DNA from: a bacterium
GTDB taxonomy: Bacteria; Krumholzibacteriota; Krumholzibacteriia; LZORAL124-64-63
Length of the DNA stretch: 64,000 nucleotides
Assembly (NCBI GenBank): GCA_020049465.1
Contig: JAIFKS010000014.1
Span: 1-64,000 of the forward strand
Reading direction: 5' to 3'
Part shown: positions 1-64,000 of the stretch, piece after piece
Numbering within the stretch: the stretch's first letter is position 1
Layout: each line of letters opens with the position of its first letter
Translations under genes and position numbers: made by a program
Notes under the pieces: generated by a model
Database searches by the model: none
What the model was told of the DNA's origin: nothing
What the model saw: the letters and a program-made list of their open reading frames with translations, nothing else

Positions 1-46
1 GCGCGCGGGCGGGGCGACTGATCGATCGGGCCCGGGTGCGCTGACC

Positions 47-1297
47 TCAGATCAGCCAGCGCACCCGGATCCAGACCAGCCCGAAGCCGACCAGGAACAG
101 GAAACCGGCGATCGCCAGAGCGGTCAGGACGCGCCCCGGCCGCATCTGCGGCGGCACATGGGGCAGGCGCACGACGCGGAAATTCAGCACCGCCACCAGC
201 GGCGCCGTCAGGAACGCCAGGACGGTGGCGAAATCGACCAGCGCCTTCATCGTGCTCATCAGACGTGCGATGATCACCAGCGCGAAACCCGCCAGCAGCA
301 GCATCAACCAGGCCACCGGTTTCCGCCCCCACGGCCGCCGCGCCGGCGACAGCAGCCCCAGCCCGCCCGCCATCGTGCGGGCGTACCCGTCCAGCACCGT
401 GATCGTCGTCGAGAACATGGTGATGAACGCGACCAGCGAAATGGCCCAGCGGCTCCACTCTCCCAGCGTGCCGGCGTACATGTCGATCAACTGGCGTGAA
501 AAGGCGACGCCGGAATCGGCGAACTTCGTGCCGGTCCCGTACATGACCAGGGCGCCGAAGGCGACGAACGTGAACGCCGTGATCGTGGTCGCGGCATAGC
601 CCAGGTTGAAGTCCAGACGCGCGGCCTTCAGCGTCGCAGGCACCCGGGCGTCCTTCTGCTTCTCGAGCACCCAGAGGGACGACCACGCCCCCACATCCAG
701 CGGCGCGGGCATCCAGCCCATCAGGGCCAGCAGGAAGGTCAGGCCGCCGACGCTCCAGACATCCGGGGCCTGGTGGCCCGGAGCGCCGACCGCTCCGTGC
801 ACTCCGGCCACGATCACGCCGCCGATCGTCAGCGACGCCAGCACGATCACCATCACCTTCATGCCGTTGTCGAGAAGCTTGAACTGGCCCAGCAGGAGGA
901 TCGCCAGGCAGATCACCAGCAATCCGAGACTGAGCACGAACGGCGAGGCGCTGACGCCCAGCAACGCCCCGGCCAGTCCGGCGGTGACCACGGTGACGGC
1001 AGCCATGGTGATGAACGCGCTGCCCAGCACCACCAGCATGAACAGGACCAGCGCCCAGCGTCCCAGCCTGGCGTAGCCCTCCAGCAGACTCTCGCGCGCA
1101 GCCACCGTGTAGCGGTGCGCGAACTCGAAGAACGGATACTTCGCGAGCAGCGCCAGGGCGACGGCCCACAGCAGCTCGAACCCGTATTCGGCCCCGGCTC
1201 GCGTGGACTGCACCAGGTGCGACACGCCGATCGCGGCTCCCGCGAACAGGATGCCGGGGCCGACCGCGCGCATGGATTCGCGCCAGGTCTCGCTCAT
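47..1297 (-). CDS. Nramp-related membrane transporter
   Basis: A 416-residue polytopic inner-membrane protein of the Nramp/SLC11 superfamily with about eleven hydrophobic segments. It opens with the TM1 landmark GPG (residues 13-15). The canonical DPGN metal site of TM1 reads GVSH here (24-27), and the TM6 MPH site reads MPA (196-198), so Asp, Asn and His ligands are replaced. The substrate is therefore unlikely to be handled like Mn/Fe in classical MntH. The start is the ATG inside an ATGA overlap with the MgtC-family gene, so the two are translationally coupled. A much longer upstream reading frame exists but lies inside mgtC and is not the start. Family membership is confident; substrate is unknown, and Mg2+ is a guess from the neighbour. 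Confidence 0.85.
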   Translation of the reverse strand: MSETWRESMRAVGPGILFAGAAIGVSHLVQSTRAGAEYGFELLWAVALALLAKYPFFEFAHRYTVAARESLLEGYARLGRWALVLFMLVVLGSAFITMAAVTVVTAGLAGALLGVSASPFVLSLGLLVICLAILLLGQFKLLDNGMKVMVIVLASLTIGGVIVAGVHGAVGAPGHQAPDVWSVGGLTFLLALMGWMPAPLDVGAWSSLWVLEKQKDARVPATLKAARLDFNLGYAATTITAFTFVAFGALVMYGTGTKFADSGVAFSRQLIDMYAGTLGEWSRWAISLVAFITMFSTTITVLDGYARTMAGGLGLLSPARRPWGRKPVAWLMLLLAGFALVIIARLMSTMKALVDFATVLAFLTAPLVAVLNFRVVRLPHVPPQMRPGRVLTALAIAGFLFLVGFGLVWIRVRWLI

Positions 1298-1989
1298 GTC
1301 CGCCGCCACTCGATGCGCCTGATCTCCAGCCCGGATTCCTCGAGCATCTGGAAGATCGCGTGTGACCTCTTGTCCGTCACGCCCTTGTGGAAGAAGCGCA
1401 GGCCGAGGGTGATCCGCGCCGTGCCGGCGACATAGTCGCGGGTGATGCCGCACGACAGGATCGTCAGCTTCTGCGACTTCACCAGCGCGATCACTTCGGC
1501 CGCGGTGACCGAGATGTTGGTCGTGATCTCGATCGTCCGGTAGAAATCCTTGGGATAGAGCTTTTCGAAGGCCTTCAGCACGATGAGGCCCACCAGCGCG
1601 AACGCCGTGGTGATCACCGCCACGATCGGATACCCGGCCCCGGCCGCCATGCCGACGCCGGCAACCGCCCACAGACAGGCAGAAGTGGTCAGACCGCGCA
1701 CGGTGGCGCGTTCCTTGATGATCACGCCCGCGCCGAGAAAGCCGATGCCGGCGATGACCTGTGCGGCGATGCGCCCGGGATCGCTGGCAAAATTCCCGGT
1801 CCGCCCCGTACTGGCCACGAAGGCGGACAGCAGCATGAACACGGCCGAACCGAGACTCACCAGCAGGTGTGTGCGCAACCCGGCGGCTCGGCCATGGATG
1901 TCGCGTTCGAGCCCGACAAGACCGCCCAGAACGGAAGCCAGGCCCAGTCGCCAGATGATCTCGGGAACTTCCAGTGGCATCGGCAGCAT
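1294..1989 (-). CDS. MgtC/SapB family membrane protein
   Basis: A 231-residue protein with the MgtC signature near the N-terminus (GLERD..GRAAGLRTHLLVSLGS) and the second conserved block RIAAQVIAGIGFLGAGVI. Four to five membrane segments are followed by a soluble C-terminal part of about 80 residues resembling the ACT-like domain of MgtC. Family members are linked to magnesium limitation and membrane-potential control. Here it sits between a thioesterase gene (18-bp gap) and an Nramp-related transporter gene (4-bp overlap), suggesting an ion-homeostasis operon. Family call is firm; physiological role is inferred from the family. Confidence 0.88.
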   Translation of the reverse strand: MLPMPLEVPEIIWRLGLASVLGGLVGLERDIHGRAAGLRTHLLVSLGSAVFMLLSAFVASTGRTGNFASDPGRIAAQVIAGIGFLGAGVIIKERATVRGLTTSACLWAVAGVGMAAGAGYPIVAVITTAFALVGLIVLKAFEKLYPKDFYRTIEITTNISVTAAEVIALVKSQKLTILSCGITRDYVAGTARITLGLRFFHKGVTDKRSHAIFQMLEESGLEIRRIEWRRT

Positions 1990-2007
1990 GTCGCGCTCCG
2001 TAGGTTG

Positions 2008-2436
2008 TCAGGCGGATGGTTCCTGGGGGTGCTCGCGCCGCCAGGCGGCGAACGGCGCGTCCGCCTCGCCCTCGAGCGGCAGCGCGCGCCCTGTCTTCGT
2101 ATCGACGACTGCGAACGTGAGGTCCGCTTCGACCAGCACCCGGCCGTCGACGGCGTCGTGGATTTCCTGCCGGAACACGCCGAATTTCGCATCCAGACGC
2201 TTGATGTCGCTCACGACCCGCACCAGCATGCCCTCGGGTGCCGGGCGGCGGTAGCGGATCTCGATCCCCGCCACCACGAAGCCGAAGCCCGCGGCCTGCC
2301 AGGCCGGCAGGTCGATCAGGGATTCGACCCAGTTCCAGCGGGCCTCTTCGAAGAACTCAAGGTAGCGGGCGTTGTTGACGTGCCCGTAGAAGTCGCAGTG
2401 GTAACCGCGTACGCGCAGGGTCATTTCGTGCGGCAT
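2008..2436 (-). CDS. Acyl-CoA thioesterase, YbgC/4HBT hotdog family
   Basis: A 142-residue single hotdog domain. The N-terminus carries the 4HBT/YbgC active-site pattern (FYGHVNNARYLEFFEEAR), where the usual catalytic Asp is replaced by Gly-His after a Tyr. It probably hydrolyses acyl-CoA thioesters in the cytoplasm. The ATG is preceded by GGAGGGGCG, a strong ribosome site. It is first in the thioesterase-mgtC-Nramp transcription unit. Length fits the family (about 130-145). Exact acyl substrate cannot be told. Confidence 0.8.
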   Translation of the reverse strand: MPHEMTLRVRGYHCDFYGHVNNARYLEFFEEARWNWVESLIDLPAWQAAGFGFVVAGIEIRYRRPAPEGMLVRVVSDIKRLDAKFGVFRQEIHDAVDGRVLVEADLTFAVVDTKTGRALPLEGEADAPFAAWRREHPQEPSA

Positions 2437-2563
2437 CGCCCCTCCATGGCTGGGCCCCGGCGACCGGCCTGAAAGGCAACGGCCCGTTCCGTGGCCGCGA
2501 ATGATCGCGCCCGGACGCGGAGCCGTAAAGCAAAGATTGGCCTGCGGGCCGCGGCCCCGTCGG

Positions 2564-3529
2564 TCAGAGCTGCCCCGCGGCGCTCTTCAGCCAGGGCAGC
2601 CGGTCCAGATCCACATTACCGCCCGAAAGGATGATCCCGACGCGGCTGTCCGCGAGTTCCTCGGCATGCCCGAGCGCCGCCGCCAGCCCCGCGACAGCCG
2701 ACGGCTCCACCACCAGCTTCATCCGCTCGAAGACCATTCGCATCGCCGAGACCACCTCGGCGTCGGACACGGTCCAGATGGCGTGCACCAGCCGCCGGAT
2801 GATCGGGAAGTTGCGCTCGCCAAGCGAGGTCAGCAGCCCGTCGCAGATCGACCGGGGATTCTCCGCCGGCAGGCGCCTTCCAGCCGCCAGCGAGCGCGCC
2901 GCGTCGTCGGCGCCGCACGGTTCGGCGCCCACGACGCGCAGGCCCGGCGCCAGTCCGGCCGCCGCCAGCGCGGTCCCGGCCAGCAGACCGCCACCGCCGA
3001 CCGGACACAGGATCCAGGCGAGATCCGGCACATCCTCGATCAGTTCGAGCGCCGCGGTGCCCTGCCCCGCGATGATGCGCTCGTCATCATACGGCGGGAC
3101 AAACACCGCCCCCGTGCGCGCGACGACCTCGCGCAGCGCCGCTTCGCGCGCGGCCAGCGTCGGCTCGCAGGGGATGATCTCGGCCCCGTAACCGGCCACC
3201 GCCCTTCGTTTGACCGCGGGCGCGGAGGTGGGCATGACGATGAAGGCGGGGATGCCGCGGGCCCGGGCCGCCCTGGCCAGGGCCTGGGCGTGGTTGCCCG
3301 ACGAGTGCGTGGCGACCCCGCGCGCGGCCTCTTCAATGCCCAGCGACAGCACCGCGTTGGTGGCGCCGCGCATCTTGAAGGCGCCGACCCTCTGCAGGTT
3401 CTCGCATTTGAAGTACAGCCGCGCGCCGCTCACCTCATCCAGCGTGGCGCAGGTGAGCACCGGGGTCCGGTGCACGTGGCCCCGGATGCGCTCGGCGGCG
3501 GCGCGGATATCATCGAGCCCCGGTTCCAT
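2564..3529 (-). CDS. Threonine/serine dehydratase-like PLP enzyme (fold type II)
   Basis: A 321-residue PLP enzyme of the threonine dehydratase / serine racemase group. It shows the Schiff-base lysine motif (GAFKMRGA), the substrate loop SSGNHAQA and the glycine-rich phosphate loop VGGGGLLAG. It lacks the C-terminal ACT regulatory domain of biosynthetic IlvA, so it is the catabolic/racemase-size form. The chosen ATG has GGAAGG nine bases upstream. An in-frame GTG at 3574 lies just after the stop of the previous gene but has no ribosome site. The product could be 2-oxobutyrate plus ammonia, pyruvate plus ammonia, or D-serine; sequence alone does not decide. Confidence 0.85.
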   Translation of the reverse strand: MEPGLDDIRAAAERIRGHVHRTPVLTCATLDEVSGARLYFKCENLQRVGAFKMRGATNAVLSLGIEEAARGVATHSSGNHAQALARAARARGIPAFIVMPTSAPAVKRRAVAGYGAEIIPCEPTLAAREAALREVVARTGAVFVPPYDDERIIAGQGTAALELIEDVPDLAWILCPVGGGGLLAGTALAAAGLAPGLRVVGAEPCGADDAARSLAAGRRLPAENPRSICDGLLTSLGERNFPIIRRLVHAIWTVSDAEVVSAMRMVFERMKLVVEPSAVAGLAAALGHAEELADSRVGIILSGGNVDLDRLPWLKSAAGQL

Positions 3530-3574
3530 GCCCGTCCCTTCCTTCACCTCGCCGCAAGGCGCCGCAATGGACAC

Positions 3575-5980
3575 CTACTTGGCCAGCACCAGCTTGAGCG
3601 CCGCCTCGACGCCGTTCGCGGACAGGCGCGCGAAGTACACGCCGCTGGACGCCTGCCGGCCGCTGTCGTCGCGCCCGTCCCACAGGACCGCGAACGTCCC
3701 GGCCGCGCGCGCTTCGTCCAGCAGCCGCCGCACCGCGCGTCCGCCCAGATCGTACACGGTCAGCGAAACGCGCCCGTCCGACGGCAGCTCGCAGCGGATC
3801 TCGGTGACGGGGTTGAACGGATTGGGCGTCGCCGAGCGGACCGCCAGCGCCGCCGGCAGGGCCGCGTCGTCCACCGCGACCAGGCTGAGCATGCCGGCCA
3901 CGTTGCTCGGCGCGCTCTCGTTGCCGTGGATGTCGACCGCCGTCACCCGGAAATACCAGGTGCCCCGGGGCACGCGCACCTCGAAATAGGAGTTCAGCGC
4001 GTCGTCGCTCAGCAGCGTGGCGGTTCCCGGCCCGAAATCGGGGTCGGGACTGCGGTAGACGTTGTAGTGGTGCAGATCCTCGTCGTCGATGCCCGACGGC
4101 GCCCACGCCAGCAGCACGTCGAAGTGGTCGGACTCGATCTGCAGCTGCACCGGCGCGCCCGGCGACAGGTTGTCCACCGAATAGCCGCTGATCACGCCCG
4201 ACGGCAGCAGGAAGACGCCGGCCTCGGCCACGACCATGAATTCGGTCATCGGCTGCTCGCTCGGCGTCCAGTCGCCGTAGGTGGGCGCATTGCAGCCGTA
4301 GGAGGCCAGCTGCAGCGGCGGCACCTGCGCCACTTCGGTCCAGCCGTCCTGCAGCCAGACGCGGAGGATGTCGGGACCCTCCCCGGGCGCGGTGCTCTTG
4401 ACGCCCGGCCGCCGGTTCAGCACGTGGTAGGCCGTGATCCCGGGCTGCCCCCAGGCATCCAGCCAGCTCGGGCTCCAGCTGAGCCGCACTTCGCCGCCCT
4501 GGTCCCCGGGCCGATCGGCCACCGAGGTCAGCGCCGGCGCGGGGTCGCCCAGCCACCCGGTGCGATCCACCCGCTGCACGAAGATGTCCTGGGCCAGCCT
4601 TTCGTCGTCCCACGCCGCCAGGATCTCGCCCCCGGCTCCCGCGGCGACCAGGGCGCCGACCTGCCCGAAGGCCGCCCCGCTCACGAGCAACCCGGCGGCA
4701 TCCCACCCGGGGGCGCCCGCGTAGTCGAAGCGCTGCCCGCGGATATCCGCCATCCCGGTCCGCTGGTCGGTCCAGACCAGCGACACCGAACCCGCGTCGG
4801 TCGCCGCCACGGACACGGTCGACTGCAGGCCTTCGGCCGGTCCGGCCGGCGTCCCGTTCAGCGTCAGGCGCGGCAGACCGTCGCCGGCCAGGGCCTGCAC
4901 GTAGATCTGGTCGGACACCCAGCCGTCGACCCGGGAATCGGCCCAGGCGATCCAGGCCCCGCCGTACGGATCGGCCGCGACCGCGGGGTGGTGCTGCGCT
5001 CCGGCCTCGACACAGACGGCCTTGCCGTTGTTGAACCAGCGCTGGGTGCCGGATCCGTTGATCCTCATGGCGTAGATGTCCGTGCCGGTCGCGCCGGCAT
5101 CGCGGTCGTCCTCCCAAGCCAGGATCGCGCCCCCCGAACCATCGGACACTGCCACGATATGGGACTGTTCGCCGGCGGTCGCGCTCACGACGGCGCCGGC
5201 GGCCGTCCACTGCTGCGTCCCCGACGACGACAGGCGCTGGCCGTAGAGGTCCGAGCTGTTCGTCGCGGCATCGCGATCGTCCACCCAGAACACCAGGACT
5301 CCGCCGCTGCCGTCGGCGACCGCGCGGGGATCGTGCTGGTTGCCCGCCATCGTGCACACCGCGGCGCCGGTCGCGGACCAGGACAGGGTTCCGCTCGACG
5401 TCATCCGCTGGGCGTAGACGTCGCCGCTGCCGGACCGGTTGTCCTGGAAAGCCACGACCGCGACGCCGGGTTCGGTGTTGACGAGCACGGGATTGATCTG
5501 TTGCCCGCTCACGCCCGTAACGGTCGCCACCCCGCCGGTACCGGCCACCCGTGTGCCCGTCGAGGTCAGCCTCTGCAGGTAGACGCGGTAGAAGAGGGCG
5601 TCGTGGCTGTCAACGACGGCCAGGAAGGCGCCGCCCTGGCCGTCGCCCACCAGTTCGAAGTTGGAATAGAAGCCGAACGTCTGGAAGGCGAGCACGCCGT
5701 CGGTGGCCCAGGCCCGCGATCCGGAGGGATTTACCCGCTGCGCGTAGATGGCGGGATTGGCGCCGGGGCGCTCGTCGACCCAGGCCACGATCCAGCCGCC
5801 GGCGCCGTCAGGCGCGACCTTCGTGGAATGCTGGTCGGCCGCCTGCGTGCAGACCGCGTCGTTGACCACGGCGTCGTGCGACCACGCGGCCCACGCCGGC
5901 GCCGCGGCCGACAGGGACAGGACCGCGAGGGAGGCCAGGAAAAGGCGCGTTCCGGACAAGGTGCGAGAATTCCACGACAT
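3575..5980 (-). CDS. Secreted repeat protein with C-terminal FlgD/sorting-like domain
   Basis: An 801-residue exported protein. The N-terminus has a classical signal peptide ending in APAWA. Then come about eight repeats of roughly 50-60 residues with the pattern GG..AW.D.R...DIYAQR...SGT..W...G, which could form a beta-propeller. A fibronectin-like region follows. The last about 70 residues (TPNPFNPVTEIRCELP to a final ALKLVLAK) match the FlgD-Ig / type-A sorting-like domain common in FCB-group secreted proteins. The start is the ATG preceded by GGAGGTTCGGCATC; a longer in-frame extension lacks a signal sequence. No catalytic motif is visible. It is probably a surface or secreted adhesive/structural protein; possible T9SS-like export is inference. 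Confidence 0.75.
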   Translation of the reverse strand: MSWNSRTLSGTRLFLASLAVLSLSAAAPAWAAWSHDAVVNDAVCTQAADQHSTKVAPDGAGGWIVAWVDERPGANPAIYAQRVNPSGSRAWATDGVLAFQTFGFYSNFELVGDGQGGAFLAVVDSHDALFYRVYLQRLTSTGTRVAGTGGVATVTGVSGQQINPVLVNTEPGVAVVAFQDNRSGSGDVYAQRMTSSGTLSWSATGAAVCTMAGNQHDPRAVADGSGGVLVFWVDDRDAATNSSDLYGQRLSSSGTQQWTAAGAVVSATAGEQSHIVAVSDGSGGAILAWEDDRDAGATGTDIYAMRINGSGTQRWFNNGKAVCVEAGAQHHPAVAADPYGGAWIAWADSRVDGWVSDQIYVQALAGDGLPRLTLNGTPAGPAEGLQSTVSVAATDAGSVSLVWTDQRTGMADIRGQRFDYAGAPGWDAAGLLVSGAAFGQVGALVAAGAGGEILAAWDDERLAQDIFVQRVDRTGWLGDPAPALTSVADRPGDQGGEVRLSWSPSWLDAWGQPGITAYHVLNRRPGVKSTAPGEGPDILRVWLQDGWTEVAQVPPLQLASYGCNAPTYGDWTPSEQPMTEFMVVAEAGVFLLPSGVISGYSVDNLSPGAPVQLQIESDHFDVLLAWAPSGIDDEDLHHYNVYRSPDPDFGPGTATLLSDDALNSYFEVRVPRGTWYFRVTAVDIHGNESAPSNVAGMLSLVAVDDAALPAALAVRSATPNPFNPVTEIRCELPSDGRVSLTVYDLGGRAVRRLLDEARAAGTFAVLWDGRDDSGRQASSGVYFARLSANGVEAALKLVLAK

Positions 5981-6131
5981 GATGCCGAACCTCCGCGTCC
6001 GCCGTCGGTGAGCGGCCCGGTGCTCCGGGCAATCGGTGCCGGACGCATCGTATCGCAGAGGTGCCTGGAAAGCCAAGCGGGAACACCCGCGCGCCGTCGC
6101 GCCCCGACCGGAGATCCGGCTGGAAGCCGGC

Positions 6132-6665
6132 CTACAGGTCCAGACCGTAGCGGTCGCGCAGGACGTTCAGATGGTGCCGCTCGTGGCCGGCGATCAGCCA
6201 GGGAATGGCCGCCATGGCCAGCTCGTATCCGTTGGCGAGCCCGCGGCGGGCGCCCGCGGCCGCATCGAAGCTCCGCAGTAGGCGAAGGTGGTCGGAGCGG
6301 GCGACATGGTGCTCCCGCCAGAGCTGATCCAGGGGCCGCCGGCCGGCGTTGGAGTGCGCGGCCCACACGTTCTCGTCCATGCCCGGCTGCGCGTTCGGCT
6401 CGCCCCGGGCGATCCACAGCGCGCGAAAGACGAACACCCGCTCGGTGTCGACGATGTGCCCGAGAACATCCTTGACCGACCATTTTTCCGGCGCGTAGCG
6501 GTGATCTCCCGCCGCATCGTCCAGCTTCCTGAACCCGTCCGTCACGGCCAGGCCCTGTTTGCGAAGAAACACCAGCACGTCCGGCGTATCCTGCGGGACC
6601 AGGTCCAGGTACTTCTGATAGTACGGATGGTAGTCGCCGACGGCGGGGCGGGGAAAGAGCGGCAT
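6132..6665 (-). CDS. DinB-family metal-binding protein
   Basis: A 177-residue four-helix protein of the DinB/YfiT family. The putative metal triad is visible: His70 in DVLGHIVDTERV, and His161 plus His165 in IAGHERHH near the C-terminus. The pattern WSVKDVLGHI is typical of DinB_2 members, which include thiol-dependent transferases and many proteins of unknown role. It is monocistronic in this layout, with about 150 bp to the secreted-protein gene start. Function beyond family cannot be assigned. Confidence 0.8.
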   Translation of the reverse strand: MPLFPRPAVGDYHPYYQKYLDLVPQDTPDVLVFLRKQGLAVTDGFRKLDDAAGDHRYAPEKWSVKDVLGHIVDTERVFVFRALWIARGEPNAQPGMDENVWAAHSNAGRRPLDQLWREHHVARSDHLRLLRSFDAAAGARRGLANGYELAMAAIPWLIAGHERHHLNVLRDRYGLDL

Positions 6666-6732
6666 GCGGGGCCTCCGGGAAGCTATGGTTCGGGACGTTC
6701 AGGGTTCAGGATGCGCCGGGTCCAGTCGCTCC

Positions 6733-6749
6733 GGCCGCCGACGGCGGCC
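6733..6749. other. Inverted repeat GGCCGCC-GAC-GGCGGCC
   Basis: A perfect 7-bp inverted repeat with a 3-base loop lies between the RRM gene stop and the DinB gene start. On the plus strand it is followed by TTTGCG. On the minus strand, the direction of transcription, it has no T-run. It could be a weak terminator stem for the RRM operon, but the missing T-tract makes this uncertain. Confidence 0.3.
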
Positions 6750-6771
6750 TTTGCGTGTCGCCGGCTCACCC

Positions 6772-7050
6772 TTACCAGGATCGCCGCGGCGGCCGTGCGC
6801 CGCGGTCGTGCGATTCGTTCACGCGCAGGACGTTGCCATGCCAGTCCAGCCCGTCCAGCTCGGCGACCGCCCTGGCGGCCGCCTCCTTGTCCATGGTCAC
6901 GAAGCCGAAGCCGCGCGGGGCGCCGGTCTCCTGGTCGATGATCAGGTCGACGGCGGTCACTTCACCGTATCCGGCGAAGAGATCCCGCACATCGGCGACC
7001 GTCATGACGGCCGGCAGATTGCCCAGGTAGAGACGAACGGGCTCACTCAC
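6772..7050 (-). CDS. RRM-domain RNA-binding protein
   Basis: A 92-residue protein made of one RNA recognition motif with both signature strands: RNP2 LYLGNL (residues 7-12) and RNP1 RGFGFVTM (46-53). It is followed by a short basic, Arg-rich tail. Proteins of this size and layout are the small bacterial RRM proteins that act as RNA-binding or cold-response factors. Translation starts at a GTG inside a GTGA overlap with the DsbD-like gene, so it is coupled to that operon. RNA target unknown. Confidence 0.9.
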   Translation of the reverse strand: MSEPVRLYLGNLPAVMTVADVRDLFAGYGEVTAVDLIIDQETGAPRGFGFVTMDKEAAARAVAELDGLDWHGNVLRVNESHDRGARPPRRSW

Positions 7051-7532
7051 TTGACGGTGAGCTCCAGTTCGACCGGCAGACTGGCCGGCGCCAGACAGGT
7101 CTTGTCGTCGCAGGCCTGGACCGTGAGACCGAGCTTCACCTTGTGCACTCCGCGGGCCAGCGTCTCGGGCACGACCGCTTCACCGTTGATGACCTGGCTC
7201 CCGTCGATCATCTTCACCTTCTCGCCGAAGAACTCGCCCTCGTGGCCCGCGGGATAGACGGCGTCGTACTCCTCGAGCGGGAACGACTCGTCCGGGATCA
7301 GGTCCAGGCCGATGAAGTTCGTGTCTCCGTGCGCATACAGGTGCCAGCGCGGGGCGATGTCGACGGCCACCTGGAAGGTGATCCGCTGGCCCGGCGCCGC
7401 GGTCAGCGTCTTCTGGCGGAGCGAAGCCTTGACGACGTCGCCCGAGCCCTTGAGCGCGGCCGACGCCGGCGCCGTCGCCAGCAGCGAGAGGCCCAGAACG
7501 GCCAGGCCGAAGTTTCTCAGGGAATGGCGCAT
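7047..7532 (-). CDS. Secreted DsbD N-terminal-domain protein
   Basis: A 161-residue protein with a signal peptide (MRHSLRNFGLAVLGLSLLAT..ASA) and a single domain matching the periplasmic N-terminal immunoglobulin-like domain of DsbD. It has the paired cysteines CDDKTC followed by LAPASLPVELEL. The membrane and thioredoxin domains of full DsbD are absent, so it may be a stand-alone periplasmic thiol acceptor or donor. The ATG chosen has AAGGAG upstream. An in-frame GTG 21 bases earlier overlaps the preceding stop and would extend the leader. It lies between the PLP decarboxylase and RRM genes in one coupled operon. Confidence 0.75.
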   Translation of the reverse strand: MRHSLRNFGLAVLGLSLLATAPASAALKGSGDVVKASLRQKTLTAAPGQRITFQVAVDIAPRWHLYAHGDTNFIGLDLIPDESFPLEEYDAVYPAGHEGEFFGEKVKMIDGSQVINGEAVVPETLARGVHKVKLGLTVQACDDKTCLAPASLPVELELTVK

Positions 7533-7549
7533 GTTCAACGGACGCTCCT

Positions 7550-9199
7550 TCACGTTTCGGACAGGTGGTTCTGTTCGAGCAGGCGATCCGCCGCGCGTCT
7601 GATCACTCCGACCAGCCGCTCGATGTCCGACTGCTCCATGTTCCGGTTCTCGACATTGACGCGCAAAGCCACCTGGCCGTCCAGCATGGTGAAACTGAAC
7701 CAGGCGTCACCTTCGCGCTCGACCAGGTCCTGCAGCTGGCGGTTGAGGCGGTCGGTCTGCGCCTCGGAGAAGCGCATACTCCCGTCCGGGCGCCGCGGTT
7801 CCCAGCGGAAATTGCAGATTCCCAGGGTATTGGGTCCCATGATGCGAAAATCCGGCTGACGGCGCATGCGGGCGGCCATGACGCGCGCCAGTTCGATGTC
7901 GTTCTCGACCCAGGCCGCGTACTGGCGGCGCCCCACCGAGCGCAGCGCCAGCCAGAGCTTGAGGGCGTTCAGCCGCCGGCTGCCCTGCACCCCGTACTGG
8001 AAGAAGTTCACCTTGTCGCCGTGGTGGAAGCCGCGCCGATCCGGCGGCAGGCGCGGCGGCGACTGGTCCCCGGCCGCCTCGCCGTCCCGCTGGATCTTCT
8101 CCATGTAGTACTCCGGATGCACCAGGAAACTGCGCCGCAGGAAATCGCCGTCGCGAACCAGAATGCCGCCGGCGGAGAACGGCATGTAGAGCCACTTGTG
8201 CGGATCGACCGTGATCGAATCCGCGCGGTCGATGCCCCGCAGCATGGACCGGTACATCTCGCTGAGCATGACCGCCCCGCCGTACGCCGCGTCGACGTGG
8301 AACCAGCAACCGTACTGGGCGGCCAGCGCCGCCAGCCGGTCCAGCTTGTCGATGCTCCCGGTATTGGTCGTTCCCGCGATGCCGATGATGCAGGCGGGCT
8401 TCAGGCCGGCCTGCCGGTCGGCGGTGATCGCCGCCTCCAGGGCGGCCAGATCGATCCGGTACAATTCGTCCACGGGGATGCGACGCAACTGGCCCCGCCC
8501 CAGCCCCAGCAGGTCGACCGCCTTCTCGAAGCTGTAATGCGCCTGCGCCGACACGTAGATGGTCAGGCGCGCCAGTTCGGCGCCGGGAGCCGACTTTTCA
8601 TCCATGCGGGACAGGTCGCGGCCCAGGATGCGGTTGATCGCCAGCTTGAGCCCGGTGATGTTCGCCAGCGAGCCGCCGTCGGTCATCGTGCCGAAGCTGC
8701 GGTCCGGCAGGCCGAAGAGGTCGCACAGCCAGCGGATGACGCGCTTCTCGATGGCCGTGCCCGACGGCGCGTGGCGCCACGAGGCCGTGTTCTGGTTCAT
8801 GGCGGCGACCAGCGCCTCGCTGAAGATCGCCACCGGCAACGGCGCCGGATTCATCATCCCGAAATAGCGGCGGCTGCCGATGGCCATCGTGTTCGGGAAC
8901 ACCCGGTTGCGGCAGTCCTGCACCAGTTCGTTGAACGGCGTGCCCTCTTCCGGCAGCGGCTCGGCGAACGTGTCGTCCAGACCGGCGGGCGTCAGCGGCC
9001 CGTAGACGCGGCGGCCCTCGAGTCCCTGCAGGTACTCGACGACCAGGTCGACCATGGCGTAGCCCATCTCGCGCAGCCCCACGTCGTCGGCCTGGCTCTC
9101 GGCGGACGGGCGGTCGCGCTTGTCTGCGGCCAGGTCCTCGGGAGTGCCTCCGGCGTAGGAACGCGGCGGCCGCGGGTTGTCTTCGACGCGGCCGCTCAT
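7550..9199 (-). CDS. PLP-dependent amino-acid decarboxylase, group II
   Basis: A 549-residue fold-type-I PLP enzyme of the aromatic-amino-acid/glutamate decarboxylase group. Visible features are the pyridine-stacking His221 (AQAHYSFEKA), Asp303 in HVDAAYGG and the PLP lysine Lys335 in TVDPHKWLYMPF. The first 40 residues are low-complexity and outside the conserved fold. It probably decarboxylates an L-amino acid (tyrosine, tryptophan, DOPA or a related substrate) in the cytoplasm. The start ATG overlaps the stop of the HAD gene by four bases. Substrate is not predictable from sequence. Confidence 0.88.
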   Translation of the reverse strand: MSGRVEDNPRPPRSYAGGTPEDLAADKRDRPSAESQADDVGLREMGYAMVDLVVEYLQGLEGRRVYGPLTPAGLDDTFAEPLPEEGTPFNELVQDCRNRVFPNTMAIGSRRYFGMMNPAPLPVAIFSEALVAAMNQNTASWRHAPSGTAIEKRVIRWLCDLFGLPDRSFGTMTDGGSLANITGLKLAINRILGRDLSRMDEKSAPGAELARLTIYVSAQAHYSFEKAVDLLGLGRGQLRRIPVDELYRIDLAALEAAITADRQAGLKPACIIGIAGTTNTGSIDKLDRLAALAAQYGCWFHVDAAYGGAVMLSEMYRSMLRGIDRADSITVDPHKWLYMPFSAGGILVRDGDFLRRSFLVHPEYYMEKIQRDGEAAGDQSPPRLPPDRRGFHHGDKVNFFQYGVQGSRRLNALKLWLALRSVGRRQYAAWVENDIELARVMAARMRRQPDFRIMGPNTLGICNFRWEPRRPDGSMRFSEAQTDRLNRQLQDLVEREGDAWFSFTMLDGQVALRVNVENRNMEQSDIERLVGVIRRAADRLLEQNHLSET

Positions 9200-10134
9200 G
9201 TCCGCCCCTTTCCGGTCGAGCCTGGTGCGCCGTGCGGGAACGAGCCCGCGGCGATGCGCTCGAGAATGTCGGCGGCGCCGCCGTCGGCAACCGCCCCGGT
9301 GACATAGTCGGCCTCGGAGGCGACGTCATCGGGACTGCCCGCCATCGCCACGCTGACGCCGGCGTAGGCGAACATGTCGAGGTCGTTGTAGTTGTCCCCG
9401 ATGGCCACGGTGTGCTCACGCGCGATGCCGCAATGCAGCCCCAGCGTGCGCAGCCCGGCGCCCTTGTCACTGGCGGCGTGGAAGGCCTCGGCCCAGTAGT
9501 AGACGCCGCCGCCCATCAGGGATCGCGTGTTGATGACCTTGACCCGGCCGCCCAGTTGCTCCCGGATGGCGCGGCTGAGCGCGTCGATGCGCGGCTTCTC
9601 GTCGATCGTACCCACTTCCAGGGCCTGGCGCCAGTCGCAGTCCAGAAGATCCGGCACGGTCTCGGTGCCACCCGTGTTGAGACGACGCCCCGCCAGATAG
9701 CGCTCGAGCACGTGGTTGACCGGACACTCCTCGAAACGCAGCAGCCCGCCGTCGTCATCCGTGCCGTACACCATGGGCACGACACCGTACTCGCGGAACA
9801 GCCGGATCAGGGCACGGACTTCTTCGCCGCCGAGTTCATGGCAGGCGATGCGACGGCGCGGCTGATCGGCCCAGACGACGGCGCCGTTCAGGAGCACCAG
9901 CGGGAGATCAGCGGGCGTCCAGCCGGACCGTTCGAGCAGGCTGCTGGTCGAATTGAAATTGCGGCCCGTGCAGAGCGCCACGACGTGTCCCGCGCGGCGC
10001 ACCGCCTCCATGGCCGCGATCTCGCGCGGGCGCAGCATCTCGTCGAATTCGGTGTTCAGCAGAGTGCCGTCGACATCGACCGCCACCAGGAGCCGTCCGT
10101 CGACTGCCCGAGCGTCCGCTGGTTCGTCGCGCAA
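9196..10134 (-). CDS. HAD-superfamily phosphatase (Cof type)
   Basis: A 312-residue haloacid-dehalogenase-type hydrolase. Motif I is DVDGTLL with the nucleophile and acid/base Asp at residues 20 and 22, and motif IV is GDNYNDLDMF. A large cap insertion between motifs II and III marks the Cof (IIB) subfamily of sugar-phosphate/nucleotide phosphatases. No ATG or GTG fits the N-terminus; the best start is TTG, six bases after the acylphosphatase stop, with GGGG upstream. It is coupled to the PLP decarboxylase. Natural substrate unknown. Confidence 0.82.
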   Translation of the reverse strand: MRDEPADARAVDGRLLVAVDVDGTLLNTEFDEMLRPREIAAMEAVRRAGHVVALCTGRNFNSTSSLLERSGWTPADLPLVLLNGAVVWADQPRRRIACHELGGEEVRALIRLFREYGVVPMVYGTDDDGGLLRFEECPVNHVLERYLAGRRLNTGGTETVPDLLDCDWRQALEVGTIDEKPRIDALSRAIREQLGGRVKVINTRSLMGGGVYYWAEAFHAASDKGAGLRTLGLHCGIAREHTVAIGDNYNDLDMFAYAGVSVAMAGSPDDVASEADYVTGAVADGGAADILERIAAGSFPHGAPGSTGKGRT

Positions 10135-10139
10135 ATCCG

Positions 10140-10430
10140 TTACCCCACGATCCTGAAGTGGGCCGTTCCGCCCGAACCGTCCGGTGCGCCGGCCGCCTCC
10201 GACCACACCGCTTCGCAGGCATCGACCCGGGACCCCGTCGGTCCGCGCGCCGCCCAATCGGAGAGCGCCGCCAGCAGCGCGCGTTCGCCCTCGGCCACCA
10301 GTTGCACCGAACCGTCCGACCGGTTGCGCACCCAGCCGCTCAGACCCAGACGCTGGGCCTCCTGGCGGGCGTGCCAGCGGAAGCCGACGCCCTGCACCCG
10401 ACCGGTGATGCGGAGTTCCAGACGCTCCAC
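10140..10430 (-). CDS. acyP: Acylphosphatase
   Basis: A 96-residue acylphosphatase with the catalytic arginine in GRVQGVGFR (Arg18) and the catalytic asparagine in WVRNRSDGSV (Asn36). It hydrolyses carboxyl-phosphate bonds in the cytoplasm. The start is GTG with AGGGGGA upstream. It is first in the run acyP, HAD phosphatase, PLP decarboxylase, DsbD-N, RRM, all with very short or overlapping junctions. Confidence 0.92.
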   Translation of the reverse strand: MERLELRITGRVQGVGFRWHARQEAQRLGLSGWVRNRSDGSVQLVAEGERALLAALSDWAARGPTGSRVDACEAVWSEAAGAPDGSGGTAHFRIVG

Positions 10431-10460
10431 GTTCCCCCTGCGCCGCGCGACGGCGTCGTT

Positions 10461-11300
10461 TCAGTTCTCGACCCAGGGCCGCGGCAGGGGGCCGTGGTCC
10501 GGGTCCAGCCATCGCCGCGCCGCACCGGCCAGAGCGCCGGCCAGGGGCCGGCCGTGGGCTTCGATGCGGTCGCGGGCGAAATCGAACTCACCGTAGATCG
10601 GGCGCCCGTCGCGGCCGAGCATGACGCCCACTCCCAGGCGACGTTCCCCGTCCCGGGCCGTGACGAAGCCTACGGTCCAGGAATCGTCCAGCAGCCCCCC
10701 CAGCAGGCGGTCGACGACGCCGTCGGCGTCCAGCAGCACATGGCCGCGCTCGAAGACGAACACCCGCACCGCGCCCACGGCCTGGCGGACATCCTGGCGC
10801 CGCTCGCGCCATGACAACGTCAGATCGAGCGGGGCCAATTCCGCCAGCACCAGCGACGGCGCCACCCGCAGACTGCCCGGATGATAACCCAGAATGCTGT
10901 AGGGCAGCGGAAAACCGAGTGGCCCGTCGAAGGTGATCACCCACTCCGCGCGCACGCGGGCCCCCGCGTGCCGGCCTTCGGAACCCGCCAGCGGCCGCCG
11001 CCGTTCGAGGGTCAGGAGTCGATCAACCGGGAGACGCGAAGGACGCCCCCGGGTCCGGCCCAGTTCCGCGATGTCCGCGCCGCGCCAGATTCCCAGCGAA
11101 TCGCTCTCGGCCCGGTCCAGAACGAAGGCGAAGAACGGCTCGACGATCGTGTCGGCCACCGCGGCCACAGGCGCCGCGGTCGTTCCGAACTCGTTCCAGC
11201 CTGCAGCGCGGACCACCGGCGCCGACAGGCTGAGCAGGGTCGCCATCAGCAGCGGCGTCCCGATTCGTTCGGCCATGCGGCGAAGGGCGGCGTTTTTCAT
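10461..11300 (-). CDS. Secreted protein of unknown function
   Basis: A 279-residue protein with a signal peptide (hydrophobic MATLLSLSAPVV followed by RAA). The mature part alternates charged turns and beta-prone stretches, such as LGFPLPYSILGYHPG and LDLTLSWRER, and carries no recognised motif. Several segments mention a size and charge pattern seen in periplasmic or outer-membrane-associated proteins. The start ATG overlaps the lipoprotein gene stop (ATGA), so they are cotranslated. I do not recognise the family. Confidence 0.6.
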   Translation of the reverse strand: MKNAALRRMAERIGTPLLMATLLSLSAPVVRAAGWNEFGTTAAPVAAVADTIVEPFFAFVLDRAESDSLGIWRGADIAELGRTRGRPSRLPVDRLLTLERRRPLAGSEGRHAGARVRAEWVITFDGPLGFPLPYSILGYHPGSLRVAPSLVLAELAPLDLTLSWRERRQDVRQAVGAVRVFVFERGHVLLDADGVVDRLLGGLLDDSWTVGFVTARDGERRLGVGVMLGRDGRPIYGEFDFARDRIEAHGRPLAGALAGAARRWLDPDHGPLPRPWVEN

Positions 11301-12340
11301 CGGATGGTGAAGACGTCGCTCTGGCCCACGCAGTAGCCATCTTCGGCATCGACGGCCCTGATCCGGAAGCGCGTGCGTTCCGCGCCGGTGTAGCCGTAGT
11401 CGCTGACGGTCCACTCGTAGGCCTCGTTCACCGGCACATTGTCGGCGATGATGCCGCCAGGCACGAGTTCAGCGCCGGCCAACAGGCGCAGATCGACGCG
11501 TCCGCTGCCGAAATCCTGTTCAAGGTCCAGCCCGACGACCTCAAGTTCGGAAAAAGCGCTCCCGGCCCGGAAACCGCTGACGCGGCAGGCGCAAAGGACA
11601 TCATCGACCATCTTGAACGGGCCGTAAGTGGCGTCGCAGCCGGGCACGATCGTGGCGGACAACCGCAGAAAGAACCACTCGTTGGTGCCGAAGTGGAAGC
11701 TGTCGACCGGGTCCCAGGTGAACTGGCCGTCGTCGGGCGTATCGGCCGCCACGAGGCCGACGAGCCGCGGCTCGCCGCCCAGATCGTCCTGCCAAAGCTC
11801 GATATCCAGCAGGCCGCCGGTCATCTGGCTGCTCCAATCCAGGGACAGGGAGCCGCCGGCGATGACCGAGTCCAGGTCGGCCATCGCCCAGGTCAGGGCG
11901 CAGTCCGAGACGTCGGTCAGCGTCAGACCGGTCTTCTCTCCGGCACAGCCGGCTTCGCCCAGCGCGGTGACGCGCAGCCCGAAGTCGTCGCCGTCCGGCT
12001 GGCTGGCGGTCGAAGGATTCACCCAGGTATGGAAACCGTCGTTGGCCGTCGACGCCGCCACGACGGCAACCGCGGCCCCGGCCTTGAGGAGATCGATCCG
12101 GACCGCCGTTGCCGAACCCTGGTGATCCCACCGGACATTCATGTCGCCGTCCACGCCGATCAACCAGGACGTCTGGGTGCCGATGCTCACGTTGGTGATG
12201 GCGCAGGGCAGAGGTTCCGTGCCGCCGCCGCCCCCGTCGTCGCTGCCGCCGCAACCGCCGACGCCCAGGCCTGCGGCCAGCAGGAGGCTGAACGCCAGAC
12301 ATCCACCCAGAACCACTCTGCTCCCGCGAAACACGTACAT
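11297..12340 (-). CDS. Lipoprotein with Kre9/KNH-like beta-sandwich repeats
   Basis: A 347-residue predicted lipoprotein. A hydrophobic leader ends at a lipobox-like GVGGC and is followed by a Gly/Asp-rich linker. The mature part contains about three copies of a domain of roughly 90 residues with the pattern W..G......V.W...G....VRIDL..........TANDG.HTW....S...G.DF.LRV. This resembles the Kre9/KNH family of extracellular sandwich domains. Six or more cysteines suggest disulfides. The ATG has GGAAGG upstream. Probable surface-anchored protein; partner of the downstream secreted protein. Fold assignment is by pattern and moderately sure. Confidence 0.65.
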   Translation of the reverse strand: MYVFRGSRVVLGGCLAFSLLLAAGLGVGGCGGSDDGGGGGTEPLPCAITNVSIGTQTSWLIGVDGDMNVRWDHQGSATAVRIDLLKAGAAVAVVAASTANDGFHTWVNPSTASQPDGDDFGLRVTALGEAGCAGEKTGLTLTDVSDCALTWAMADLDSVIAGGSLSLDWSSQMTGGLLDIELWQDDLGGEPRLVGLVAADTPDDGQFTWDPVDSFHFGTNEWFFLRLSATIVPGCDATYGPFKMVDDVLCACRVSGFRAGSAFSELEVVGLDLEQDFGSGRVDLRLLAGAELVPGGIIADNVPVNEAYEWTVSDYGYTGAERTRFRIRAVDAEDGYCVGQSDVFTIR

Positions 12341-12365
12341 GTCGTCACCTTCCGGGGTGTTGAAC

Positions 12366-12463
12366 GGTGGCCGCTGCCGGGTAGTCGAGGCCCGGTGGCC
12401 GACTTGCGGCGGTCGACTTGCGGTGGTCGACTTGCAATGGCCGACGTCCAATGTTCGATGCCC
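12366..12463. repeat. 14-bp degenerate tandem repeat, about seven units
   Basis: Seven contiguous 14-base units. The best three read GGTGGCCGACTTGC, GGCGGTCGACTTGC and GGTGGTCGACTTGC; the flanking units decay progressively. The period is not a multiple of three, so it is not a coding repeat. It occupies the leader/promoter region of the lipoprotein gene and the space after pdxT. Confidence 0.75.
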
Positions 12464-12517
12464 CTAGAACATGAATATACCGGGCGGGCGGGTTCCCGGG
12501 AACACCCGGCGCCGCGT

Positions 12518-13120
12518 TCAGACCAGGTCCAGAAACGCCTGATGCAGGCGAAGATCGTCCGTCAGTTCCGGGTGGAAGGACAGTCCCAGGAGACGCCCCT
12601 GGCGAACGGCGACCGGCGCGCCGCCGTGTGTCGCCACGACTTCCACATCGGGCCCCACGCGCTCGATCCGCGGCGCGCGGATGAACACCGCCGGGAACGG
12701 GTCATCCCCGGTGACGAAGCTGTCGAACCGGATCGGCGCCGTGAACGAGTCCACCTGACGACCGTAGGCGTTGCGCCGGACGGTGCAGTCCAAAAGGCCG
12801 AGCGTGCGCACGCCGTGAGCGTCCGGGACTTCGCCCGCCAGTTCGCCCGCCAGCATGATCAGCCCCGCGCAGGTGCCCATGACCGGCCGTTGAAGCGCGA
12901 ACGCGCACAGGGGCTCGCGCAATCCGGCGCTGTCGATCAGCCGGCTCAGCGTCGTCGATTCGCCGCCGGGAATGACCAGACACCGGACCCTGTCCAGATC
13001 GGCCGGTCGCCGAACGCCGGCCGTCGCGCAGCCGAGGGCCCGGAAAGCCGCCTCGTGTTTCGCGTAGTCGCCCTGCAGCGTCAGCAGTCCGACCGGGAGA
13101 TCGTTTGCGGGCTTCGCCAT
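12518..13120 (-). CDS. pdxT: Pyridoxal 5'-phosphate synthase glutaminase subunit
   Basis: A 200-residue class-I glutamine amidotransferase with the PdxT pattern: PGGEST at 51-56, nucleophile Cys84 in GTCAGLIML, and the His183/Glu185 pair in HPEL. It releases ammonia from glutamine and channels it to PdxS for vitamin B6 synthesis. It starts at the ATG overlapping the pdxS stop by one base (TGATG); a GTG three bases earlier is also in frame. Confidence 0.96.
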   Translation of the reverse strand: MAKPANDLPVGLLTLQGDYAKHEAAFRALGCATAGVRRPADLDRVRCLVIPGGESTTLSRLIDSAGLREPLCAFALQRPVMGTCAGLIMLAGELAGEVPDAHGVRTLGLLDCTVRRNAYGRQVDSFTAPIRFDSFVTGDDPFPAVFIRAPRIERVGPDVEVVATHGGAPVAVRQGRLLGLSFHPELTDDLRLHQAFLDLV

Positions 13121-14025
13121 CACCAGCCGCGGCCCGCCATCTTTTCACTCTCGTCCATCTCGTTCACCGCGCGACCACGCATCGGTTCGCCCAGTTCCAT
13201 CGAGACTTGGAGCAGCGTCTGCGGATCGTCGAAATGAGTCGAGGCCTGCACGATCGCCCGGGCGCGCGGACCGGGATCGTCGCTGGCGAAGATGCCGCTG
13301 CCGACGAACACCGTCTCGGCGCCGAGCTGGCGCATCAGGGCCGCATCAGCCGGCGTGGCGATGCCGCCGGCCGCGAAATTCGGCACCGGCAGCTTGCCCA
13401 GCTCCTTCGTCGCGACCAGGATATGGTAAGGGGCACCCAGGCGTTTGGCTTCGGCCATCAGTTCGTCGGTGCGCATCAGCTGCAGCCGACGGATCCCGTC
13501 GTTCACCTCGCGCATGTGCGTGACCGCTTCGACCACGTCGCCGCTGCCGGCTTCGCCCTTGGTGCGGATCATCGCCGCGCCCTCGCCGATCCGGCGCAGG
13601 GCCTCGCCCAGATTCCGGCAGCCGCACACGAACGGCACCTTGAAATCGTGCTTGTAGATGTGGTTCGCGTTGTCGGCGGGCGTCAGGACCTCGGACTCGT
13701 CGATGAAGTCGACGCCCAGGGCCTGCAGGATCTGCGCTTCGGCGAAGTGGCCGATGCGGACCTTGGCCATGACCGGGATCGACACCGCATCCTGGATGGC
13801 GCGGATCATCGCCGGCTGCGACATGCGGGAGATCCCGCCGGCCTTGCGGATGTCCGAAGGGATGCGCTCGAGCGCCATGACGGCGACCGCGCCGGCCTCC
13901 TGGGCGATCTTCGCCTGCTCGACGTTGGTCACGTCCATGATGACCCCGCCCTTGAGCATCTCGGCCAGGCCCACTTTGTGGCGGAAATCCTCGGCGATGC
14001 GGGGGTCGGTCCAGAACGTCTCCAT
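13120..14025 (-). CDS. pdxS: Pyridoxal 5'-phosphate synthase lyase subunit
   Basis: A 301-residue TIM-barrel PLP synthase that joins ribose 5-phosphate, glyceraldehyde 3-phosphate and ammonia. Conserved blocks include [30 protein letters not shown] with the first catalytic lysine (Lys88), and [11 protein letters not shown] with the second. AGGAGG decides the start: it abuts an ATG at 14034 but sits nine bases from the ATG used here, which begins METFW. It is first in the pdxST operon, which ends before the lipoprotein region. Confidence 0.96.
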
Positions 14026-14227
14026 CGAATCCATCCTCCTCGAACAGGCGTGCACGGAACGGCTTCGCGGCGCCCAGGGAGCGCCCGGCTGGCGGTCCCA
14101 AGTTAATCATTGCCAAGGCCGCTGGAAAGGGCCGCGGCACCGGCAAAGGCCCACCCTACAGTTTTTTGCCAACCTGCCGAACACCAAGGGACCGGATTCC
14201 GCTCCGACCCGGCAGAAAGGCCCGCCC

Positions 14228-14638
14228 ATGCGCCAGCGCGAAGGCTTCACCCTGATCGAACTCATGATCGTGGTCGTGATCATCGGGATCCTGGCTTCGA
14301 TCGCGATTCCCAATTACATCAGCATGCAGGACCGCGCCCGCGAAGCCAAGGTCCGGACGCACGCCCACACCCTGCAACTGGCTTCCGAGGACTACGCCGT
14401 GCGCAACAACGGCATCTATTCGGACCTCGCGGCCGATCTGCAACCCCTGCTGCCGGGCGGGAACCTGCTCGACAACCCCTACACCGGCGCCATCAGCGAA
14501 CCGCAATTCGGCGCCGCGGCCACCACCATGGGCCAGGTCGGCATCGTGGTCATCGTCCAGGGCGGCGTGCCGGTCGGCTACCTGATCAACGCCTTCGGCC
14601 GTACCCAAGAGGTGGGCAGCATCAAGAGCGGCAGCTGA
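14228..14638 (+). CDS. Type IV pilin / type II pseudopilin-like protein
   Basis: A 136-residue prepilin. A six-residue leader ends in Gly, and cleavage before Phe gives a mature N-terminus FTLIEL with Glu at mature position 5, followed by a hydrophobic helix (MIVVVIIGILASIAIPNY). The rest resembles GspG/PilE-type heads with a short C-terminal strand region. The ATG is preceded by AGAAAGG. It stands alone on the plus strand between two minus-strand operons with no pilus assembly genes nearby. Major pilin and pseudopilin cannot be separated here. Confidence 0.9.
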   Translation: MRQREGFTLIELMIVVVIIGILASIAIPNYISMQDRAREAKVRTHAHTLQLASEDYAVRNNGIYSDLAADLQPLLPGGNLLDNPYTGAISEPQFGAAATTMGQVGIVVIVQGGVPVGYLINAFGRTQEVGSIKSGS

Positions 14639-14678
14639 CGCACTTCTCTGATGATTTTGATTTTCACTTTCCCAAATG
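14639..14678. other. AT-rich convergent gap
   Basis: The 40 bases between the convergent pilin and proS stops are unusually T-rich on the plus strand (runs of TTTT) for this genome. No clear hairpin stem precedes the runs, so I do not call a terminator. Confidence 0.3.
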
Positions 14679-16157
14679 TCAGTACGACTGCGCGAACACC
14701 ACCCGTCCGATCGACGGCTTGCCGCAGTGCACGCAGGCGCCCGGCGTTTCGTCGCGGACCAGCGGCAGGTTGCGGATGGTCACCTTGGTCTTCTCCTGGA
14801 CCGCCTTTTCGCAGTCGCCGTCCCCGCACCAGTGGCATTCGGCGAACCCGCCGGGACCGTCGAACAGGCCGGTGAAGGCCTCCCACGAATCGATCACGTG
14901 CGTGTTCTCGCGGCGCCTGGTGACCGCGCGATCGAACAGGTCCTGCTGGATGCGCGCCAGTTCGCTCGTGACCGCCTCGGCCAGTTGCTGGAAACCGACC
15001 GCCTCTTTCTTCCGGTCGTGGCGCGCCACCATCATCACCTGCTGGCCGGCCAGGTCGCGGGGCCCCAGTTCGATGCGCAGAGGCACACCCTTGCGCTCCC
15101 ACTCGGCGTACTTCCAGCCCGGCCGCATGTTGTCGCGGCGGTCCACGTGCACCGGGCCCACCGCGACGCGCAGCTGCGCGGCCAGCCCGTCGGCCGCGGC
15201 GCAGACCTGCGCCATCTCCTCCTCGTTCTTCCAGATCGGCACGATGACGGCCTTCGTCGCGGCGATGCGCGGCGGCAGCACCAGGCCTTCGTCGTCGCTG
15301 TGGGTCATGATCAGGGCGCCGATGATGCGCGTGCTCATGCCCCAGCTCGTGGCCCAGACATGCTCGACCTTGCCCGCGGCATCCTGGAATTTCACGTCGA
15401 AGGCCTTCGCGAAATTCTGGCCCAGATCATGGCTGGTGCCGGCCTGAAGCGCTTTGCCGTCCTGCATCATCGCTTCGATGGAGAACGTTTCCACGGCGCC
15501 GGCGAAGCGCTCGTTCGCGGTCTTCACGCCGGTGATCACCGGCATGGCCAGGATCTCCTCGGCGAACCAGCGGTAGACCTCGAGCATCTGCAGCGTCTCG
15601 GCCCGCGCCTCGGCGGCCGTCGCGTGCGCGGTGTGGCCTTCCTGCCACAGGAATTCCGTCGTGCGCAGGAACATGCGCGTGCGCATTTCCCAGCGCATGA
15701 CGTTGGCCCACTGGTTGATCAGGATGGGCAGATCGCGGTAGCTCTGGATCCACTTGCGGTACATGTCCCAGATCACGGTCTCGCTGGTGGGACGGATGAC
15801 GTACTCCTCCTCCAGCTTGCTCTCGGGATCGGGGATGACCGTCGTCTTGCCGTTCTCCGTGACCTGCTTCAGGCGATGGTGCGTGACGATCGCGCACTCC
15901 TTGGCAAAGCCCTCGACATGCTGGGCCTCGCGCGCCAGGAAGCTCTTGGGGATCAGCAACGGGAAATACGCGTTGACGTGGCCCAGTTCCTTGAACTTCG
16001 CGTCCAGGATGCGCTGGATGTTCTCCCAGATGGCATAGCCGTTGGGGCGGATCACCATGCAACCGCGCACGGGGCTGTTGTCGGCCAGTTCGGCGGCCTG
16101 GATGACGTCCTGGTACCAGCGGTTGTAGTCTACCGAACGCTTGGCGATGTCGGCCAT
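14679..16157 (-). CDS. proS: Prolyl-tRNA synthetase, archaeal/eukaryotic-type short form
   Basis: A 492-residue class-II ProRS. It lacks the bacterial editing insertion and instead has the C-terminal zinc-ribbon-like extension of the archaeal/eukaryotic type (CHWCGDGDCE and CVHCG) and the characteristic terminal Tyr. Class-II motifs are visible (motif 2 around RMFLRTTEFLWQEGHTAHA, motif 3 in the GALIMTHSDDEG region). It charges tRNA-Pro. The start is the ATG beginning MADIAKRSVDY. A promoter with a 17-bp spacer lies upstream. Confidence 0.95.
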   Translation of the reverse strand: MADIAKRSVDYNRWYQDVIQAAELADNSPVRGCMVIRPNGYAIWENIQRILDAKFKELGHVNAYFPLLIPKSFLAREAQHVEGFAKECAIVTHHRLKQVTENGKTTVIPDPESKLEEEYVIRPTSETVIWDMYRKWIQSYRDLPILINQWANVMRWEMRTRMFLRTTEFLWQEGHTAHATAAEARAETLQMLEVYRWFAEEILAMPVITGVKTANERFAGAVETFSIEAMMQDGKALQAGTSHDLGQNFAKAFDVKFQDAAGKVEHVWATSWGMSTRIIGALIMTHSDDEGLVLPPRIAATKAVIVPIWKNEEEMAQVCAAADGLAAQLRVAVGPVHVDRRDNMRPGWKYAEWERKGVPLRIELGPRDLAGQQVMMVARHDRKKEAVGFQQLAEAVTSELARIQQDLFDRAVTRRRENTHVIDSWEAFTGLFDGPGGFAECHWCGDGDCEKAVQEKTKVTIRNLPLVRDETPGACVHCGKPSIGRVVFAQSY

Positions 16158-16221
16158 GCCGATCCCTTTCCCTGAAACGCGAAATGGCGGCGCCGCGGAC
16201 GCGGCACCCGGTGAACGGGGA

Positions 16222-16250
16222 AAGATAGCATGGACGCGGCGGCGGGCCAA
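16222..16250 (-). promoter_or_regulatory. Sigma-70-type promoter of proS
   Basis: On the minus strand TTGGCC and TATCTT are separated by 17 bp, about 65 bp before the proS start. Hexamers match consensus at four positions each. Confidence 0.5.
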
Positions 16251-16312
16251 GCCTCCCGCTCGAATGCGGTGGGATCCGGCGGACGGGCCGGAGCCGCCGG
16301 GCGGATGGGGTC

Positions 16313-17782
16313 TCAGCGCGTCGGCGTCGACTGGCGCGCGCCCAGCACCAGAGCCGCCTGCGTCGCCAGTCCGGACAGTTCGCTGGCCTGTTCGGCCACG
16401 ATGTCCTCGCCGTCGGGCCCGGCGTCGCCGTACATGACCGCCAGCACGCCGCTGGGCGTCTGCAGCGGCGCCACGGCATAGCCCGCGCAGCGCGCCGCCG
16501 CCAGCAGGTCGCAGCCCGACAACCCCTGGTAGGCCGGACTGGCGGCCATGGGGACGTGATAGGACCGGTGCTCGAGCACGGCCAGCGCCAGCGCGCCCGT
16601 ACCGCGCGTCAGCGGCAGGTCGAGATGCTCCGCCAGCTCCTGGGCGCCGTCGCCCGAACACAGGACCGGCACCAGACAGCGCGTCGACTGGTCGACTTCC
16701 AGAAGCACCACGCGCCGGAAGCCCAGGATCTGCACCGCGCCATCGAGGATCAGGCCCAGGATCTCGTTCGACTCGTGTCCGGCGGCGATGCCTTCGCCGA
16801 CCTTGCGGTACAGATCCAGCTGCGCGGCCGTGCGCCGCGCCAGTTCGCCCGAGGGGATCGCGGACGGCGCCACGATGGAGCTGCCCTCGCGGTTGACCAG
16901 CTGGCCGTAGTCCATCAGGTCGCCCACCCCGTGTCCGATGCAGGCGGCCAGATCCGAGATCTCGGCGACCGCGCGCGCATAGATCTCCTCCATGCGGGCG
17001 AAGGGAATCCCCAGGGCGCGGGCGGCGACGCGGCTGATCGCCTGCTGGGCGGCATGCTGTTCCGGAGCGGCTGAAAAACGGCTGATCGCGTCGGCGTAGA
17101 CGATCACGCCCAGCAGCGGGTCCAGATCCCGCGGCGGGTTCAGCGGATCGATGTCATGGTGGTCGCCGATCACGTTCTGCATCTCGAGCGGCAGCTTCCA
17201 GCGCGTGGCGAGCCGTCGCCCGGCCCGGTCGTGCGTGATGCCGAAATGGCGGCGTTCGGCCTCCAGCGCGGGGAGGCCCCCGCTGAGGTCATTGAGCACC
17301 AGGTCCATGTGCGCCGGCGAGCATTCCAGCAGCACGACCTTGCCGATGTCGTGCACGAGGGCGGTCACGAACGCCTCTTCGGGCGACACCCGCCGGCTGG
17401 CCTCGGCCAGCACCTGGGCGAAGCCGGCGCACACCAGCGAATGCCGGGTGATGTTCGTCAGATAGGGCGACCGCGACAGCTTGCTCATCATGTCGAAGAC
17501 CGACAGGCCCAGGGCGAGCTTCCGCACCGCCTCGAAGCCCATGTAGATCACGGCGCGCCGGACCGTCCGGATCTGCTCCTGGTTGCGCCGCTGGTAAAGC
17601 GCGCTGTTGACCACCTTGAGCACCCGCATGGTCAGCGCCTGGTCCTTCAGGATCCCGTCGGCCAGATCGTCGGCGCAGGACCTGCCGTCGGTCGCGACCT
17701 TCTGGATGCACAGCAGCGTCTGCGGGAGGCTGGGCAGATCGCCCATCTTCTCGATCTGATCGAAGACCGCCGAGGAGTTCAT
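16313..17782 (-). CDS. HDOD-domain signalling protein with GAF domain
   Basis: A 489-residue soluble protein. Residues about 10-210 form an HDOD domain (MGDLPSLPQTLLCIQ start, ALVHDIGKVVLL core), a relative of HD phosphohydrolases usually lacking catalysis. The C-terminal about 150 residues (from GEGIAAGHESNEILGLILDG) look like a GAF sensor domain. HDOD proteins regulate motility, c-di-GMP or DNA-damage responses. The start is the ATG beginning MNSSAVFDQ; the ribosome site is weak. Upstream bases contain a FliA-like motif. No flagellar genes are in the window. Confidence 0.82.
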   Translation of the reverse strand: MNSSAVFDQIEKMGDLPSLPQTLLCIQKVATDGRSCADDLADGILKDQALTMRVLKVVNSALYQRRNQEQIRTVRRAVIYMGFEAVRKLALGLSVFDMMSKLSRSPYLTNITRHSLVCAGFAQVLAEASRRVSPEEAFVTALVHDIGKVVLLECSPAHMDLVLNDLSGGLPALEAERRHFGITHDRAGRRLATRWKLPLEMQNVIGDHHDIDPLNPPRDLDPLLGVIVYADAISRFSAAPEQHAAQQAISRVAARALGIPFARMEEIYARAVAEISDLAACIGHGVGDLMDYGQLVNREGSSIVAPSAIPSGELARRTAAQLDLYRKVGEGIAAGHESNEILGLILDGAVQILGFRRVVLLEVDQSTRCLVPVLCSGDGAQELAEHLDLPLTRGTGALALAVLEHRSYHVPMAASPAYQGLSGCDLLAAARCAGYAVAPLQTPSGVLAVMYGDAGPDGEDIVAEQASELSGLATQAALVLGARQSTPTR

Positions 17783-17868
17783 CGTGACCGTCCGGGACCG
17801 GGACCGCATGGCTGACCGCCGGAGCGGGCCCGGCGGCCCGTTTCCGGCGTGCGCATCGTCTGACACAG

Positions 17869-17895
17869 GGATCGGCTGGCAGCGGGAAATCTTGA
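17869..17895 (-). promoter_or_regulatory. Possible sigma-28 (FliA-like) promoter of the HDOD gene
   Basis: Minus strand TCAA, 15 bp, GCCGATCC resembles the FliA consensus TAAA-N15-GCCGATAA (three of four and six of eight matches). It lies about 90 bp before the HDOD start. Confidence 0.3.
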
Positions 17896-17904
17896 CGGAA
17901 TCGG

Positions 17905-18711
17905 CTAGAGCTTGCGGGCGACCCAATAGCGCTCGTCGGGATCGATCCCGAAACGGTTCCGTTCCGCCGCCGAAACCGCGTCGCGGGCAATGACCTCGGT
18001 GATCTGCCAGCCCGACCGCTCCAGCAGGTTGCCGAAGTCGGGCGCGAACTGCCACGCATGGGCGTGCGCTCGGTGCCGGTCGATGGGAATGCGGCGGCTG
18101 TGGGCCAGTCCGGGCTCGAGCGGCACCTGCAGCCAGGCCGTGCCGCCGGCCCGCAGCACGCGGTACAGTTCGTCGACGCACATCTCGAGTTCAGCGATGT
18201 GTTCCAGCACATGGCTGCAGAACACCCAGTCGACGGAACCGTCGGCCAGCGGGGCGCGGCGCAGATCCGCGGCGAAATCCGGCGCGAAACGAGGGTCGCC
18301 CGCATCGATGTCGCAACGGAAACAGCGGGCCAGCCCCTCGTGCTCGAGCAGGAAACGCAGGGCCGGCGACAGGGAGAAGCCGACCATCAGTTCCGGGGCG
18401 CGCCCCCGGGTGCGCAGCTCGGCGCGCACGCCCAGCACCAGCAACCGCTGCCGGTCGAAGGCCCCGCAGCCGGGACAGATGCAGTGGCGGATGATTTCAT
18501 CGCCGGACAGGAAATTGCGGAACTGGCGACCCTGCCAGCCGCAGACCGGACACTCGCGGGCAGCGGGCCGGGCCAGCCGATCCATGGTCGGCAGCAGGGC
18601 GTTCTCCAGGGCCCCGACCACGACGCGCACGGCCATCAGCGGGTGGCGCCACCAGCAGGCGGCCGAGCGCGGGGAGAGCAGGGTGTCACGGACGAAGCGC
18701 AGTGCGGGCAC
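17905..18711 (-). CDS. SAM-dependent methyltransferase with N-terminal zinc-ribbon
   Basis: A 268-residue protein. Residues about 54-85 contain CPVCGWQG and HCICPGCGAF, a C4 zinc-ribbon-like module. The rest is a class-I methyltransferase of the methyltransf_11 type (FAADLRRAPLADGSVDWVFCSHVLEHI, then LYRVLRAGG). The layout is common for enzymes encoded near glycan genes. The start is GTG without a clear ribosome site; an extended -10 element lies about 50 bp upstream. Substrate unknown. Confidence 0.8.
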   Translation of the reverse strand: MPALRFVRDTLLSPRSAACWWRHPLMAVRVVVGALENALLPTMDRLARPAARECPVCGWQGRQFRNFLSGDEIIRHCICPGCGAFDRQRLLVLGVRAELRTRGRAPELMVGFSLSPALRFLLEHEGLARCFRCDIDAGDPRFAPDFAADLRRAPLADGSVDWVFCSHVLEHIAELEMCVDELYRVLRAGGTAWLQVPLEPGLAHSRRIPIDRHRAHAHAWQFAPDFGNLLERSGWQITEVIARDAVSAAERNRFGIDPDERYWVARKL

Positions 18712-18760
18712 GTTATGACAACTCCGATGACGGCGAGAGCGGCCGATTCAGGGAGCCGGC

Positions 18761-18769
18761 ATGATAGCA
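18761..18769 (-). promoter_or_regulatory. Extended -10 promoter of the methyltransferase gene
   Basis: TGC-TATCAT on the minus strand matches the TGn extended -10 element. The -35 region is poor. Confidence 0.4.
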
Positions 18770-18826
18770 ACACCGGACCCGGGGCGAAAGCACACGCTTT
18801 GGGCTGTCCCGATCCGGCCCCGCCGG

Positions 18827-20101
18827 TCAGGGCCGCCAGACCAGCCGCAGGCTGGCGAAGCCCAGCGAAACGTCGTCCCGGGGCTCGGCATGGCTCTCGG
18901 GCTCCCAGCTGCCCAGCGCCGAGATCGCCAGATGACCGGTCAGGCGGCATTCCGCCAGCAGCCACAGACGCCAATAGTTGAAATCGGTATAGGTCAGATC
19001 CAGCGCGCCACCGGTCTGGTCCGTGTAGTGACGCCGTCCGTACTCGACGGTGCCGGTCCCGGTCAGCCGTGAGCCGTACGACTCCGCGCCCACACGCAAT
19101 CCCACCTGATCGTACGTCTCGGGGGACGCTCCGGCGTCGTACCGTTCCGCCGCCAGTCCCAGCAGCCACTGGGCCCGCAGAACGTCGCCGCGGCGCAGAC
19201 CGACCAGGCCGGCCAGTCGCCAACTGTCGCGCCAGGTGTCGGTCGCCACCGCGTAATCCCAGCGCTCCGCCTGCAGCTCGAGCACGGCCAGGCCCGCCGG
19301 CACCGGCGCCTGCACCGCGGCGTCCAGCCAATGGAGCCAGGCGTCCGGCCGGACCTGCGGGTCGACCGCAAGTCGATGTTCGCTGCGGTGGTAGATCCGC
19401 GCCGAACCCTCGTCGCCCAGGGAATGCGTCCAGTCCGCTTCCGCGCTCCAGGTGCGCCGGTCGATCGAGGCGGAATCGGGATAGGCGCGGACCGCGTGGC
19501 GCAGCGCAAGCGACCACACCCCGCCCTCCCAGCCGCGGGTGCGGACCCCGGCGCCGAGCCCCATCTCCCGCGCGTCCTGTTCCAGCGGCGAGGCCCGTTC
19601 GAAGGCGGTGGTGCCGCCCCAGCCCGTCAGGAACAGTTCCCGCCGAAGTCCCGCCGCGGGCACGGCCTGCACGTCCAGACGCGCGTCGACGACGTCGCTG
19701 GACCGACCGTAATCGGTGCCGGTGCGGTACTGGTGCCCGCTGATCCGGGCACTGGCGCGCACCCGGGCGACACCACCGGCATCCAGGCGCCGCCAGTCGG
19801 CATCCAGGCGTTCGCGCCACAGGTCGCTGCCGGCCGACGCTTCCACCCGCAGCCGCCAACGATCGCGCGCGCCCGGCGCCGAGTGCCCTTCCAGCCCGAA
19901 CCGCAAGAGGGATTCGCCCACGGTCTCGCTCGTGTCCGAAGTCGCCAGGGCGTAGGTGTGCGTGAAACGGTCGTAACCGGCCGCCGCGTCCCAGGACCAG
20001 AGCGGGCCCGCCAGGGCGGATTCCGAACGCGCGCCGGCGGGCAGGCACGCGGCCAGCCCGCCGAGAATGATCACGGCTGCTGCGGTCAGGCTGCGACTCA
20101 T
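18827..20101 (-). CDS. Outer-membrane beta-barrel-like protein
   Basis: A 424-residue exported protein. Its signal peptide has a hydrophobic core AAAVIILGGLAACLPAG; a Cys inside is not in a good lipobox. The mature chain is made of alternating hydrophobic strands of 8-12 residues separated by Arg/Asp-rich turns, ending in a C-terminal strand LRLVWRP, as expected for an outer-membrane barrel. It follows the helical secreted gene by four bases and probably shares its sigma-54-type promoter. No family name recognised. Confidence 0.65.
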   Translation of the reverse strand: MSRSLTAAAVIILGGLAACLPAGARSESALAGPLWSWDAAAGYDRFTHTYALATSDTSETVGESLLRFGLEGHSAPGARDRWRLRVEASAGSDLWRERLDADWRRLDAGGVARVRASARISGHQYRTGTDYGRSSDVVDARLDVQAVPAAGLRRELFLTGWGGTTAFERASPLEQDAREMGLGAGVRTRGWEGGVWSLALRHAVRAYPDSASIDRRTWSAEADWTHSLGDEGSARIYHRSEHRLAVDPQVRPDAWLHWLDAAVQAPVPAGLAVLELQAERWDYAVATDTWRDSWRLAGLVGLRRGDVLRAQWLLGLAAERYDAGASPETYDQVGLRVGAESYGSRLTGTGTVEYGRRHYTDQTGGALDLTYTDFNYWRLWLLAECRLTGHLAISALGSWEPESHAEPRDDVSLGFASLRLVWRP

Positions 20102-20105
20102 GGTG

Positions 20106-21176
20106 TCAGCGCAGCCCCCGTCCGGCCTGGTCCAGAAGGTCGTGGGCCGAGCGCACATGGCGCAGCGCGCCGTTCACCTTGCCTTCACGCAGCGCACGTG
20201 CGGCGGCATCGCGTTCCTGCCGAGCGCGATCGAAGGCGCGCCGCTCCGGCTCGCCGGCGGTGGCACGCATGCGTTCTGTCCATTCCGCCGCGCGGTCGTC
20301 GAACCGGTCCAGCAGGCGCTGAACCGCGGCGGCATCCGGATCTTCGGCCTCCTGCGCCAGGGCCCGCAGCGTCTGCCGCCGGGCCAGGGCCGACATCTGC
20401 AACGCGAGTCCCGGATCACCCGCCGCGGCGGCACTCCCGGCCCGCGTGAGCGCTTCGCGCGCCTCGGCCAGAAGCGCCAGCGTCCCGGCCGACACGTCAG
20501 GACCCGACAGGCGGGCGCCGGCTTCATCCAGCAGCGCTCCGGTCCGTTCGAGATCCTGCCGCAGCCGCTCGGGTCCGGCGCCGTCGGCCAGGAGGCGGGC
20601 CGCCAGTCGCACGAGATCGTCGGCTTTCTCAAGAAGCTTCCAGGCCAGTTGCAGATCGCCCTGCACCGTTCGCTCGTTCGCGCGCCGGGCCTGCTCACGC
20701 GCCTGGTCGAGCAGTTCGATGGCGCGCGGCAGACCGCTCTCACGGGCCCGCTCCGTCAACTGCGCATGCTGGTCGGCGAAGCGTTCCGCCCGCAGGCGGA
20801 TGCGCTCGTCAAGGCCGGCCGCTTCGCGTCCCAGACGAACGGCATGCCACATCGCGTCCCGCGCGCGCCGACCGAGCGAGAACGCCTCGAGCCGCCGCCC
20901 CCGGGCCGCCAGATCACGACTGCGCTGCTGAAGTTGCCGCGATTGCTCCAGGATACGGCGCGCCTGGTCACTGGCCGTCCCGGCCACGAGATCGGTGGCC
21001 CAGGTCAGCAACTCGTCGGTGCGGTCGAGGTAGGATTCCAGGCCTTCGCCGCCGGTCTGCGCGGCTGCAGGACCTGCGGTCGTCAACAGAAGACCCGCCG
21101 TCAGCAGAAGGATCCCGCAGACCCCCGCGACGGAGCGCCCGTCCCAGCAACCGGAAAAGCCGAACCGACCGTTCAT
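20106..21176 (-). CDS. Secreted alpha-helical (coiled-coil) protein
   Basis: A 356-residue protein with a signal peptide ending GPAAAQT. The mature part is almost wholly helical: Arg/Ala/Glu/Leu-rich with repeated motifs such as LLDQAREQARRANERTVQG and no cysteine. It resembles periplasmic helical-bundle or coiled-coil proteins. It is the first gene downstream of a near-consensus -24/-12 promoter, with the barrel gene next. It may be an envelope stress or surface component under the adjacent two-component system. I do not recognise a named family. Confidence 0.65.
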   Translation of the reverse strand: MNGRFGFSGCWDGRSVAGVCGILLLTAGLLLTTAGPAAAQTGGEGLESYLDRTDELLTWATDLVAGTASDQARRILEQSRQLQQRSRDLAARGRRLEAFSLGRRARDAMWHAVRLGREAAGLDERIRLRAERFADQHAQLTERARESGLPRAIELLDQAREQARRANERTVQGDLQLAWKLLEKADDLVRLAARLLADGAGPERLRQDLERTGALLDEAGARLSGPDVSAGTLALLAEAREALTRAGSAAAAGDPGLALQMSALARRQTLRALAQEAEDPDAAAVQRLLDRFDDRAAEWTERMRATAGEPERRAFDRARQERDAAARALREGKVNGALRHVRSAHDLLDQAGRGLR

Positions 21177-21229
21177 GTCCCACCTCGAGGTGTCCGCCGG
21201 AACCACATGCTCCGCCGCCGGGTAACTCC

Positions 21230-21245
21230 TGCAGGGTCCGTGCCA
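21230..21245 (-). promoter_or_regulatory. Sigma-54 (-24/-12) promoter
   Basis: The minus strand reads TGGCACGGACCCTGCA. Against TGGCACG-N4-TTGCW only one position differs (C for the first T of the -12 element), and the GG and GC dinucleotides are correctly spaced. It lies about 55 bp before the helical secreted gene and directly after the gene for a sigma-54 activator with an intact GAFTGA loop. Confidence 0.7.
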
Positions 21246-21273
21246 CGAAAGCCGCCACCAGACAGATGTCAAA

Positions 21274-21287
21274 TTGTTACGCAACAA
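21274..21287. promoter_or_regulatory. Inverted repeat, possible activator site
   Basis: TTGTTACGCAACAA is a 14-bp near-palindrome with one mismatched pair, about 30 bp upstream of the -24 element. It is a candidate binding site for the neighbouring NtrC-type regulator, although enhancer sites are often further away. Confidence 0.4.
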
Positions 21288-21379
21288 CAAGATACAAGAG
21301 AGCCAGGCCGAGACTGCCGAACACTGCTTCGCGGGCCGTTCGCCGCAGTACGCCTCCGCGCCGCTGCGAACGCCGATGA

Positions 21380-22729
21380 TCATTCGGCGGACCCCGCCTC
21401 CATGCCCAGCATCTTCATCCGCGAATACATGGCGCGCCGCGTGATGCCCAGCATCGCCGCCGCCGCCGTCTTGTTCCCGTCGGCCCGGCGCAGGGCTTCG
21501 GTGATCAGGGTCCGCGCATTGCGGTCCAGGTCCAGATCCTCGAGCGTCGATGGACCGGGAGCCAAGCGCCCGCGCCCGCCGACATCCAGCTGCACATGGT
21601 CCACCGTCAGGGGACCCGCACCGGCCAGGATGTGCGCGCGTTCGACGAGATTGCGCAATTCGCGGATGTTCCCCGGCCAGGCGTGCGCGCGCAGCCGCGG
21701 CAGCGCGGCCGCCGGCAGGCCGGCTTCACGGCGCCCCAGGCGCGCCAGGAAATGCGCCGTCAGCAGCGGGATGTCGTCCAGCCGCTCGCGCAGAGGCGGC
21801 ACGTCCAGCGGGAACACCAGGAGCCGGTAGTAGAGATCCTCGCGGAAGGTCCCGGCGCCGATCAGGGTTTCCAGCGGCCGGTTGGTGGCCGCGAGCACGC
21901 GCACGTCGACCTGGCGTTCGATCGGGTCGCCGACGCGGTTGATCTTCCGTTCCTCGAGCACGCGCAGCAGCTTGGCCTGCACCGCCGCGCCGGCTTCGCC
22001 GATCTCGTCGAGCAGCAGCGTGCCGCCCCGCGCGGCCTCGAACAGTCCTTCCCGGTCACGATCGGCCCCCGTGAAAGCTCCCTGGCGGTAGCCGAACAGC
22101 TCGCTCTCGAGCAGCGTCTCGGCGATGGCCGCGCAATTGACCGCGATGAAAGGTCCGGCCGCGCGGCCGCTGGCAGCGTGCAGGGCGCGGGCGGCCACCT
22201 CCTTGCCGGTGCCGCTCTCGCCGCGGATCAGCACCGTTGCGTCCGAAGGCGCAACCTGGGCGATCAGCTGCCGCAACGCGGCGGTCGCGGGACACGTCCC
22301 GATGATCTCCGGCCCGCCGCCGAGCTGGACCACGGCCCGATGCAGGGCCCGGTTCTCCCGCGCCAGAGCCACGGCGGCGGCGGCGCTCTCGACGACGTGC
22401 GCCACCTCCTGGAAGTTGAAGGGCTTGGTCAGGTAGTGGAAAGCGCCCTGCTGCAGGGCGTCGACGGCGCCCTTCACCTCCGGGTAGGCCGTCAGGATCA
22501 CGACCGCCGTATCGGGGCTGTGCACGCGCGCGCCGGCCAGCACAGCCATGCCGTCGACCGGCTCCATGCGCAGATCGGTCAGCACCACATCGAAGCGGCC
22601 GCCCGGCAGCAGGGCCAGGGCCTCGGCGCCGCCGCCCGCGCCGGACACGTCGTGGCCGCGGTGGGCCAGCGCGGATTTGAGCAGCGTCACCAGCTTCGGT
22701 TCATCGTCGACGATCAGGACCCTGGCCAA
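21380..22729 (-). CDS. NtrC-family sigma-54-dependent response regulator
   Basis: A 449-residue three-domain regulator. The receiver (1-120) has phospho-acceptor Asp52 in VVLTDLRM. The AAA+ domain has Walker A GESGTGKE (170-177), the sigma-54 contact loop GAFTGA (217-222) and Walker B LLLDEIG. The C-terminal Fis-type helix-turn-helix is [20 protein letters not shown]. It sits four bases after the histidine kinase gene. Its likely target is the -24/-12 promoter just downstream of its own stop. Confidence 0.95.
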
Positions 22730-22733
22730 GGTG

Positions 22734-24095
22734 TCATCCTTCCGATTCCGCCCGACGCGGCAGGCTGATGCGCGCTTCGGCGCCGCTCCGGTCGCCGCGA
22801 TCGCGCAGTTCCAGCGTGCCGCCCATATCCTCCACGATGCGCCTCGAGATGGCCAGCCCCAGTCCGCTGCCCTTTTCCCGCGTCGTCCAGAACGGTTCGA
22901 ACAGCCGTTGGCGGTCCACGCCGCCCAGTCCGGGGCCCTCGTCGGTCACCGTCGCGATCACCCGCGATCCGTCCGGGGACAGAGCCACCGCCATCTGCAC
23001 ACGGCCCCCCCCGGGCATCGCGTCGCGCGCGTTCAGCAGGAGGTTCAGGCAGACCTGCTGCAGCCGCCGCGGATCGCCCCGGACCAGCCACTGGTCGCTG
23101 CCGTCCGGTCCCTCCACGACCACGCCCGATGCGCGCAGCTCGTCGGCCATGAGTCGCACGCCGCGCCGCAGGCAGGGCGCGAGCCCGAAGTCCTCGGCCG
23201 GCGCCGGCTGGTCCGCGCCGAAGGCCAGGTAGCCGCTGAGAATGCGGTCCAGACGGTCGACCTCTTCGGGAATGAACGCGGACACCTCGTCCTTGATCCC
23301 CGCGTCGGCCAGCACGCGTTCCAGGTGCTGACCCGCGCCGCGGATGATGCCCAGCGGATTGCGGATCTCGTGGGCGATGCCGGCGGTCATGCGCCCCATG
23401 GCCGCCAGATTCTCCTGCCGGCGTGCCGATTCGCGCGTGCGCTCGAGCGCCGTCAGGATCCGCTGCAGCACGACGCCCAGCGCGGCCAGCACCGCCAGCA
23501 CCACGGCCGCCGTCAGCCAGGCGGCGCGGCGCAGACGCTCCAGGGCCGCGAAGAAGTCGGGACTGCCGCTGACCGTCAGCAGACCCACGGGGTAGACACC
23601 TTCGGCCGAATAGTGGAAGACGGGCGCGTGGGCCGATTTCTGGAAGGAGCCCGGCGAATGCGGCGCGCGGTACAGCGGCCCCGCGGCGGCCACGCCGCCG
23701 CGCGCGGCGGCCACGGCGCCGGGGTCGAGCGCCAGGAACGCATTCGTCTCGCCGGGCGACAAGGCGGCGGAAGTGCTCATCAGCACCCGCCCGTCGACCG
23801 GATCGCTGAGGGTGATCTCGGCCAGCGACTCGGCCTGCTGCAGACCAGCGCAGACCGCGGCGAATTCATCCAGGTAGGCCAGTCCCGAACTGTCGGCCAG
23901 CGTGGCCAGCATGACCCGTTCGCCGTCGCACAGCGCCGCCACGCTGCGGGCGACGCCCAACAGCCGCTGCCCCATCGCGTCGTCCAGCTTCTGACGGGAA
24001 CCGTCGTACAGATGCCGCAGGCCCAGAAAGACCGCCAGCAGGATCAGGGCGTAGGAAGCGGCCGCCCACGGAAGCCAGCGGCGGCCGGCGCTCAT
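22734..24095 (-). CDS. NtrB-like membrane sensor histidine kinase
   Basis: A 453-residue sensor with two membrane segments (about 11-27 and 192-212) flanking an extracytoplasmic domain of about 165 residues. The HisKA box MTAGIAHEIRNPLG follows, with phospho-acceptor His242, then an HATPase domain (NLLLNARDAMPGGG, DEGPGLG, GSGLGLAI). It overlaps the lipA stop by four bases and precedes the response regulator by four, so lipA, kinase and regulator are one transcription unit. The periplasmic sensor domain has no recognised ligand motif. Confidence 0.93.
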   Translation of the reverse strand: MSAGRRWLPWAAASYALILLAVFLGLRHLYDGSRQKLDDAMGQRLLGVARSVAALCDGERVMLATLADSSGLAYLDEFAAVCAGLQQAESLAEITLSDPVDGRVLMSTSAALSPGETNAFLALDPGAVAAARGGVAAAGPLYRAPHSPGSFQKSAHAPVFHYSAEGVYPVGLLTVSGSPDFFAALERLRRAAWLTAAVVLAVLAALGVVLQRILTALERTRESARRQENLAAMGRMTAGIAHEIRNPLGIIRGAGQHLERVLADAGIKDEVSAFIPEEVDRLDRILSGYLAFGADQPAPAEDFGLAPCLRRGVRLMADELRASGVVVEGPDGSDQWLVRGDPRRLQQVCLNLLLNARDAMPGGGRVQMAVALSPDGSRVIATVTDEGPGLGGVDRQRLFEPFWTTREKGSGLGLAISRRIVEDMGGTLELRDRGDRSGAEARISLPRRAESEG

Positions 24096-25003
24096 CCGGC
24101 GACGGCGCCGGCGGCGCCCGGGAAATCCTGCCCGGCGGCACCGGCGTCCGACTGCTCACGGGCGTGGTAGCTGGAGCGGACCAGGGGCCCGGCTTCGACC
24201 CAGCCGATGCCAAGTTCGCGGCCGGCCGCGGCCAGTTGCGCGAACTCGTCGGGCTCGACCCAGCGCGTCACCGGGTGGTGCTGCGCGGTGGGCTGCAGAT
24301 ACTGGCCGATGGTGAGCGTCTGCACGCCGTGGGCGGCCGCGTCCCGCATCAGGGCCACGACTTCGTCGAACGTCTCGCCGACGCCGACCATGATCCCGGT
24401 CTTGACGCGCACCGGCGCCTCGAAACCGTCCGCCCACTGGCGCGCGCGGCTGAGCACCTGCAGCGACCGGCGGTAGTCCGCCTGGGGCCGCATCCCCGGG
24501 TAGAGGCGCGGCACGGTCTCCAGATTGTGGTTGAGCACTTCGGGCCTCGCTTCGAGCACCGTCTCGAGCGCGAGCGGATCGCCCAGGAAATCCGGGATCA
24601 GCACCTCGACGCCACACTCGGGATTCAGCCGCCGGATCTGCCGGATGGTCGAGGCGAAATGCGCCGCCCCGCCGTCGGGCAGGTCGTCACGGTTGACCGA
24701 GGTGACCACCGCGAAGCGGAGAGACAGCTCCCGGACGGCCTCGGCCACGCGGCGCGGCTCGTCGGCATCGACGGCGGCCACGCGACCACCCGGGATATTG
24801 CAGAACGTGCAATGACGCGTGCAGATCTCGCCCAGAAGCATGAAGGTCGCGGTGCGGCTGTTGAAGCACTCGCCGCGGTTGGAATTGGCGCTCTCGCAGA
24901 CGGTGTTCAGCTTCGAGGTGCGCAGCAGGCGCTTCATGTCGTTGTAGTCGGCGCCGCCCTGGCGCTGCATCCGCAACCATTCGGGCTTGCGTCCGGCGTT
25001 CAC
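24092..25003 (-). CDS. lipA: Lipoyl synthase, auxiliary-cluster Cys motif altered
   Basis: A 303-residue radical-SAM lipoyl synthase. The radical-SAM cluster CTRHCTFC (61-68) is intact. The C-terminal RSSY that supplies the serine ligand of the auxiliary cluster is present. The auxiliary motif, normally C-x4-C-x5-C, reads CESANSNRGEC (36-46): the first and last cysteines remain, the middle is replaced by Ser41, and the spacing is one residue short. A 3-base in-frame deletion from AATTGCCCCAAC would explain it. The start is GTG, in a GTGA overlap with the metallo-hydrolase gene. Activity is therefore in doubt. Confidence 0.88.
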   Translation of the reverse strand: MNAGRKPEWLRMQRQGGADYNDMKRLLRTSKLNTVCESANSNRGECFNSRTATFMLLGEICTRHCTFCNIPGGRVAAVDADEPRRVAEAVRELSLRFAVVTSVNRDDLPDGGAAHFASTIRQIRRLNPECGVEVLIPDFLGDPLALETVLEARPEVLNHNLETVPRLYPGMRPQADYRRSLQVLSRARQWADGFEAPVRVKTGIMVGVGETFDEVVALMRDAAAHGVQTLTIGQYLQPTAQHHPVTRWVEPDEFAQLAAAGRELGIGWVEAGPLVRSSYHAREQSDAGAAGQDFPGAAGAVAG

Positions 25004-25875
25004 AGCGACAGACCGGGCGCCGGCCGGCCCGCCTCCAGCGTGAACACTTCGGCCGGCTGGAATCGGCCGTCGCTGAAGCGGACGGTTGCCGCCTCGAAAC
25101 GCGTGTCGTGTTCGAAAACCAGGATGTAGTCGTCTTCCACCGCGCGCGTCAGGAACTGCTTCTTCTCGGTCACGGTCAGCAGCGGATTCAGGTCGAAGCC
25201 CATGATCCAGGGCACATGCAGCTGGCTCATGAACGGGATCAGGTCGCCGACGAAGGCCAGCACGCCGTGCCCGGTGTGGAACTCCACCACCTGCTGCCAG
25301 GGCGTGTGACCGTTGACCGGGGTCACGCGGATGCCGGGCATGATCTCGGCCGCGCCTTCGACCAACTGCAGCTGGCCGCGCGACTCCAGGAGCGCGAAGT
25401 CCTCGCGGCGGAAACTGGCGCGGTCGCGCTCGCTCGGATGATCGGCCCACTCCCAGTGCCGCTTCTGCACCCAGTGCCGGGCATTGGGAAAGACCGGCTC
25501 CAGGCCTTCATCGCCCTGGCGCATCACGCCGCCGGCATGATCGAAGTGCAGGTGGGTCAGCACCACGTCGGTCACCGATTCGCGGGTGACGCCGGCTTCG
25601 GCCAGTTCGGCCATCAACTGGCGGGGCCGCCGCTCCAACAGGTAGATGCCGACCTGCTTCTCGGTCCAGCGGTCGCCCATCCCGGTGTCGACCAGCACCC
25701 GGCGATCGCCGCAGTCGGCCAGCAGGCAACGCAGATCCAGGTCGATACGGTTGCTGGCGTCGGCGGGATGCTCCTTTTCCCAGAACACCTTGGGCACGAC
25801 GCCGAACATGGCGCCGCCGTCCAGCTTGAAGCGCCCGTCATGAAAGGCCCGGAATTTCCAGTCGCCCAGTTTCAT
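25000..25875 (-). CDS. Metallo-beta-lactamase-fold hydrolase
   Basis: A 291-residue MBL-fold enzyme with the zinc-binding motif THLHFDHAGG, a third-ligand region NGHTPWQQ, and Asp in FVGDLIPF. The closest pattern is the quorum-lactonase/glyoxalase-like group of soluble hydrolases, but substrate is unknown. It begins an operon with lipA and the two-component system. GGAGGG lies immediately before the ATG. Confidence 0.85.
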   Translation of the reverse strand: MKLGDWKFRAFHDGRFKLDGGAMFGVVPKVFWEKEHPADASNRIDLDLRCLLADCGDRRVLVDTGMGDRWTEKQVGIYLLERRPRQLMAELAEAGVTRESVTDVVLTHLHFDHAGGVMRQGDEGLEPVFPNARHWVQKRHWEWADHPSERDRASFRREDFALLESRGQLQLVEGAAEIMPGIRVTPVNGHTPWQQVVEFHTGHGVLAFVGDLIPFMSQLHVPWIMGFDLNPLLTVTEKKQFLTRAVEDDYILVFEHDTRFEAATVRFSDGRFQPAEVFTLEAGRPAPGLSL

Positions 25876-25931
25876 AACCCTCCGCATCGATCGTTGGCGC
25901 CGCCCCGGCGGGCGGCCTTCGCCGTCGCGCA

Positions 25932-25960
25932 AGCATAACCCTGCCCGGCGGCGGCGGCAA
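25932..25960 (-). promoter_or_regulatory. Sigma-70-type promoter of the MBL-lipA-kinase-regulator operon
   Basis: TTGCCG, 17 bp, TATGCT on the minus strand, about 57 bp before the MBL-fold gene. Confidence 0.5.
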
Positions 25961-26009
25961 CGGAAGGCTCGCCGGCGCGACCGGGTCCCGGTGGCCGTCA
26001 CCAATGGAA

Positions 26010-26033
26010 GCGCCGCCCATGAGGGGGCGGCGC
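26010..26033 (-). terminator. Possible terminator after korB
   Basis: A 9-bp GC stem (GCGCCGCCC / GGGCGGCGC) with a 6-base loop lies about 30 bp after the korB stop. It is followed on the minus strand by a weak TTCCATT. Confidence 0.4.
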
Positions 26034-26060
26034 CGCCGTGATCGGGAAAGCCGTCCGGCC

Positions 26061-27059
26061 TCAGTCGACCGTCCAGCAATCCGGCGTGTACAGCAGATCC
26101 TTGACCTTGCCCGGACCACGCTTCTGCGTCACCGAGTTGATCTGCTCGTGCACCAGGTCGTCCAGCGTCGGCCGCACCACCGAACGGAAGACTCCGAACG
26201 GCCGCGGCATCGACGGGTCCGTGTCCAGCTGCGTCATCACGAAAGCCGGGCCGGCGGAATCCACCGTCGGATCCCAGTTCGACGCCTCGGCGGCCGGAAC
26301 CACCTTCAGCGCGAAGCCGTCGATCTTCAGACCCTTGTCGTTGTCCTTGCCGAAAACCATCGGCTGCCCGGCATTCAGGTAGATCATCTGTTCGTCGCGC
26401 ACGGTCTTGTCGGTCCAGTCCTTGAAGGCGCCGTCGTTGAAGATCACGCAGTTCTGCCACACTTCGACGAACGCCGAGCCCTTGTGCGCCGCCGCGGCCG
26501 CCAGGACTTCCTTCATGTGCTTGGGCTGGGTGTCCAGCGTGCGGGCCACGAAGGTGGAGCCGGCGCCCAGGGCCAGCTGCAACGGGTTGAACGGCGCGTC
26601 GACCGAACCGAACGGCGACGTCTTCGTCTGGAGACCCTGGGGCGACGTCGGCGAGTACTGCCCCTTCGTCAGGCCGTAGATCTCGTTGTTGAAGAGGATG
26701 ATCTTCATGTCCACGTTGCGCCGCAGCGAGTGGATCATGTGGTTGCCGCCGATCGACAGACCGTCGCCGTCGCCGGTGATGACCCAGACCTGAAGATCCG
26801 GATTGGCGACCTTGACGCCGGTGGCGATCGCGTTGGCACGGCCGTGGATGCTGTGGAAACCGTAGGTCTCCATGTAGTACGGGAAGCGGCTCGAACAGCC
26901 GATGCCCGAGACCATCACCACGTTCTCACGAGCCACGCCGATGTCCGCCAGCACCGCCTGGACGCTGGCGATGATCGAATAGTCGCCGCAACCCGGACAC
27001 CAGCGAATCTCCTGATTCGACTTGAAATCCTTGGCTTTCAGCTGCTGGACCTCGCTCAT
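26061..27059 (-). CDS. korB: 2-oxoacid:ferredoxin oxidoreductase beta subunit
   Basis: A 332-residue thiamine-diphosphate subunit. WCPGCGDY and SGIGCSSR carry iron-sulfur ligands; GDGDGLSIGGNH is the ThDP/Mg site. With the alpha subunit it oxidatively decarboxylates a 2-oxoacid (2-oxoglutarate most likely by family) to acyl-CoA, reducing ferredoxin. The start ATG overlaps the korA stop by four bases. Pyruvate or branched oxoacids are alternative substrates. Confidence 0.9.
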   Translation of the reverse strand: MSEVQQLKAKDFKSNQEIRWCPGCGDYSIIASVQAVLADIGVARENVVMVSGIGCSSRFPYYMETYGFHSIHGRANAIATGVKVANPDLQVWVITGDGDGLSIGGNHMIHSLRRNVDMKIILFNNEIYGLTKGQYSPTSPQGLQTKTSPFGSVDAPFNPLQLALGAGSTFVARTLDTQPKHMKEVLAAAAAHKGSAFVEVWQNCVIFNDGAFKDWTDKTVRDEQMIYLNAGQPMVFGKDNDKGLKIDGFALKVVPAAEASNWDPTVDSAGPAFVMTQLDTDPSMPRPFGVFRSVVRPTLDDLVHEQINSVTQKRGPGKVKDLLYTPDCWTVD

Positions 27060-28906
27060 GCCGTTTCCTCCAGGATCTTGCGGAAGTGCGCCTTCAGCTC
27101 CGGCGCGAAGAAAGGCTTGCCCTGAACCTTGTGGATCGTCTCGAACTTGAACTGCGGGAACTCGCTCGTCAGCAGACGGGCCGCCTGGCCGAAATTCATC
27201 TCGGGCACGACGATCCGGCGCGCGCTGGCGAAGATCTCCGGCAGCCCGTGCGGCAGCGGATACATGTGACGCATGTGCAGGCGGCCGATCCGCTTGCCCT
27301 CGCGCTGCAGGGCTTCGACCGAACTGCGGATGGCGCCGTAAGTCGAGCCCCAGCCGATCACCAGCAGGTCCGGCGCGTCCGGGCCGAAGTAGGTGGGCGT
27401 CGGGATCGTGTCGCGGATGCCCATGACCTTGGCCAGACGGGTTTCGCACATGATCTGGTGGTTGTCCGGATCGTACGAGACGTTGCCCGTGTGCGCGTCC
27501 TTCTCGAGGCCGCCGATGCGATGCATGAGCTCCGGCGTGCCGGGCTTGGCCCAGGCGCGCGCCAGCTTGCCGTCGCGCACGTAAGGCGTGTAGCCTTCGG
27601 GATCGGTGACGAACTTGACCTCGAAATGAGGCAGGCTCTCCATGGTCGGGAGCTTCCAGGGCTCGGCGCCGTTGGCGATGTAGTTGTCGCTCAGCAGGAT
27701 CACCGGCGTCATGTACTCCACCGCGATCCGGCAGGCTTCCACCGCGCACTCGAACGCGTCGGCCGGGCAGGAACAGGCGACCACCGGGATGGGCGCCTCG
27801 CCGTTGCGGCCGAAGATCGACTGCAGCAGATCCGCCTGTTCCACCTTGGTCGGCAGACCGGTCGAAGGACCGCCGCGCTGCACGTTGACGATGACCAGCG
27901 GCAGTTCGGTGATGACGGCCAGACCCATGGCCTCCGTCTTCAGCGCCAGGCCGGGACCCGAGGTGGTCGTGATGCCCAGGTGGCCGGCGAACGAGGCCCC
28001 GATCGCCGTGCAGATGCCGGCGATCTCATCCTCCATCTGGCAGGTGATCACTCCGTGGTTCTTCATCAGCGACATGTACTGCAGGATGTCGGTGGCCGGC
28101 GTGATCGGGTACGAGCCCAGGAAGGCCTTGAGCCCGGCCAGGTCCGCGCCCACGGCCAGGCCGATCGCGATCGCCTGGTTGCCCATGATGTTGCGGTAGG
28201 TGCCGGGCTCGACGTTGTCGACCTTCGGCACGTCGTAACGGCCCTGGAACAGTCGCAGCAGCTCGCCGTGGTTGTAGCCGGCCTTCAGCGCACGCGTGTT
28301 GGCGTCGAGCAGGTCGGGCTTCTTGCCGAACTTCTCGGTCAGCCACTGCAGCGTGGGCTCGATGGGACGGCTGAACAGCCAGTACATCATCCCGAGCGTG
28401 AAGAAGTTCTTGCAGCGCAGCACGTCCTTCTTGCCCAGGGACGTGCCGGCCAGCGCCTCGATCGTGCGCTGGTTGATGTCCTCCTGGATGACGCGGAACG
28501 CCGACAGCGTGCCGTCGGTCAGCGGATTGGTCTTGCAGTCGGCGCGCTCGAGGTCCTTCTCCGTGAATGACCCCGTGTTGACCAGGACGATACCGCCCGG
28601 CTTCAGATCCTTGTAGTTGATGATCAGCGCGGCGGGATTCATCGCCACCAGCACATCGGGCGCGTCACCCGGCGTGTAGATGTCCGCGGAGCTGAAGTGG
28701 ATCTGGTAGCCCGAAACGCCGGCGCGCGTGCCGGCCGGGGCACGGATCTCCGCCGGGAAGTCGGGGAACGTGGCCAGATCGTTGCCGACGCGCGCGGTGG
28801 TGTCGGTGAACTGCGTGCCGGTCAGCTGCATGCCGTCGCCGGAGTCGCCGGCAAAGCGGATGGTGACATCATCCTGACGGGTGATTTCGCTGGTGTCGGA
28901 AGACAT
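27056..28906 (-). CDS. korA: 2-oxoacid:ferredoxin oxidoreductase alpha subunit (gamma-alpha fusion)
   Basis: A 616-residue subunit. Residues 10-180 form the gamma domain (IRFAGDSGDGMQLTGTQF), fused to the alpha core that begins near GNQAIAIGLAVGADLAG and contains YPITPATDI. This gamma-alpha fusion plus a separate beta is the KorAB layout, supplying acyl-CoA in low-potential or reductive metabolism. The start is the ATG beginning MSSDTS, with AGGAGG about 12 bases upstream. The region upstream (about 240 bp) holds only weak promoter candidates. Confidence 0.92.
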   Translation of the reverse strand: MSSDTSEITRQDDVTIRFAGDSGDGMQLTGTQFTDTTARVGNDLATFPDFPAEIRAPAGTRAGVSGYQIHFSSADIYTPGDAPDVLVAMNPAALIINYKDLKPGGIVLVNTGSFTEKDLERADCKTNPLTDGTLSAFRVIQEDINQRTIEALAGTSLGKKDVLRCKNFFTLGMMYWLFSRPIEPTLQWLTEKFGKKPDLLDANTRALKAGYNHGELLRLFQGRYDVPKVDNVEPGTYRNIMGNQAIAIGLAVGADLAGLKAFLGSYPITPATDILQYMSLMKNHGVITCQMEDEIAGICTAIGASFAGHLGITTTSGPGLALKTEAMGLAVITELPLVIVNVQRGGPSTGLPTKVEQADLLQSIFGRNGEAPIPVVACSCPADAFECAVEACRIAVEYMTPVILLSDNYIANGAEPWKLPTMESLPHFEVKFVTDPEGYTPYVRDGKLARAWAKPGTPELMHRIGGLEKDAHTGNVSYDPDNHQIMCETRLAKVMGIRDTIPTPTYFGPDAPDLLVIGWGSTYGAIRSSVEALQREGKRIGRLHMRHMYPLPHGLPEIFASARRIVVPEMNFGQAARLLTSEFPQFKFETIHKVQGKPFFAPELKAHFRKILEETA

Positions 28907-29063
28907 GAGGTCGGGTCGCCTCCTCGCCCCGGGGACCTGCGCGGCCAGCGGGCAGGAACGGGACGCTCGGGTCCGGTAGGGGTCCGGCCGGAAGGCCGGG
29001 CACGAGCCGGCCTCGGGCCTGCTCATGCGGGGGTGGCCCGGCACCGGAATTGTGCGGTCAAAT

Positions 29064-29093
29064 CTATAACGGAGGATGGCCCTGCGCCAGCAA
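29064..29093 (-). promoter_or_regulatory. Weak promoter candidate upstream of korA
   Basis: TTGCTG, 18 bp, TTATAG on the minus strand within the 239-bp gap between the glycosyltransferase stop and korA. I saw no other structure in that gap. Confidence 0.25.
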
Positions 29094-29145
29094 ATGGACC
29101 CTTCCGGGCCGAAATCGTCCGTGGAGGCGCGTGGGCACGACACGG

Positions 29146-30249
29146 TCAGCCCCGGGCGCCCTCCAGGGCAAGCCGATAGACCGCCTCGGTGCGTTCCACC
29201 ATCAGGTCGAGGCCGAAATCGCGCCGCACCCGGTCGCGGCCGCGTCGACCCATTTCCCGCCGCAGCCCCGGAGAATCCAGGAGGCATTCCAGACGGCCCG
29301 CCAGCCGGGCCGGGTCCTGCGGCGGCACCAGGAATCCCTCGACGCCGTCATCCATGAGCTCGGGACTGCCGCCGCTCGCGGTCGCCACGATCGGCCGCCC
29401 CTGGGCCATGGCTTCGAGCGTCGCCAGTCCGCAGGGCTCGGCCCGCGAGCAGACGACCTGGATGTCGAATTCGGCGCACAGGCGACCGGCATCGGGCAGA
29501 TAGCCGCAGAAGCGGACCGCCGAGGCCAGACCCAGTTCCGTGGCCAGGCGGCGCAGTTCCTCCGGATGCTCCGAACCGATCGGCGCGTCTCCCACGACCA
29601 GCACGACCAGGCGGGGCCAGCGCGGAAGCAGCAGCGCCGCCGCGCGCAGCAGGTCGGCCAGACCCTTTTCCGGGCTGAGGCGGGCGACACAGCCGACGAC
29701 CAGATCGTCCGGGCCCAGCCGCTGGGCGGCGCGCAGCGGCCCCAAACGGTCCGAAGGTTCCGGAAGCGCCACGCCGTTGGGCACCGTGACCAGACGATCG
29801 GGCGCCACGAGGCGCGATGTCTCCACGCCGCGCCGCACGGCGGCGCTGACGGCGATCATGGCGCTCAGCCGCCGCAGGAACGAACGCTTCAGCGACGGAT
29901 GCGCCACCGGCAGCAGCAGATGCCGGGTCGCGACGTTGCGCGCCGGCCCGCCCAGCGTGGCCGCGGCGGCGATGAACCAGTCGCGCGGCGTGTGCGTGTG
30001 CACGATATCGATCCGCTCGCGGCGCAGCCAGGCCCCCAGCCGGGCGATCGAAACGGGCTCGTACCAGTCCACCAGCGGAAGCTCACATCGGGCCAGACCG
30101 TGCCCCGACAACGCCGACGCCAGCCGGCCGTCCGGACGCACGATGCCCGTCACGTCATGACCGCGGGCGGCCAGCCCCCGTGCGAGGTTGACCAGGCAGA
30201 CCTCGCCGCCGTAGTAGTCCCGCATCGTGGACAGCTGAACGATCCGCAC
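29146..30249 (-). CDS. Glycosyltransferase, GT4 family
   Basis: A 367-residue GT-B glycosyltransferase. The N-terminal acceptor domain opens with RIVQLSTMRDYYGGEVCLVN. The C-terminal donor domain has VGCVARLSPEKGLADLL and the nucleotide-sugar E-x7-E region SRAEPCGLATLEAMAQG. It probably adds a hexose to a lipid, LPS core or exopolysaccharide intermediate. The GTG start is chosen because AAAGG lies six bases upstream. Its promoter is divergent from nhaD. Confidence 0.87.
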   Translation of the reverse strand: MRIVQLSTMRDYYGGEVCLVNLARGLAARGHDVTGIVRPDGRLASALSGHGLARCELPLVDWYEPVSIARLGAWLRRERIDIVHTHTPRDWFIAAAATLGGPARNVATRHLLLPVAHPSLKRSFLRRLSAMIAVSAAVRRGVETSRLVAPDRLVTVPNGVALPEPSDRLGPLRAAQRLGPDDLVVGCVARLSPEKGLADLLRAAALLLPRWPRLVVLVVGDAPIGSEHPEELRRLATELGLASAVRFCGYLPDAGRLCAEFDIQVVCSRAEPCGLATLEAMAQGRPIVATASGGSPELMDDGVEGFLVPPQDPARLAGRLECLLDSPGLRREMGRRGRDRVRRDFGLDLMVERTEAVYRLALEGARG

Positions 30250-30321
30250 GGACACCCTTTCCGGCCGGCACGCCTGGGTGGAAAATCCTGAATGGAAGCC
30301 GGTGGGCGGAAGCCGGCGGCA

Positions 30322-30343
30322 GGCTGTACAAAATTTGACAGCC
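30322..30343. promoter_or_regulatory. Inverted repeat GGCTGT-N10-ACAGCC
   Basis: A perfect 6-bp dyad overlaps the -35 box of nhaD. It also lies in the predicted 5' leader of the divergent glycosyltransferase transcript. Confidence 0.45.
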
Positions 30344-30363
30344 CCGGAATGATACCCTACGGT
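30335..30363 (+). promoter_or_regulatory. Sigma-70-type promoter of nhaD
   Basis: A consensus TTGACA, 17 bp, then TACGGT, with about 49 bp to the upstream-most nhaD start. The -35 hexamer is perfect; the -10 is weak, as expected for a regulated promoter. Confidence 0.55.
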
Positions 30364-30377
30364 TAACCGTCCGCGAA
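30349..30377 (-). promoter_or_regulatory. Divergent promoter of the glycosyltransferase gene
   Basis: TTCGCG, 17 bp, TATCAT on the minus strand. The strong -10 lies within 10 bp of the nhaD -10, so the two promoters interlock. Confidence 0.45.
30359..30370. promoter_or_regulatory. Perfect 12-bp palindrome ACGGTTAACCGT (operator candidate)
   Basis: Self-complementary over all 12 bases. It overlaps the nhaD -10 and lies in the spacer of the divergent glycosyltransferase promoter. One bound regulator could block both. Confidence 0.55.
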
Positions 30378-30411
30378 TCGCTAACTCGTCCAAGCGGCCG
30401 GGAGGCCTCGC

Positions 30412-31962
30412 ATGCTGCTTTCATCGCCATTTCAAGGGGGTGCGCGCGTGTCCAACGTCCGTCCGCGCCGGGCGCCGTTGCTTCTGCTTGCCGTCGCCGC
30501 GCTGATACTGGCTGCAGCGGTCCCGGCCTTTGCCAGCGGCACTCAGGCCGAGGGCCACGCCGCCGCCGGAGCCGTCCACGCCAGCCCGGTCGGCCTGCTG
30601 CCCCTGTGGTCGGCCCTGCCGTTCGTGTGCATTCTGCTGTCGATCGCGCTGTTCCCTCTGCTCGCGCCCCACTTCTGGCACCACCACTTCCCCAAGGTGT
30701 CCGCGTTCTGGGCGCTGCTGTTCGCGATCCCCTTCGTCATCTGGAGTCCGGCCGAGGCGATGCAGGAGATCATCCACATCCTCCTGATCGACTACGTGCC
30801 GTTCATCATCCTGCTCTGGGGACTGTACACCATCGCCGGCGGCATCTACATCGGCGGCAACCTGCGCGGCAAACCGGTGGTGAACGTCGTCCTGCTGCTG
30901 ATCGGCACCTTCCTCGCGTCGCTCATCGGCACAACGGGCGCGGCGATGGTCCTGATCCGCCCCCTGCTGCGTGCGAACGCCTGGCGCCGCTCGCAGGTCC
31001 ACGTGGTGATCTTCTTCATCTTCCTGATCGCCAACATCGGCGGTGTGCTGACGCCACTGGGTGATCCGCCGCTGTTCCTGGGCTTCCTGCACGGCGTGCC
31101 GTTTTTCTGGGTGACCAAAGGCCTGCTGCCGCACATGCTGACGGCCACGGCCCTCGTGCTGGCCATCTTCTTCGTCGTCGACACGCTGATCTACCGCCGC
31201 GAGGTCGACAAGCCGCAGGCGACGCCGGGCGAGGGCGGCGTCCGGATCGAGGGGCTGCACAACATCCTGTTCCTGCTGGGCGTGATGGTCGCGGTGGTGC
31301 TCTCCGGCTCGCTGAAACTGCCGTCGGTCACCGTGTACAACGCCGGCAGCCACCCGGTGTCGGTGCCGCTGCAGAACTGGCTGAAGGATGTTATCATCAT
31401 CGTGATGGGCATCCTCTCGCTCCGAACGACGGCCCGGACGCTGCGCGAAAAGAACGGTTTCTCCTGGGCCCCCATTCTGGAAGTGGCCTATTTGTTCGCC
31501 GGCATCTTCATCACGATCATCCCGGCGCTGGCCATCCTGAAGGCCGGCAGCGAAGGCGCCCTGGCCGGTCTGGTCGGCGCCGTGCACGGCCCGGTGCGCT
31601 TCTTCTGGGCCACCGGCGCCCTGTCCAGCTTCCTCGACAACGCGCCGACCTATCTGACGTTCTTCAACGCCGCCCTTGGCGACCTGGGCGCGACCGAGGC
31701 GATGGTCCCGGGCATGCTCGGCTACGCCTCGCAGCTGGCCCAGATCAATCCGGAGTTCGTCCACGATCTGCAGGCCATCTCGGCCGGCGCCGTGTTCATG
31801 GGCGCCATGACCTACATCGGCAACGCGCCCAACTTCATGGTCAAGTCGATCGCCGAGGAAGCGGGGATCGCGATGCCGAGCTTCTTCGGCTATCTCTTCA
31901 AATGGTCGGCGCCCATCCTGCTGCCGGTCTTCGTCGTCGTCACGCTCGTGTTCTTTGCGTAG
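30412..31962 (+). CDS. nhaD: NhaD-type Na+/H+ antiporter
   Basis: A 516-residue polytopic protein of the NhaD/citrate-transporter fold with about twelve membrane segments. Typical NhaD blocks include TGAAMVLIRPLLRAN, NIGGVLTPLGDPPLFLGF, SSFLDNAPTYLTF and MTYIGNAPNFMVK. The N-terminus carries a cleavable-looking signal or extra helix. It exchanges Na+ or Li+ for H+ at the inner membrane. Two starts are possible: this ATG with GGGAGG six bases upstream, or the in-frame GTG at 30448 with AAGGGGG. The next gene follows 13 bp later. Confidence 0.88.
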   Translation: MLLSSPFQGGARVSNVRPRRAPLLLLAVAALILAAAVPAFASGTQAEGHAAAGAVHASPVGLLPLWSALPFVCILLSIALFPLLAPHFWHHHFPKVSAFWALLFAIPFVIWSPAEAMQEIIHILLIDYVPFIILLWGLYTIAGGIYIGGNLRGKPVVNVVLLLIGTFLASLIGTTGAAMVLIRPLLRANAWRRSQVHVVIFFIFLIANIGGVLTPLGDPPLFLGFLHGVPFFWVTKGLLPHMLTATALVLAIFFVVDTLIYRREVDKPQATPGEGGVRIEGLHNILFLLGVMVAVVLSGSLKLPSVTVYNAGSHPVSVPLQNWLKDVIIIVMGILSLRTTARTLREKNGFSWAPILEVAYLFAGIFITIIPALAILKAGSEGALAGLVGAVHGPVRFFWATGALSSFLDNAPTYLTFFNAALGDLGATEAMVPGMLGYASQLAQINPEFVHDLQAISAGAVFMGAMTYIGNAPNFMVKSIAEEAGIAMPSFFGYLFKWSAPILLPVFVVVTLVFFA

Positions 31963-31975
31963 GGAGGGGACGGAC

Positions 31976-32572
31976 ATGGCCACCAGCAAAAAATCAGGCG
32001 ATCGCGCGTTCAACGAAGTGGTCTTCCAGGGCAAGCCCAAGGTGGTGCGCGCCTTCCTCAGCGGCCTGCTGCTGGGATCGGGCCGCCAGGCCACCGTTTT
32101 CTACAGTTTCCTGGATGGTGTCCACCACGAGGGCAAGGCCGAGAAGCTGGCCGAGATCGTCGGCATGCGCGGCAGCGACTGCCATGTGATCCTCGACGCC
32201 GAGACCGCGACCTGGCTGAAGAGTCTGGGTCGCGCCATCAACGCCGAAACCGGACTGACCATCACCGTGAACCGGCGCATCCGGAGCGCGTCGATGGAAC
32301 TGCGCTACCACGTCTACGCGCAACGGTACGAGGAGGAGATCAGGACGGCGCTCGGGGATCTGCCCGCCGGCCTGAAGCTGACGGGATTCAAGCAGGATGT
32401 GCGGGTCGATCCGTTGGCCAAGGGGATCGAAGCCTATGCTCCCGTCCACGAGTACGAGTCGATCGGCAAGGGCCTGGTCACCGGACCGGTGGATCTCGTG
32501 ATCGAGCTCAAGCGGAATCTGGCCCGATTCCCGCTGTTGAAGGCTTCGGACATCGAACTCAAGTCCGTCTGA
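31976..32572 (+). CDS. Conserved-looking protein of unknown function, linked to nhaD
   Basis: A 198-residue soluble protein, no membrane segment, pI near neutral. It has a basic start (MATSKKSGDR), a mixed alpha/beta body with FLSGLLLGSGRQATVFYSF and VIDLVIELKR-like strands, and one cysteine. The strong ribosome site GGGAGGGGACGGAC precedes it, and it is cotranscribed with the antiporter; a strong terminator follows. I do not recognise a family. A regulatory or accessory role for the antiporter is only suggested by position. Confidence 0.7.
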   Translation: MATSKKSGDRAFNEVVFQGKPKVVRAFLSGLLLGSGRQATVFYSFLDGVHHEGKAEKLAEIVGMRGSDCHVILDAETATWLKSLGRAINAETGLTITVNRRIRSASMELRYHVYAQRYEEEIRTALGDLPAGLKLTGFKQDVRVDPLAKGIEAYAPVHEYESIGKGLVTGPVDLVIELKRNLARFPLLKASDIELKSV

Positions 32573-32597
32573 CGCGGCGCCGCGAGGCGCGGAAAGC

Positions 32598-32651
32598 GAA
32601 ACCGCCGGCGAATCGGGGCTCGCGGCCCCGGACTCGCCGGCGGTTTCTTTT
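32598..32651 (+). terminator. Strong rho-independent terminator
   Basis: A very long hairpin follows the unknown gene: arms GAAACCGCCGGCGA / TCGCCGGCGGTTTC continue inward to GGGGC-TCGCG-GCCCC with a small internal asymmetry, then TTTTCC. It separates the plus-strand nhaD operon from the convergent terB-like gene. A-rich bases on the other side may allow some bidirectional action. Confidence 0.85.
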
Positions 32652-32686
32652 CCGGTCGCTTGCGCGCCGCAACGACCGTCCGTCCG

Positions 32687-33145
32687 TCAGGTTGCCGAGC
32701 GGCCCAGCACCTTGCGCTTGAGCGCCATCAAGTCTTCGTGCCGGATGCCCAGCAGATTGCCCAGCTTGTGCATCAGCGCGTCCTCGTGGGCCTCCAGTGT
32801 GCCGTCACTGTACACGATCTCCCACAACAACTCGGCCACCGCCAGCTTGCGCGGCAGGGGAAAACTGTCGTTGAGCTGGCGGGCGAACTGATAGAGGTCG
32901 CCGCTCTCCCAGCGCGCCTGCTGCGCCGCCGCGAGGAGTTCCTTCGCCTCCGCATCGTCCAGTGCGAAGCGCTTGCGGATCACGTTCGTCACCGCGACGC
33001 GTTCGTCGTCCGCGAATTCACTGTCGGCCTGCGCTGCTTCGAGCAACAGGACCGCCGTGGCCAGCCGAAGCCGCGTCGCCTCGTCCTGCGGATTGGCGCC
33101 GGTTCCGAGCGCCCCCTGGAAGATCTTCTGAAGTTGATTGAACAC
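32687..33145 (-). CDS. TerB-like protein
   Basis: A 152-residue all-helical cytoplasmic protein resembling the TerB/DjlA N-terminal domain: acidic residues in ADSEFADDERVAV and WEIVYSDGTLEAHEDALM match the paired metal-binding loops. TerB-like domains occur in stress and membrane-complex proteins. The start is GTG with AAGGAG upstream. It follows alr by 36 bp and probably ends the fur-alr-terB unit. Role unknown. Confidence 0.7.
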   Translation of the reverse strand: MFNQLQKIFQGALGTGANPQDEATRLRLATAVLLLEAAQADSEFADDERVAVTNVIRKRFALDDAEAKELLAAAQQARWESGDLYQFARQLNDSFPLPRKLAVAELLWEIVYSDGTLEAHEDALMHKLGNLLGIRHEDLMALKRKVLGRSAT

Positions 33146-33181
33146 GGAGCTCCTTCGGGCGCCGCCTCGCCGGCAGCGGTC

Positions 33182-34405
33182 TCAGACACCCACCCGTTCC
33201 CAGCCGGGCCCGGGCAACGTCAACACTTCGTAGGGAATGGTACCGAGCAGATCGGCGAGCATCTCGGCGCTGATGATTTCGTCGCCCTGCCGTCCGAGCA
33301 GCACCGCGTGGTCGCCGGCGGCCGCGCCCGCGACCTGCGTCACATCGACCATGCACAGATTCATGCAGATGCGGCCGACCAGCGGCGCCCGCCGCCCGCC
33401 GACCAGGACGTGCCCGCGGCCGGACAGTGCGCGCGGCCAGCCGTCGGCGTATCCGACCGGCAGCACCGCGATGCGGCTGTCGGTCATCGCCTTCCAGGTG
33501 CGCCCGTAGCCCACGGTCTGCCCGGCCTTGACCTCGCGCACCTGCGAGATCATGACCTTCCAGGTCAGCGCCGGCCGCAGGACGATCTCGGGCCGGCCTT
33601 CCCGGCGCACGGACACGCGGGTTTCCTTCGAAGGCCAGACGCCGTAGGCCCCGATGCCGACGCGCACGATCGCGCGGTGGCTGCGCTCCCACAGCAGGGC
33701 CGCGGCGCTGCAGCTCATGTGTTCCCGCAACCCGGTCACGCCGAAGGCCGCCAGCGCGGCCCGGTAGGCTTCGAAGCGCCGCGTCTGCTCTTCGGCGAAC
33801 GAGTGGTCGGTGGTGTCTTCGATGTCGGCGAAGTGGCTCGACAGGCCGTTGAGCCTGACGCCGGGATTGCCCCGCAAAACGTCCAGCGCGTCGCCCAGTT
33901 CGGTCTCGACCAGACCCTGGCGATTGACGCCGGTCTCGACCTTCAGGTGAACCTGCAGCGGGTGGTCGCCCGAAGCGCCGGCGGCCGCGGCGCGTGCCGC
34001 CGGCATCGAGCCCACGGTGATCTGGACATCGAGCCGGGCTGCCTCGGCCGCTTCGGCCGCCGTCGACGGCCCGAGCACGATGATCGGCGTGGCCAGACCG
34101 GCGCTCCGCAGGGCGCAGGCCTCGCGCAGCGTGTGGACGCCGAGCAGGTCGGCGCCGCCGGCGACAAAGGCGGACGCCGCCAACTCGAGCCCGTGCCCGT
34201 AGGCATCCGCCTTGACGACGGCCAGAAGCTCGGACGAGGCGGCGGTCAGACGGCGGAACGCGCGCAGATTATCCGCGAGCGCTCCGCGATCGACTTCGAT
34301 GGTCAGCCAGGGGCCGACTGGATCGTTCGGATGTTCACTCGGCCTGGGCGGCGACGCTGCTGCGGGACTTGCGACGCTGGCAGGCTTCCTTGTCCTTGCA
34401 GGCAC
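33182..34405 (-). CDS. alr: Alanine racemase
   Basis: A 407-residue fold-type-III PLP enzyme. The PLP lysine is in AVVKADAYGHG, and the catalytic tyrosine region is RVGIGAYGVWPS with VGRICMNLCMVDVT further on. It makes D-alanine for peptidoglycan. The best start is a GTG inside the 3' end of fur (71-bp overlap) with GGAG seven bases upstream; no start codon is available after the fur stop before the conserved domain. The about 30-residue N-terminal extension is low-complexity. Confidence 0.92.
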   Translation of the reverse strand: MPARTRKPASVASPAAASPPRPSEHPNDPVGPWLTIEVDRGALADNLRAFRRLTAASSELLAVVKADAYGHGLELAASAFVAGGADLLGVHTLREACALRSAGLATPIIVLGPSTAAEAAEAARLDVQITVGSMPAARAAAAGASGDHPLQVHLKVETGVNRQGLVETELGDALDVLRGNPGVRLNGLSSHFADIEDTTDHSFAEEQTRRFEAYRAALAAFGVTGLREHMSCSAAALLWERSHRAIVRVGIGAYGVWPSKETRVSVRREGRPEIVLRPALTWKVMISQVREVKAGQTVGYGRTWKAMTDSRIAVLPVGYADGWPRALSGRGHVLVGGRRAPLVGRICMNLCMVDVTQVAGAAAGDHAVLLGRQGDEIISAEMLADLLGTIPYEVLTLPGPGWERVGV

Positions 34406-34850
34406 CGTACAGCTCCAGCCGGTGGCGGAAGATCTGGAAGTTGTTTTCCTCGGCCAGGCTCTCCTGCAGGGCCTCGAGCCGCGGATTGAAGAATTCGAAG
34501 ATCTCGCCGCACTCCAGGCAGATCATGTGATCGTGGTGCTCGACGTCCGAATGGCCCTCGTAACGGGCGAGGCCATCGCCGAAGCGGCGCTCTTCGACCA
34601 GTCCGCTCTCGACCAGGAGGTGCAGCGTACGGTAAACCGTCGCGTACCCGATGCGCGGGTTCGCCTGCTTGACCTGGTTGAGAAGCTCCTCGACCGAAAT
34701 GTGCCCGCGCAGGCGAAAGAACGTCGAGATGATCGTGTTCCGCTGGCGCGTGGTCTTCAGACCTTTTCTCTGGATGAAGTCAGCGAACGCCGCTTCCTTC
34801 TGCCGGACGAGGTTTTCGTCGGGCTCGCGAAGTTTCTTAACAGGCACCAT
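34335..34850 (-). CDS. fur: Fur-family transcriptional regulator
   Basis: A 171-residue Fur-type repressor. A winged helix (QRKGLKTTRQRNTIISTFF, NPRIGYATVYRTLHLL) is followed by the metal region with HHDHMIC, CLECG and a second cysteine pair CKDKEAC. Both cysteine pairs suggest a structural zinc. Whether it senses iron, zinc, manganese or peroxide is not settled, so the symbol follows the family. It has its own promoter and a perfect inverted repeat at the start site, indicating autoregulation. Confidence 0.9.
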   Translation of the reverse strand: MVPVKKLREPDENLVRQKEAAFADFIQRKGLKTTRQRNTIISTFFRLRGHISVEELLNQVKQANPRIGYATVYRTLHLLVESGLVEERRFGDGLARYEGHSDVEHHDHMICLECGEIFEFFNPRLEALQESLAEENNFQIFRHRLELYGACKDKEACQRRKSRSSVAAQAE

Positions 34851-34887
34851 GCCGGACCTCTCGTTGTCTGGACGGAAAACCGCCGAA

Positions 34888-34908
34888 ATTGAAAACAGTT
34901 TTCGTAAT
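34888..34908. promoter_or_regulatory. Fur-box-like operator
   Basis: A perfect 6-1-6 palindrome GAAAAC-A-GTTTTC (34891-34903) lies at the predicted fur transcription start. Outer arms GTCTGGA and TCCAGAC (34866-34872 and 34908-34914) add a larger dyad around it. Confidence 0.6.
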
Positions 34909-34910
34909 CC

Positions 34911-34939
34911 AGACTAAGATGGGCCGGTCCCCATGTCAA
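34911..34939 (-). promoter_or_regulatory. Sigma-70-type promoter of fur
   Basis: A consensus TTGACA, 17 bp, TAGTCT on the minus strand. It starts just after the stop of the upstream propeller-like gene and ends next to the Fur-box-like palindrome. Confidence 0.65.
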
Positions 34940-34948
34940 GGTCACCCG

Positions 34949-35701
34949 TTACATAATCCGCACCTTCACCAGCGAGCGCGATCCGTCCGGGAGCATCCAC
35001 AGATCCCGGCCGTCGTGGGCCAGGTGCACGGGGCGCCCGCGCCACAGGAACCCGGCCGCCTCGACGGTGCCGCTCCAGGCGCGCCGCGAGCCCGACAACC
35101 GGTACAAACGGCCGGTGCCGACGTCCGTCACCCACAGGTTACGGCCGTCCCAGGTCACCCCGCAGGGCGAAAAACCAGGCGTCGGCGCCGAACGGGTGAT
35201 CTCGTCGACCTGCGGGTCGAAACGGTCCAACCGGCCCGAGTCGCGGTCGGTCAGCCACAGGAACCGGCCGTCGTGGCACAACCCGGAAGGGCGATGACCC
35301 GGCGTCGCGTACGAACCGCGCACCGTCAGCAGCCCCGGTTCGAGGCGGTACAGCAGGGAGCCGCCGCCGTCGATGTCGCCGCAGGACCACAGCTCGCGAC
35401 CGTCCCAGGCCAGGGCGCGGTCCAGCACCCCGGTCATGTCCTCGCTGCGGAGCACGACGCCGGCGCGGGTCTGCAGCACCAGCCGGGTTTCGGCGCGACC
35501 GGCCGCGGTGACCTTGTCGTCCTGGACCATGAGCAGGGCCAGGGTATCAGCCCCCATCCAGGCCATCCCCGTGACCCTGCCCGGTGCGGCAATCGCCAGC
35601 GAATCCAGGCGCGACAGCGCCAGCACCGTATCCGGATCTTCGTCCTGCGCCTGCGCCGCCAGGGCGCCGCACAGGAACAGGAGCGCCAGCCACCCACGCA
35701 T
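34949..35701 (-). CDS. Secreted beta-propeller-like protein
   Basis: A 250-residue exported protein with a short signal peptide (MRGWLALLFLCGALAAQAQ). The mature region has repeated blade-like patterns (W.G..LW..D......L.R..P), for example ITRSAPTPGFSPCGVTWDGRNLWVTD and SGRLDRFDPQVDE. It resembles glutaminyl-cyclase-like or streptogramin-lyase-like propellers. AGGAGGG lies before the ATG, which overlaps the kinase stop by one base. Ligand unknown; cotranscription with a kinase may mean a sensory accessory role. Confidence 0.7.
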   Translation of the reverse strand: MRGWLALLFLCGALAAQAQDEDPDTVLALSRLDSLAIAAPGRVTGMAWMGADTLALLMVQDDKVTAAGRAETRLVLQTRAGVVLRSEDMTGVLDRALAWDGRELWSCGDIDGGGSLLYRLEPGLLTVRGSYATPGHRPSGLCHDGRFLWLTDRDSGRLDRFDPQVDEITRSAPTPGFSPCGVTWDGRNLWVTDVGTGRLYRLSGSRRAWSGTVEAAGFLWRGRPVHLAHDGRDLWMLPDGSRSLVKVRIM

Positions 35702-36879
35702 CACGAGCCCTCCTGAATCGGTCGTTCGTCCCGCCGACGTTCTTCGCACAGAGCCGACGCGCGCGCCAGCAGGTCCTGAAGCGCATCCATCCCGAGAGGT
35801 TTGCGCACCGTGAAGTCGACCACGGCCGGCGCCGCCGACGGTTCCTCGCGATCCCAGCCCGTCATCAGCACCACCGCCAGGCTGGCGCTGCGCTCGCGCA
35901 GGCGCGCGGCCAGTTCCTCGCCGTCCATGCCCGGCAGACGCCGGTCCACCAGCGCGACCTCGGCATCGCCGGGTGCGCCCGCCGCCAGCGCTCCGGCGCC
36001 GTCCCGATGGCAGACGACGCGGCACCCGAGTTCGCCCAGGACATCGCCCAGCATCTCGCGGACAGCCGCTTCATCGTCGATGACCACCACGGCCGGACCA
36101 GCCGACGCTGTCCACGTTCCGGAACCGCGATCCGGCGCGGCGTCGACGGAGACATCCACGGTCGCCGAGATGTCGGCCGCGGGCGCCGTGACGATGAAGA
36201 TCGCGCCCGGCCCGCCGTGCGGGCGGGCGGTCAACGTGCCGCCGTGCGACTCCAGCAACTGGCGGCACGCGGCCAGGCCGATGCCGCGGCCCGCGCGGCC
36301 GCTGGTCGTGAAGCCTGCCTCGAACACGCGCGCCGTCCCGTCGTCCGGCAGTCCCGGACCGCTGTCGGACACGCGCAGGCACAGGTTGCCCGCGAGCCGC
36401 TCGGTATCGAAAATGATGTGCCCGCCGGCCGGCATCACGCCCAGGGCGTTGAGCAGGAGATTCGTCAGGACCTCGCGCAGTACCGGAGCGGGCACCGCCA
36501 CGCCGGCGGCGGGATCGACGCGGTTGTCCAAGGTCCAGCGGCCGGCCGCCGGATTCGACCCGCTCCACTGCCCGTCCGGCGGCAGCACCAGCAGGGCGGC
36601 TTCTTCGACGACGCGCAGGAGCCCCGTCACCCCCGTGGTCTCGCCGCCCTCGAATCCGCCCCCGAGCCGCCCGAGCATCTGACCCGCGTCGCGGGCCGCC
36701 AGAAGTATGGCCTCCAGGTGGGGTTGCTCACCGGACGACCGCCGCCGCAGCAGTTCGGCGCGACCGATGATCACGGCCAGCATCTGGTTGACGTCATGCG
36801 CCACGCCGGCCGCGCGCAGCGCTGAGTTGCTGAGCGGATCGGGCCCGGAGCGGGGGGTGCGGGCGTCTGGTTCGGTCAC
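35701..36879 (-). CDS. Soluble hybrid histidine kinase with C-terminal receiver
   Basis: A 392-residue cytoplasmic protein. A degenerate dimerisation helix (GVAHDVNQMLAVIIGRAELL; phospho-His about residue 37) is followed by an HATPase domain (NLLLNALGVMPAGG, DSGPGLPD, GIGLAACRQLL). A receiver domain with Asp in VALVDRRLPGMDGEEL ends the protein. No sensor domain or membrane segment is visible. GTG is chosen as start since GGAAGG precedes it by seven bases and a promoter -10 sits about 35 bp upstream. It is followed by the propeller gene. Confidence 0.85.
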   Translation of the reverse strand: MTEPDARTPRSGPDPLSNSALRAAGVAHDVNQMLAVIIGRAELLRRRSSGEQPHLEAILLAARDAGQMLGRLGGGFEGGETTGVTGLLRVVEEAALLVLPPDGQWSGSNPAAGRWTLDNRVDPAAGVAVPAPVLREVLTNLLLNALGVMPAGGHIIFDTERLAGNLCLRVSDSGPGLPDDGTARVFEAGFTTSGRAGRGIGLAACRQLLESHGGTLTARPHGGPGAIFIVTAPAADISATVDVSVDAAPDRGSGTWTASAGPAVVVIDDEAAVREMLGDVLGELGCRVVCHRDGAGALAAGAPGDAEVALVDRRLPGMDGEELAARLRERSASLAVVLMTGWDREEPSAAPAVVDFTVRKPLGMDALQDLLARASALCEERRRDERPIQEGS

Positions 36880-36917
36880 GGGGAATCCTTCCGGGCCTCG
36901 GGGCGGCATGCCCGCGC

Positions 36918-36945
36918 ATGATACACGTCCCCTGCGCCCGCGCAA
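36918..36945 (-). promoter_or_regulatory. Promoter of the hybrid kinase gene
   Basis: TTGCGC, 16 bp, TATCAT on the minus strand. Its predicted start site falls beside the upstream ATG at 36909, which supports the downstream GTG as the real start. Confidence 0.45.
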
Positions 36946-36960
36946 CGGCCGGAATGACAA

Positions 36961-36987
36961 GCCCGCGCCGACGGGTGCGGCGCGGGC
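36961..36987 (-). terminator. Stem-loop after the HisKA-only gene
   Basis: A perfect 9-bp inverted repeat GCCCGCGCC / GGCGCGGGC with a 9-base loop, 27 bp after the stop. A weak T-rich tail follows on the minus strand. Confidence 0.5.
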
Positions 36988-37013
36988 GGACAAGATCTCG
37001 TACGAAGTCCGGT

Positions 37014-37685
37014 TCAGCCGGCGGTCGAGACGCACGCCTGCAGGCCGGCATCGCCTTCGCGCATCGCCGGCACCGTCGCCGCCGCGCCGTTTTCGGCCGT
37101 CAGGGGGTCGCCTTCGGCGCGCGGACCGGCCAGCAGCATCTGGCTCCACTCGACGGCCCGATGCAGGCGGCGGACGTTGCGCAGCGCGATCTGGAGCATC
37201 TTGAGCTGGGCTTCGATATCGGCAGGCTCGTCATTCCAGGTGCGCAGATCCTCCTGCATGACTTCGAGCGCGGTCTTGATCGCCGTCAGCGGACTGCGCA
37301 GCTCATGTCCGACCTGATGGACATCTTCGCCCGCGGCCGAGATCGCCGGGCCGAAGACATTCCGTCGGTCGCGCGCCACGCGGCAGGCTTCCTGGACACT
37401 GATCCACATTTCGCGTGACCGCTCGGCTGCCGACAGGTCGCCGGAAAGGTACAAACGGGGAGCGGCCGGAACCGCTCCCCGCCCACCATCGGACACGGCG
37501 TCCGGACCCGGGCGCTCGGCAGCGGCGTCACCGACCACGAGCACCACATCGCACTCATCGACGCCGATGACGTCGGGCGCCGGTCCGCCGCCCGCCGGTG
37601 AGGCCACGGTCAGGCCCCACTGGACGAGTTGAGCGCGGATCGGAGCGCACTGCGCGTCGTCGCCGAATAGAAGGATGTGGGCCAT
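37014..37685 (-). CDS. HisKA-only protein with degenerate receiver-like N-terminus
   Basis: A 223-residue soluble protein. The first about 80 residues look receiver-like (MAHILLFGDDAQ..., CDVVLVVGD) but lack the phospho-acceptor Asp. A histidine-kinase dimerisation box follows: GEDVHQVGHELRSPLTAIKTALEVM. No HATPase domain is present, and a stem-loop follows the stop, so it is not simply cut by the window. It could act as a phosphotransfer or decoy partner for the adjacent hybrid kinase. Function inferred. Confidence 0.65.
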   Translation of the reverse strand: MAHILLFGDDAQCAPIRAQLVQWGLTVASPAGGGPAPDVIGVDECDVVLVVGDAAAERPGPDAVSDGGRGAVPAAPRLYLSGDLSAAERSREMWISVQEACRVARDRRNVFGPAISAAGEDVHQVGHELRSPLTAIKTALEVMQEDLRTWNDEPADIEAQLKMLQIALRNVRRLHRAVEWSQMLLAGPRAEGDPLTAENGAAATVPAMREGDAGLQACVSTAG

Positions 37686-37977
37686 GGTTGCTTCCCCGCT
37701 GCTGGTTGGTCCGTCCACTCCCACGGTCAAAGGCAATCGGCATGCCATGCCCCGGGCGCCCCGGCGGAGGCGTCGCACCGCGGATCAATGGCGGACACGG
37801 CGGCCCGGCCGGCCCTCGACGGCAACGATGGGGAATCGCCGGGAACAGCGGCTCCGGCAACGGGAAGCGGCGGTCATCACAGGGAAGGCGCGTCAATCGC
37901 ATCGGACGGCAGGAACTTCGCGGGCAAGTTGCAATGCGCGCAGGCTGCACGCACCGGGCGGGGACGCCGGCGGCGAA
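37686..37977. other. Intergenic region with no recognised feature
   Basis: These 292 bases separate the HisKA-only gene start from the outer-membrane-protein gene stop. They carry no convincing reading frame, promoter or hairpin. Confidence 0.4.
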
Positions 37978-38955
37978 TCAGCGGCGGGCGGGCGCGGCAC
38001 CGGGCATGCCCCGCGTCGTCGTCGTGGCCGGCGCGCGTGGAGCCAACTTCCACACCAGGCCCACCGACCAGGCACCCGCGCGGTCGAACGAGCCGCTGAT
38101 CTCGCGCGTGGCCCGAACCCCGACCCGGTTGGCGCCGCTCCAGGGCAGCCAGCCCTCAGCGGAAACCACCTGCTCACGGCGCCCGGAACGGTTCTGGAGA
38201 TCCCAGCCCAGCCGCAGCCCGCCGGCCGCTCCCCCACGTTCGACCGACACGTTGGTCTGCCAGCCGTTGGGAAACGCCTCGGAGTCCAGCACCTCGCCGC
38301 TCTGGCCTCCATGCGCCACCAGGACGGCGCCCGCGCCGAGCCACCAGCCGGCCCGTGGGCTGATCCAGCGGGTCACCCCGATCCGGGCCGGAACCCCGGC
38401 CGAGGACCAGGGATAGAGCCGACCCTGTCCCAGCGGCACGCCGACACTGACCGCTCCGTGGAACGCGCCCAGCCACGGCAGCGAGAGTGGTCCGGCCGCT
38501 CCCAGTTCCAGCTGCCCGACCCCGGCGACGACCGACTCGCCCGGCCACCCGGCTTCGGCCTCCGGACCCGATACGACAGGCCACCGGGACGACACCGGCA
38601 GGCTGCCGGTATCGCTGCGCACCCAGGGCAGCCGCAGCACGAAACAGCCGCGCCGCCCCAGTGGCAATCGCGCATCGATCAGCAGACGGTCCGAGGTCCA
38701 ACCGGTGCGGCCGTCGCCGTGCCGCGTGATCCCGACCTGGAACGCCCGGCAGGCCAGTGAATCGGAGGGGGTCCAGGAAGGAAGGGGATCCAGGTAGGGC
38801 AGTTGCGCGCCCGAAGGCGAGGCGGCCAGCAGCATGGACGCGAACAGCAGCAGGGCGACCAGCGGTGCGATGCCGGCTCCATGCCCGATCGCCTCGGCAG
38901 GCCAGGGCCGAATCGCGCGGTCAGGAAAGCGGCGACATGCGTCCGCCGCGATCAT
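37978..38955 (-). CDS. Exported outer-membrane-barrel-like protein
   Basis: A 325-residue protein. A strongly hydrophobic segment (APLVALLLFASMLLAA) near residue 35 acts as signal or anchor. The mature part is strand-rich with Gly/Trp turns, such as GAVSVGVPLGQGRLYPW and GAWSVGLVWKL, followed by a short Ala/Thr/Arg tail that would extend past the last strand. It overlaps the zinc-ribbon gene stop by four bases. I do not recognise a family. Confidence 0.6.
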   Translation of the reverse strand: MIAADACRRFPDRAIRPWPAEAIGHGAGIAPLVALLLFASMLLAASPSGAQLPYLDPLPSWTPSDSLACRAFQVGITRHGDGRTGWTSDRLLIDARLPLGRRGCFVLRLPWVRSDTGSLPVSSRWPVVSGPEAEAGWPGESVVAGVGQLELGAAGPLSLPWLGAFHGAVSVGVPLGQGRLYPWSSAGVPARIGVTRWISPRAGWWLGAGAVLVAHGGQSGEVLDSEAFPNGWQTNVSVERGGAAGGLRLGWDLQNRSGRREQVVSAEGWLPWSGANRVGVRATREISGSFDRAGAWSVGLVWKLAPRAPATTTTRGMPGAAPARR

Positions 38956-39587
38956 CGCGGCGCGTTCTCGATGAGCCGCACCACGCCCGCACCCTGGAAA
39001 AAGCACTTGATCGCGCGGCGTCCCCCCGGCAGGACTTCCTTCGCGACGACGATCCCGCAATCGTTCCAGGCCAGATGCAGCACGCACTGCCCGACCTCGT
39101 ACGAATCCCAGGGACGGTAGGGCACGGAAGTCTCCGGATCGACCGCCGCGAGCATCGCGGCGTATTCCATGATCGGCTCGGATTCCGTGACCGGGGCGCG
39201 GACCCCGATCGGCCGCGGAGCCGCGACCTCGGCATCGTCATCGACGTCTTCCCCGGAGTCTTCATCCGCGTCACCATCGGCGTCATCGTCCACACCGAGG
39301 TCGTCGGTGTCGATGGCGCCCGCGATCACGGAAAGGTGAAGTTCGTCATCGCCGAGCAGGGCCTCGGCGCTCCCGAGCGCAGAATCCGACACGTCCGCAC
39401 CGGCGGCGCCCGACCCGGCGGAAGCCGTCCCGCCGGGTTCGGCGGACACCGCACTCAGTTTGGGCAGGCAGCCCTGGCACTGCGGGCAACGGAACCAGAC
39501 CACGCCATCGTCGTCACCATCGGCGGTGGGGACGATTTCCATGTCCAGCCATTGCTTGCAGACGGAGCAGAATCGTCGGGACTTCAT
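38952..39587 (-). CDS. Zinc-ribbon protein with acidic linker and C-terminal CarD-like fold
   Basis: A 211-residue protein in three parts. Residues 7-40 hold CSVCKQW and RCPQCQGC, a C4-type zinc ribbon. Residues about 75-125 are very acidic (runs of Asp/Glu). The last about 60 residues (YRPWDSYEVGQCVLHLAWND...GIVVAKEVLPGGRRAIKCFF) form a small beta-barrel with a pattern like CarD/RNAP-binding or Tudor-like domains. The layout suggests a regulator or RNA-polymerase associated factor; this is inference. No clear ribosome site, so it may depend on coupling. Confidence 0.65.
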   Translation of the reverse strand: MKSRRFCSVCKQWLDMEIVPTADGDDDGVVWFRCPQCQGCLPKLSAVSAEPGGTASAGSGAAGADVSDSALGSAEALLGDDELHLSVIAGAIDTDDLGVDDDADGDADEDSGEDVDDDAEVAAPRPIGVRAPVTESEPIMEYAAMLAAVDPETSVPYRPWDSYEVGQCVLHLAWNDCGIVVAKEVLPGGRRAIKCFFQGAGVVRLIENAPR

Positions 39588-39600
39588 GGGTCTGGGTGCG

Positions 39601-39780
39601 CTACGTGTTGATCCGGCAGCAGTGATCGGCTTCGTCTTTGCTCAAATAGCGCATGCCACACACCAGACACTTGTTGGGACCATCGATGCGGCCTTCGCTT
39701 TCGGCCTTCGAAAGCAGGCGTTCGTATTTCACGAAACTCTCGTCGCGGACAAGCACGTCATCTTCCTTGACGCCGGCCAT
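39601..39780 (-). CDS. Small Cys-rich protein
   Basis: A 59-residue protein. Its start is fixed by GGAGG six bases before the ATG and by a near-perfect promoter further upstream. The C-terminal half has CLVCGMRYLSKDEADHCC, a compact zinc-binding-like pattern. Long extension upstream is possible in frame but lies over the leader. It is the first gene of the small-protein, zinc-ribbon, barrel operon. Function unknown. Confidence 0.7.
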   Translation of the reverse strand: MAGVKEDDVLVRDESFVKYERLLSKAESEGRIDGPNKCLVCGMRYLSKDEADHCCRINT

Positions 39781-39869
39781 AAAGCTCCTCCTTGGCTCCC
39801 GGTTCCGCGTCCGCAGCCGTTCGTCAGCCGGGCCCGAAGGCCGCGGCATGCGGCGGCGCGATAGAGCCG

Positions 39870-39898
39870 ATACTACGACACACGCAGCCGCAGGTCAA
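39870..39898 (-). promoter_or_regulatory. Strong sigma-70 promoter of the small Cys-rich operon
   Basis: TTGACC, 17 bp, TAGTAT on the minus strand, about 90 bp before the first start codon. The leader contains a GC hairpin with a UUCG tetraloop. Confidence 0.7.
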
Positions 39899-39941
39899 CC
39901 GGTCGCTGTACCATGGGGAACGATCGGCGCGGAACGCGCGG

Positions 39942-40790
39942 TCAGGACTCGGCCGCGCGCGACGACAGCGGAGGGGATTCGGCTTCGACACGGGCGGCCA
40001 TGATGCCGTCCAATCGATAGAGGTCGCCCAGATCGACCAGTCCCAGTTCACCCGCGCGCGCCAGGGCCTCGCCCAGCACGCCGGCGGTGGCGGCGGCATC
40101 GGCGGCGGCGCGATGGGGATTGTCGTGGGAGATGTTGAACCGGCGCGCCAGATCCGGAAGGCTGCGGCTGGCCAGATCGGGCCACAGTTGCCGCGAGAGC
40201 TGCAAGGTGCACAGGCCGGTCACCGCAGGGTGGGCAATGCCGCGGCGCGCGAATTCCCAGCGCAGGAACGGCAGGTCGAAGCGGATGTCGTGCGCGACGA
40301 ACACTCGCCCGTCCAACAGTCCAGCCAGGCGCTCGGCGATGTCCGAGAACGTCGGCGCCCCCTCCAGGTCGTCGTTGCGGATGCCGGTCAGGCGCGCCAC
40401 CCAGGGCGGGATGGGGCGATCGCTCCACACGAGGGTGGAAAACGACTCCACAACTTTGCCCCCGCGGATGACGCACAGGCCGATCTCGATGATCTCATCG
40501 ACGCCGATCACGCTGCCGGTCGTCTCGAGGTCGACCACGGCGAACTCGGCGGTTTCCAGCGGCAACGTCATCAGCGGCGACGCGAACACGGTCCAGCTGT
40601 GGTCATGGGTTTCGACGAACCGGGGATCGCTGGCCAGCAGCGCCCTGACCACGACCTGGGTTTCCGGCATCTCATGACGACGCGCCCCGAACAGGCGGCG
40701 GGCGATGGCGGGCGTAGGCAAAGGCTTCGCCTGCCCGAGCAGGAATTCGTGTGCTTCCGCCCGGAAGGCGCTCAGGTCATTGGTGTGCAT
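39942..40790 (-). CDS. DEDDh 3'-5' exonuclease (DnaQ-like)
   Basis: A 282-residue protein. A winged-helix-like N-terminus of about 80 residues precedes an exonuclease domain with ExoI VVDLETTG, ExoII AHDIRFDLPFL and ExoIII HRAAADAAAT. It is of the DnaQ/PolC-proofreading type. No ribosome site is visible, and the -10 of its promoter is six bases before the ATG, so it may be translated from a leaderless mRNA. The N-terminal module may bind DNA. Confidence 0.88.
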   Translation of the reverse strand: MHTNDLSAFRAEAHEFLLGQAKPLPTPAIARRLFGARRHEMPETQVVVRALLASDPRFVETHDHSWTVFASPLMTLPLETAEFAVVDLETTGSVIGVDEIIEIGLCVIRGGKVVESFSTLVWSDRPIPPWVARLTGIRNDDLEGAPTFSDIAERLAGLLDGRVFVAHDIRFDLPFLRWEFARRGIAHPAVTGLCTLQLSRQLWPDLASRSLPDLARRFNISHDNPHRAAADAAATAGVLGEALARAGELGLVDLGDLYRLDGIMAARVEAESPPLSSRAAES

Positions 40791-40796
40791 GGAGTC

Positions 40797-40826
40797 ATCA
40801 TATCACACCCGTCGAGTCCGGGTCAA
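40797..40826 (-). promoter_or_regulatory. Promoter placing the exonuclease mRNA start at its ATG
   Basis: TTGACC, 18 bp, TATGAT on the minus strand. The -10 ends six bases before the ATG. The -35 overlaps the stop of the secreted gene upstream. Confidence 0.65.
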
Positions 40827-41644
40827 TCGGCGCGGCCGAGCGCCGGGCGGGCGCCCCGCCCGTGGGCGACGAGTTCCATGATTTCGACCCGTACGCGCGC
40901 CGGTGGCGGCCGCATTCGTCCGCCGGGAGGATCCAGGGTCGAATCGGAGCGGACGCGCTCGGACGCGTAAGCCAGACCCAGGAAAGGCAGATCCGCGTGC
41001 GTGGCGACCGCCAGTTCCCGCGTGGTCACCTGCCGCAGACGCCCGGCCGGGAGCGAGGCCATCTGGGTGTCCGCCGCCGCCATCACGGTCTGGTCGCACA
41101 GGTACTGGACGCCGCCGACCACACGGGTGGTGGACGTTCCCGGCGCCACGGTGGCGGCTGTGAACTCCTCGTTGAACGAATCGGCCAGCAGTGGATCCTG
41201 GCGCAGCTGGTCGGCCGTCATGTCGGCCACGCGTCCGGCGGTCCACTGACGGGCGCCCAGAACGTGGTCCAGCAGGCTGCCCGTACGCGACAGCAGGCGC
41301 CGGGACAGCCGCAACCGCAGTCCCTCGCCCGGAACCGGCGTCAGACGACCGTCCGTTTCTTCGCGCAGCGGGAGGATCTCGACGGCCCAGGCCTGGTCGT
41401 CGGTGCCGCCGCTCCGATCCAGACACGCCACGCGCGTGAGGCTCTGCTCCTGGCGGCCGCCGGACATGACCTCGAACCGGTAGTCCGCCCATTCGCCTTC
41501 GACCATCCGCAGCGGGACCTGCGGCTGTTTCCACAACGTGAAAACGTCGAGGGCGCGGGCCGGCCGCACCCCCGACAGGACGAACAGGAGCGCCGCCGCG
41601 ACGGCGACGCACCTAGTGTTTGATCTTCTCCCAGTAGGTCGCAT
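40823..41644 (-). CDS. Secreted protein, partner of phosphoesterase-cytochrome
   Basis: A 273-residue exported protein with a basic start and hydrophobic core VAVAAALLFVLSGV, cut before or near ALDVF. The mature part is beta-rich with no recognised motif, containing RVACLDRSGG and VQYLCDQTV; two cysteines may pair. The ATG used overlaps the cytochrome gene 3' end by about 30 bases. A longer in-frame ATG at 41674 is possible. Function unknown; position suggests it works with the redox/phosphoesterase protein. Confidence 0.6.
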   Translation of the reverse strand: MRPTGRRSNTRCVAVAAALLFVLSGVRPARALDVFTLWKQPQVPLRMVEGEWADYRFEVMSGGRQEQSLTRVACLDRSGGTDDQAWAVEILPLREETDGRLTPVPGEGLRLRLSRRLLSRTGSLLDHVLGARQWTAGRVADMTADQLRQDPLLADSFNEEFTAATVAPGTSTTRVVGGVQYLCDQTVMAAADTQMASLPAGRLRQVTTRELAVATHADLPFLGLAYASERVRSDSTLDPPGGRMRPPPARVRVEIMELVAHGRGARPALGRAD

Positions 41645-42980
41645 AGTCGAACTCGGGGCTGTTGGCCTGGTCATGGCAGGTCACGCAGGAGTTGCGGGCC
41701 TGCAGGCGCCACTTGCCGTCGCGCGCGTGGGTCGATCCGTAGCCGTGGCACGCTTCGCACTGCACGTTCACCAGGCTGTTGTAGGGCCGCTCGTCGGAAT
41801 AGCCGTTCTTGTACTGGTATCCCGTGGTGTGGCAGACAAGGCAGTCGGGTTCGTTGCTCTGCCCGTCGCTGCGCAGGCTCGTGTAGGCGCGCCGGTGCGC
41901 CGAGGCCGCGTACGACTGCCAGGCGGCCTCATGGCAGGTGAAGCAGGACCGGTCGCCCAGGAACTGCTCCTTTTCCGAACCGTGGATGCGCGGATAGGCC
42001 GACCGCTTCGCTTCCTTGAACGTGACCAGGTCGGTCTTGAACTTCTCCACGCGGGCCTTGACGTCGGCATCCTCGGGCGCCTTGTCGTCGAAGTCGATCA
42101 TGCCGACATCGATGGCCATGACCCGGCCGCTGCCTACTTCGATGAAGAGGTCCGCCCGTCCCTGGAAACGGCCTTCGTACGCGGATCCGAACACCGCGGT
42201 GTCCTTGATCACGCGCTCGGTCTCGATGTTCCGGTACGAATGACCGACCACGCAGATGTCGATGCCCTGGAGTTCCTTCAGCAGCGCCTCGGTGCCCGGC
42301 TCGCCCAGGTGCGCCAGCAGCACGACCGATTCCGCTTCCTGGCGGATCTTCGGCACCAGTTCGCGCAGCGTCGTCAACGGATCGGCAACGGTGAACTGGC
42401 CCTCGCCGCCGGTCAGGGTCAGGATCTGCTGCTGGGGATCCAGCACGCTGACGATGCCGTACTTCACCCCGTTGCGCTCGACGACCTTGTACGGCGGCAG
42501 GATCAATTCACCGGTCTTCGCGTCGCGCACGTTGGCGTTGATGAACGGCAAACCGTGCTGCGTCATCATTTCGCGCAGGAATTCGAGACCGTAGTTCAGG
42601 TCCTGCTCGCCCAGACCGATCGCATCCAGACCGAGTGTGCCGAGCATCTCGCAAAGGAAACGCGTCTGCTCGCGCTCGTTCTGGTTGCGCGGTCCGAAGA
42701 CATCGCCCGCATCCACGTTCAGCAGCGGCTTGTTCTCCTGCCACACCTTGTCCATAAAGGCAGCCCGCCGGGCCAGCCCACCACGCTGGTGAGTCTTTCA
42801 GCCACAGGGCTCGATCTTGCCTTTGATGTCGCTGAGGTAGAGCAAGGTCACGTTCTTCCAGTCACGATGCTCGGCGGAGGCCGGAGCGGGCGCCGCCCGC
42901 GTTCCGGCCGCCAGCGTACCCGCGGTGACCAACAGCAGGCAGACCCACAGAAGTGAGCGCCAACGCTTCTTCAGGATCAT
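41613..42980 (-). CDS. Metallophosphoesterase-tetraheme cytochrome c, probable selenoprotein
   Basis: Read through an in-frame TGA at codon 61, this is one 455-residue protein. A signal peptide (about 1-36) is followed by the 5'-nucleotidase/UshA-type phosphoesterase start (NVTLLYLSDIKGKIEPCG), then the TGA, then the family continuation GGLARRAAF and LLNVDAGDVFG, and DICVVGHSYR. Four CxxCH haem sites (CFTCH, CLVCH, CEACH, CVTCH) form the C-terminus. Relatives carry Cys right after PCG, so the TGA likely encodes selenocysteine. Without readthrough the second part, starting at an ATG lacking a ribosome site, would have no export signal. A nonsense mutation is the alternative. Confidence 0.7.
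42773..42793 (-). promoter_or_regulatory. Candidate bacterial SECIS stem-loop
   Basis: Just after the TGA the mRNA can fold as CUCACCA-GCG-UGGUGGG (7 bp, loop starting with G) or as CCAGC-GUGGUGG-GCUGG. The loop is 11-13 bases from UGA, a little closer than in typical bacterial SECIS elements. Confidence 0.35.
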
Positions 42981-43069
42981 CGTCCAACCTCTCGGAATTC
43001 CTGGTCCGCGCGCCCACCGGCGCGCACCCTCAGACAGGAGACAACCCGATGCGAGGATATAAGTTCCTT

Positions 43070-43098
43070 ATTGTAAGCGATCGGTCCGGCGCTGGCAA
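43070..43098 (-). promoter_or_regulatory. Sigma-70 promoter of the phosphoesterase-cytochrome operon
   Basis: TTGCCA, 17 bp, TACAAT on the minus strand, about 90 bp before the start. The -10 matches at five of six positions. Confidence 0.65.
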
Positions 43099-43116
43099 CA
43101 GACCGCGCTGGAGACC

Positions 43117-43143
43117 AACAGAAGAGGGAGGCCGACGCCTCCC
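43117..43143 (-). terminator. Terminator after the HU gene
   Basis: A 7-bp stem GGGAGGC / GCCTCCC with a 4-base loop, followed on the minus strand by TCTTCTGTT, 27 bp after the HU stop. Confidence 0.6.
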
Positions 43144-43169
43144 CCGTTCACGCCGATTCCCGGCCGTTT

Positions 43170-43463
43170 CTACTTGCCGACCCGTTCCTTGAGGCTCTTG
43201 CCGGCCGTGAAGGCCGGATAGTTGCCGCCCGGAATCAGGAGCTCGTCGCCGGTCTGCGGGTTTCTCCCCGTCCGTTTCTTGCGGCGGCGCCTTTCGAAGG
43301 TCCCGAAGCCGGTGATCTGGACGCGGTCCCCCTTGGCCACCGCGTTGGCGATGATCCCTTCGCGCGGGGCTGTGGAAAACAGCGCGTCGATCGTGCGCTG
43401 GGCCGCCGCCTTGCTCATCCCGGTGCGCCGGGCCACTTCTTCGATGAGTTCCGTCTTGTTCAT
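43170..43463 (-). CDS. HU/IHF-family DNA-binding protein
   Basis: A 97-residue nucleoid protein. MNKTELIEEVARRTGMSKA opens the helical part, and the DNA-binding arm includes RKKRTGRNPQTGD and IPGGNYPAFTAGKSLKERV. The start ATG has GGAGG upstream. It has its own promoter and terminator. Confidence 0.95.
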   Translation of the reverse strand: MNKTELIEEVARRTGMSKAAAQRTIDALFSTAPREGIIANAVAKGDRVQITGFGTFERRRRKKRTGRNPQTGDELLIPGGNYPAFTAGKSLKERVGK

Positions 43464-43484
43464 GCGCCCACCTCCTTGACCTCC

Positions 43485-43513
43485 ATGACACCGCCTGCCG
43501 ACCGCGCTGTCAA
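43485..43513 (-). promoter_or_regulatory. Sigma-70 promoter of the HU gene
   Basis: A consensus TTGACA, 17 bp, TGTCAT on the minus strand, giving a very short leader that still carries GGAGG. Confidence 0.6.
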
Positions 43514-43562
43514 TCAAAAGTCAGGGGTTTCTTTAGTCTCCAAAACCAGGGATCCGGTGGGA

Positions 43563-46500
43563 TCAGTAAAGCCCGCCGCCGATCCCGTCGGTGAGCGAGC
43601 CCATGTAGTCCTCGCGGCCGCGGGTGAACTTGAGGCTGGGAATCGCCTTCAGGAAGACGCGGAAACCGAACTGGCTGTCCACGGCACTGACCGTGCGGTT
43701 GAACTCCAGACGCCAGCAGTGCAGATCGCGCCCCAGCGTGTACTGCTGCCGCAGCGCCGTGCCGGTCACCAGATCGAACGAGGTCTGGTAGCTCAACTCC
43801 CAGTAGCGGCTCAGGTTGGCCCGCAACGAGACATTGGCGCTGGCCCGCCGATCGCCCGTGGCGTTCGTGTAGTTGTAGGACAGCGAACCGCTGGTCTGGA
43901 AGGGCAGGTAGCGGCCGCCCTCGGTCAGATCGCGGCCGTCCCCTCCGGGGCGGCCTGCGGTCAGCCCCGGGCGGGACTGGGCCTCGAAGTCGGCGTCCGA
44001 CCCGTCGAACATGGATCCACCGTCCGGCATGCCGCCCTCGTTCGCCAGCTTCAGGCTGTCCGCGCGGGCCGCCGCGATCGAATCGGCGTTCGCGGTCTTC
44101 AGTCCCAGGCGCTCGATCGCCGGATTGCGGCGCTGTTCGGTCTCGGCCTGGACCTTTCCCAGATCCACGCGACCGTTGAAGTTCACACCGTAGCTGAAGC
44201 GCGTGTCCTTCAGGGCCAGGCGCTGCGCGTCGATCGTGTTGCTCACCTTCAACTGCAGGTAGCGGCTTTGCCCGGGCTTGATGGTCAGCCCGCTGGAGAT
44301 GTCGCTCCAGCGCTCGCCCTCGGGTCGCCGCGGGTTGTAGCTCGTGCTCAGCGACCAGTCCAGGACGCCGTCCAGCTTCCGGTCGGTCGCCGTCGTATCC
44401 GTACCGGCGGCCCGCAGCTTGACGTCGAAGCGTTGGTCCAGCGACAGGCTCAACGAGGTGCTGTACGGCTGCTTGTCGCCCAGCGCCGGCGACACGTTCC
44501 AACTCGAGCCCATGCGCACTGTGTGACGGATGGCGCGCAGGCTGCCCAGTTCGACGGGGAACAGACCGTACAGCGTCGTTCCCAGCGAAGCCCCGAACGA
44601 CACCGCGGGGCTGGTCGATTCGACGGTACCCGCCAGGGTCTGCCAGGTACCGCCGCCGGTCTCGTCCGCTACCCACTGCCGGCCGCTCGTGGTCTCCCGC
44701 TCCCACGACTGCCGCGCCGTGGCGTTCAGGCCGAAATTGAAGATCCCCAGCCGCGGCGGCTGCACGCGCAAAGACCAGTTGCCGCTGGCTCCGTCGTTGC
44801 GGATGTCGCGTTCCTCGTAGCCGCGGCGGTCCTGCTTGACGAGGTAGCCCTGCTGGAAATAGGTGGCGCGCAATACGTCTCCCAACAGGGTGCCGCGCTT
44901 GCCCGCGCGCAAGGCCGGCTTCAGCGCCAGCTGGCGGAAGTTCAGCGACAGGGAGGGCAGCGTCATGCTGTACAGAAGGTTGTCGGTCGTGACGAGGTCG
45001 TCCTCGGCGTTGACGCGTCCGTCACGGCTGGCGTTGAGACTGGCGTTGACCAGCGTCCAGTTGCGGCTCAGGTAGGCGCTGGACTTGAACTGGCCGCTGA
45101 CGACGTCGCGCGAGTTGGAGCTGGCCAGATCGTTCCGGGTGAGCTTGTTCGACGCCAGGCGGACATCGGCCCTCAACTGGTAGTCGTCCCGCAGCGCCGG
45201 CTGGTTGTGGTTCCAGTGAAGCTGCCACTGCTGGGACTCGTCGTCGCCCAGTCCGTCGCGGCGCGACCAGTCGAGACCGCCGTTGAATCCGTAGCGTTTG
45301 ACATAGCGCGCGGAGGACCGCAGAGCCACTTCGCTCTTCTCGTTGTAATCCCCCTGCACCAGGAAATCGGCGTAGTCGTTGATGGCCCAGTAGTAGCCCA
45401 GATCGCGGATGTACCGTCCCTCGCGGCTGGACCAGCCGAAATCGAATGACGGGAACAGGATGCCCGAACGCCGCCCGTCCTTCAGGTTCTTGAAGTAGAA
45501 CGGCAGCGCGAACACGGGCACGTTCCCGATCCGCAGCACGATCGGCGCGGCGACCACCTTGTCGCCAGGGCGCATCTTCATGCGATGCGACCAGAAGTGG
45601 TAGTGGGGATGCTCCAGGTCGCACGAGGTCATGCGTCCCCCATCGATCTTCATCGTCTGGTCCCCGAAGCGGCGGATGCCCTCGCCCACGTAGTAGTAGT
45701 CGTCGAACGCCGTGACGCCCGAATCCACGACCGCTGACCGGTGCCGGAAATTGTAGCCCATCCGCTGTCCGGTGACGGTGTCGCCGTCCTTGGCCACCGG
45801 TTCGCCGGCCGCGTACAGTTCGCGCGTGGTCATGGCCAGCCGCACCTGCCGGGCCTGCAGCTTCGTCGACCCGTAGTCCAGCCGGCCCTGGCCGTCGATG
45901 GCCATCGTGCGTTCGCGCAGTTCGAAAGTGACCCGGTCGCCCGAATACACCACGTCCTGCGCCTTGTCGCCGAACGAAGGTCGTCGCCCGGTCGGCGTCG
46001 GTTCGACGGCCGGCTCGCCGTCGGCGGCTGCCGGCGCCGGGTCCTCCGACGCGGGCGCGGCGGTTTCCACGGCGGGATCCGCAACCGCTTCGGTGGTCGC
46101 GGACCCAGCCAAGATCGCCGAACTGTCGGGCAACGCGACGGCCTGCGTGTCGGCCCCCGCCGCCCAGGCCGAAACGGGCGCGAACCGGTAGGTCCCCGCC
46201 GCCTTGCCCATCACGCGCACGCGCCGGACCTGCCGATCGCGGAAGTGGACGATGATGGTGTCACCGGTGACGTCGTTCGTGGCCAGCTCGGAGTCGACAT
46301 CCAGGGGCGTGTAGATGCTGTGCGCGCCGCCCGTGACCAGGGTCCGCCGGATCTCCTCGTCCTCGAAATCGATGACGATGGCCGCGCCTTCCAGGACATC
46401 CTCGGCGGGCAGACCCGGATAAAGGGCGGCCAGGGAATCGGGCGCGTCGTCGACCGTCTTCGCGTCTCCCGTCAACAGGACGCGGCGCAGTTGCTGCCCC

Positions 46501-47360
46501 ACGTACTCGAACTCGATCCGCTGGCCGCTGAGCACGCTGCCGCGGGTCAAGCGCACCTTCGGCGAACCGGTCAGCACCAGGCGTTCGCGTCCGAAGGCGA
46601 CAGCCGTGTCCGCGGTCGCGGTGCCCATCGCCTGCCGGATCCGCACGGAGTCGACCATGACCACGCGGTCCTCGGCCCGGTACAGATGCATCACCCGCGA
46701 CTCGGCCACGAGCAGGCCGCCGCGCTCGTCGCGGCTGGTCAGCAAAGGCGCGCGGTCCACGACCGCGGCGTTGGACGATCGGTCGAAGATCGCGTGGCCG
46801 CCGGTCACCAGGTTGGCCGCCCCTGGTTCGACGATGCGCACGCGCCCGAACGCCTCGCCGCTGCCGGCGGAACGGTCCTGCACGATGGTGTCCGCCCGCA
46901 CCGTGTACTCGGGCGCGACCAGCAGGGCGTCGCCGTACACGCTCAGCCAGCGGCCGGCTTCACGGGTGTCGCCGGCGGCGCCGGTGACGGTCACACCGTC
47001 ATCGACGATGCGCACATCGCCGGCGAAATCGCCGGTCCCCAGGCCGTTGCGGTAGTTCGCGCGCCGGCAGGTGAGCACGGCCGTCCCGCGCGTCAGACGC
47101 ACGTTGCCGAACAGCTCGTATTCGTCGCGGTCGCGCCGGGCATAGGCCGTGTCCGCCGAGGCGGTCACGCTGTCGCGGTCGATGACGACGTTGCCGAACA
47201 TGCAGGTGACGGGCTGCCCGTCGATGACGCGATCGACCAGCCGTTCAGCCTGCACCCGCGATTCCTGACGCTGCGCGGCAGCCGGAAGCGCAGCCGTCAG
47301 CAGCCCGCAGAGCAGGGCGCCCAGGCCGGCCGCAGTCATGGTCCGGCCCGTCGATGACAT
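43563..47360 (-). CDS. lptD: LPS-assembly outer-membrane protein LptD with fused OstA region
   Basis: A 1265-residue protein with a signal peptide. Residues about 30-440 are repeated LptA/OstA-like jellyroll units (TCMFGNVVIDRDSVTASADTA, ...YELFGNVRLTRG). A Pro/Ala/Glu-rich linker follows, then a second OstA unit and the long C-terminal LptD barrel (PVFALPFYFKNLKDGRRSGILFP, then many aromatic strands). It inserts lipopolysaccharide into the outer membrane. The start overlaps the ROK stop by one base. The fused long N-terminal region matches FCB-type LptD rather than enterobacterial LptD. Confidence 0.9.
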   Translation of the reverse strand: MSSTGRTMTAAGLGALLCGLLTAALPAAAQRQESRVQAERLVDRVIDGQPVTCMFGNVVIDRDSVTASADTAYARRDRDEYELFGNVRLTRGTAVLTCRRANYRNGLGTGDFAGDVRIVDDGVTVTGAAGDTREAGRWLSVYGDALLVAPEYTVRADTIVQDRSAGSGEAFGRVRIVEPGAANLVTGGHAIFDRSSNAAVVDRAPLLTSRDERGGLLVAESRVMHLYRAEDRVVMVDSVRIRQAMGTATADTAVAFGRERLVLTGSPKVRLTRGSVLSGQRIEFEYVGQQLRRVLLTGDAKTVDDAPDSLAALYPGLPAEDVLEGAAIVIDFEDEEIRRTLVTGGAHSIYTPLDVDSELATNDVTGDTIIVHFRDRQVRRVRVMGKAAGTYRFAPVSAWAAGADTQAVALPDSSAILAGSATTEAVADPAVETAAPASEDPAPAAADGEPAVEPTPTGRRPSFGDKAQDVVYSGDRVTFELRERTMAIDGQGRLDYGSTKLQARQVRLAMTTRELYAAGEPVAKDGDTVTGQRMGYNFRHRSAVVDSGVTAFDDYYYVGEGIRRFGDQTMKIDGGRMTSCDLEHPHYHFWSHRMKMRPGDKVVAAPIVLRIGNVPVFALPFYFKNLKDGRRSGILFPSFDFGWSSREGRYIRDLGYYWAINDYADFLVQGDYNEKSEVALRSSARYVKRYGFNGGLDWSRRDGLGDDESQQWQLHWNHNQPALRDDYQLRADVRLASNKLTRNDLASSNSRDVVSGQFKSSAYLSRNWTLVNASLNASRDGRVNAEDDLVTTDNLLYSMTLPSLSLNFRQLALKPALRAGKRGTLLGDVLRATYFQQGYLVKQDRRGYEERDIRNDGASGNWSLRVQPPRLGIFNFGLNATARQSWERETTSGRQWVADETGGGTWQTLAGTVESTSPAVSFGASLGTTLYGLFPVELGSLRAIRHTVRMGSSWNVSPALGDKQPYSTSLSLSLDQRFDVKLRAAGTDTTATDRKLDGVLDWSLSTSYNPRRPEGERWSDISSGLTIKPGQSRYLQLKVSNTIDAQRLALKDTRFSYGVNFNGRVDLGKVQAETEQRRNPAIERLGLKTANADSIAAARADSLKLANEGGMPDGGSMFDGSDADFEAQSRPGLTAGRPGGDGRDLTEGGRYLPFQTSGSLSYNYTNATGDRRASANVSLRANLSRYWELSYQTSFDLVTGTALRQQYTLGRDLHCWRLEFNRTVSAVDSQFGFRVFLKAIPSLKFTRGREDYMGSLTDGIGGGLY

Positions 47361-48334
47361 CAGCGGCCGCCCCGGGCCTTCTCGCGCGCCAGGCTGGCGG
47401 CGCCCACCGCCGCGGCGCGGGGCCCCAGCTCGGCCGGCACGATGGGCAGCGAGCGGGCTTCCGTCGCCAGGATCAGGGGCACGGCGCGTTCGCGGCACGG
47501 ACCGAGGATCAGATCCCCGGCCAGGGCCACACCACCACCGATGATGATGCGATCGGGATCCAGGACATTCACCAGGTTGGCCACGGCCTGCCCCAGCCGG
47601 CGACCGGCTTCGGCGAAGACGCCCCGCGTCACCGCGTCGCCGGCTTCAGCAAGTTCCGACAGGTCGCGCGTGTTCAGGGCCGCACCCCGCCGCCGCGCCA
47701 GTTCGGCCAGCGACGGCGAAGCCACGCCGTCGGCCAGCAGCCGTCGCACCGCCCGCAGCAGGCCCGTGCTGCCGGCCCAGGCCTCCAGACAGCCACGGCT
47801 GCCGCAGGTGCACAGCGGCCCGTCGTCCTGCAGGACCATGTGGCCGATCTCGCCGGCGCCCGAGTGCACCCCGACCAGCAGTTCACCGTGCACGATCACC
47901 GCGCCGCCCACGCCCGTGCCCAAGGCGATCATCACCACGTTACGGCACCCGCGCCCGGCGCCGTACCGGTATTCGCCGTAGAGCGCGCCGTTGACGTCGT
48001 TGGCCAGAGCGACAGGCAGGCTGCCGAACGCCGCGGTCACGGCGCCGCCCAGGTCCCGGTTTTCCCAGCCGGGCAGGTTGGGCGAGCGGCCCAGCCAGCC
48101 GGTCACCGGATTGACGATGCCGGCGCAGGCCAGTCCGACGGCCGCCAGCCGGGGCCATCCGGCTCCGCCGAGAATCGGCGCCGCGTCGGCGGCCAGCGCC
48201 TGCAACGTCCGGGTGGCGTTGGACGGGTCGGTGGGCACTTCGCCGCCGCCGAGCGTGAGGCCGTCGATATCGGCGATCTCGTACTTGACCGCGGTGCCGC
48301 CGGTGTCGATGCCCAGATAGAGATCCTTCGTCAC
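47360..48334 (-). CDS. ROK-family sugar kinase
   Basis: A 324-residue ROK protein without the repressor HTH. ATP-binding LGIDTGGTAVKYEI opens it; LANDVNGA carries the catalytic Asp; CTCGSRGCLE is the zinc site; GTGVGGAVI completes the fold. It phosphorylates glucose or a related sugar. The GTG start has AAGGAGG upstream and overlaps the folC stop (GTGA). Confidence 0.9.
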   Translation of the reverse strand: MTKDLYLGIDTGGTAVKYEIADIDGLTLGGGEVPTDPSNATRTLQALAADAAPILGGAGWPRLAAVGLACAGIVNPVTGWLGRSPNLPGWENRDLGGAVTAAFGSLPVALANDVNGALYGEYRYGAGRGCRNVVMIALGTGVGGAVIVHGELLVGVHSGAGEIGHMVLQDDGPLCTCGSRGCLEAWAGSTGLLRAVRRLLADGVASPSLAELARRRGAALNTRDLSELAEAGDAVTRGVFAEAGRRLGQAVANLVNVLDPDRIIIGGGVALAGDLILGPCRERAVPLILATEARSLPIVPAELGPRAAAVGAASLAREKARGGR

Positions 48335-49806
48335 GCATCCTCCTTCAGCCAGCCGGACAACGCCCGACCGGCCGGCCTCGTCGCCCGGGTCTCGCCCAGG
48401 ATTGCGTACCCCAGATGGTGCAGCACTTCGGCCACCAGGAAGCAGCTTCCCGTCACCAGCACGGCGTCATCCGGCGTCAGGACCGGCGCCAGGCGTCGCA
48501 GCGCGGCCGGCAGGCTGTCTTCCACGGCAAAATGGCCTGCCGGCGGCGCCAGGGAATCCGGCCCGGCTGCCTGCAGCCCCCAGCCGGTGAACATCGCCGC
48601 CAGTTCGTCGCGGTTGCGCGAACGCGGCAGCGCGACCGGCGCGCCCAACACGCCGCCGCAGCCGCGCAGCGACTGGCCGACCTCGGTCGGCAGCTCCTTG
48701 TCGTGCATCGCCCCGAACAGGACGAAGCGCCGGCCCCGGCACGGTCGCGCGGCGAAGGAGCCGAGCGCTTCGGCCAGCGCCTGCTGGTTGTGCGCGGTGT
48801 CGAAGATCCAGTCGGGTTCGCTCAGCACGAGCTGAAACCGCCCGGGCAGAAAAAGGTCCCGCAGCGAGGCGGCCGGGTCCGGCGGCAGCAGTTGCTCGCC
48901 GGCGCGGCCTTCCATCTGCGCCAGGGTGAGCAACGCCAGAGCGATGTTGCGCCGCAGCACCGGCGCACCCGGATCCGGCAGGCCGGCCATCACGCGGTCG
49001 CGCAGGGTGAGACGCCAGGTCAGGGCGCCGGGCCCGCTGGCGCCCGCGGCTTCCTCGTCCTCCCACCGCGCGAGTTCGTCCAGGAAATGGCAGGGGCTGC
49101 CCGCGGTGACCGCCGCCCGGAAAACCTGCGCGCGCAGGTCCTCGTCCACGGCGCAGAACAGGGGCGTCCCGCGCTTGAGCAGCCCGAGCTTCTCGGCCGC
49201 GATGGCCTCCCTCGTGCCGCCGAGGATGGCCTGGTGGTCCAGGCCCACGGACGTCAGCAGCGTGGCGCGGGCAGGCAGGGCGTTGCTGGCGTCCAGTCGG
49301 CCGCCCAGTCCGGCTTCGCAGCACAGGAAATCGACGCCGGCGTCGCGCGCGATGGCCACGGACATGGCCGTCAGCACCTCGAACCAGCTGGCTCCGTGGC
49401 GGTCGGCCAGCGGCCGCATGCGGTCCACGTACTCGGCGAACACGCGCGGGGGCAGCGGATGGTCGTCGATGAGGATGCGCTCGTACACCTGCAACAGGTG
49501 CGGGCTCGTGTAGGTGGCGACGCGATGGCCGGACGACTGGAGCAGGCGGGCCAGCACGCGCGTCGTGGAACCCTTCCCGTTCGTTCCGGCCACCACCAGT
49601 GTCGGCAGCCCCTGTTCGGGATGTCCGAGATCGGCCAGCACCGCCGCGATGCGGTCCAGACCCGGACGGATCCCGAACCGGTTGAGGGCGAACAGCCACT
49701 TCGTGGCCTCGTCCGGCGGCTGGAAGGGCGGCGGCAGATCCGGGGCAATGGCCGGCTCGCCCGGGTAGGCCGCGCCGGCGGGCCCCTGCGATCTGTCGAG
49801 GCTCAT
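48331..49806 (-). CDS. folC: Folylpolyglutamate / dihydrofolate synthase
   Basis: A 491-residue Mur-ligase-family enzyme. The P-loop is VVAGTNGKGSTT, followed by TSPHLL and the second block TSVGLDHQAILGGT. It adds glutamate to (dihydro)folate. The N-terminus has a proline-rich addition of about 30 residues. The start ATG lies five bases after the accD stop. Confidence 0.93.
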   Translation of the reverse strand: MSLDRSQGPAGAAYPGEPAIAPDLPPPFQPPDEATKWLFALNRFGIRPGLDRIAAVLADLGHPEQGLPTLVVAGTNGKGSTTRVLARLLQSSGHRVATYTSPHLLQVYERILIDDHPLPPRVFAEYVDRMRPLADRHGASWFEVLTAMSVAIARDAGVDFLCCEAGLGGRLDASNALPARATLLTSVGLDHQAILGGTREAIAAEKLGLLKRGTPLFCAVDEDLRAQVFRAAVTAGSPCHFLDELARWEDEEAAGASGPGALTWRLTLRDRVMAGLPDPGAPVLRRNIALALLTLAQMEGRAGEQLLPPDPAASLRDLFLPGRFQLVLSEPDWIFDTAHNQQALAEALGSFAARPCRGRRFVLFGAMHDKELPTEVGQSLRGCGGVLGAPVALPRSRNRDELAAMFTGWGLQAAGPDSLAPPAGHFAVEDSLPAALRRLAPVLTPDDAVLVTGSCFLVAEVLHHLGYAILGETRATRPAGRALSGWLKEDA

Positions 49807-49811
49807 GCCGC

Positions 49812-50693
49812 CTACCCCCGCGGCGGCTGCCGCACCGAGACGTCGCGCCCGTCGGTGAACCAGACCAGTGCCGATTCGATGGTGTTCTTGAGGTTCTTGC
49901 GCTCGCAGATCAGATCGACCATGCCGTGTTCGAGCAGGAACTCGGAGGACTGGAAACCGGGCGGAAGGTCGCCGCCGATGGTCTGCTTGATCACCCGCGG
50001 TCCGGCGAACCCGATCAGGGCGCCCGGCTCGGCGATGTTCAGATCGCCCAGCGTGGCGTAGCTCGCAGTGACGCCGCCGGTGGTCGGGTTGGTCAGGATC
50101 GAGATGAACGGGATGCCTTCCTTGCGCAGCCGCGCCAGAACGGCGCTGGTCTTGGCCATCTGCATGAGCGACAGCAGCGACTCCTGCATGCGGGCGCCGC
50201 CGCTCTGGCTGAGGATGATGGCGGCCTCGCGGAAGCGCAGCGAATCGAGCAGGGCGCGCGCGATCTTCTCGCCCACCACCGAACCCATGCTGCCGCCCAT
50301 GAACGAGAAATCCATGATCGACGCCGAGACGGGCACCCGTCCGATCTGGCCGCGGCCGGTGATCACCGCGTCCTCCTTGCCCGTCTTCAGGCGGGTGGCG
50401 CGGATGCGGTCGCGGTAGCGTTTGACGTCGCGGAAATCCAGGGCGTCCTTGCTGAAGATGCCGCGGTGGGTCTCGGTCCAGCTGCCCTCGTCGAAGAGCA
50501 GGCCCAGGTACTGCTCGGTGGTGAACGGCAGGTGATGGCCGCAGGCTCCACACACCCACAGATTGCGGTCCAGCTCCCGGTGGTAAAGGATCTCCGAGCA
50601 CTGCGGGCACTTGCGCCACAGGTTGTCGGGGATGTCCTTTTTCTGGGTGGTCAGGACCTTGATGCCCTTGGCCGTCTCGTTCAACCAGGACAC
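49812..50693 (-). CDS. accD: Acetyl-CoA carboxylase carboxyltransferase beta subunit
   Basis: A 293-residue subunit with the N-terminal zinc finger (CPQCSEILYHRELDRNLWVC and ACG) and the crotonase-fold core (GRGQIGRVPVSASIMDFSFM, QSGGARMQESLLSLMQM). It forms malonyl-CoA with AccA. The start is GTG with GGGAGG upstream. It heads the accD-folC-ROK-lptD operon. Confidence 0.95.
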   Translation of the reverse strand: MSWLNETAKGIKVLTTQKKDIPDNLWRKCPQCSEILYHRELDRNLWVCGACGHHLPFTTEQYLGLLFDEGSWTETHRGIFSKDALDFRDVKRYRDRIRATRLKTGKEDAVITGRGQIGRVPVSASIMDFSFMGGSMGSVVGEKIARALLDSLRFREAAIILSQSGGARMQESLLSLMQMAKTSAVLARLRKEGIPFISILTNPTTGGVTASYATLGDLNIAEPGALIGFAGPRVIKQTIGGDLPPGFQSSEFLLEHGMVDLICERKNLKNTIESALVWFTDGRDVSVRQPPRG

Positions 50694-50763
50694 GGTTTCC
50701 TCCCGGGGACAGGTCAGCGGCGCCGACGACGACAGTTCTGCCGCCGACGAACATATTCGAAAC

Positions 50764-50793
50764 AAGGTAGCGCCCGGGGCGGGGACCGGACAA
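50764..50793 (-). promoter_or_regulatory. Promoter candidate of the accD operon
   Basis: TTGTCC, 18 bp, TACCTT on the minus strand, about 70 bp before the start of accD. Confidence 0.4.
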
Positions 50794-50850
50794 CCCCTCT
50801 TTCGGTCCCGGCAGCGGCCGCCGCCACGTCCGGCCTGCCCGCCGGCCGGC

Positions 50851-51306
50851 TCAGTCTTCGGCCAGCCGCGACAGGTCGCAGTCCAGGATGATGGCGTCCT
50901 CGCCATTGTCGGCGTAATACCGCTTGCGGACGCCGGTTTCGCGGAATCCGTGGCGGTGGTAGAAGGCCCGGCCGGCGGTGTTGGTCCGCCGCACCTCCAG
51001 GGTGACCTCGACCAGTCCCTGCGCCAGCCCGCGGCGCGCCGCTTCGCGCAGCAGCGCCGTGCCGATGCCCTGCCGGCGGCAGCGGGGATCCGCCGCGATG
51101 TTCAGCACATGCAGCTGGTCGGCCACGAACCAGCCCATCAGGAAGCCGACGACCTGTCCGTCCCGTTCGGCCACCAGGGGCAGCCGCATCCCGTCGGCCG
51201 TCAGTTCGCCGAGCAGGGCCTCCGCCGACCAGGGATCGCCGAAACTGCGGTATTCGATGGTGATCACCCGCGCCAGGTCCTCCGGCACGGCCATGCGCAC
51301 GCTCAC
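50851..51306 (-). CDS. rimI: Ribosomal-protein-S18 N-acetyltransferase (GNAT)
   Basis: A 151-residue GNAT protein with the acetyl-CoA loop RRQGIGTALL and FYHRHGFRETGVRKRYY at the C-terminus. It is typical of RimI and lies directly after tsaB, as often seen. The start is probably a GTG 14 bases after the tsaB stop; a GTG and an ATG a few codons later are alternatives. Confidence 0.87.
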   Translation of the reverse strand: MSVRMAVPEDLARVITIEYRSFGDPWSAEALLGELTADGMRLPLVAERDGQVVGFLMGWFVADQLHVLNIAADPRCRRQGIGTALLREAARRGLAQGLVEVTLEVRRTNTAGRAFYHRHGFRETGVRKRYYADNGEDAIILDCDLSRLAED

Positions 51307-51320
51307 CGGCGGGGTTCCGT

Positions 51321-52109
51321 TCAACACGGCGGCTCGCGGCGCGACTCGTGCCCGCTCGGGTCGGCATCGAACATGCGCGGTGTGCAATCCAGGTGGCGGT
51401 TGAGTTCGGCGTCGGAGGCCCGCAGGTACTCCGGCACGACCAGGAACGGATCGCCCGGCTCCACCTGGCCGCGGGCCACCGCCAGGGCCAGAGCCCGCGC
51501 GGTCGCCGGATGCGCGGACGACCACAGCCGCAGGACGGGCGCGCCGCGGGCGGCCAGTTCCGGCCGCAGGCTCTCGCCCTGCCCGAGCAGCAGGGTCGCA
51601 CCTTCGCCACCGTAGACAGGCGCATCCGGGTCGCCGACGGTCGCCAGAACCTGGTCCCACCATTGATCCGGCGTCGCGGCCGCCGGCGGCGCTTCGGCCC
51701 GCACCCATTGGTCCTGACGACGAAAAACCCCCGCGAAGATCTCCCCGCGCCGGGCGTCCAGCGCCGGCACGGCCAGCCCGGCGGACGGGTGCTCGGCCAG
51801 CAGGGCGGCCGCCATCGCCGCCAGCGTCGAAACCGGGTACAGCGGGCGCCCCTGGGCCCAGGCCAGCGCCTTGGCCGTGGCCACGCCGATGCGAACGCCG
51901 GTGAAACTGCCGGGACCGACGGTCACCGCGATCGCCCCCACCTCGTCCCGCGCGCGGCCGGCCTCCCGCAGCACGTCGCCGATGACCGGCAACAGCGCGT
52001 CGGCATAGGTGCCGCCCACGTTCAGCGGGCGGTAGGCCAGCACGCCGTCGGCATCGGCCAGCGCGAAGCGGCCCCAGCGCGTGGCGGTGTCCAGAGCCAG
52101 GGTCAGCAT
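51321..52109 (-). CDS. tsaB: tRNA t6A-synthesis protein TsaB
   Basis: A 262-residue ASKHA-fold protein. LALDTATRWGRFAL is the N-terminal nucleotide loop and VGPGSFTGVRIGVATAKALA the family signature. It partners TsaD and TsaE to make threonylcarbamoyl-A37 on tRNAs. The ATG overlaps the tsaE stop by seven bases. Confidence 0.93.
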   Translation of the reverse strand: MLTLALDTATRWGRFALADADGVLAYRPLNVGGTYADALLPVIGDVLREAGRARDEVGAIAVTVGPGSFTGVRIGVATAKALAWAQGRPLYPVSTLAAMAAALLAEHPSAGLAVPALDARRGEIFAGVFRRQDQWVRAEAPPAAATPDQWWDQVLATVGDPDAPVYGGEGATLLLGQGESLRPELAARGAPVLRLWSSAHPATARALALAVARGQVEPGDPFLVVPEYLRASDAELNRHLDCTPRMFDADPSGHESRREPPC

Positions 52110-52630
52110 GACTCCGTCCCTCCGTGGAACAGCCGGCGCCAGGGCGCCGGCGGTTCCGGTCGCCCGCGCAGGCGCCATTCGCGCGCCCCGGTCGAGGGCA
52201 GCGTCAGCGCCAGAAGTTCGTACCGGGGCAGCGAACCCAGCGCGGGCAGCAGCGGCCCGGGCCATTCGGCCGCCAGCACCGCGCCGCCGTCGGCGATCTC
52301 GTCCAGAAGATCGTGCACGCCGATGTCCGACAGGTCGGCCGCCGCTTCGATCCGGTAGAAATCCAGGTGGTGCACGCGCAGTCGGCCTTCGTAGGTGTTG
52401 ACCAGCGTGAAAGTGGGCGACACGACTTCACCCGTGACCCCGAGCCCGCGGCACAGACCCTGCACGAAGCAGGTCTTGCCCGCGCCCAGGCCGCCGTGCA
52501 GAAGCAGGATTTCGCCCCCCTGCAGCAGGTCAGCCACCCGTCCGCCCAGCGCGGCGGTGGCGTCCGGGCCGTCGGTGATGATGCCGGCGGGGAAGTCCGC
52601 GGCGGCCGGCAGTTCGTGTCCCGTGCTCAT
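52103..52630 (-). CDS. tsaE: tRNA t6A-synthesis ATPase TsaE
   Basis: A 175-residue P-loop ATPase with GGLGAGKT at 46-53, SPTFTLVNTY and HLDFYRIE. It drives t6A formation with TsaB and TsaD. It follows the REC-PglZ gene by 13 bp and overlaps tsaB. Confidence 0.93.
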   Translation of the reverse strand: MSTGHELPAAADFPAGIITDGPDATAALGGRVADLLQGGEILLLHGGLGAGKTCFVQGLCRGLGVTGEVVSPTFTLVNTYEGRLRVHHLDFYRIEAAADLSDIGVHDLLDEIADGGAVLAAEWPGPLLPALGSLPRYELLALTLPSTGAREWRLRGRPEPPAPWRRLFHGGTESC

Positions 52631-52643
52631 CGGCGCCTCCGGC

Positions 52644-54203
52644 TCAGCGCGGCGTCATGACGAGGAACGGACAGATCATCTCTTCGAGGCTGATGCCGCC
52701 GTGCTGGAAGCTGTCGCGGTACAGACGCTCGTACTCGTGGAAATTCGTCGGGTACACCAGATAGTAGCCCTCGGTGGTGATCGCGTAGTTCTCGATCGAC
52801 GTCTGCGGCGGCAACCGGTACGCCTCGGGATTCTTCATCAGCATGACCTTCTCCTCGTCCACGCCGAGATTGTCCCCGAACTTGTAACGGACGTTGCTGC
52901 TGGTGTCGCGGTTGCCGCGGATCTGCACGGCCCGCCGGCACAGCTTGGAGCCGTGGTCGGTCGTCAGGATGACGGTGCAGTCGCGGCGCGCCAGGGTCTT
53001 GAGGACGTCGTAGAGGTTAGAATGCTCGAACCACGAGCGCATCAGCGTGCGGAAGGCGGCTTCGTCCGGCGCCAGTTCCTTGAGGATGCGGCTCTGACTG
53101 CGACCGTGCGCCATCATGTCCAGGAAGTTGTAGACGCCCGCGACCAGGCGCGTGTCGCCGAGCGATCCCAGATTGCGGTACAGGTGGTCGGTGTCCCGCG
53201 CGTCCGATACCTTGTAGTACCGGTTGTTGCCGGCGGCGGGGCTGCCCAGACGCTTCAGCATTTCCTCGAGCAGTTCACCCTCGTGCGCGTTGCGGCTGCC
53301 GTCGTGGTCGGCCGAGGCGATCCACCATTGCGGATAGCCGCGCGCGATCTCGAGCGGATACATCCCGGCGAACAGCGCGTTGCGGGCGTACGGCGTGGCT
53401 GTCGGCAGCAGCGACCAGTAGTGCCGGCGGTCCAGATGGTAGAAGGACTCCAGCAGCGGCTCGATCATGCGCAACTGGTCCAGCCGCATGCAATCGATCA
53501 CGATCCAGTACACCTGCTTGTTCCGCTCGATCTCGGGGGCGATCCAGGTCGCGAACACGTCCGGGCTCAGCAGCGGCGCCGCGCCGCCCGGAGGGGTGTT
53601 CACCCAGTCGCGGTAGTGCTTGCGGACGAATTTGGCGAACGCAAGATTGGCCGCCGTGTACTGTTCCTCCAGCGTCTGCAGCAGGCCGTGGTCGCTGTAG
53701 GCGAACAGGTCCAGGCTCCAGGTCACCAGATCGCTGTAGATGCCCAGCCAGTCGTCCGGCGTGGCGGCGGTCGCGAAACGGTCGCCGAGGGCCATGAAGA
53801 TGCTCATGTAGCTCCGCGCCACCTCTTCGCCGGCCAGCTTGCGGGCCTCGAGCTGGCGTTTGAGCGCCGACAGGATCTGCAGCGGCGAAACCGGCTTGAC
53901 CAGGTAGTCGTCGATGCGCTTGCCGATGGCGCGCGTGACCAGATCCTCGGCCTCGCTCTTGGTGATCATGATCACCGGCACGTGCTCGTTGATGCGCCGG
54001 ATGCCTTCGAGCGTCTCGAGCCCGCCCATGCCCGGCATCATCTCGTCCAGGAGGATGGCGTCGTAGGGCTTTTCGCGCAGCATCGCCAGACCGTCGATGC
54101 CGTTGGTCGCGCCCTCGACGACGTAGCCCTTCTCGCCCAGGTAGACCACGTGCGAGCGCAGTTCATCGATGTTGTCGTCGATCCACAGGATGCTGAACGC
54201 CAC
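52644..54203 (-). CDS. porX: PorX-like response regulator with PglZ domain
   Basis: A 519-residue protein. The receiver (1-120; ILWIDDN, phospho-acceptor Asp53 in AILLDEMMPGM, Lys in YLVKPVSP) is followed by a helical linker and a PglZ/alkaline-phosphatase-superfamily domain with VIDCMRLDQ and TTDHGSK metal-site-like motifs. This architecture is PorX, the regulator of type IX secretion in Bacteroidota, whose PglZ domain acts on oligonucleotides in the studied case. It follows a membrane kinase gene of matching type by 20 bp. Orthology in this lineage is inferred. Confidence 0.87.
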   Translation of the reverse strand: MAFSILWIDDNIDELRSHVVYLGEKGYVVEGATNGIDGLAMLREKPYDAILLDEMMPGMGGLETLEGIRRINEHVPVIMITKSEAEDLVTRAIGKRIDDYLVKPVSPLQILSALKRQLEARKLAGEEVARSYMSIFMALGDRFATAATPDDWLGIYSDLVTWSLDLFAYSDHGLLQTLEEQYTAANLAFAKFVRKHYRDWVNTPPGGAAPLLSPDVFATWIAPEIERNKQVYWIVIDCMRLDQLRMIEPLLESFYHLDRRHYWSLLPTATPYARNALFAGMYPLEIARGYPQWWIASADHDGSRNAHEGELLEEMLKRLGSPAAGNNRYYKVSDARDTDHLYRNLGSLGDTRLVAGVYNFLDMMAHGRSQSRILKELAPDEAAFRTLMRSWFEHSNLYDVLKTLARRDCTVILTTDHGSKLCRRAVQIRGNRDTSSNVRYKFGDNLGVDEEKVMLMKNPEAYRLPPQTSIENYAITTEGYYLVYPTNFHEYERLYRDSFQHGGISLEEMICPFLVMTPR

Positions 54204-54223
54204 GGGGGCTCCTTTGCCGGAAT

Positions 54224-55507
54224 TCAGGACGGGCGAGTCGGAACCGGCGTCGTCGCGCGCGGCTCCCGGGGCGCCGGCAGCGTCACCAGGAAGGTGGTGC
54301 CGTGCGGGCTGGTCGATTCGACGCGGATCCGTCCGCCATGATACTCCGTGACGATGCGCATGACGAGGGCCAGACCCATCCCCCAGCCGCGCTTCTTGGT
54401 CGTGAAGCCGGGTTCGAAGATCTTGTTGCCTTCCCGCGGCGGGATCCCGCGGCCGGTGTCCGAAACATAGAGGCGGATGCCGCCGGCCGCCTCATCCTCA
54501 AGGCGCACCGTGATGGTGCCCTTGCCGTCGATCAGCGCGTCGATGCCGTTCTTGATCAGGTTTTCCAGGACCCAGCCCAGCAGGTCCCGGTTGAACACCA
54601 CGGGGTTCGTGACGGTTCCCTCGCGGCGCAACTGGACGCGGCCGCCCAGGTGCGGCAGCCGGCGCTGGAAGTATTCGATGGTGTCGTCGGCGACGTCGTT
54701 CAGATCGGTGTCCTCGAGCTTCGGATGCGAGCCGATCTGGCTGAAGCGGGCCGACACCATGCTGAGCCGGTCCACGTCGCGGTTCAGTTCGGACACCACG
54801 TCGTCATGCTTGCCGAGGCGGTCCTCCAGCAAGGCCACCCAGCCCATGATCGACGTCAGCGGCGTGCCCAACTGGTGGGCTGTCTCCTTCGCCATGCCGG
54901 CGAACAGCGCCTTCTGCTGCGCTTCCTTCTTGTTCTGCAGGGCCCAGAGGATGACCAGGAAGAACAGGGCCATGACCATCAGTTCGAGGTACGGCATGAT
55001 GCGCAGACGCTGGCTGAGCGCCGAGCGGCCGTAGTGCACCGTGCCGACGCGCTGGCCTGACGGGTCCATGACGGCGAACGGGTCCTGATCCTGGTCGTAG
55101 GCCGCCGCCAGCGACAGGATCTCGAGGATGATCGGGTTGCTCGGGTTGGCCATGTTCTCGGTCAGGAGGATCTGGTAGTCCGGCAACGGGACGCCGATCA
55201 CCGCCTCGTTCCACAGGAACGGACGGCCGGCGTTGTCGGTCAGGATGAACGGGACCTCGTTCTCGTTGATGATGTCGAGCAGCGGCTGCAGGCCCTCGAG
55301 CGACTCGGCCTTGATCAGCCGGCTGGCATTGGCCGCGAGCAGGCGCGTGGTCAGGAAGCTCTGGCGTTCGACGCTCCGGGAGACACGAAAGGTGAAGACG
55401 GTCGTCGCCACGACGATGCTCAGGCTGCCGAGCACGAGATAGATCGCGAAGAGGTAGCGCCGCCGCAGCCACGATACCCCCGGGCGCGGCAGCCAGCGTC
55501 GAATCAT
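54224..55507 (-). CDS. Membrane sensor histidine kinase (PorY-like)
   Basis: A 427-residue kinase with membrane segments near residues 18-38 and 172-192, an extracytoplasmic region between, and the HisKA box ETAHQLGTPLTSIMGW; the HQ(I/L)GTPL form is typical of FCB kinases. An HATPase domain follows (NLIKNGIDAL, DTGRGIPP, GWGMGLALVMR). It overlaps the serS stop by four bases and precedes the REC-PglZ gene, so it is the likely cognate kinase. Confidence 0.88.
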   Translation of the reverse strand: MIRRWLPRPGVSWLRRRYLFAIYLVLGSLSIVVATTVFTFRVSRSVERQSFLTTRLLAANASRLIKAESLEGLQPLLDIINENEVPFILTDNAGRPFLWNEAVIGVPLPDYQILLTENMANPSNPIILEILSLAAAYDQDQDPFAVMDPSGQRVGTVHYGRSALSQRLRIMPYLELMVMALFFLVILWALQNKKEAQQKALFAGMAKETAHQLGTPLTSIMGWVALLEDRLGKHDDVVSELNRDVDRLSMVSARFSQIGSHPKLEDTDLNDVADDTIEYFQRRLPHLGGRVQLRREGTVTNPVVFNRDLLGWVLENLIKNGIDALIDGKGTITVRLEDEAAGGIRLYVSDTGRGIPPREGNKIFEPGFTTKKRGWGMGLALVMRIVTEYHGGRIRVESTSPHGTTFLVTLPAPREPRATTPVPTRPS

Positions 55508-56763
55508 CCGATGAACTCCAGGCCGCCCATGTACGGGCGAAGCACGTCGGGCACGCGGACGCGCCCGTCATCGGTCTGGTAGTTTTCCAGGATGGCGACC
55601 ATGACGCGCGGCAGCGCCAGTCCCGAGCCGTTGATGGTATGGACGTAGCCGCGGTCGTTGCCGCCCTTGAAGCGGATGCCGGCCCGCCGCGCCTGGAAAT
55701 CGGTGAAGTTGCTGCACGAGGAGACTTCCAGCCACTTGCCGACGCCCGCCGCCCAGACTTCGAGGTCGTAGCACTTGGCCGCGGCGAAGCTGAGATCGCC
55801 GGTCGCGAGCGTGACCACGCGGTAGGGCAGGTCCAGCTTCTGCAGCAGTTCCTCGGCATCGGCCGTCAGCAGTTCGAGTTCGTCCCACGATGTCTCGGGA
55901 GCCACGAACTTCACCATCTCCACCTTGTGGAACTGGTGCACGCGCAGCAGGCCGCGCGTGTCCTTGCCGGCGGCGCCGGCCTCGCGCCGGAAACACGGCG
56001 AGAACGCGCAGTACTTCAGGGGCAGGTCCTCGGCCGCGATGGTCTCCTGCATGTGGACGTTGGTGACCGACACCTCGGCGGTGGGGATCAGGTAGAGGTT
56101 GTCCACCGGGCAGTGGTACATATCTTCGGCCAGCTTGGGCAGTTGGCCGGTGCCCTGCATCGCCTCGGCGTTCACCAGGTAGGGGATGTTGAATTCGGTG
56201 TAGCCCTGCGCGAGGTGCACGTCCAGGAACCAGTTGATGAGCGCGCGCTCGAGACGGGCGCCCTGGCCCGACAGCACGGTGAAGCCGCTGCCGCTCATGC
56301 GGACGGCGCGATCCGGGTGGAAGATGCCCAGTTCGGCGGCCAGGTCCCAGTGCGGCACGATCGGATGCGCCGGCGTCTTCACGTCGCCCCAGGTGCGCAC
56401 CACGACATTGCATTCCTCGCCGCCCTCGGGGACCGAGGCGTGCGGCAGGTTGGGAATGCGCAGGTACAGGTTCTCGACCTCGGCCTCGAGTTCGACAGCC
56501 GCGTCCTTCAACTGCTTCAGCCGGTCGGACACCGCCTTCATCGCCGCGATGGCTTCGCCGGCGTCGCCGCCGGCCTTCTTGACGTCGCTGATGGCGCGGT
56601 TCGCACGGTTCGCTTCGGCCTGCAGCGACTCGGTCTCCTGCAGGGCCGCCCGGCGCTCGGCGTCCTTGTCGTAGTAGGCCTGGATGTCGACGGACTCATG
56701 CTTGAGCGCGACGGCGCGCACCACCTGGTCGCGGTTTTCGCGCAGGAACTTGCGGTCGAGCAA
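55504..56763 (-). CDS. serS: Seryl-tRNA synthetase
   Basis: A 419-residue class-II synthetase. An N-terminal coiled-coil arm (about 40-100) is followed by motif 2 (CFRREAGAAGKDTRGLLRVHQF) and motif 3 (GSGLALPRVMVAILENYQ). The start is TTG with AGAGG eight bases upstream, matching the usual length; upstream in-frame ATG would add a non-homologous Arg-rich stretch. It starts the operon serS, kinase, porX, tsaE, tsaB, rimI. Confidence 0.95.
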   Translation of the reverse strand: MLDRKFLRENRDQVVRAVALKHESVDIQAYYDKDAERRAALQETESLQAEANRANRAISDVKKAGGDAGEAIAAMKAVSDRLKQLKDAAVELEAEVENLYLRIPNLPHASVPEGGEECNVVVRTWGDVKTPAHPIVPHWDLAAELGIFHPDRAVRMSGSGFTVLSGQGARLERALINWFLDVHLAQGYTEFNIPYLVNAEAMQGTGQLPKLAEDMYHCPVDNLYLIPTAEVSVTNVHMQETIAAEDLPLKYCAFSPCFRREAGAAGKDTRGLLRVHQFHKVEMVKFVAPETSWDELELLTADAEELLQKLDLPYRVVTLATGDLSFAAAKCYDLEVWAAGVGKWLEVSSCSNFTDFQARRAGIRFKGGNDRGYVHTINGSGLALPRVMVAILENYQTDDGRVRVPDVLRPYMGGLEFIG

Positions 56764-56947
56764 CGGAGGCACCTCTCTGGGGGCGGACGACGGCCGGCGG
56801 TCCGTCGGCGGACGCAAGAAACACGCCCGCCACCGCACGATCCGGCGGGAAATTGGTTTTGCAATCCACGGCGGCGGCTGCTAAGAAGGGTAGTCACAGG
56901 GACAAGGCTGCGGCAAGCCAAATCCGGGCCCGAACGGCAGAGGAATC

Positions 56948-57697
56948 ATGCGCCGAAGCGAACTCATCGGCCGCCTCCGGGCGCTGCCCGCGGGCCGGCG
57001 CCTGATCACGGCCCTCGACGTCCCTGACGCCGACAGCGCCCTGGCGCTGGCCGCCTCGTTGGGGCCAGCGGGGGGGTTCGTGAAAGTGGGGCTCGAGCTG
57101 TTCTCGGCTGCCGGCCCGCCCGTGGTCACAGCCCTGCGGGGTCTGGGCCGCGACGTCTTCCTGGACCTCAAATACCACGACATTCCCAATACCGTGGCCG
57201 CGGCGGCGCGGCAGGCGTCACGCCTGGGCGCTTCCCTGTGCACGATCCACGCCGCGAACGGCCGGGCGGCCCTCCAGGCCGCGGCCGTCGCGCTGGCCGA
57301 TGAGCCACCGGGGCCGTCCGGACAGCGCCCGGCACTGCTGGCGGTGACCGTGTTGACGAGCCTGTCGGCCGCCGACCTGGACGAGATCGCCCCGGGCGGC
57401 GGTTCCCTGGCAGACCGGCTGGCCCGGCTGGCGACCCTGGCCTGGGAAAGCGGCTGCGACGGCCTGGTCTGTTCGGCCGCCGACCTGCCGGACCTGCGGC
57501 GCGTCCTGGGGCCCGAGCCCCTGGTCGTGACCCCCGGCATCCGGCCCGCGGCCGGTGCTGCCGACGATCAGAAGCGCGTGGCCACGCCGCGGCAGGCGGC
57601 CGCCGCGGGCGCCGACTTCCTGGTCATCGGCCGGCCGGTGACCCAGGCGCCCGATCCGGCGGCGGCGCTGGCCGCGATCGCCGCCGAGTTCGCCTGA
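56948..57697 (+). CDS. pyrF: Orotidine 5'-phosphate decarboxylase
   Basis: A 249-residue TIM barrel of the type with DLKYHDIPNTV (catalytic Lys-Asp pair) and LITALDVPDA at the N-terminus. It makes UMP. The gene stands divergent from serS across about 180 bp with only weak promoter-like hexamers. pyrE follows 40 bp later. Confidence 0.95.
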   Translation: MRRSELIGRLRALPAGRRLITALDVPDADSALALAASLGPAGGFVKVGLELFSAAGPPVVTALRGLGRDVFLDLKYHDIPNTVAAAARQASRLGASLCTIHAANGRAALQAAAVALADEPPGPSGQRPALLAVTVLTSLSAADLDEIAPGGGSLADRLARLATLAWESGCDGLVCSAADLPDLRRVLGPEPLVVTPGIRPAAGAADDQKRVATPRQAAAAGADFLVIGRPVTQAPDPAAALAAIAAEFA

Positions 57698-57737
57698 AAT
57701 CCACCCTGACAGCGGTCAGCCGCGGAAAGGCACGCCC

Positions 57738-58328
57738 ATGAACGAAGGCACGCCCCGGAACCAGGAAAAGCTCCTGACGCTGATGGAAGAACTGGGCGCC
57801 CTGCACAAGGGACACTTCCTGCTCAGCAGCGGCCGTCACAGCCACACCTACTTCCAGTGCGCGCGCCTGCTGCAGTTCCCCGAACTGGCGCGCGAGCTGG
57901 GCGCCGAACTGGCGGCGTTCTTCGCCGACACGCCGCACGATGTCGTGGTCAGCCCGGCCCTGGGCGGCATCCTCATCGGGCACGAGGTGGCCCGCGCCGT
58001 CGGCCGTCGCTTCCTGTTCACCGAGCGCAAGGAAACCCAGATGGACCTGCGCCGCGGCTTCACCCTGGAACCGCGGGAAAAGGTGATCATCGTCGAGGAC
58101 GTGGTCACGCGCGGCACCAGCCTGCTGGAGGTGGCCCGCGTGGTCGAGGCGCATGGCGGCGTGGTCGTGGGTCTGGCCTGTCTGGTCGACCGCACCGGCG
58201 GCGATGTGGAGTTGCCGCTGCCGCTGCACGCGCTGGCGCGCGTCGCGGTCGAGACGTGGGAACCCGCGGCATGCCCGCTGTGCCGCGCCGGTCAGCCCGT
58301 GATCAAGCCCGGCAGCCGCGGGAACTGA
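57738..58328 (+). CDS. pyrE: Orotate phosphoribosyltransferase
   Basis: A 196-residue PRPP-binding enzyme with VIIVEDVVTRGTSL as PRPP motif and FTERKETQMDLRRGF as the family loop. It makes OMP for PyrF. GGAAAGG lies upstream of the ATG. Confidence 0.95.
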   Translation: MNEGTPRNQEKLLTLMEELGALHKGHFLLSSGRHSHTYFQCARLLQFPELARELGAELAAFFADTPHDVVVSPALGGILIGHEVARAVGRRFLFTERKETQMDLRRGFTLEPREKVIIVEDVVTRGTSLLEVARVVEAHGGVVVGLACLVDRTGGDVELPLPLHALARVAVETWEPAACPLCRAGQPVIKPGSRGN

Positions 58329-58338
58329 GGCGGCCGCG

Positions 58339-59886
58339 GTGCCCGCCCCCCAGGAGCCGGGCGGCCACCGCGCCGCCCCGGCCATCATCCGGGCCGCCCG
58401 CCCGACAGCCATCCTGGGTGTCGGCCTGCTGGCGGCCGCGGTGGCCGTTCTGGCGGCTACCCTGTGGTGGCCGGCCGCGCATGGCCCGCGTCCGCTCCTG
58501 CCCACCGACGATCTCTACACGAACCTGACGGTGACCCGGCACCTGGCCCGCGGCGAGGGCTTCCGCTGCGACGTCGCCTACCCATTGTCGTTCGCCTGGC
58601 CGTTTGCCCGCGAACTGCCTCAGCCGCTCATGCACCGTCCGCCGGGCTGGCCGCTGGCCCTGCTGCTTCCCTACGCGGCGGCCGCTGGCGACCCCGACGG
58701 CGTCGTGCGCGCGGTGCGCACACTTCAGGTGGGGCTGCTGGCTTTGACCGCCGCCCTGGGCGCCGCCGCTTGGTGGCGCCGCGGGCGGGCGGGCGCGGCT
58801 GCCGCCTGGCTGGTAGCGCTGCTGGCCAGCCCGCTCATCGCCTACGCCGTGGACTGGGGTCAGGTGGAACTGGTCACCGGAACGCTGTTGCTGGGACTGT
58901 GGCTGCGCCATCGGGACGCGGCGCGGCCGCCGACGGCCGCCGACGGCGCTCTGGTGGGCGCACTGGCCCTGCTCCGCCCCGAACTGGTCTGGCTGCCGGT
59001 GGCCTGGTGGCTGGCCTCACGGGTCCGACCGACAGCGGCGGCCACGATCCGCCGCCGCGAACTGGCGGCCGCGGGACTGGTCTTCGTCGCGCTGACCGCA
59101 CCCTGGGCGGCGCGCAACGCCCTCCTGGCCGGCAATCCGTGGTTCAGCCTGCAGACGCAGGCCGAGCTGGTGAAGGACACGCGGGCCTGGCCCGGCTACG
59201 ACGTCTACCGGCAGCTCGAGCCGCAGCCCGCCTGGAAAGTCCTGCGCGACGACCCGGCGCCGGTCGCGCGCAAAGCCGCACGCGGCGTCCGCTTCTTCCT
59301 GCGCGAGCTGCCTTCGCTGGCGCCCTGGCCGCTGCTGCTGGCGCTCGCGCTGGCGGCGGGGGCGGCGTCGCGCACCGGTCGGGGCGTCCGGGCCGCCGTT
59401 GCCGGCAGGGCGTTCTCCCCGCCGGCGCTGGCTCTGTTGTCGACGGGCGCCCTGATCGCCTTCTACGCTCTGTTCGACCATTCGCTGCGGCATCTGACGG
59501 TGCTGGTGCCGATTCTCGCCTGGGAGGCCGCGCCCTGGCTGGGCGAATGGCCCTGGACGCTGCTGCCGCGACGGCGCGGCCGCCGTTTCCCGGCGCTGCC
59601 GGCCGTGGCCGGAGCTCTGCTCCTGACCATGCCGATCGTCCTGTTGACGGTCAGGGAACCGACGGGATGGGACCAGTCCGTACGGGAGGCTGCGGCCGGC
59701 CAGAGCCGGGCCGTGGCAGAAGCGGCGCGTCTGCGCTCGGCTCCGCCCGGCGCGGTCTTCACCGAAAGCTCCGCAGCGCCCTGGCTGGCGGATCGGCCGG
59801 CCGTGTGGTCTCCCCTGGACGACGAGGTGTCCGCTCGGATCTCCGCCTGGCTGCTGCCGGCAACGAACACAGGAGGTCGTCCGTGA
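58339..59886 (+). CDS. GT-C-fold membrane glycosyltransferase-like protein
   Basis: A 515-residue membrane protein with about ten hydrophobic segments. LLPTDDLYTNLTVTRHLARG in the first extracytoplasmic loop carries the acidic pair expected of GT39/PMT-type enzymes using lipid-linked sugars. The C-terminal about 90 residues are soluble. The start is GTG without a strong ribosome site, ten bases after the pyrE stop. Donor and acceptor unknown. Confidence 0.7.
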   Translation: MPAPQEPGGHRAAPAIIRAARPTAILGVGLLAAAVAVLAATLWWPAAHGPRPLLPTDDLYTNLTVTRHLARGEGFRCDVAYPLSFAWPFARELPQPLMHRPPGWPLALLLPYAAAAGDPDGVVRAVRTLQVGLLALTAALGAAAWWRRGRAGAAAAWLVALLASPLIAYAVDWGQVELVTGTLLLGLWLRHRDAARPPTAADGALVGALALLRPELVWLPVAWWLASRVRPTAAATIRRRELAAAGLVFVALTAPWAARNALLAGNPWFSLQTQAELVKDTRAWPGYDVYRQLEPQPAWKVLRDDPAPVARKAARGVRFFLRELPSLAPWPLLLALALAAGAASRTGRGVRAAVAGRAFSPPALALLSTGALIAFYALFDHSLRHLTVLVPILAWEAAPWLGEWPWTLLPRRRGRRFPALPAVAGALLLTMPIVLLTVREPTGWDQSVREAAAGQSRAVAEAARLRSAPPGAVFTESSAAPWLADRPAVWSPLDDEVSARISAWLLPATNTGGRP

Positions 59887-60650
59887 GCCCATCCTTCGAA
59901 ACGCCGCCCGACGCCGCGGCCGACAACTGGCTGCGCCGCGACGCAGGCTGGTCGGCCGCCGGCTGGCGGCACGGCTGGACCACGACCGCCGGACCCGACT
60001 TCCGCGCGGCGCCGGAGACCGCCGGACACCGGGACGCGATGGCCGCACTCGGCCGCGCGGCCGGGCTGCCGCATCTGGCCTGGGTGCATCAGGTCCACGG
60101 CGGCGACGTCCTGCGCGCGACGCAACCGGGGCTGGCCGGCGCCGCCGACGCGCTGTGGACGGACGTGCCCGGGCTGGGCGTCGTGGGCCGGGGCGCGGAT
60201 TGTCCGCTGATCCTGGTCGGCGGCCGCCGAAGCGATGGTTCGGCCCTGTGGGGATTCGCGCACGCTTCGTGGCGATCGACCGTGGCGCGCGTCACCTCGA
60301 CGCTGATGTCGCGGCTGCTCGACGCCGGCCTGCTGGACACCACGGCCCGCGCCCTGATCTGCCCCTCGGCCGGTCCGTGCTGCTACGAAGTCGGTCCTGA
60401 GGTGCGCCAGGCCGCGCGCCGGGAGCTTGGCGAAGACGCGCTGGCGTTCTTCGCGCCGGGCGGGGAACGCTGGCGGCTCGACCTGTGGGCCGCGAACACG
60501 CGGCAACTGACGGACTCGGGCGTGCCGGCGGCGGCGATCACCGTCACGGGGCACTGCACGATCTGCGGCGGCGACCTCTACCCCAGCCATCGCCGGCAGG
60601 GCGCGGCCGCCGGACGTTTCGCCGCTTTCATCGGCGGCTTGCAACTGTAG
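59883..60650 (+). CDS. pgeF: Peptidoglycan-editing factor / multicopper-oxidase-like PgeF
   Basis: A 255-residue laccase-domain (DUF152) protein. WVHQVHGGDV, GADCPLIL, FAHASWRST, PSAGPCCYEVG and HCTICGGDLYPSHRR are all present. Members act as purine-nucleoside or cell-wall editing hydrolases with a Zn/Cu site. The GTG has AGGAGG upstream and overlaps the membrane-protein stop (GTGA). The gene converges with icmF 45 bp further on. Confidence 0.92.
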   Translation: MSPSFETPPDAAADNWLRRDAGWSAAGWRHGWTTTAGPDFRAAPETAGHRDAMAALGRAAGLPHLAWVHQVHGGDVLRATQPGLAGAADALWTDVPGLGVVGRGADCPLILVGGRRSDGSALWGFAHASWRSTVARVTSTLMSRLLDAGLLDTTARALICPSAGPCCYEVGPEVRQAARRELGEDALAFFAPGGERWRLDLWAANTRQLTDSGVPAAAITVTGHCTICGGDLYPSHRRQGAAAGRFAAFIGGLQL

Positions 60651-60695
60651 CCCGGATCATTCCTGGGCCGTCCGGGCCGGCTGGAACGCCGCATC

Positions 60696-63600
60696 CTACA
60701 TCGACCGCCGGTACTGCCCTCCGACCGCATACAACGCCGCCGAAATCTGCCCCAGCGAACAGACCTTGGCCGCTTCGAGCATGGCCGCGAAGGTGTTGCC
60801 GTGGCTGACGGCGGCCTGCTGCAGAGCCTCCAGGCGCTCCGGCGCCAGCGCGGCATGCCGCGCCTGGAACGCCGCCAGCGTGGCGATGGCGAATTCCTTC
60901 TCGCTTTCGGTCGAACGGATGACTTCGCGCGGCACGATGGTCGGCGAGCCGTTCGGATCCAGGTACGTGTTGACCCCCACGATGGGCAACTCGCCGCTGT
61001 GCTTGAGCGACTCGTAGTGCAGCGACTCCTCCTGGATCTTCGTCCGCTGGTACATGCGCTCCATCGCCCCGAGCACCCCGCCGCGCTCGCTGAGCGCCGA
61101 GAACTCGGCCAGCACCGCCTGCTCGACCAGATCGGTGAGCTCGTCGATGATGAAGGCGCCCTGCAGCGGATTCTCGTTGCGGGCCAGACCCAGCTCCCGG
61201 TTGATGATCAGCTGGATGGCCATCGCGCGGCGCACCGACTCTTCGGTGGGCGTGGTGATCGCCTCGTCATAGGCGTTCGTGTGCAGCGAGTTGCAGTTGT
61301 CGTAGATCGCGTACAGGGCCTGCAGCGTGGTGCGGATGTCGTTGAAGGCGATCTCCTGCGCGTGCAGCGAACGACCCGACGTCTGGATGTGGTACTTGAG
61401 CATCTGGCTGCGCTCGTTGCCCCCGTAGATGTGGCGGATGGCGCGTGCCCAGATGCGTCGCGCCACGCGCCCGAGCACCGCGTACTCGGGGTCCATGCCG
61501 TTGCTGAAGAAGAACGACAGGTTGGGCGCGAAGCTGTCGATGGGCATGCCCCGCGACAGGTAGTACTCGACGAAGGTGAACCCGTTGGCCAGGGTCAGCG
61601 CCAGTTGCGTGATCGGGTTGGCGCCCGCCTCGGCGATGTGGTAGCCGCTGATCGAGACCGAGTAGAAGTTCCGCACGCGGTGGTCGATGAAGTACTGCTG
61701 GATGTCGCCCATCAGGCGCAGCGCGAACTCGGTCGAGAAGATGCAGGTGTTCTGGGCCTGATCCTCCTTGAGGATGTCCGCCTGCACCGTGCCCCGCACG
61801 GCGGCCAGCGTTTCGGCCTTGATGCGCGCGTAGACCTCCGCCGGCAGGACCTGGTCGCCGCTGGCGCCCAGCAGCAGCAGACCCAGGCCGTCGTTGCCGT
61901 CCGGCAGCGGGCCGGCATAGGCCGGCCGCGCGTGGCCGCTCTGCCGGGCCAGCGCCGCCAGCTTCGTTTCCACTTCGCCGACCAGTCCCTGGGCGCGGAT
62001 GTACTTCTCGCAGCCCTGGTCGATGGCCGCGTTCAGGAAGAACGCGAGCATCATGGGTGCCGGCCCGTTGATGGTCATCGATACCGACGTCTTGGCGTCG
62101 GCCAGATCGAAACCGGAATAGAGCTTCTTGGCGTCGTCGACCGTGGCCACCGAAACGCCGCTGTTGCCGACCTTGCCGTAGATGTCCGGCCGGCGCGCCG
62201 GATCCTCGCCGTAGAGCGTCACCGAATCGAACGCCGTCGACAGCCGGATCGCGGGCATGCCCAGCGACACGAAATGGAAGCGCCGGTTGGTGCGCTCGGG
62301 TCCGCCTTCGCCGGCGAACATGCGCGTGGGGTCCTCGCCCTCGCGCTTGAGCGGGAAGACGCCGGCCGTGTACGGATAGCAGCCCGGCACGTTCTCGGTC
62401 AGCAGCCAGCGCAGGATGTCGCCCCAGTCGCGCCAGCGCGGCACGCAGACGCGCGGGATGCGCGTCCCGCTGAGCGAACGCGACTGCAGATCCTGCGCGA
62501 AGACGCGACCGCGCACCTCGTAGCTGAAGACGTCGGCGCTGTAGCGTTCGACCAGCGCCGGCCATTGCTCCAGCAGGTGGCGGCACTCCGCCTCGAGACC
62601 GCCCAGCAGCGAGCGGTACTGTTGCACCAGTTCCCGCACGGCCGGCGTATCGTCCGGCGCCGCGGTCAGCGAGGGCAGCACGACCGTCGCCGCGGGAATG
62701 CCGCCGCGCAATTCGGCGACGGCGCCGTGCAGCGCGCAGAGACGGCTGGCCAGGGCACACTGGGCGTCGCGGCGCCGGTCCCCGGCGCGGCTGTTCTCCA
62801 CGATCTCGGCCAGATAGCGCACGCGCTCGGGCGGAATGACGGGATGCGGGCGGTTGTCGCCCGGCGGCAGCGCCGGCGCCACGCCGCGGCCGGCGACGGC
62901 GTCCAGGCGCGCGGCCAGGGCGGCGTACAGGCGGTTGACACCCTGGTCGTTGAACTGCGAAGCCACCGTGGCGAACACCGGCAGCGATTCGTCCGCCCCC
63001 TCGAAGACGTTGTGGTTGCGGCGGTACTGCCGGCGCACGTCGCGCAGCGCGTCGAGGCTGCCGCGGTGGTCGAACTTGTTGATGGCGATGACGTCGGCAA
63101 AGTCCAGCATGTCGATCTTCTCGAGCTGGGACGCCGCGCCGTACTCGGCGGTCATCACGTACAGCGACAGGTCGGCGTGATCGACGATCTCGGTGTCGCT
63201 CTGCCCGATGCCGCTGGTCTCGACGATCACCAGATCGAAACGGGCCGCCCGGCAGATGTCGATGGCGTGGCGCACGTAGCGGGAAAGCGCCAGGTTCGAC
63301 TGCCGCGTGGCCAGCGAACGCATGTAGACGCGCGGGTTGTCGATGGCGTTCATGCGGATGCGGTCGCCCAGCAGGGCGCCGCCGCTGCGCCGGCGCGAAG
63401 GATCGACCGACACGATCGCCACGGTCCCGTCCGGGCGGTCCAGCAGGTACCGGCGCACCAGCTCGTCGACCAGCGACGACTTGCCGGCGCCGCCGGTCCC
63501 GGTGATGCCCAGCACCGGCACCTTCGGCCCCTCCGGCGCCGCCCGATGGACGGCCTCCAGCAGCGCGTCGCCCTGGTCCGGGAAATTCTCGGCCAGCGTG

Positions 63601-64000
63601 ATCAGGCGGGCCAGCGCGCGCGGATCGCGCCGCGGCAGGTCCGCCAGCAGCGGCGCCAGGTTCGCCGGCGCCGGAGCTTCGCCCACCGGGAAATCGCACT
63701 GCCGCATGACCTCGTTGATCATGCCCTGCAGCCCCATGGCGCGGCCGTCGTCGGGCGAGAACACCCGCGCGATGCCGTAGGACTGCAGCTGTTCGATCTC
63801 GGTCGGCAGGATCGTCCCGCCGCCGCCCGCGAAGATGAGGATGCGCCGGCCCGAGGCGGCGACCAGGTCGTGCATGTACTGCAGGAACTCCAGATGCCCG
63901 CCCTGGTAGCTGGTCAGGGCGATACCCTGCGCATCCTCCTGGATGGCGCAGTCGACGATCTCGCGCACCGAACGGTTGTGGCCCAGATGGATGACTTCGG
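60696..64000 (-). CDS. icmF: Fused isobutyryl-CoA/methylmalonyl-CoA mutase IcmF, 5' truncated by window
   Basis: About 1101 residues are visible; the start lies beyond the edge. From the edge the protein reads [10 protein letters not shown], the end of a B12-binding domain ([18 protein letters not shown]). A MeaB-like G-protein chaperone follows (Walker [17 protein letters not shown]). The mutase barrel begins near [16 protein letters not shown] and ends at the C-terminus. The fused G-protein and single-chain layout is IcmF rather than MutAB. It rearranges isobutyryl-, butyryl- or a related acyl-CoA using adenosylcobalamin. Substrate preference not determined. Confidence 0.9.

Follow-up and report, generated by a model that had tools for sequence, protein, structure and literature searches.

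We analysed a stretch of 64,000 nucleotides (hereafter, the window) from a contig of an uncultured Krumholzibacteriota bacterium, in which a reading frame on the minus strand carries a TGA at codon 61. We refer to this frame as the UGA gene; its features, and those of the gene that overlaps its 3' end, are as follows.

41613..42980, minus strand: UGA gene, 455 residues plus a TAG stop (41613-41615), for a predicted exported UshA-like (seleno)protein with a C-terminal tetraheme cytochrome
42891..42980, minus strand: signal peptide region, spanning roughly residues 1-30 and identified from MILKKRWRSLLWVCLLLVTAGTLAAGTRAA, with a predicted helix at residues 4-23
42798..42800, minus strand: in-frame TGA at codon 61, interpreted as selenocysteine on the basis of the frame translation and the codons of homologues
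42760..42776, minus strand: SECIS-like hairpin, stem CTGGCCC/GGGCTGC, with a 3-nt loop GGC at 42767-42769
42081..42860, minus strand: metallophosphoesterase (5'-nucleotidase/UshA)-like domain, spanning about residues 41-300, its metal and catalytic residues degenerate
41616..41972, minus strand: tetraheme cytochrome c554-like domain, about residues 337-455
40823..41644, minus strand: downstream secreted-protein gene overlapping the UGA gene, start uncertain (41644 or 41674), about 265 residues

The frame comprises 60 codons before the TGA and 394 after it. Its readthrough translation begins with the signal peptide, continues through YLSDIKGKIEPCG-U61-KTHQRGGLARRA (the stretch around codon 61 reading YLSDIKGKIEPCG-U61-KTHQRGGLARRAAF) and later contains DAGDVFG and four CxxCH motifs at residues 346-350, 380-384, 408-412 and 432-436. 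An earlier note on this DNA had described the same arrangement, a 60-codon frame bearing a signal peptide, then the TGA, then 394 codons with DAGDVFG and four CxxCH; our translation confirmed it, and the coordinates were correct with the strand, left unstated there, being minus. A placement on the plus strand was rejected, there being no such frame on it. A plain ORF caller reports only 42755-41613, the part past the TGA. Standard gene callers split such a gene at the UGA, and the exported selenocysteine (Sec)-containing product is lost.

Homologues were present at 1e-10 in 79 of the 80 genomes covered by a phylum-level search, and the named relatives, at 53-63% identity, are metagenome genomes of Candidatus Krumholzibacteriia/Krumholzibacteriota. 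We read the codon at the motif directly in 70 homologous loci and found TGA in 64. Our main alignment holds 62 fused homologues (UshA-like part plus cytochrome) from across the phylum, and position 61 is UGA in 60 of them and Cys in the other two; since these are independent genomes, the TGA at codon 61 is neither chance nor a sequencing error. Throughout the phylum, the residues encoded before the UGA and those encoded after it are conserved in a single frame. TGT or TGC stands at the aligned position in homologues L078, L084, L085, L102 and L104, with or without the cytochrome, in agreement with the earlier note's claim that the TGA replaces one Cys codon exactly. No relative of the UGA gene product was found among the viral contigs searched, and the plasmids searched yielded ordinary 5'-nucleotidases only, none covering 80% of the query.

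Related families (L104, L106, L103, L105 and other loci of G001, G014 and G016) include extra UshA-like paralogues that lack the cytochrome, some with Cys and others with an in-frame UGA (e.g. PCSU in L106). Three UshA-like paralogues (G014:C1:289255-290151, G033:C49:7739-8620 and G034:C2:903290-904300) carry a TAA or TAG inside the aligned stretch, and are either pseudogenes or cases where the alignment runs across gene ends.

The region 3' of the UGA is ungapped in all aligned sequences, and RNAalifold pairs alignment columns 38-43 with 47-52 in a hairpin whose 3-nt loop reads GG[A/C] among homologues. In the window gene the outermost pair is mismatched, leaving a 6-pair stem, and the loop lies 28 nt from the UGA. 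With the outer pair 37-53 counted, 91.3% of cells were paired as compared with 84.3% in shuffles, and 29 cells were altered on both sides of the stem as compared with 11.0 in shuffles (0 of 500 shuffles as high), a test in which the sequences are related and so not independent. When the 3' side was slid by 1-3 columns as a control, pairing fell to 32-50%. Folding energy over the whole region downstream of the UGA was not significant in this GC-rich sequence (minimum free energy test, mean z -0.62), and we therefore adopted a pair-specific synonymous recoding test, with codons drawn from each gene's own usage in 2000 replicates. All six inner pairs were intact in 59 of the 64 UGA genes, whereas the recoded replicates averaged 9.1 such genes and never exceeded 19. 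The codons that form the stem are correspondingly skewed: CGG serves as the first Arg codon in 94% (28% expected), GCC as the Ala codon in 92% (46% expected), and AGG as the second Arg codon in 50% (12% expected). The five Cys homologues keep only 4 or 5 of the six pairs. The constraint is thus on this specific stem, and not on overall folding energy.

Published rules for bacterial SECIS elements call for a loop of 3-9 nt with G in its first two positions, a stem of 4-16 bp and a location 16-37 nt after the UGA, with an energy limit of -7.5 kcal/mol (as given in the available text of PMC13188914). The hairpin of the window gene fits these rules in its GGC loop, six pairs and 28-nt spacing, and shows covariation; an extended fold reaches the energy limit, while the bare 17-nt hairpin comes to -7.0 kcal/mol. 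A search of Rfam returned no family matching it.

We also examined the genome for the machinery of Sec insertion. A tRNA-Sec with a UCA anticodon is present, and SelA (449 bits) and SelD (351 bits) both score above their cut-offs. In the selD gene (L019:1528-1530, G000 contig C148) there is an in-frame TGA in SSG-TGA-AAK (GUxxK), the usual Sec site of SelD, and SelD of this genome is accordingly predicted to be a selenoprotein itself. The hairpin that follows that UGA, AGTCC-GGG-GGACT, has a 3-nt GGG loop, of the same type as in the UGA gene. No whole SelB passed the genome profile search, where the best hits were EF-Tu and other translation GTPases; these, LepA among them, and a CysN/CysC-type protein resembling sulfate adenylyltransferase were set aside after their translations were read. 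A 369-residue C-terminal frame, however, starts at the first base of contig C158, matches SelB-wing_3 above the cut-off and has a SelB-like ending, TRKLGIPMLEHLDQTGVTARDGDLRR. Because this frame begins at the contig edge, and because SelB-wing_3 is found in 36 of the 38 relatives searched, the absent N-terminal half is most simply explained by a contig break. The genome thus holds whole selA, selC and selD genes and a fragment of selB, the machinery expected of a genome with a bacterial selenoprotein gene.

The UGA gene is almost certainly a true selenoprotein gene in which the UGA at codon 61 encodes Sec, as the Sec machinery, the UGA shared across the phylum, the Cys homologues and the covarying, synonymously constrained hairpin together suggest. 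The earlier note had proposed Sec at this residue and listed among its checks a search of the genome for selA, selB, selC and selD, the identity of position 61 in homologues, and a SECIS prediction after the TGA. All three came out in its favour, with selB seen as the C-terminal fragment at a contig end, UGA or Cys in 62 of 62 fused homologues, and a hairpin within the published limits on loop, stem and spacing.

The same note had called the product a periplasmic redox phosphoesterase. We inspected the residues of the N-terminal domain. An AlphaFold2 model built on the 62-sequence alignment (pLDDT 90.6) has its best PDB matches in CD73, UshA and other 5'-nucleotidases. Our reference residues were D41, H43, D84, N116, H117, D120, H217, H252 and Q254 of E. 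coli UshA, with their known roles in that enzyme; by these roles, the positions replaced in our protein are the His and the last ligand of the first metal site and the catalytic His and Asp. A phmmer alignment with the Thermus 5'-nucleotidase 2z1a pairs DIK with DTH, GEQDLN with GNHEFD, AHLG with SHLG, and GHSY with GHSH (this protein first in each case). Relative to 2z1a, therefore, the protein has DxK for DxH, E for N, Q for the catalytic His, N for Asp, and Y for the second His of GHxH, so neither the two-metal site of 5'-nucleotidase/UshA (DxH, D, N, H, GHxH/Q) nor the catalytic His-Asp is intact. DxH is retained in three sequences (L045, L047 and L048). Having lost the metal-binding His of DxH together with its catalytic His-Asp pair, the nucleotidase-like domain probably no longer hydrolyses phosphate esters. 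'Phosphoesterase' is thus unlikely as a description of the product and is the part of the earlier claim that we drop, the DxH His, the GNHE His and Asp, and the second GHxH His all being replaced; 'redox' is likely, and we keep it as an inference.

The positions that the family does hold constant lie elsewhere. Residue 61 (U or C), the four CxxCH motifs, H362 and H418 are invariant in all 62 aligned members. Cytochrome_C554 scores above its Pfam cut-off in the UGA gene product, and each of the 62 members has four CxxCH motifs in an exported protein, as expected of a c-type cytochrome. Between 53 and 56 of the 62 retain D51, D93, E125 (in place of Asn), H224 and H247; since these ligands persist in most members, the protein may have a mononuclear metal site and some role in hydrolysis. 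Ten homologues have in addition lost H224 and/or H247, through three changes on the tree, and retain residue 61 and the hemes.

A Cys at position 59 forms a CGU motif with residue 61 in 48 of the 62 fused sequences. The remaining 14 (L081-L083, L087-L091, L094-L098 and L100) have Ala, Ser, Phe or Gly instead (AGU, SGU, FGU or GGU for CGU) and form a clade on one side of a branch with 100/100 support; as the tree is unrooted, we leave the direction of this change unassigned. Cys occupies aligned positions 148 and 258 throughout the clade and aligned position 37 in 13 of the 14, where the sequences displayed show a lipoprotein-type (lipobox-like) signal.

The gene order folC-like, ROK kinase, lptD, HU, UGA gene is phylum-wide where contigs allow it to be followed, and lptD, HU and the UGA gene stand in this order in at least 9 of 12 loci (neighbour names were read from translations, except for HU and a DnaQ-like exonuclease). 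The downstream secreted protein has two invariant Cys, and its gene is conserved beside the UGA gene in the bacterial family of the window; it matched no Pfam or NCBIfam family, and its model (pLDDT 87) gave a weak match to a LolA/LolB-type fold (TM 0.32). At most, this neighbourhood hints at a role in the envelope.

Taking these observations together, we favour an exported, heme-wired oxidoreductase in which Sec sits in a vestigial nucleotidase pocket and exchanges electrons through four c-type hemes, which on the sequence evidence is the probable reading. SelB with Sec-tRNA-Sec would read UGA61 as Sec, aided by the hairpin just downstream, for which the computational results above argue, and the product would be exported. 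By sequence alignment Sec61 would lie in the loop after the first strand, beside the lost metal site. There it may serve as the redox centre, and the four c-hemes bound covalently in the C-terminal domain would most likely pass electrons to or from it; we infer both from what the family conserves. A more specific version, which we put forward tentatively, is a new type of redox enzyme derived from a nucleotidase that is no longer active, where Sec fills the pocket left by the lost metal site and connects directly with c-type hemes for periplasmic or outer-envelope electron exchange. Wired in this way, Sec would need no resolving cysteine, and one clade of 14 lacks the Cys of CGU.

It is less likely that the protein is a Sec-containing metallo-hydrolase. 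In that reading a single metal would be bound at D51, D93, E125, H224 and H247, with Sec61 as one of its ligands or as a nucleophile; the substrate might, for instance, be a thio- or seleno-ester, as in the relative SoxB, and the hemes would carry out a second, separate oxidation step. The UshA/5'-nucleotidase fold, the retention of the core ligands in most members and the SoxB model, which at 1e-20 or better matches 13 of the 62, are consistent with this, whereas the absence of the catalytic His and Asp and of the DxH His, and the ten homologues that dispense with H224 and/or H247 and still keep residue 61 and all hemes, argue against it. We consider it more doubtful still that the protein uses CGU as a redox pair in thiol/disulfide or peroxide repair of envelope proteins, such as LptD, encoded nearby, or the secreted partner with its two Cys. 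The conserved order of lptD, HU and the UGA gene, the secreted partner in the family of the window and the prevalence of CGU would agree with such a role, but gene order by itself is no proof of function, the protein has no thioredoxin fold, and the Cys of CGU is missing from the 14-member clade (one change on the unrooted tree), whose members can therefore do without a CxU pair. If UGA61 were a genuine stop, a short peptide would be exported and a separate start at the ATG at 42755 would yield a cytoplasmic remnant, the split that a plain ORF caller gives. Conservation refutes this for practical purposes: both flanks are conserved in one frame and position 61 is always UGA or Cys, which a stop, an assembly error or a pseudogene does not explain; the hairpin is constrained, and heme attachment requires export.

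We then compared the product with known families. On sequence grounds it is almost certainly a true selenoprotein of the UshA-like (seleno)protein kind, NF041198 (UshA_like_PCGU). Residues 36-280 match positions 16-267 of that model (16-265 in the half-by-half comparison) and the cytochrome part matches 353-519; as both halves match their own part, the fusion belongs to the family as modelled. The motif agrees as well, PCG followed by U or C in the model and PCG-UGA here, with U or C in 62 of 62, although some members here lack the Cys of PCGU. At 273.4 bits, the product falls 1.6 bits short of the curated cut-off of 275. All 62 aligned fused homologues match NF041198, and of nine scanned against the cut-off five fall above and four below, so the cut-off runs through one homologous group. 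A 2026 review lists NF041198 as a selenoprotein family with motif CxU (available text of PMC13188914), and the 2008 Global Ocean Sampling survey describes COG0737 UshA-like CxU selenoproteins with 76 Sec and 92 Cys sequences (available text of PMC2398784). The latter resemble ours in the CxU motif, the UshA-like protein and the Cys homologues, a likeness by description; the available text of PMC2398784 does not mention a cytochrome part. Neither source, in the text available, gives a function for these proteins, and our literature search found no paper on Krumholzibacteriota selenoproteins. Neither the Sec nor the cytochrome fusion is a new discovery: the protein falls in or next to NF041198, already catalogued. 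At its most ordinary, it is one further predicted member; beyond that, the phylum-wide set makes a strong case, by hairpin, Cys homologues and machinery, for a catalogued but uncharacterised family.

Other relatives are more distant. UshA-like (seleno)protein family 2 (NF049981) shares an UshA-like N-terminal domain with Sec, but its motif is CxxU rather than CxU (available text of PMC13188914), and our product scores 35 bits against its cut-off of 140. The SoxB thiosulfohydrolase (TIGR04486) is a relative by sequence, but the score is 72.7 bits against a cut-off of 550, and that family is defined without hemes or Sec. ExtKL (NF040886) is likewise a multiheme c-type cytochrome reported with Sec (available text of PMC13188914), but belongs to a different protein family (10.7 bits against 250). 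Lastly, the predicted N-terminal fold is that of 5'-nucleotidase, UshA and CD73, but the metal and catalytic residues of these enzymes are replaced, their 5'-nucleotidase C-terminal domain is absent, and Sec and four hemes are added. Evolution appears to keep the Sec and the hemes while the hydrolase machinery decays, which narrows the function and makes heme-coupled selenocysteine chemistry testable.
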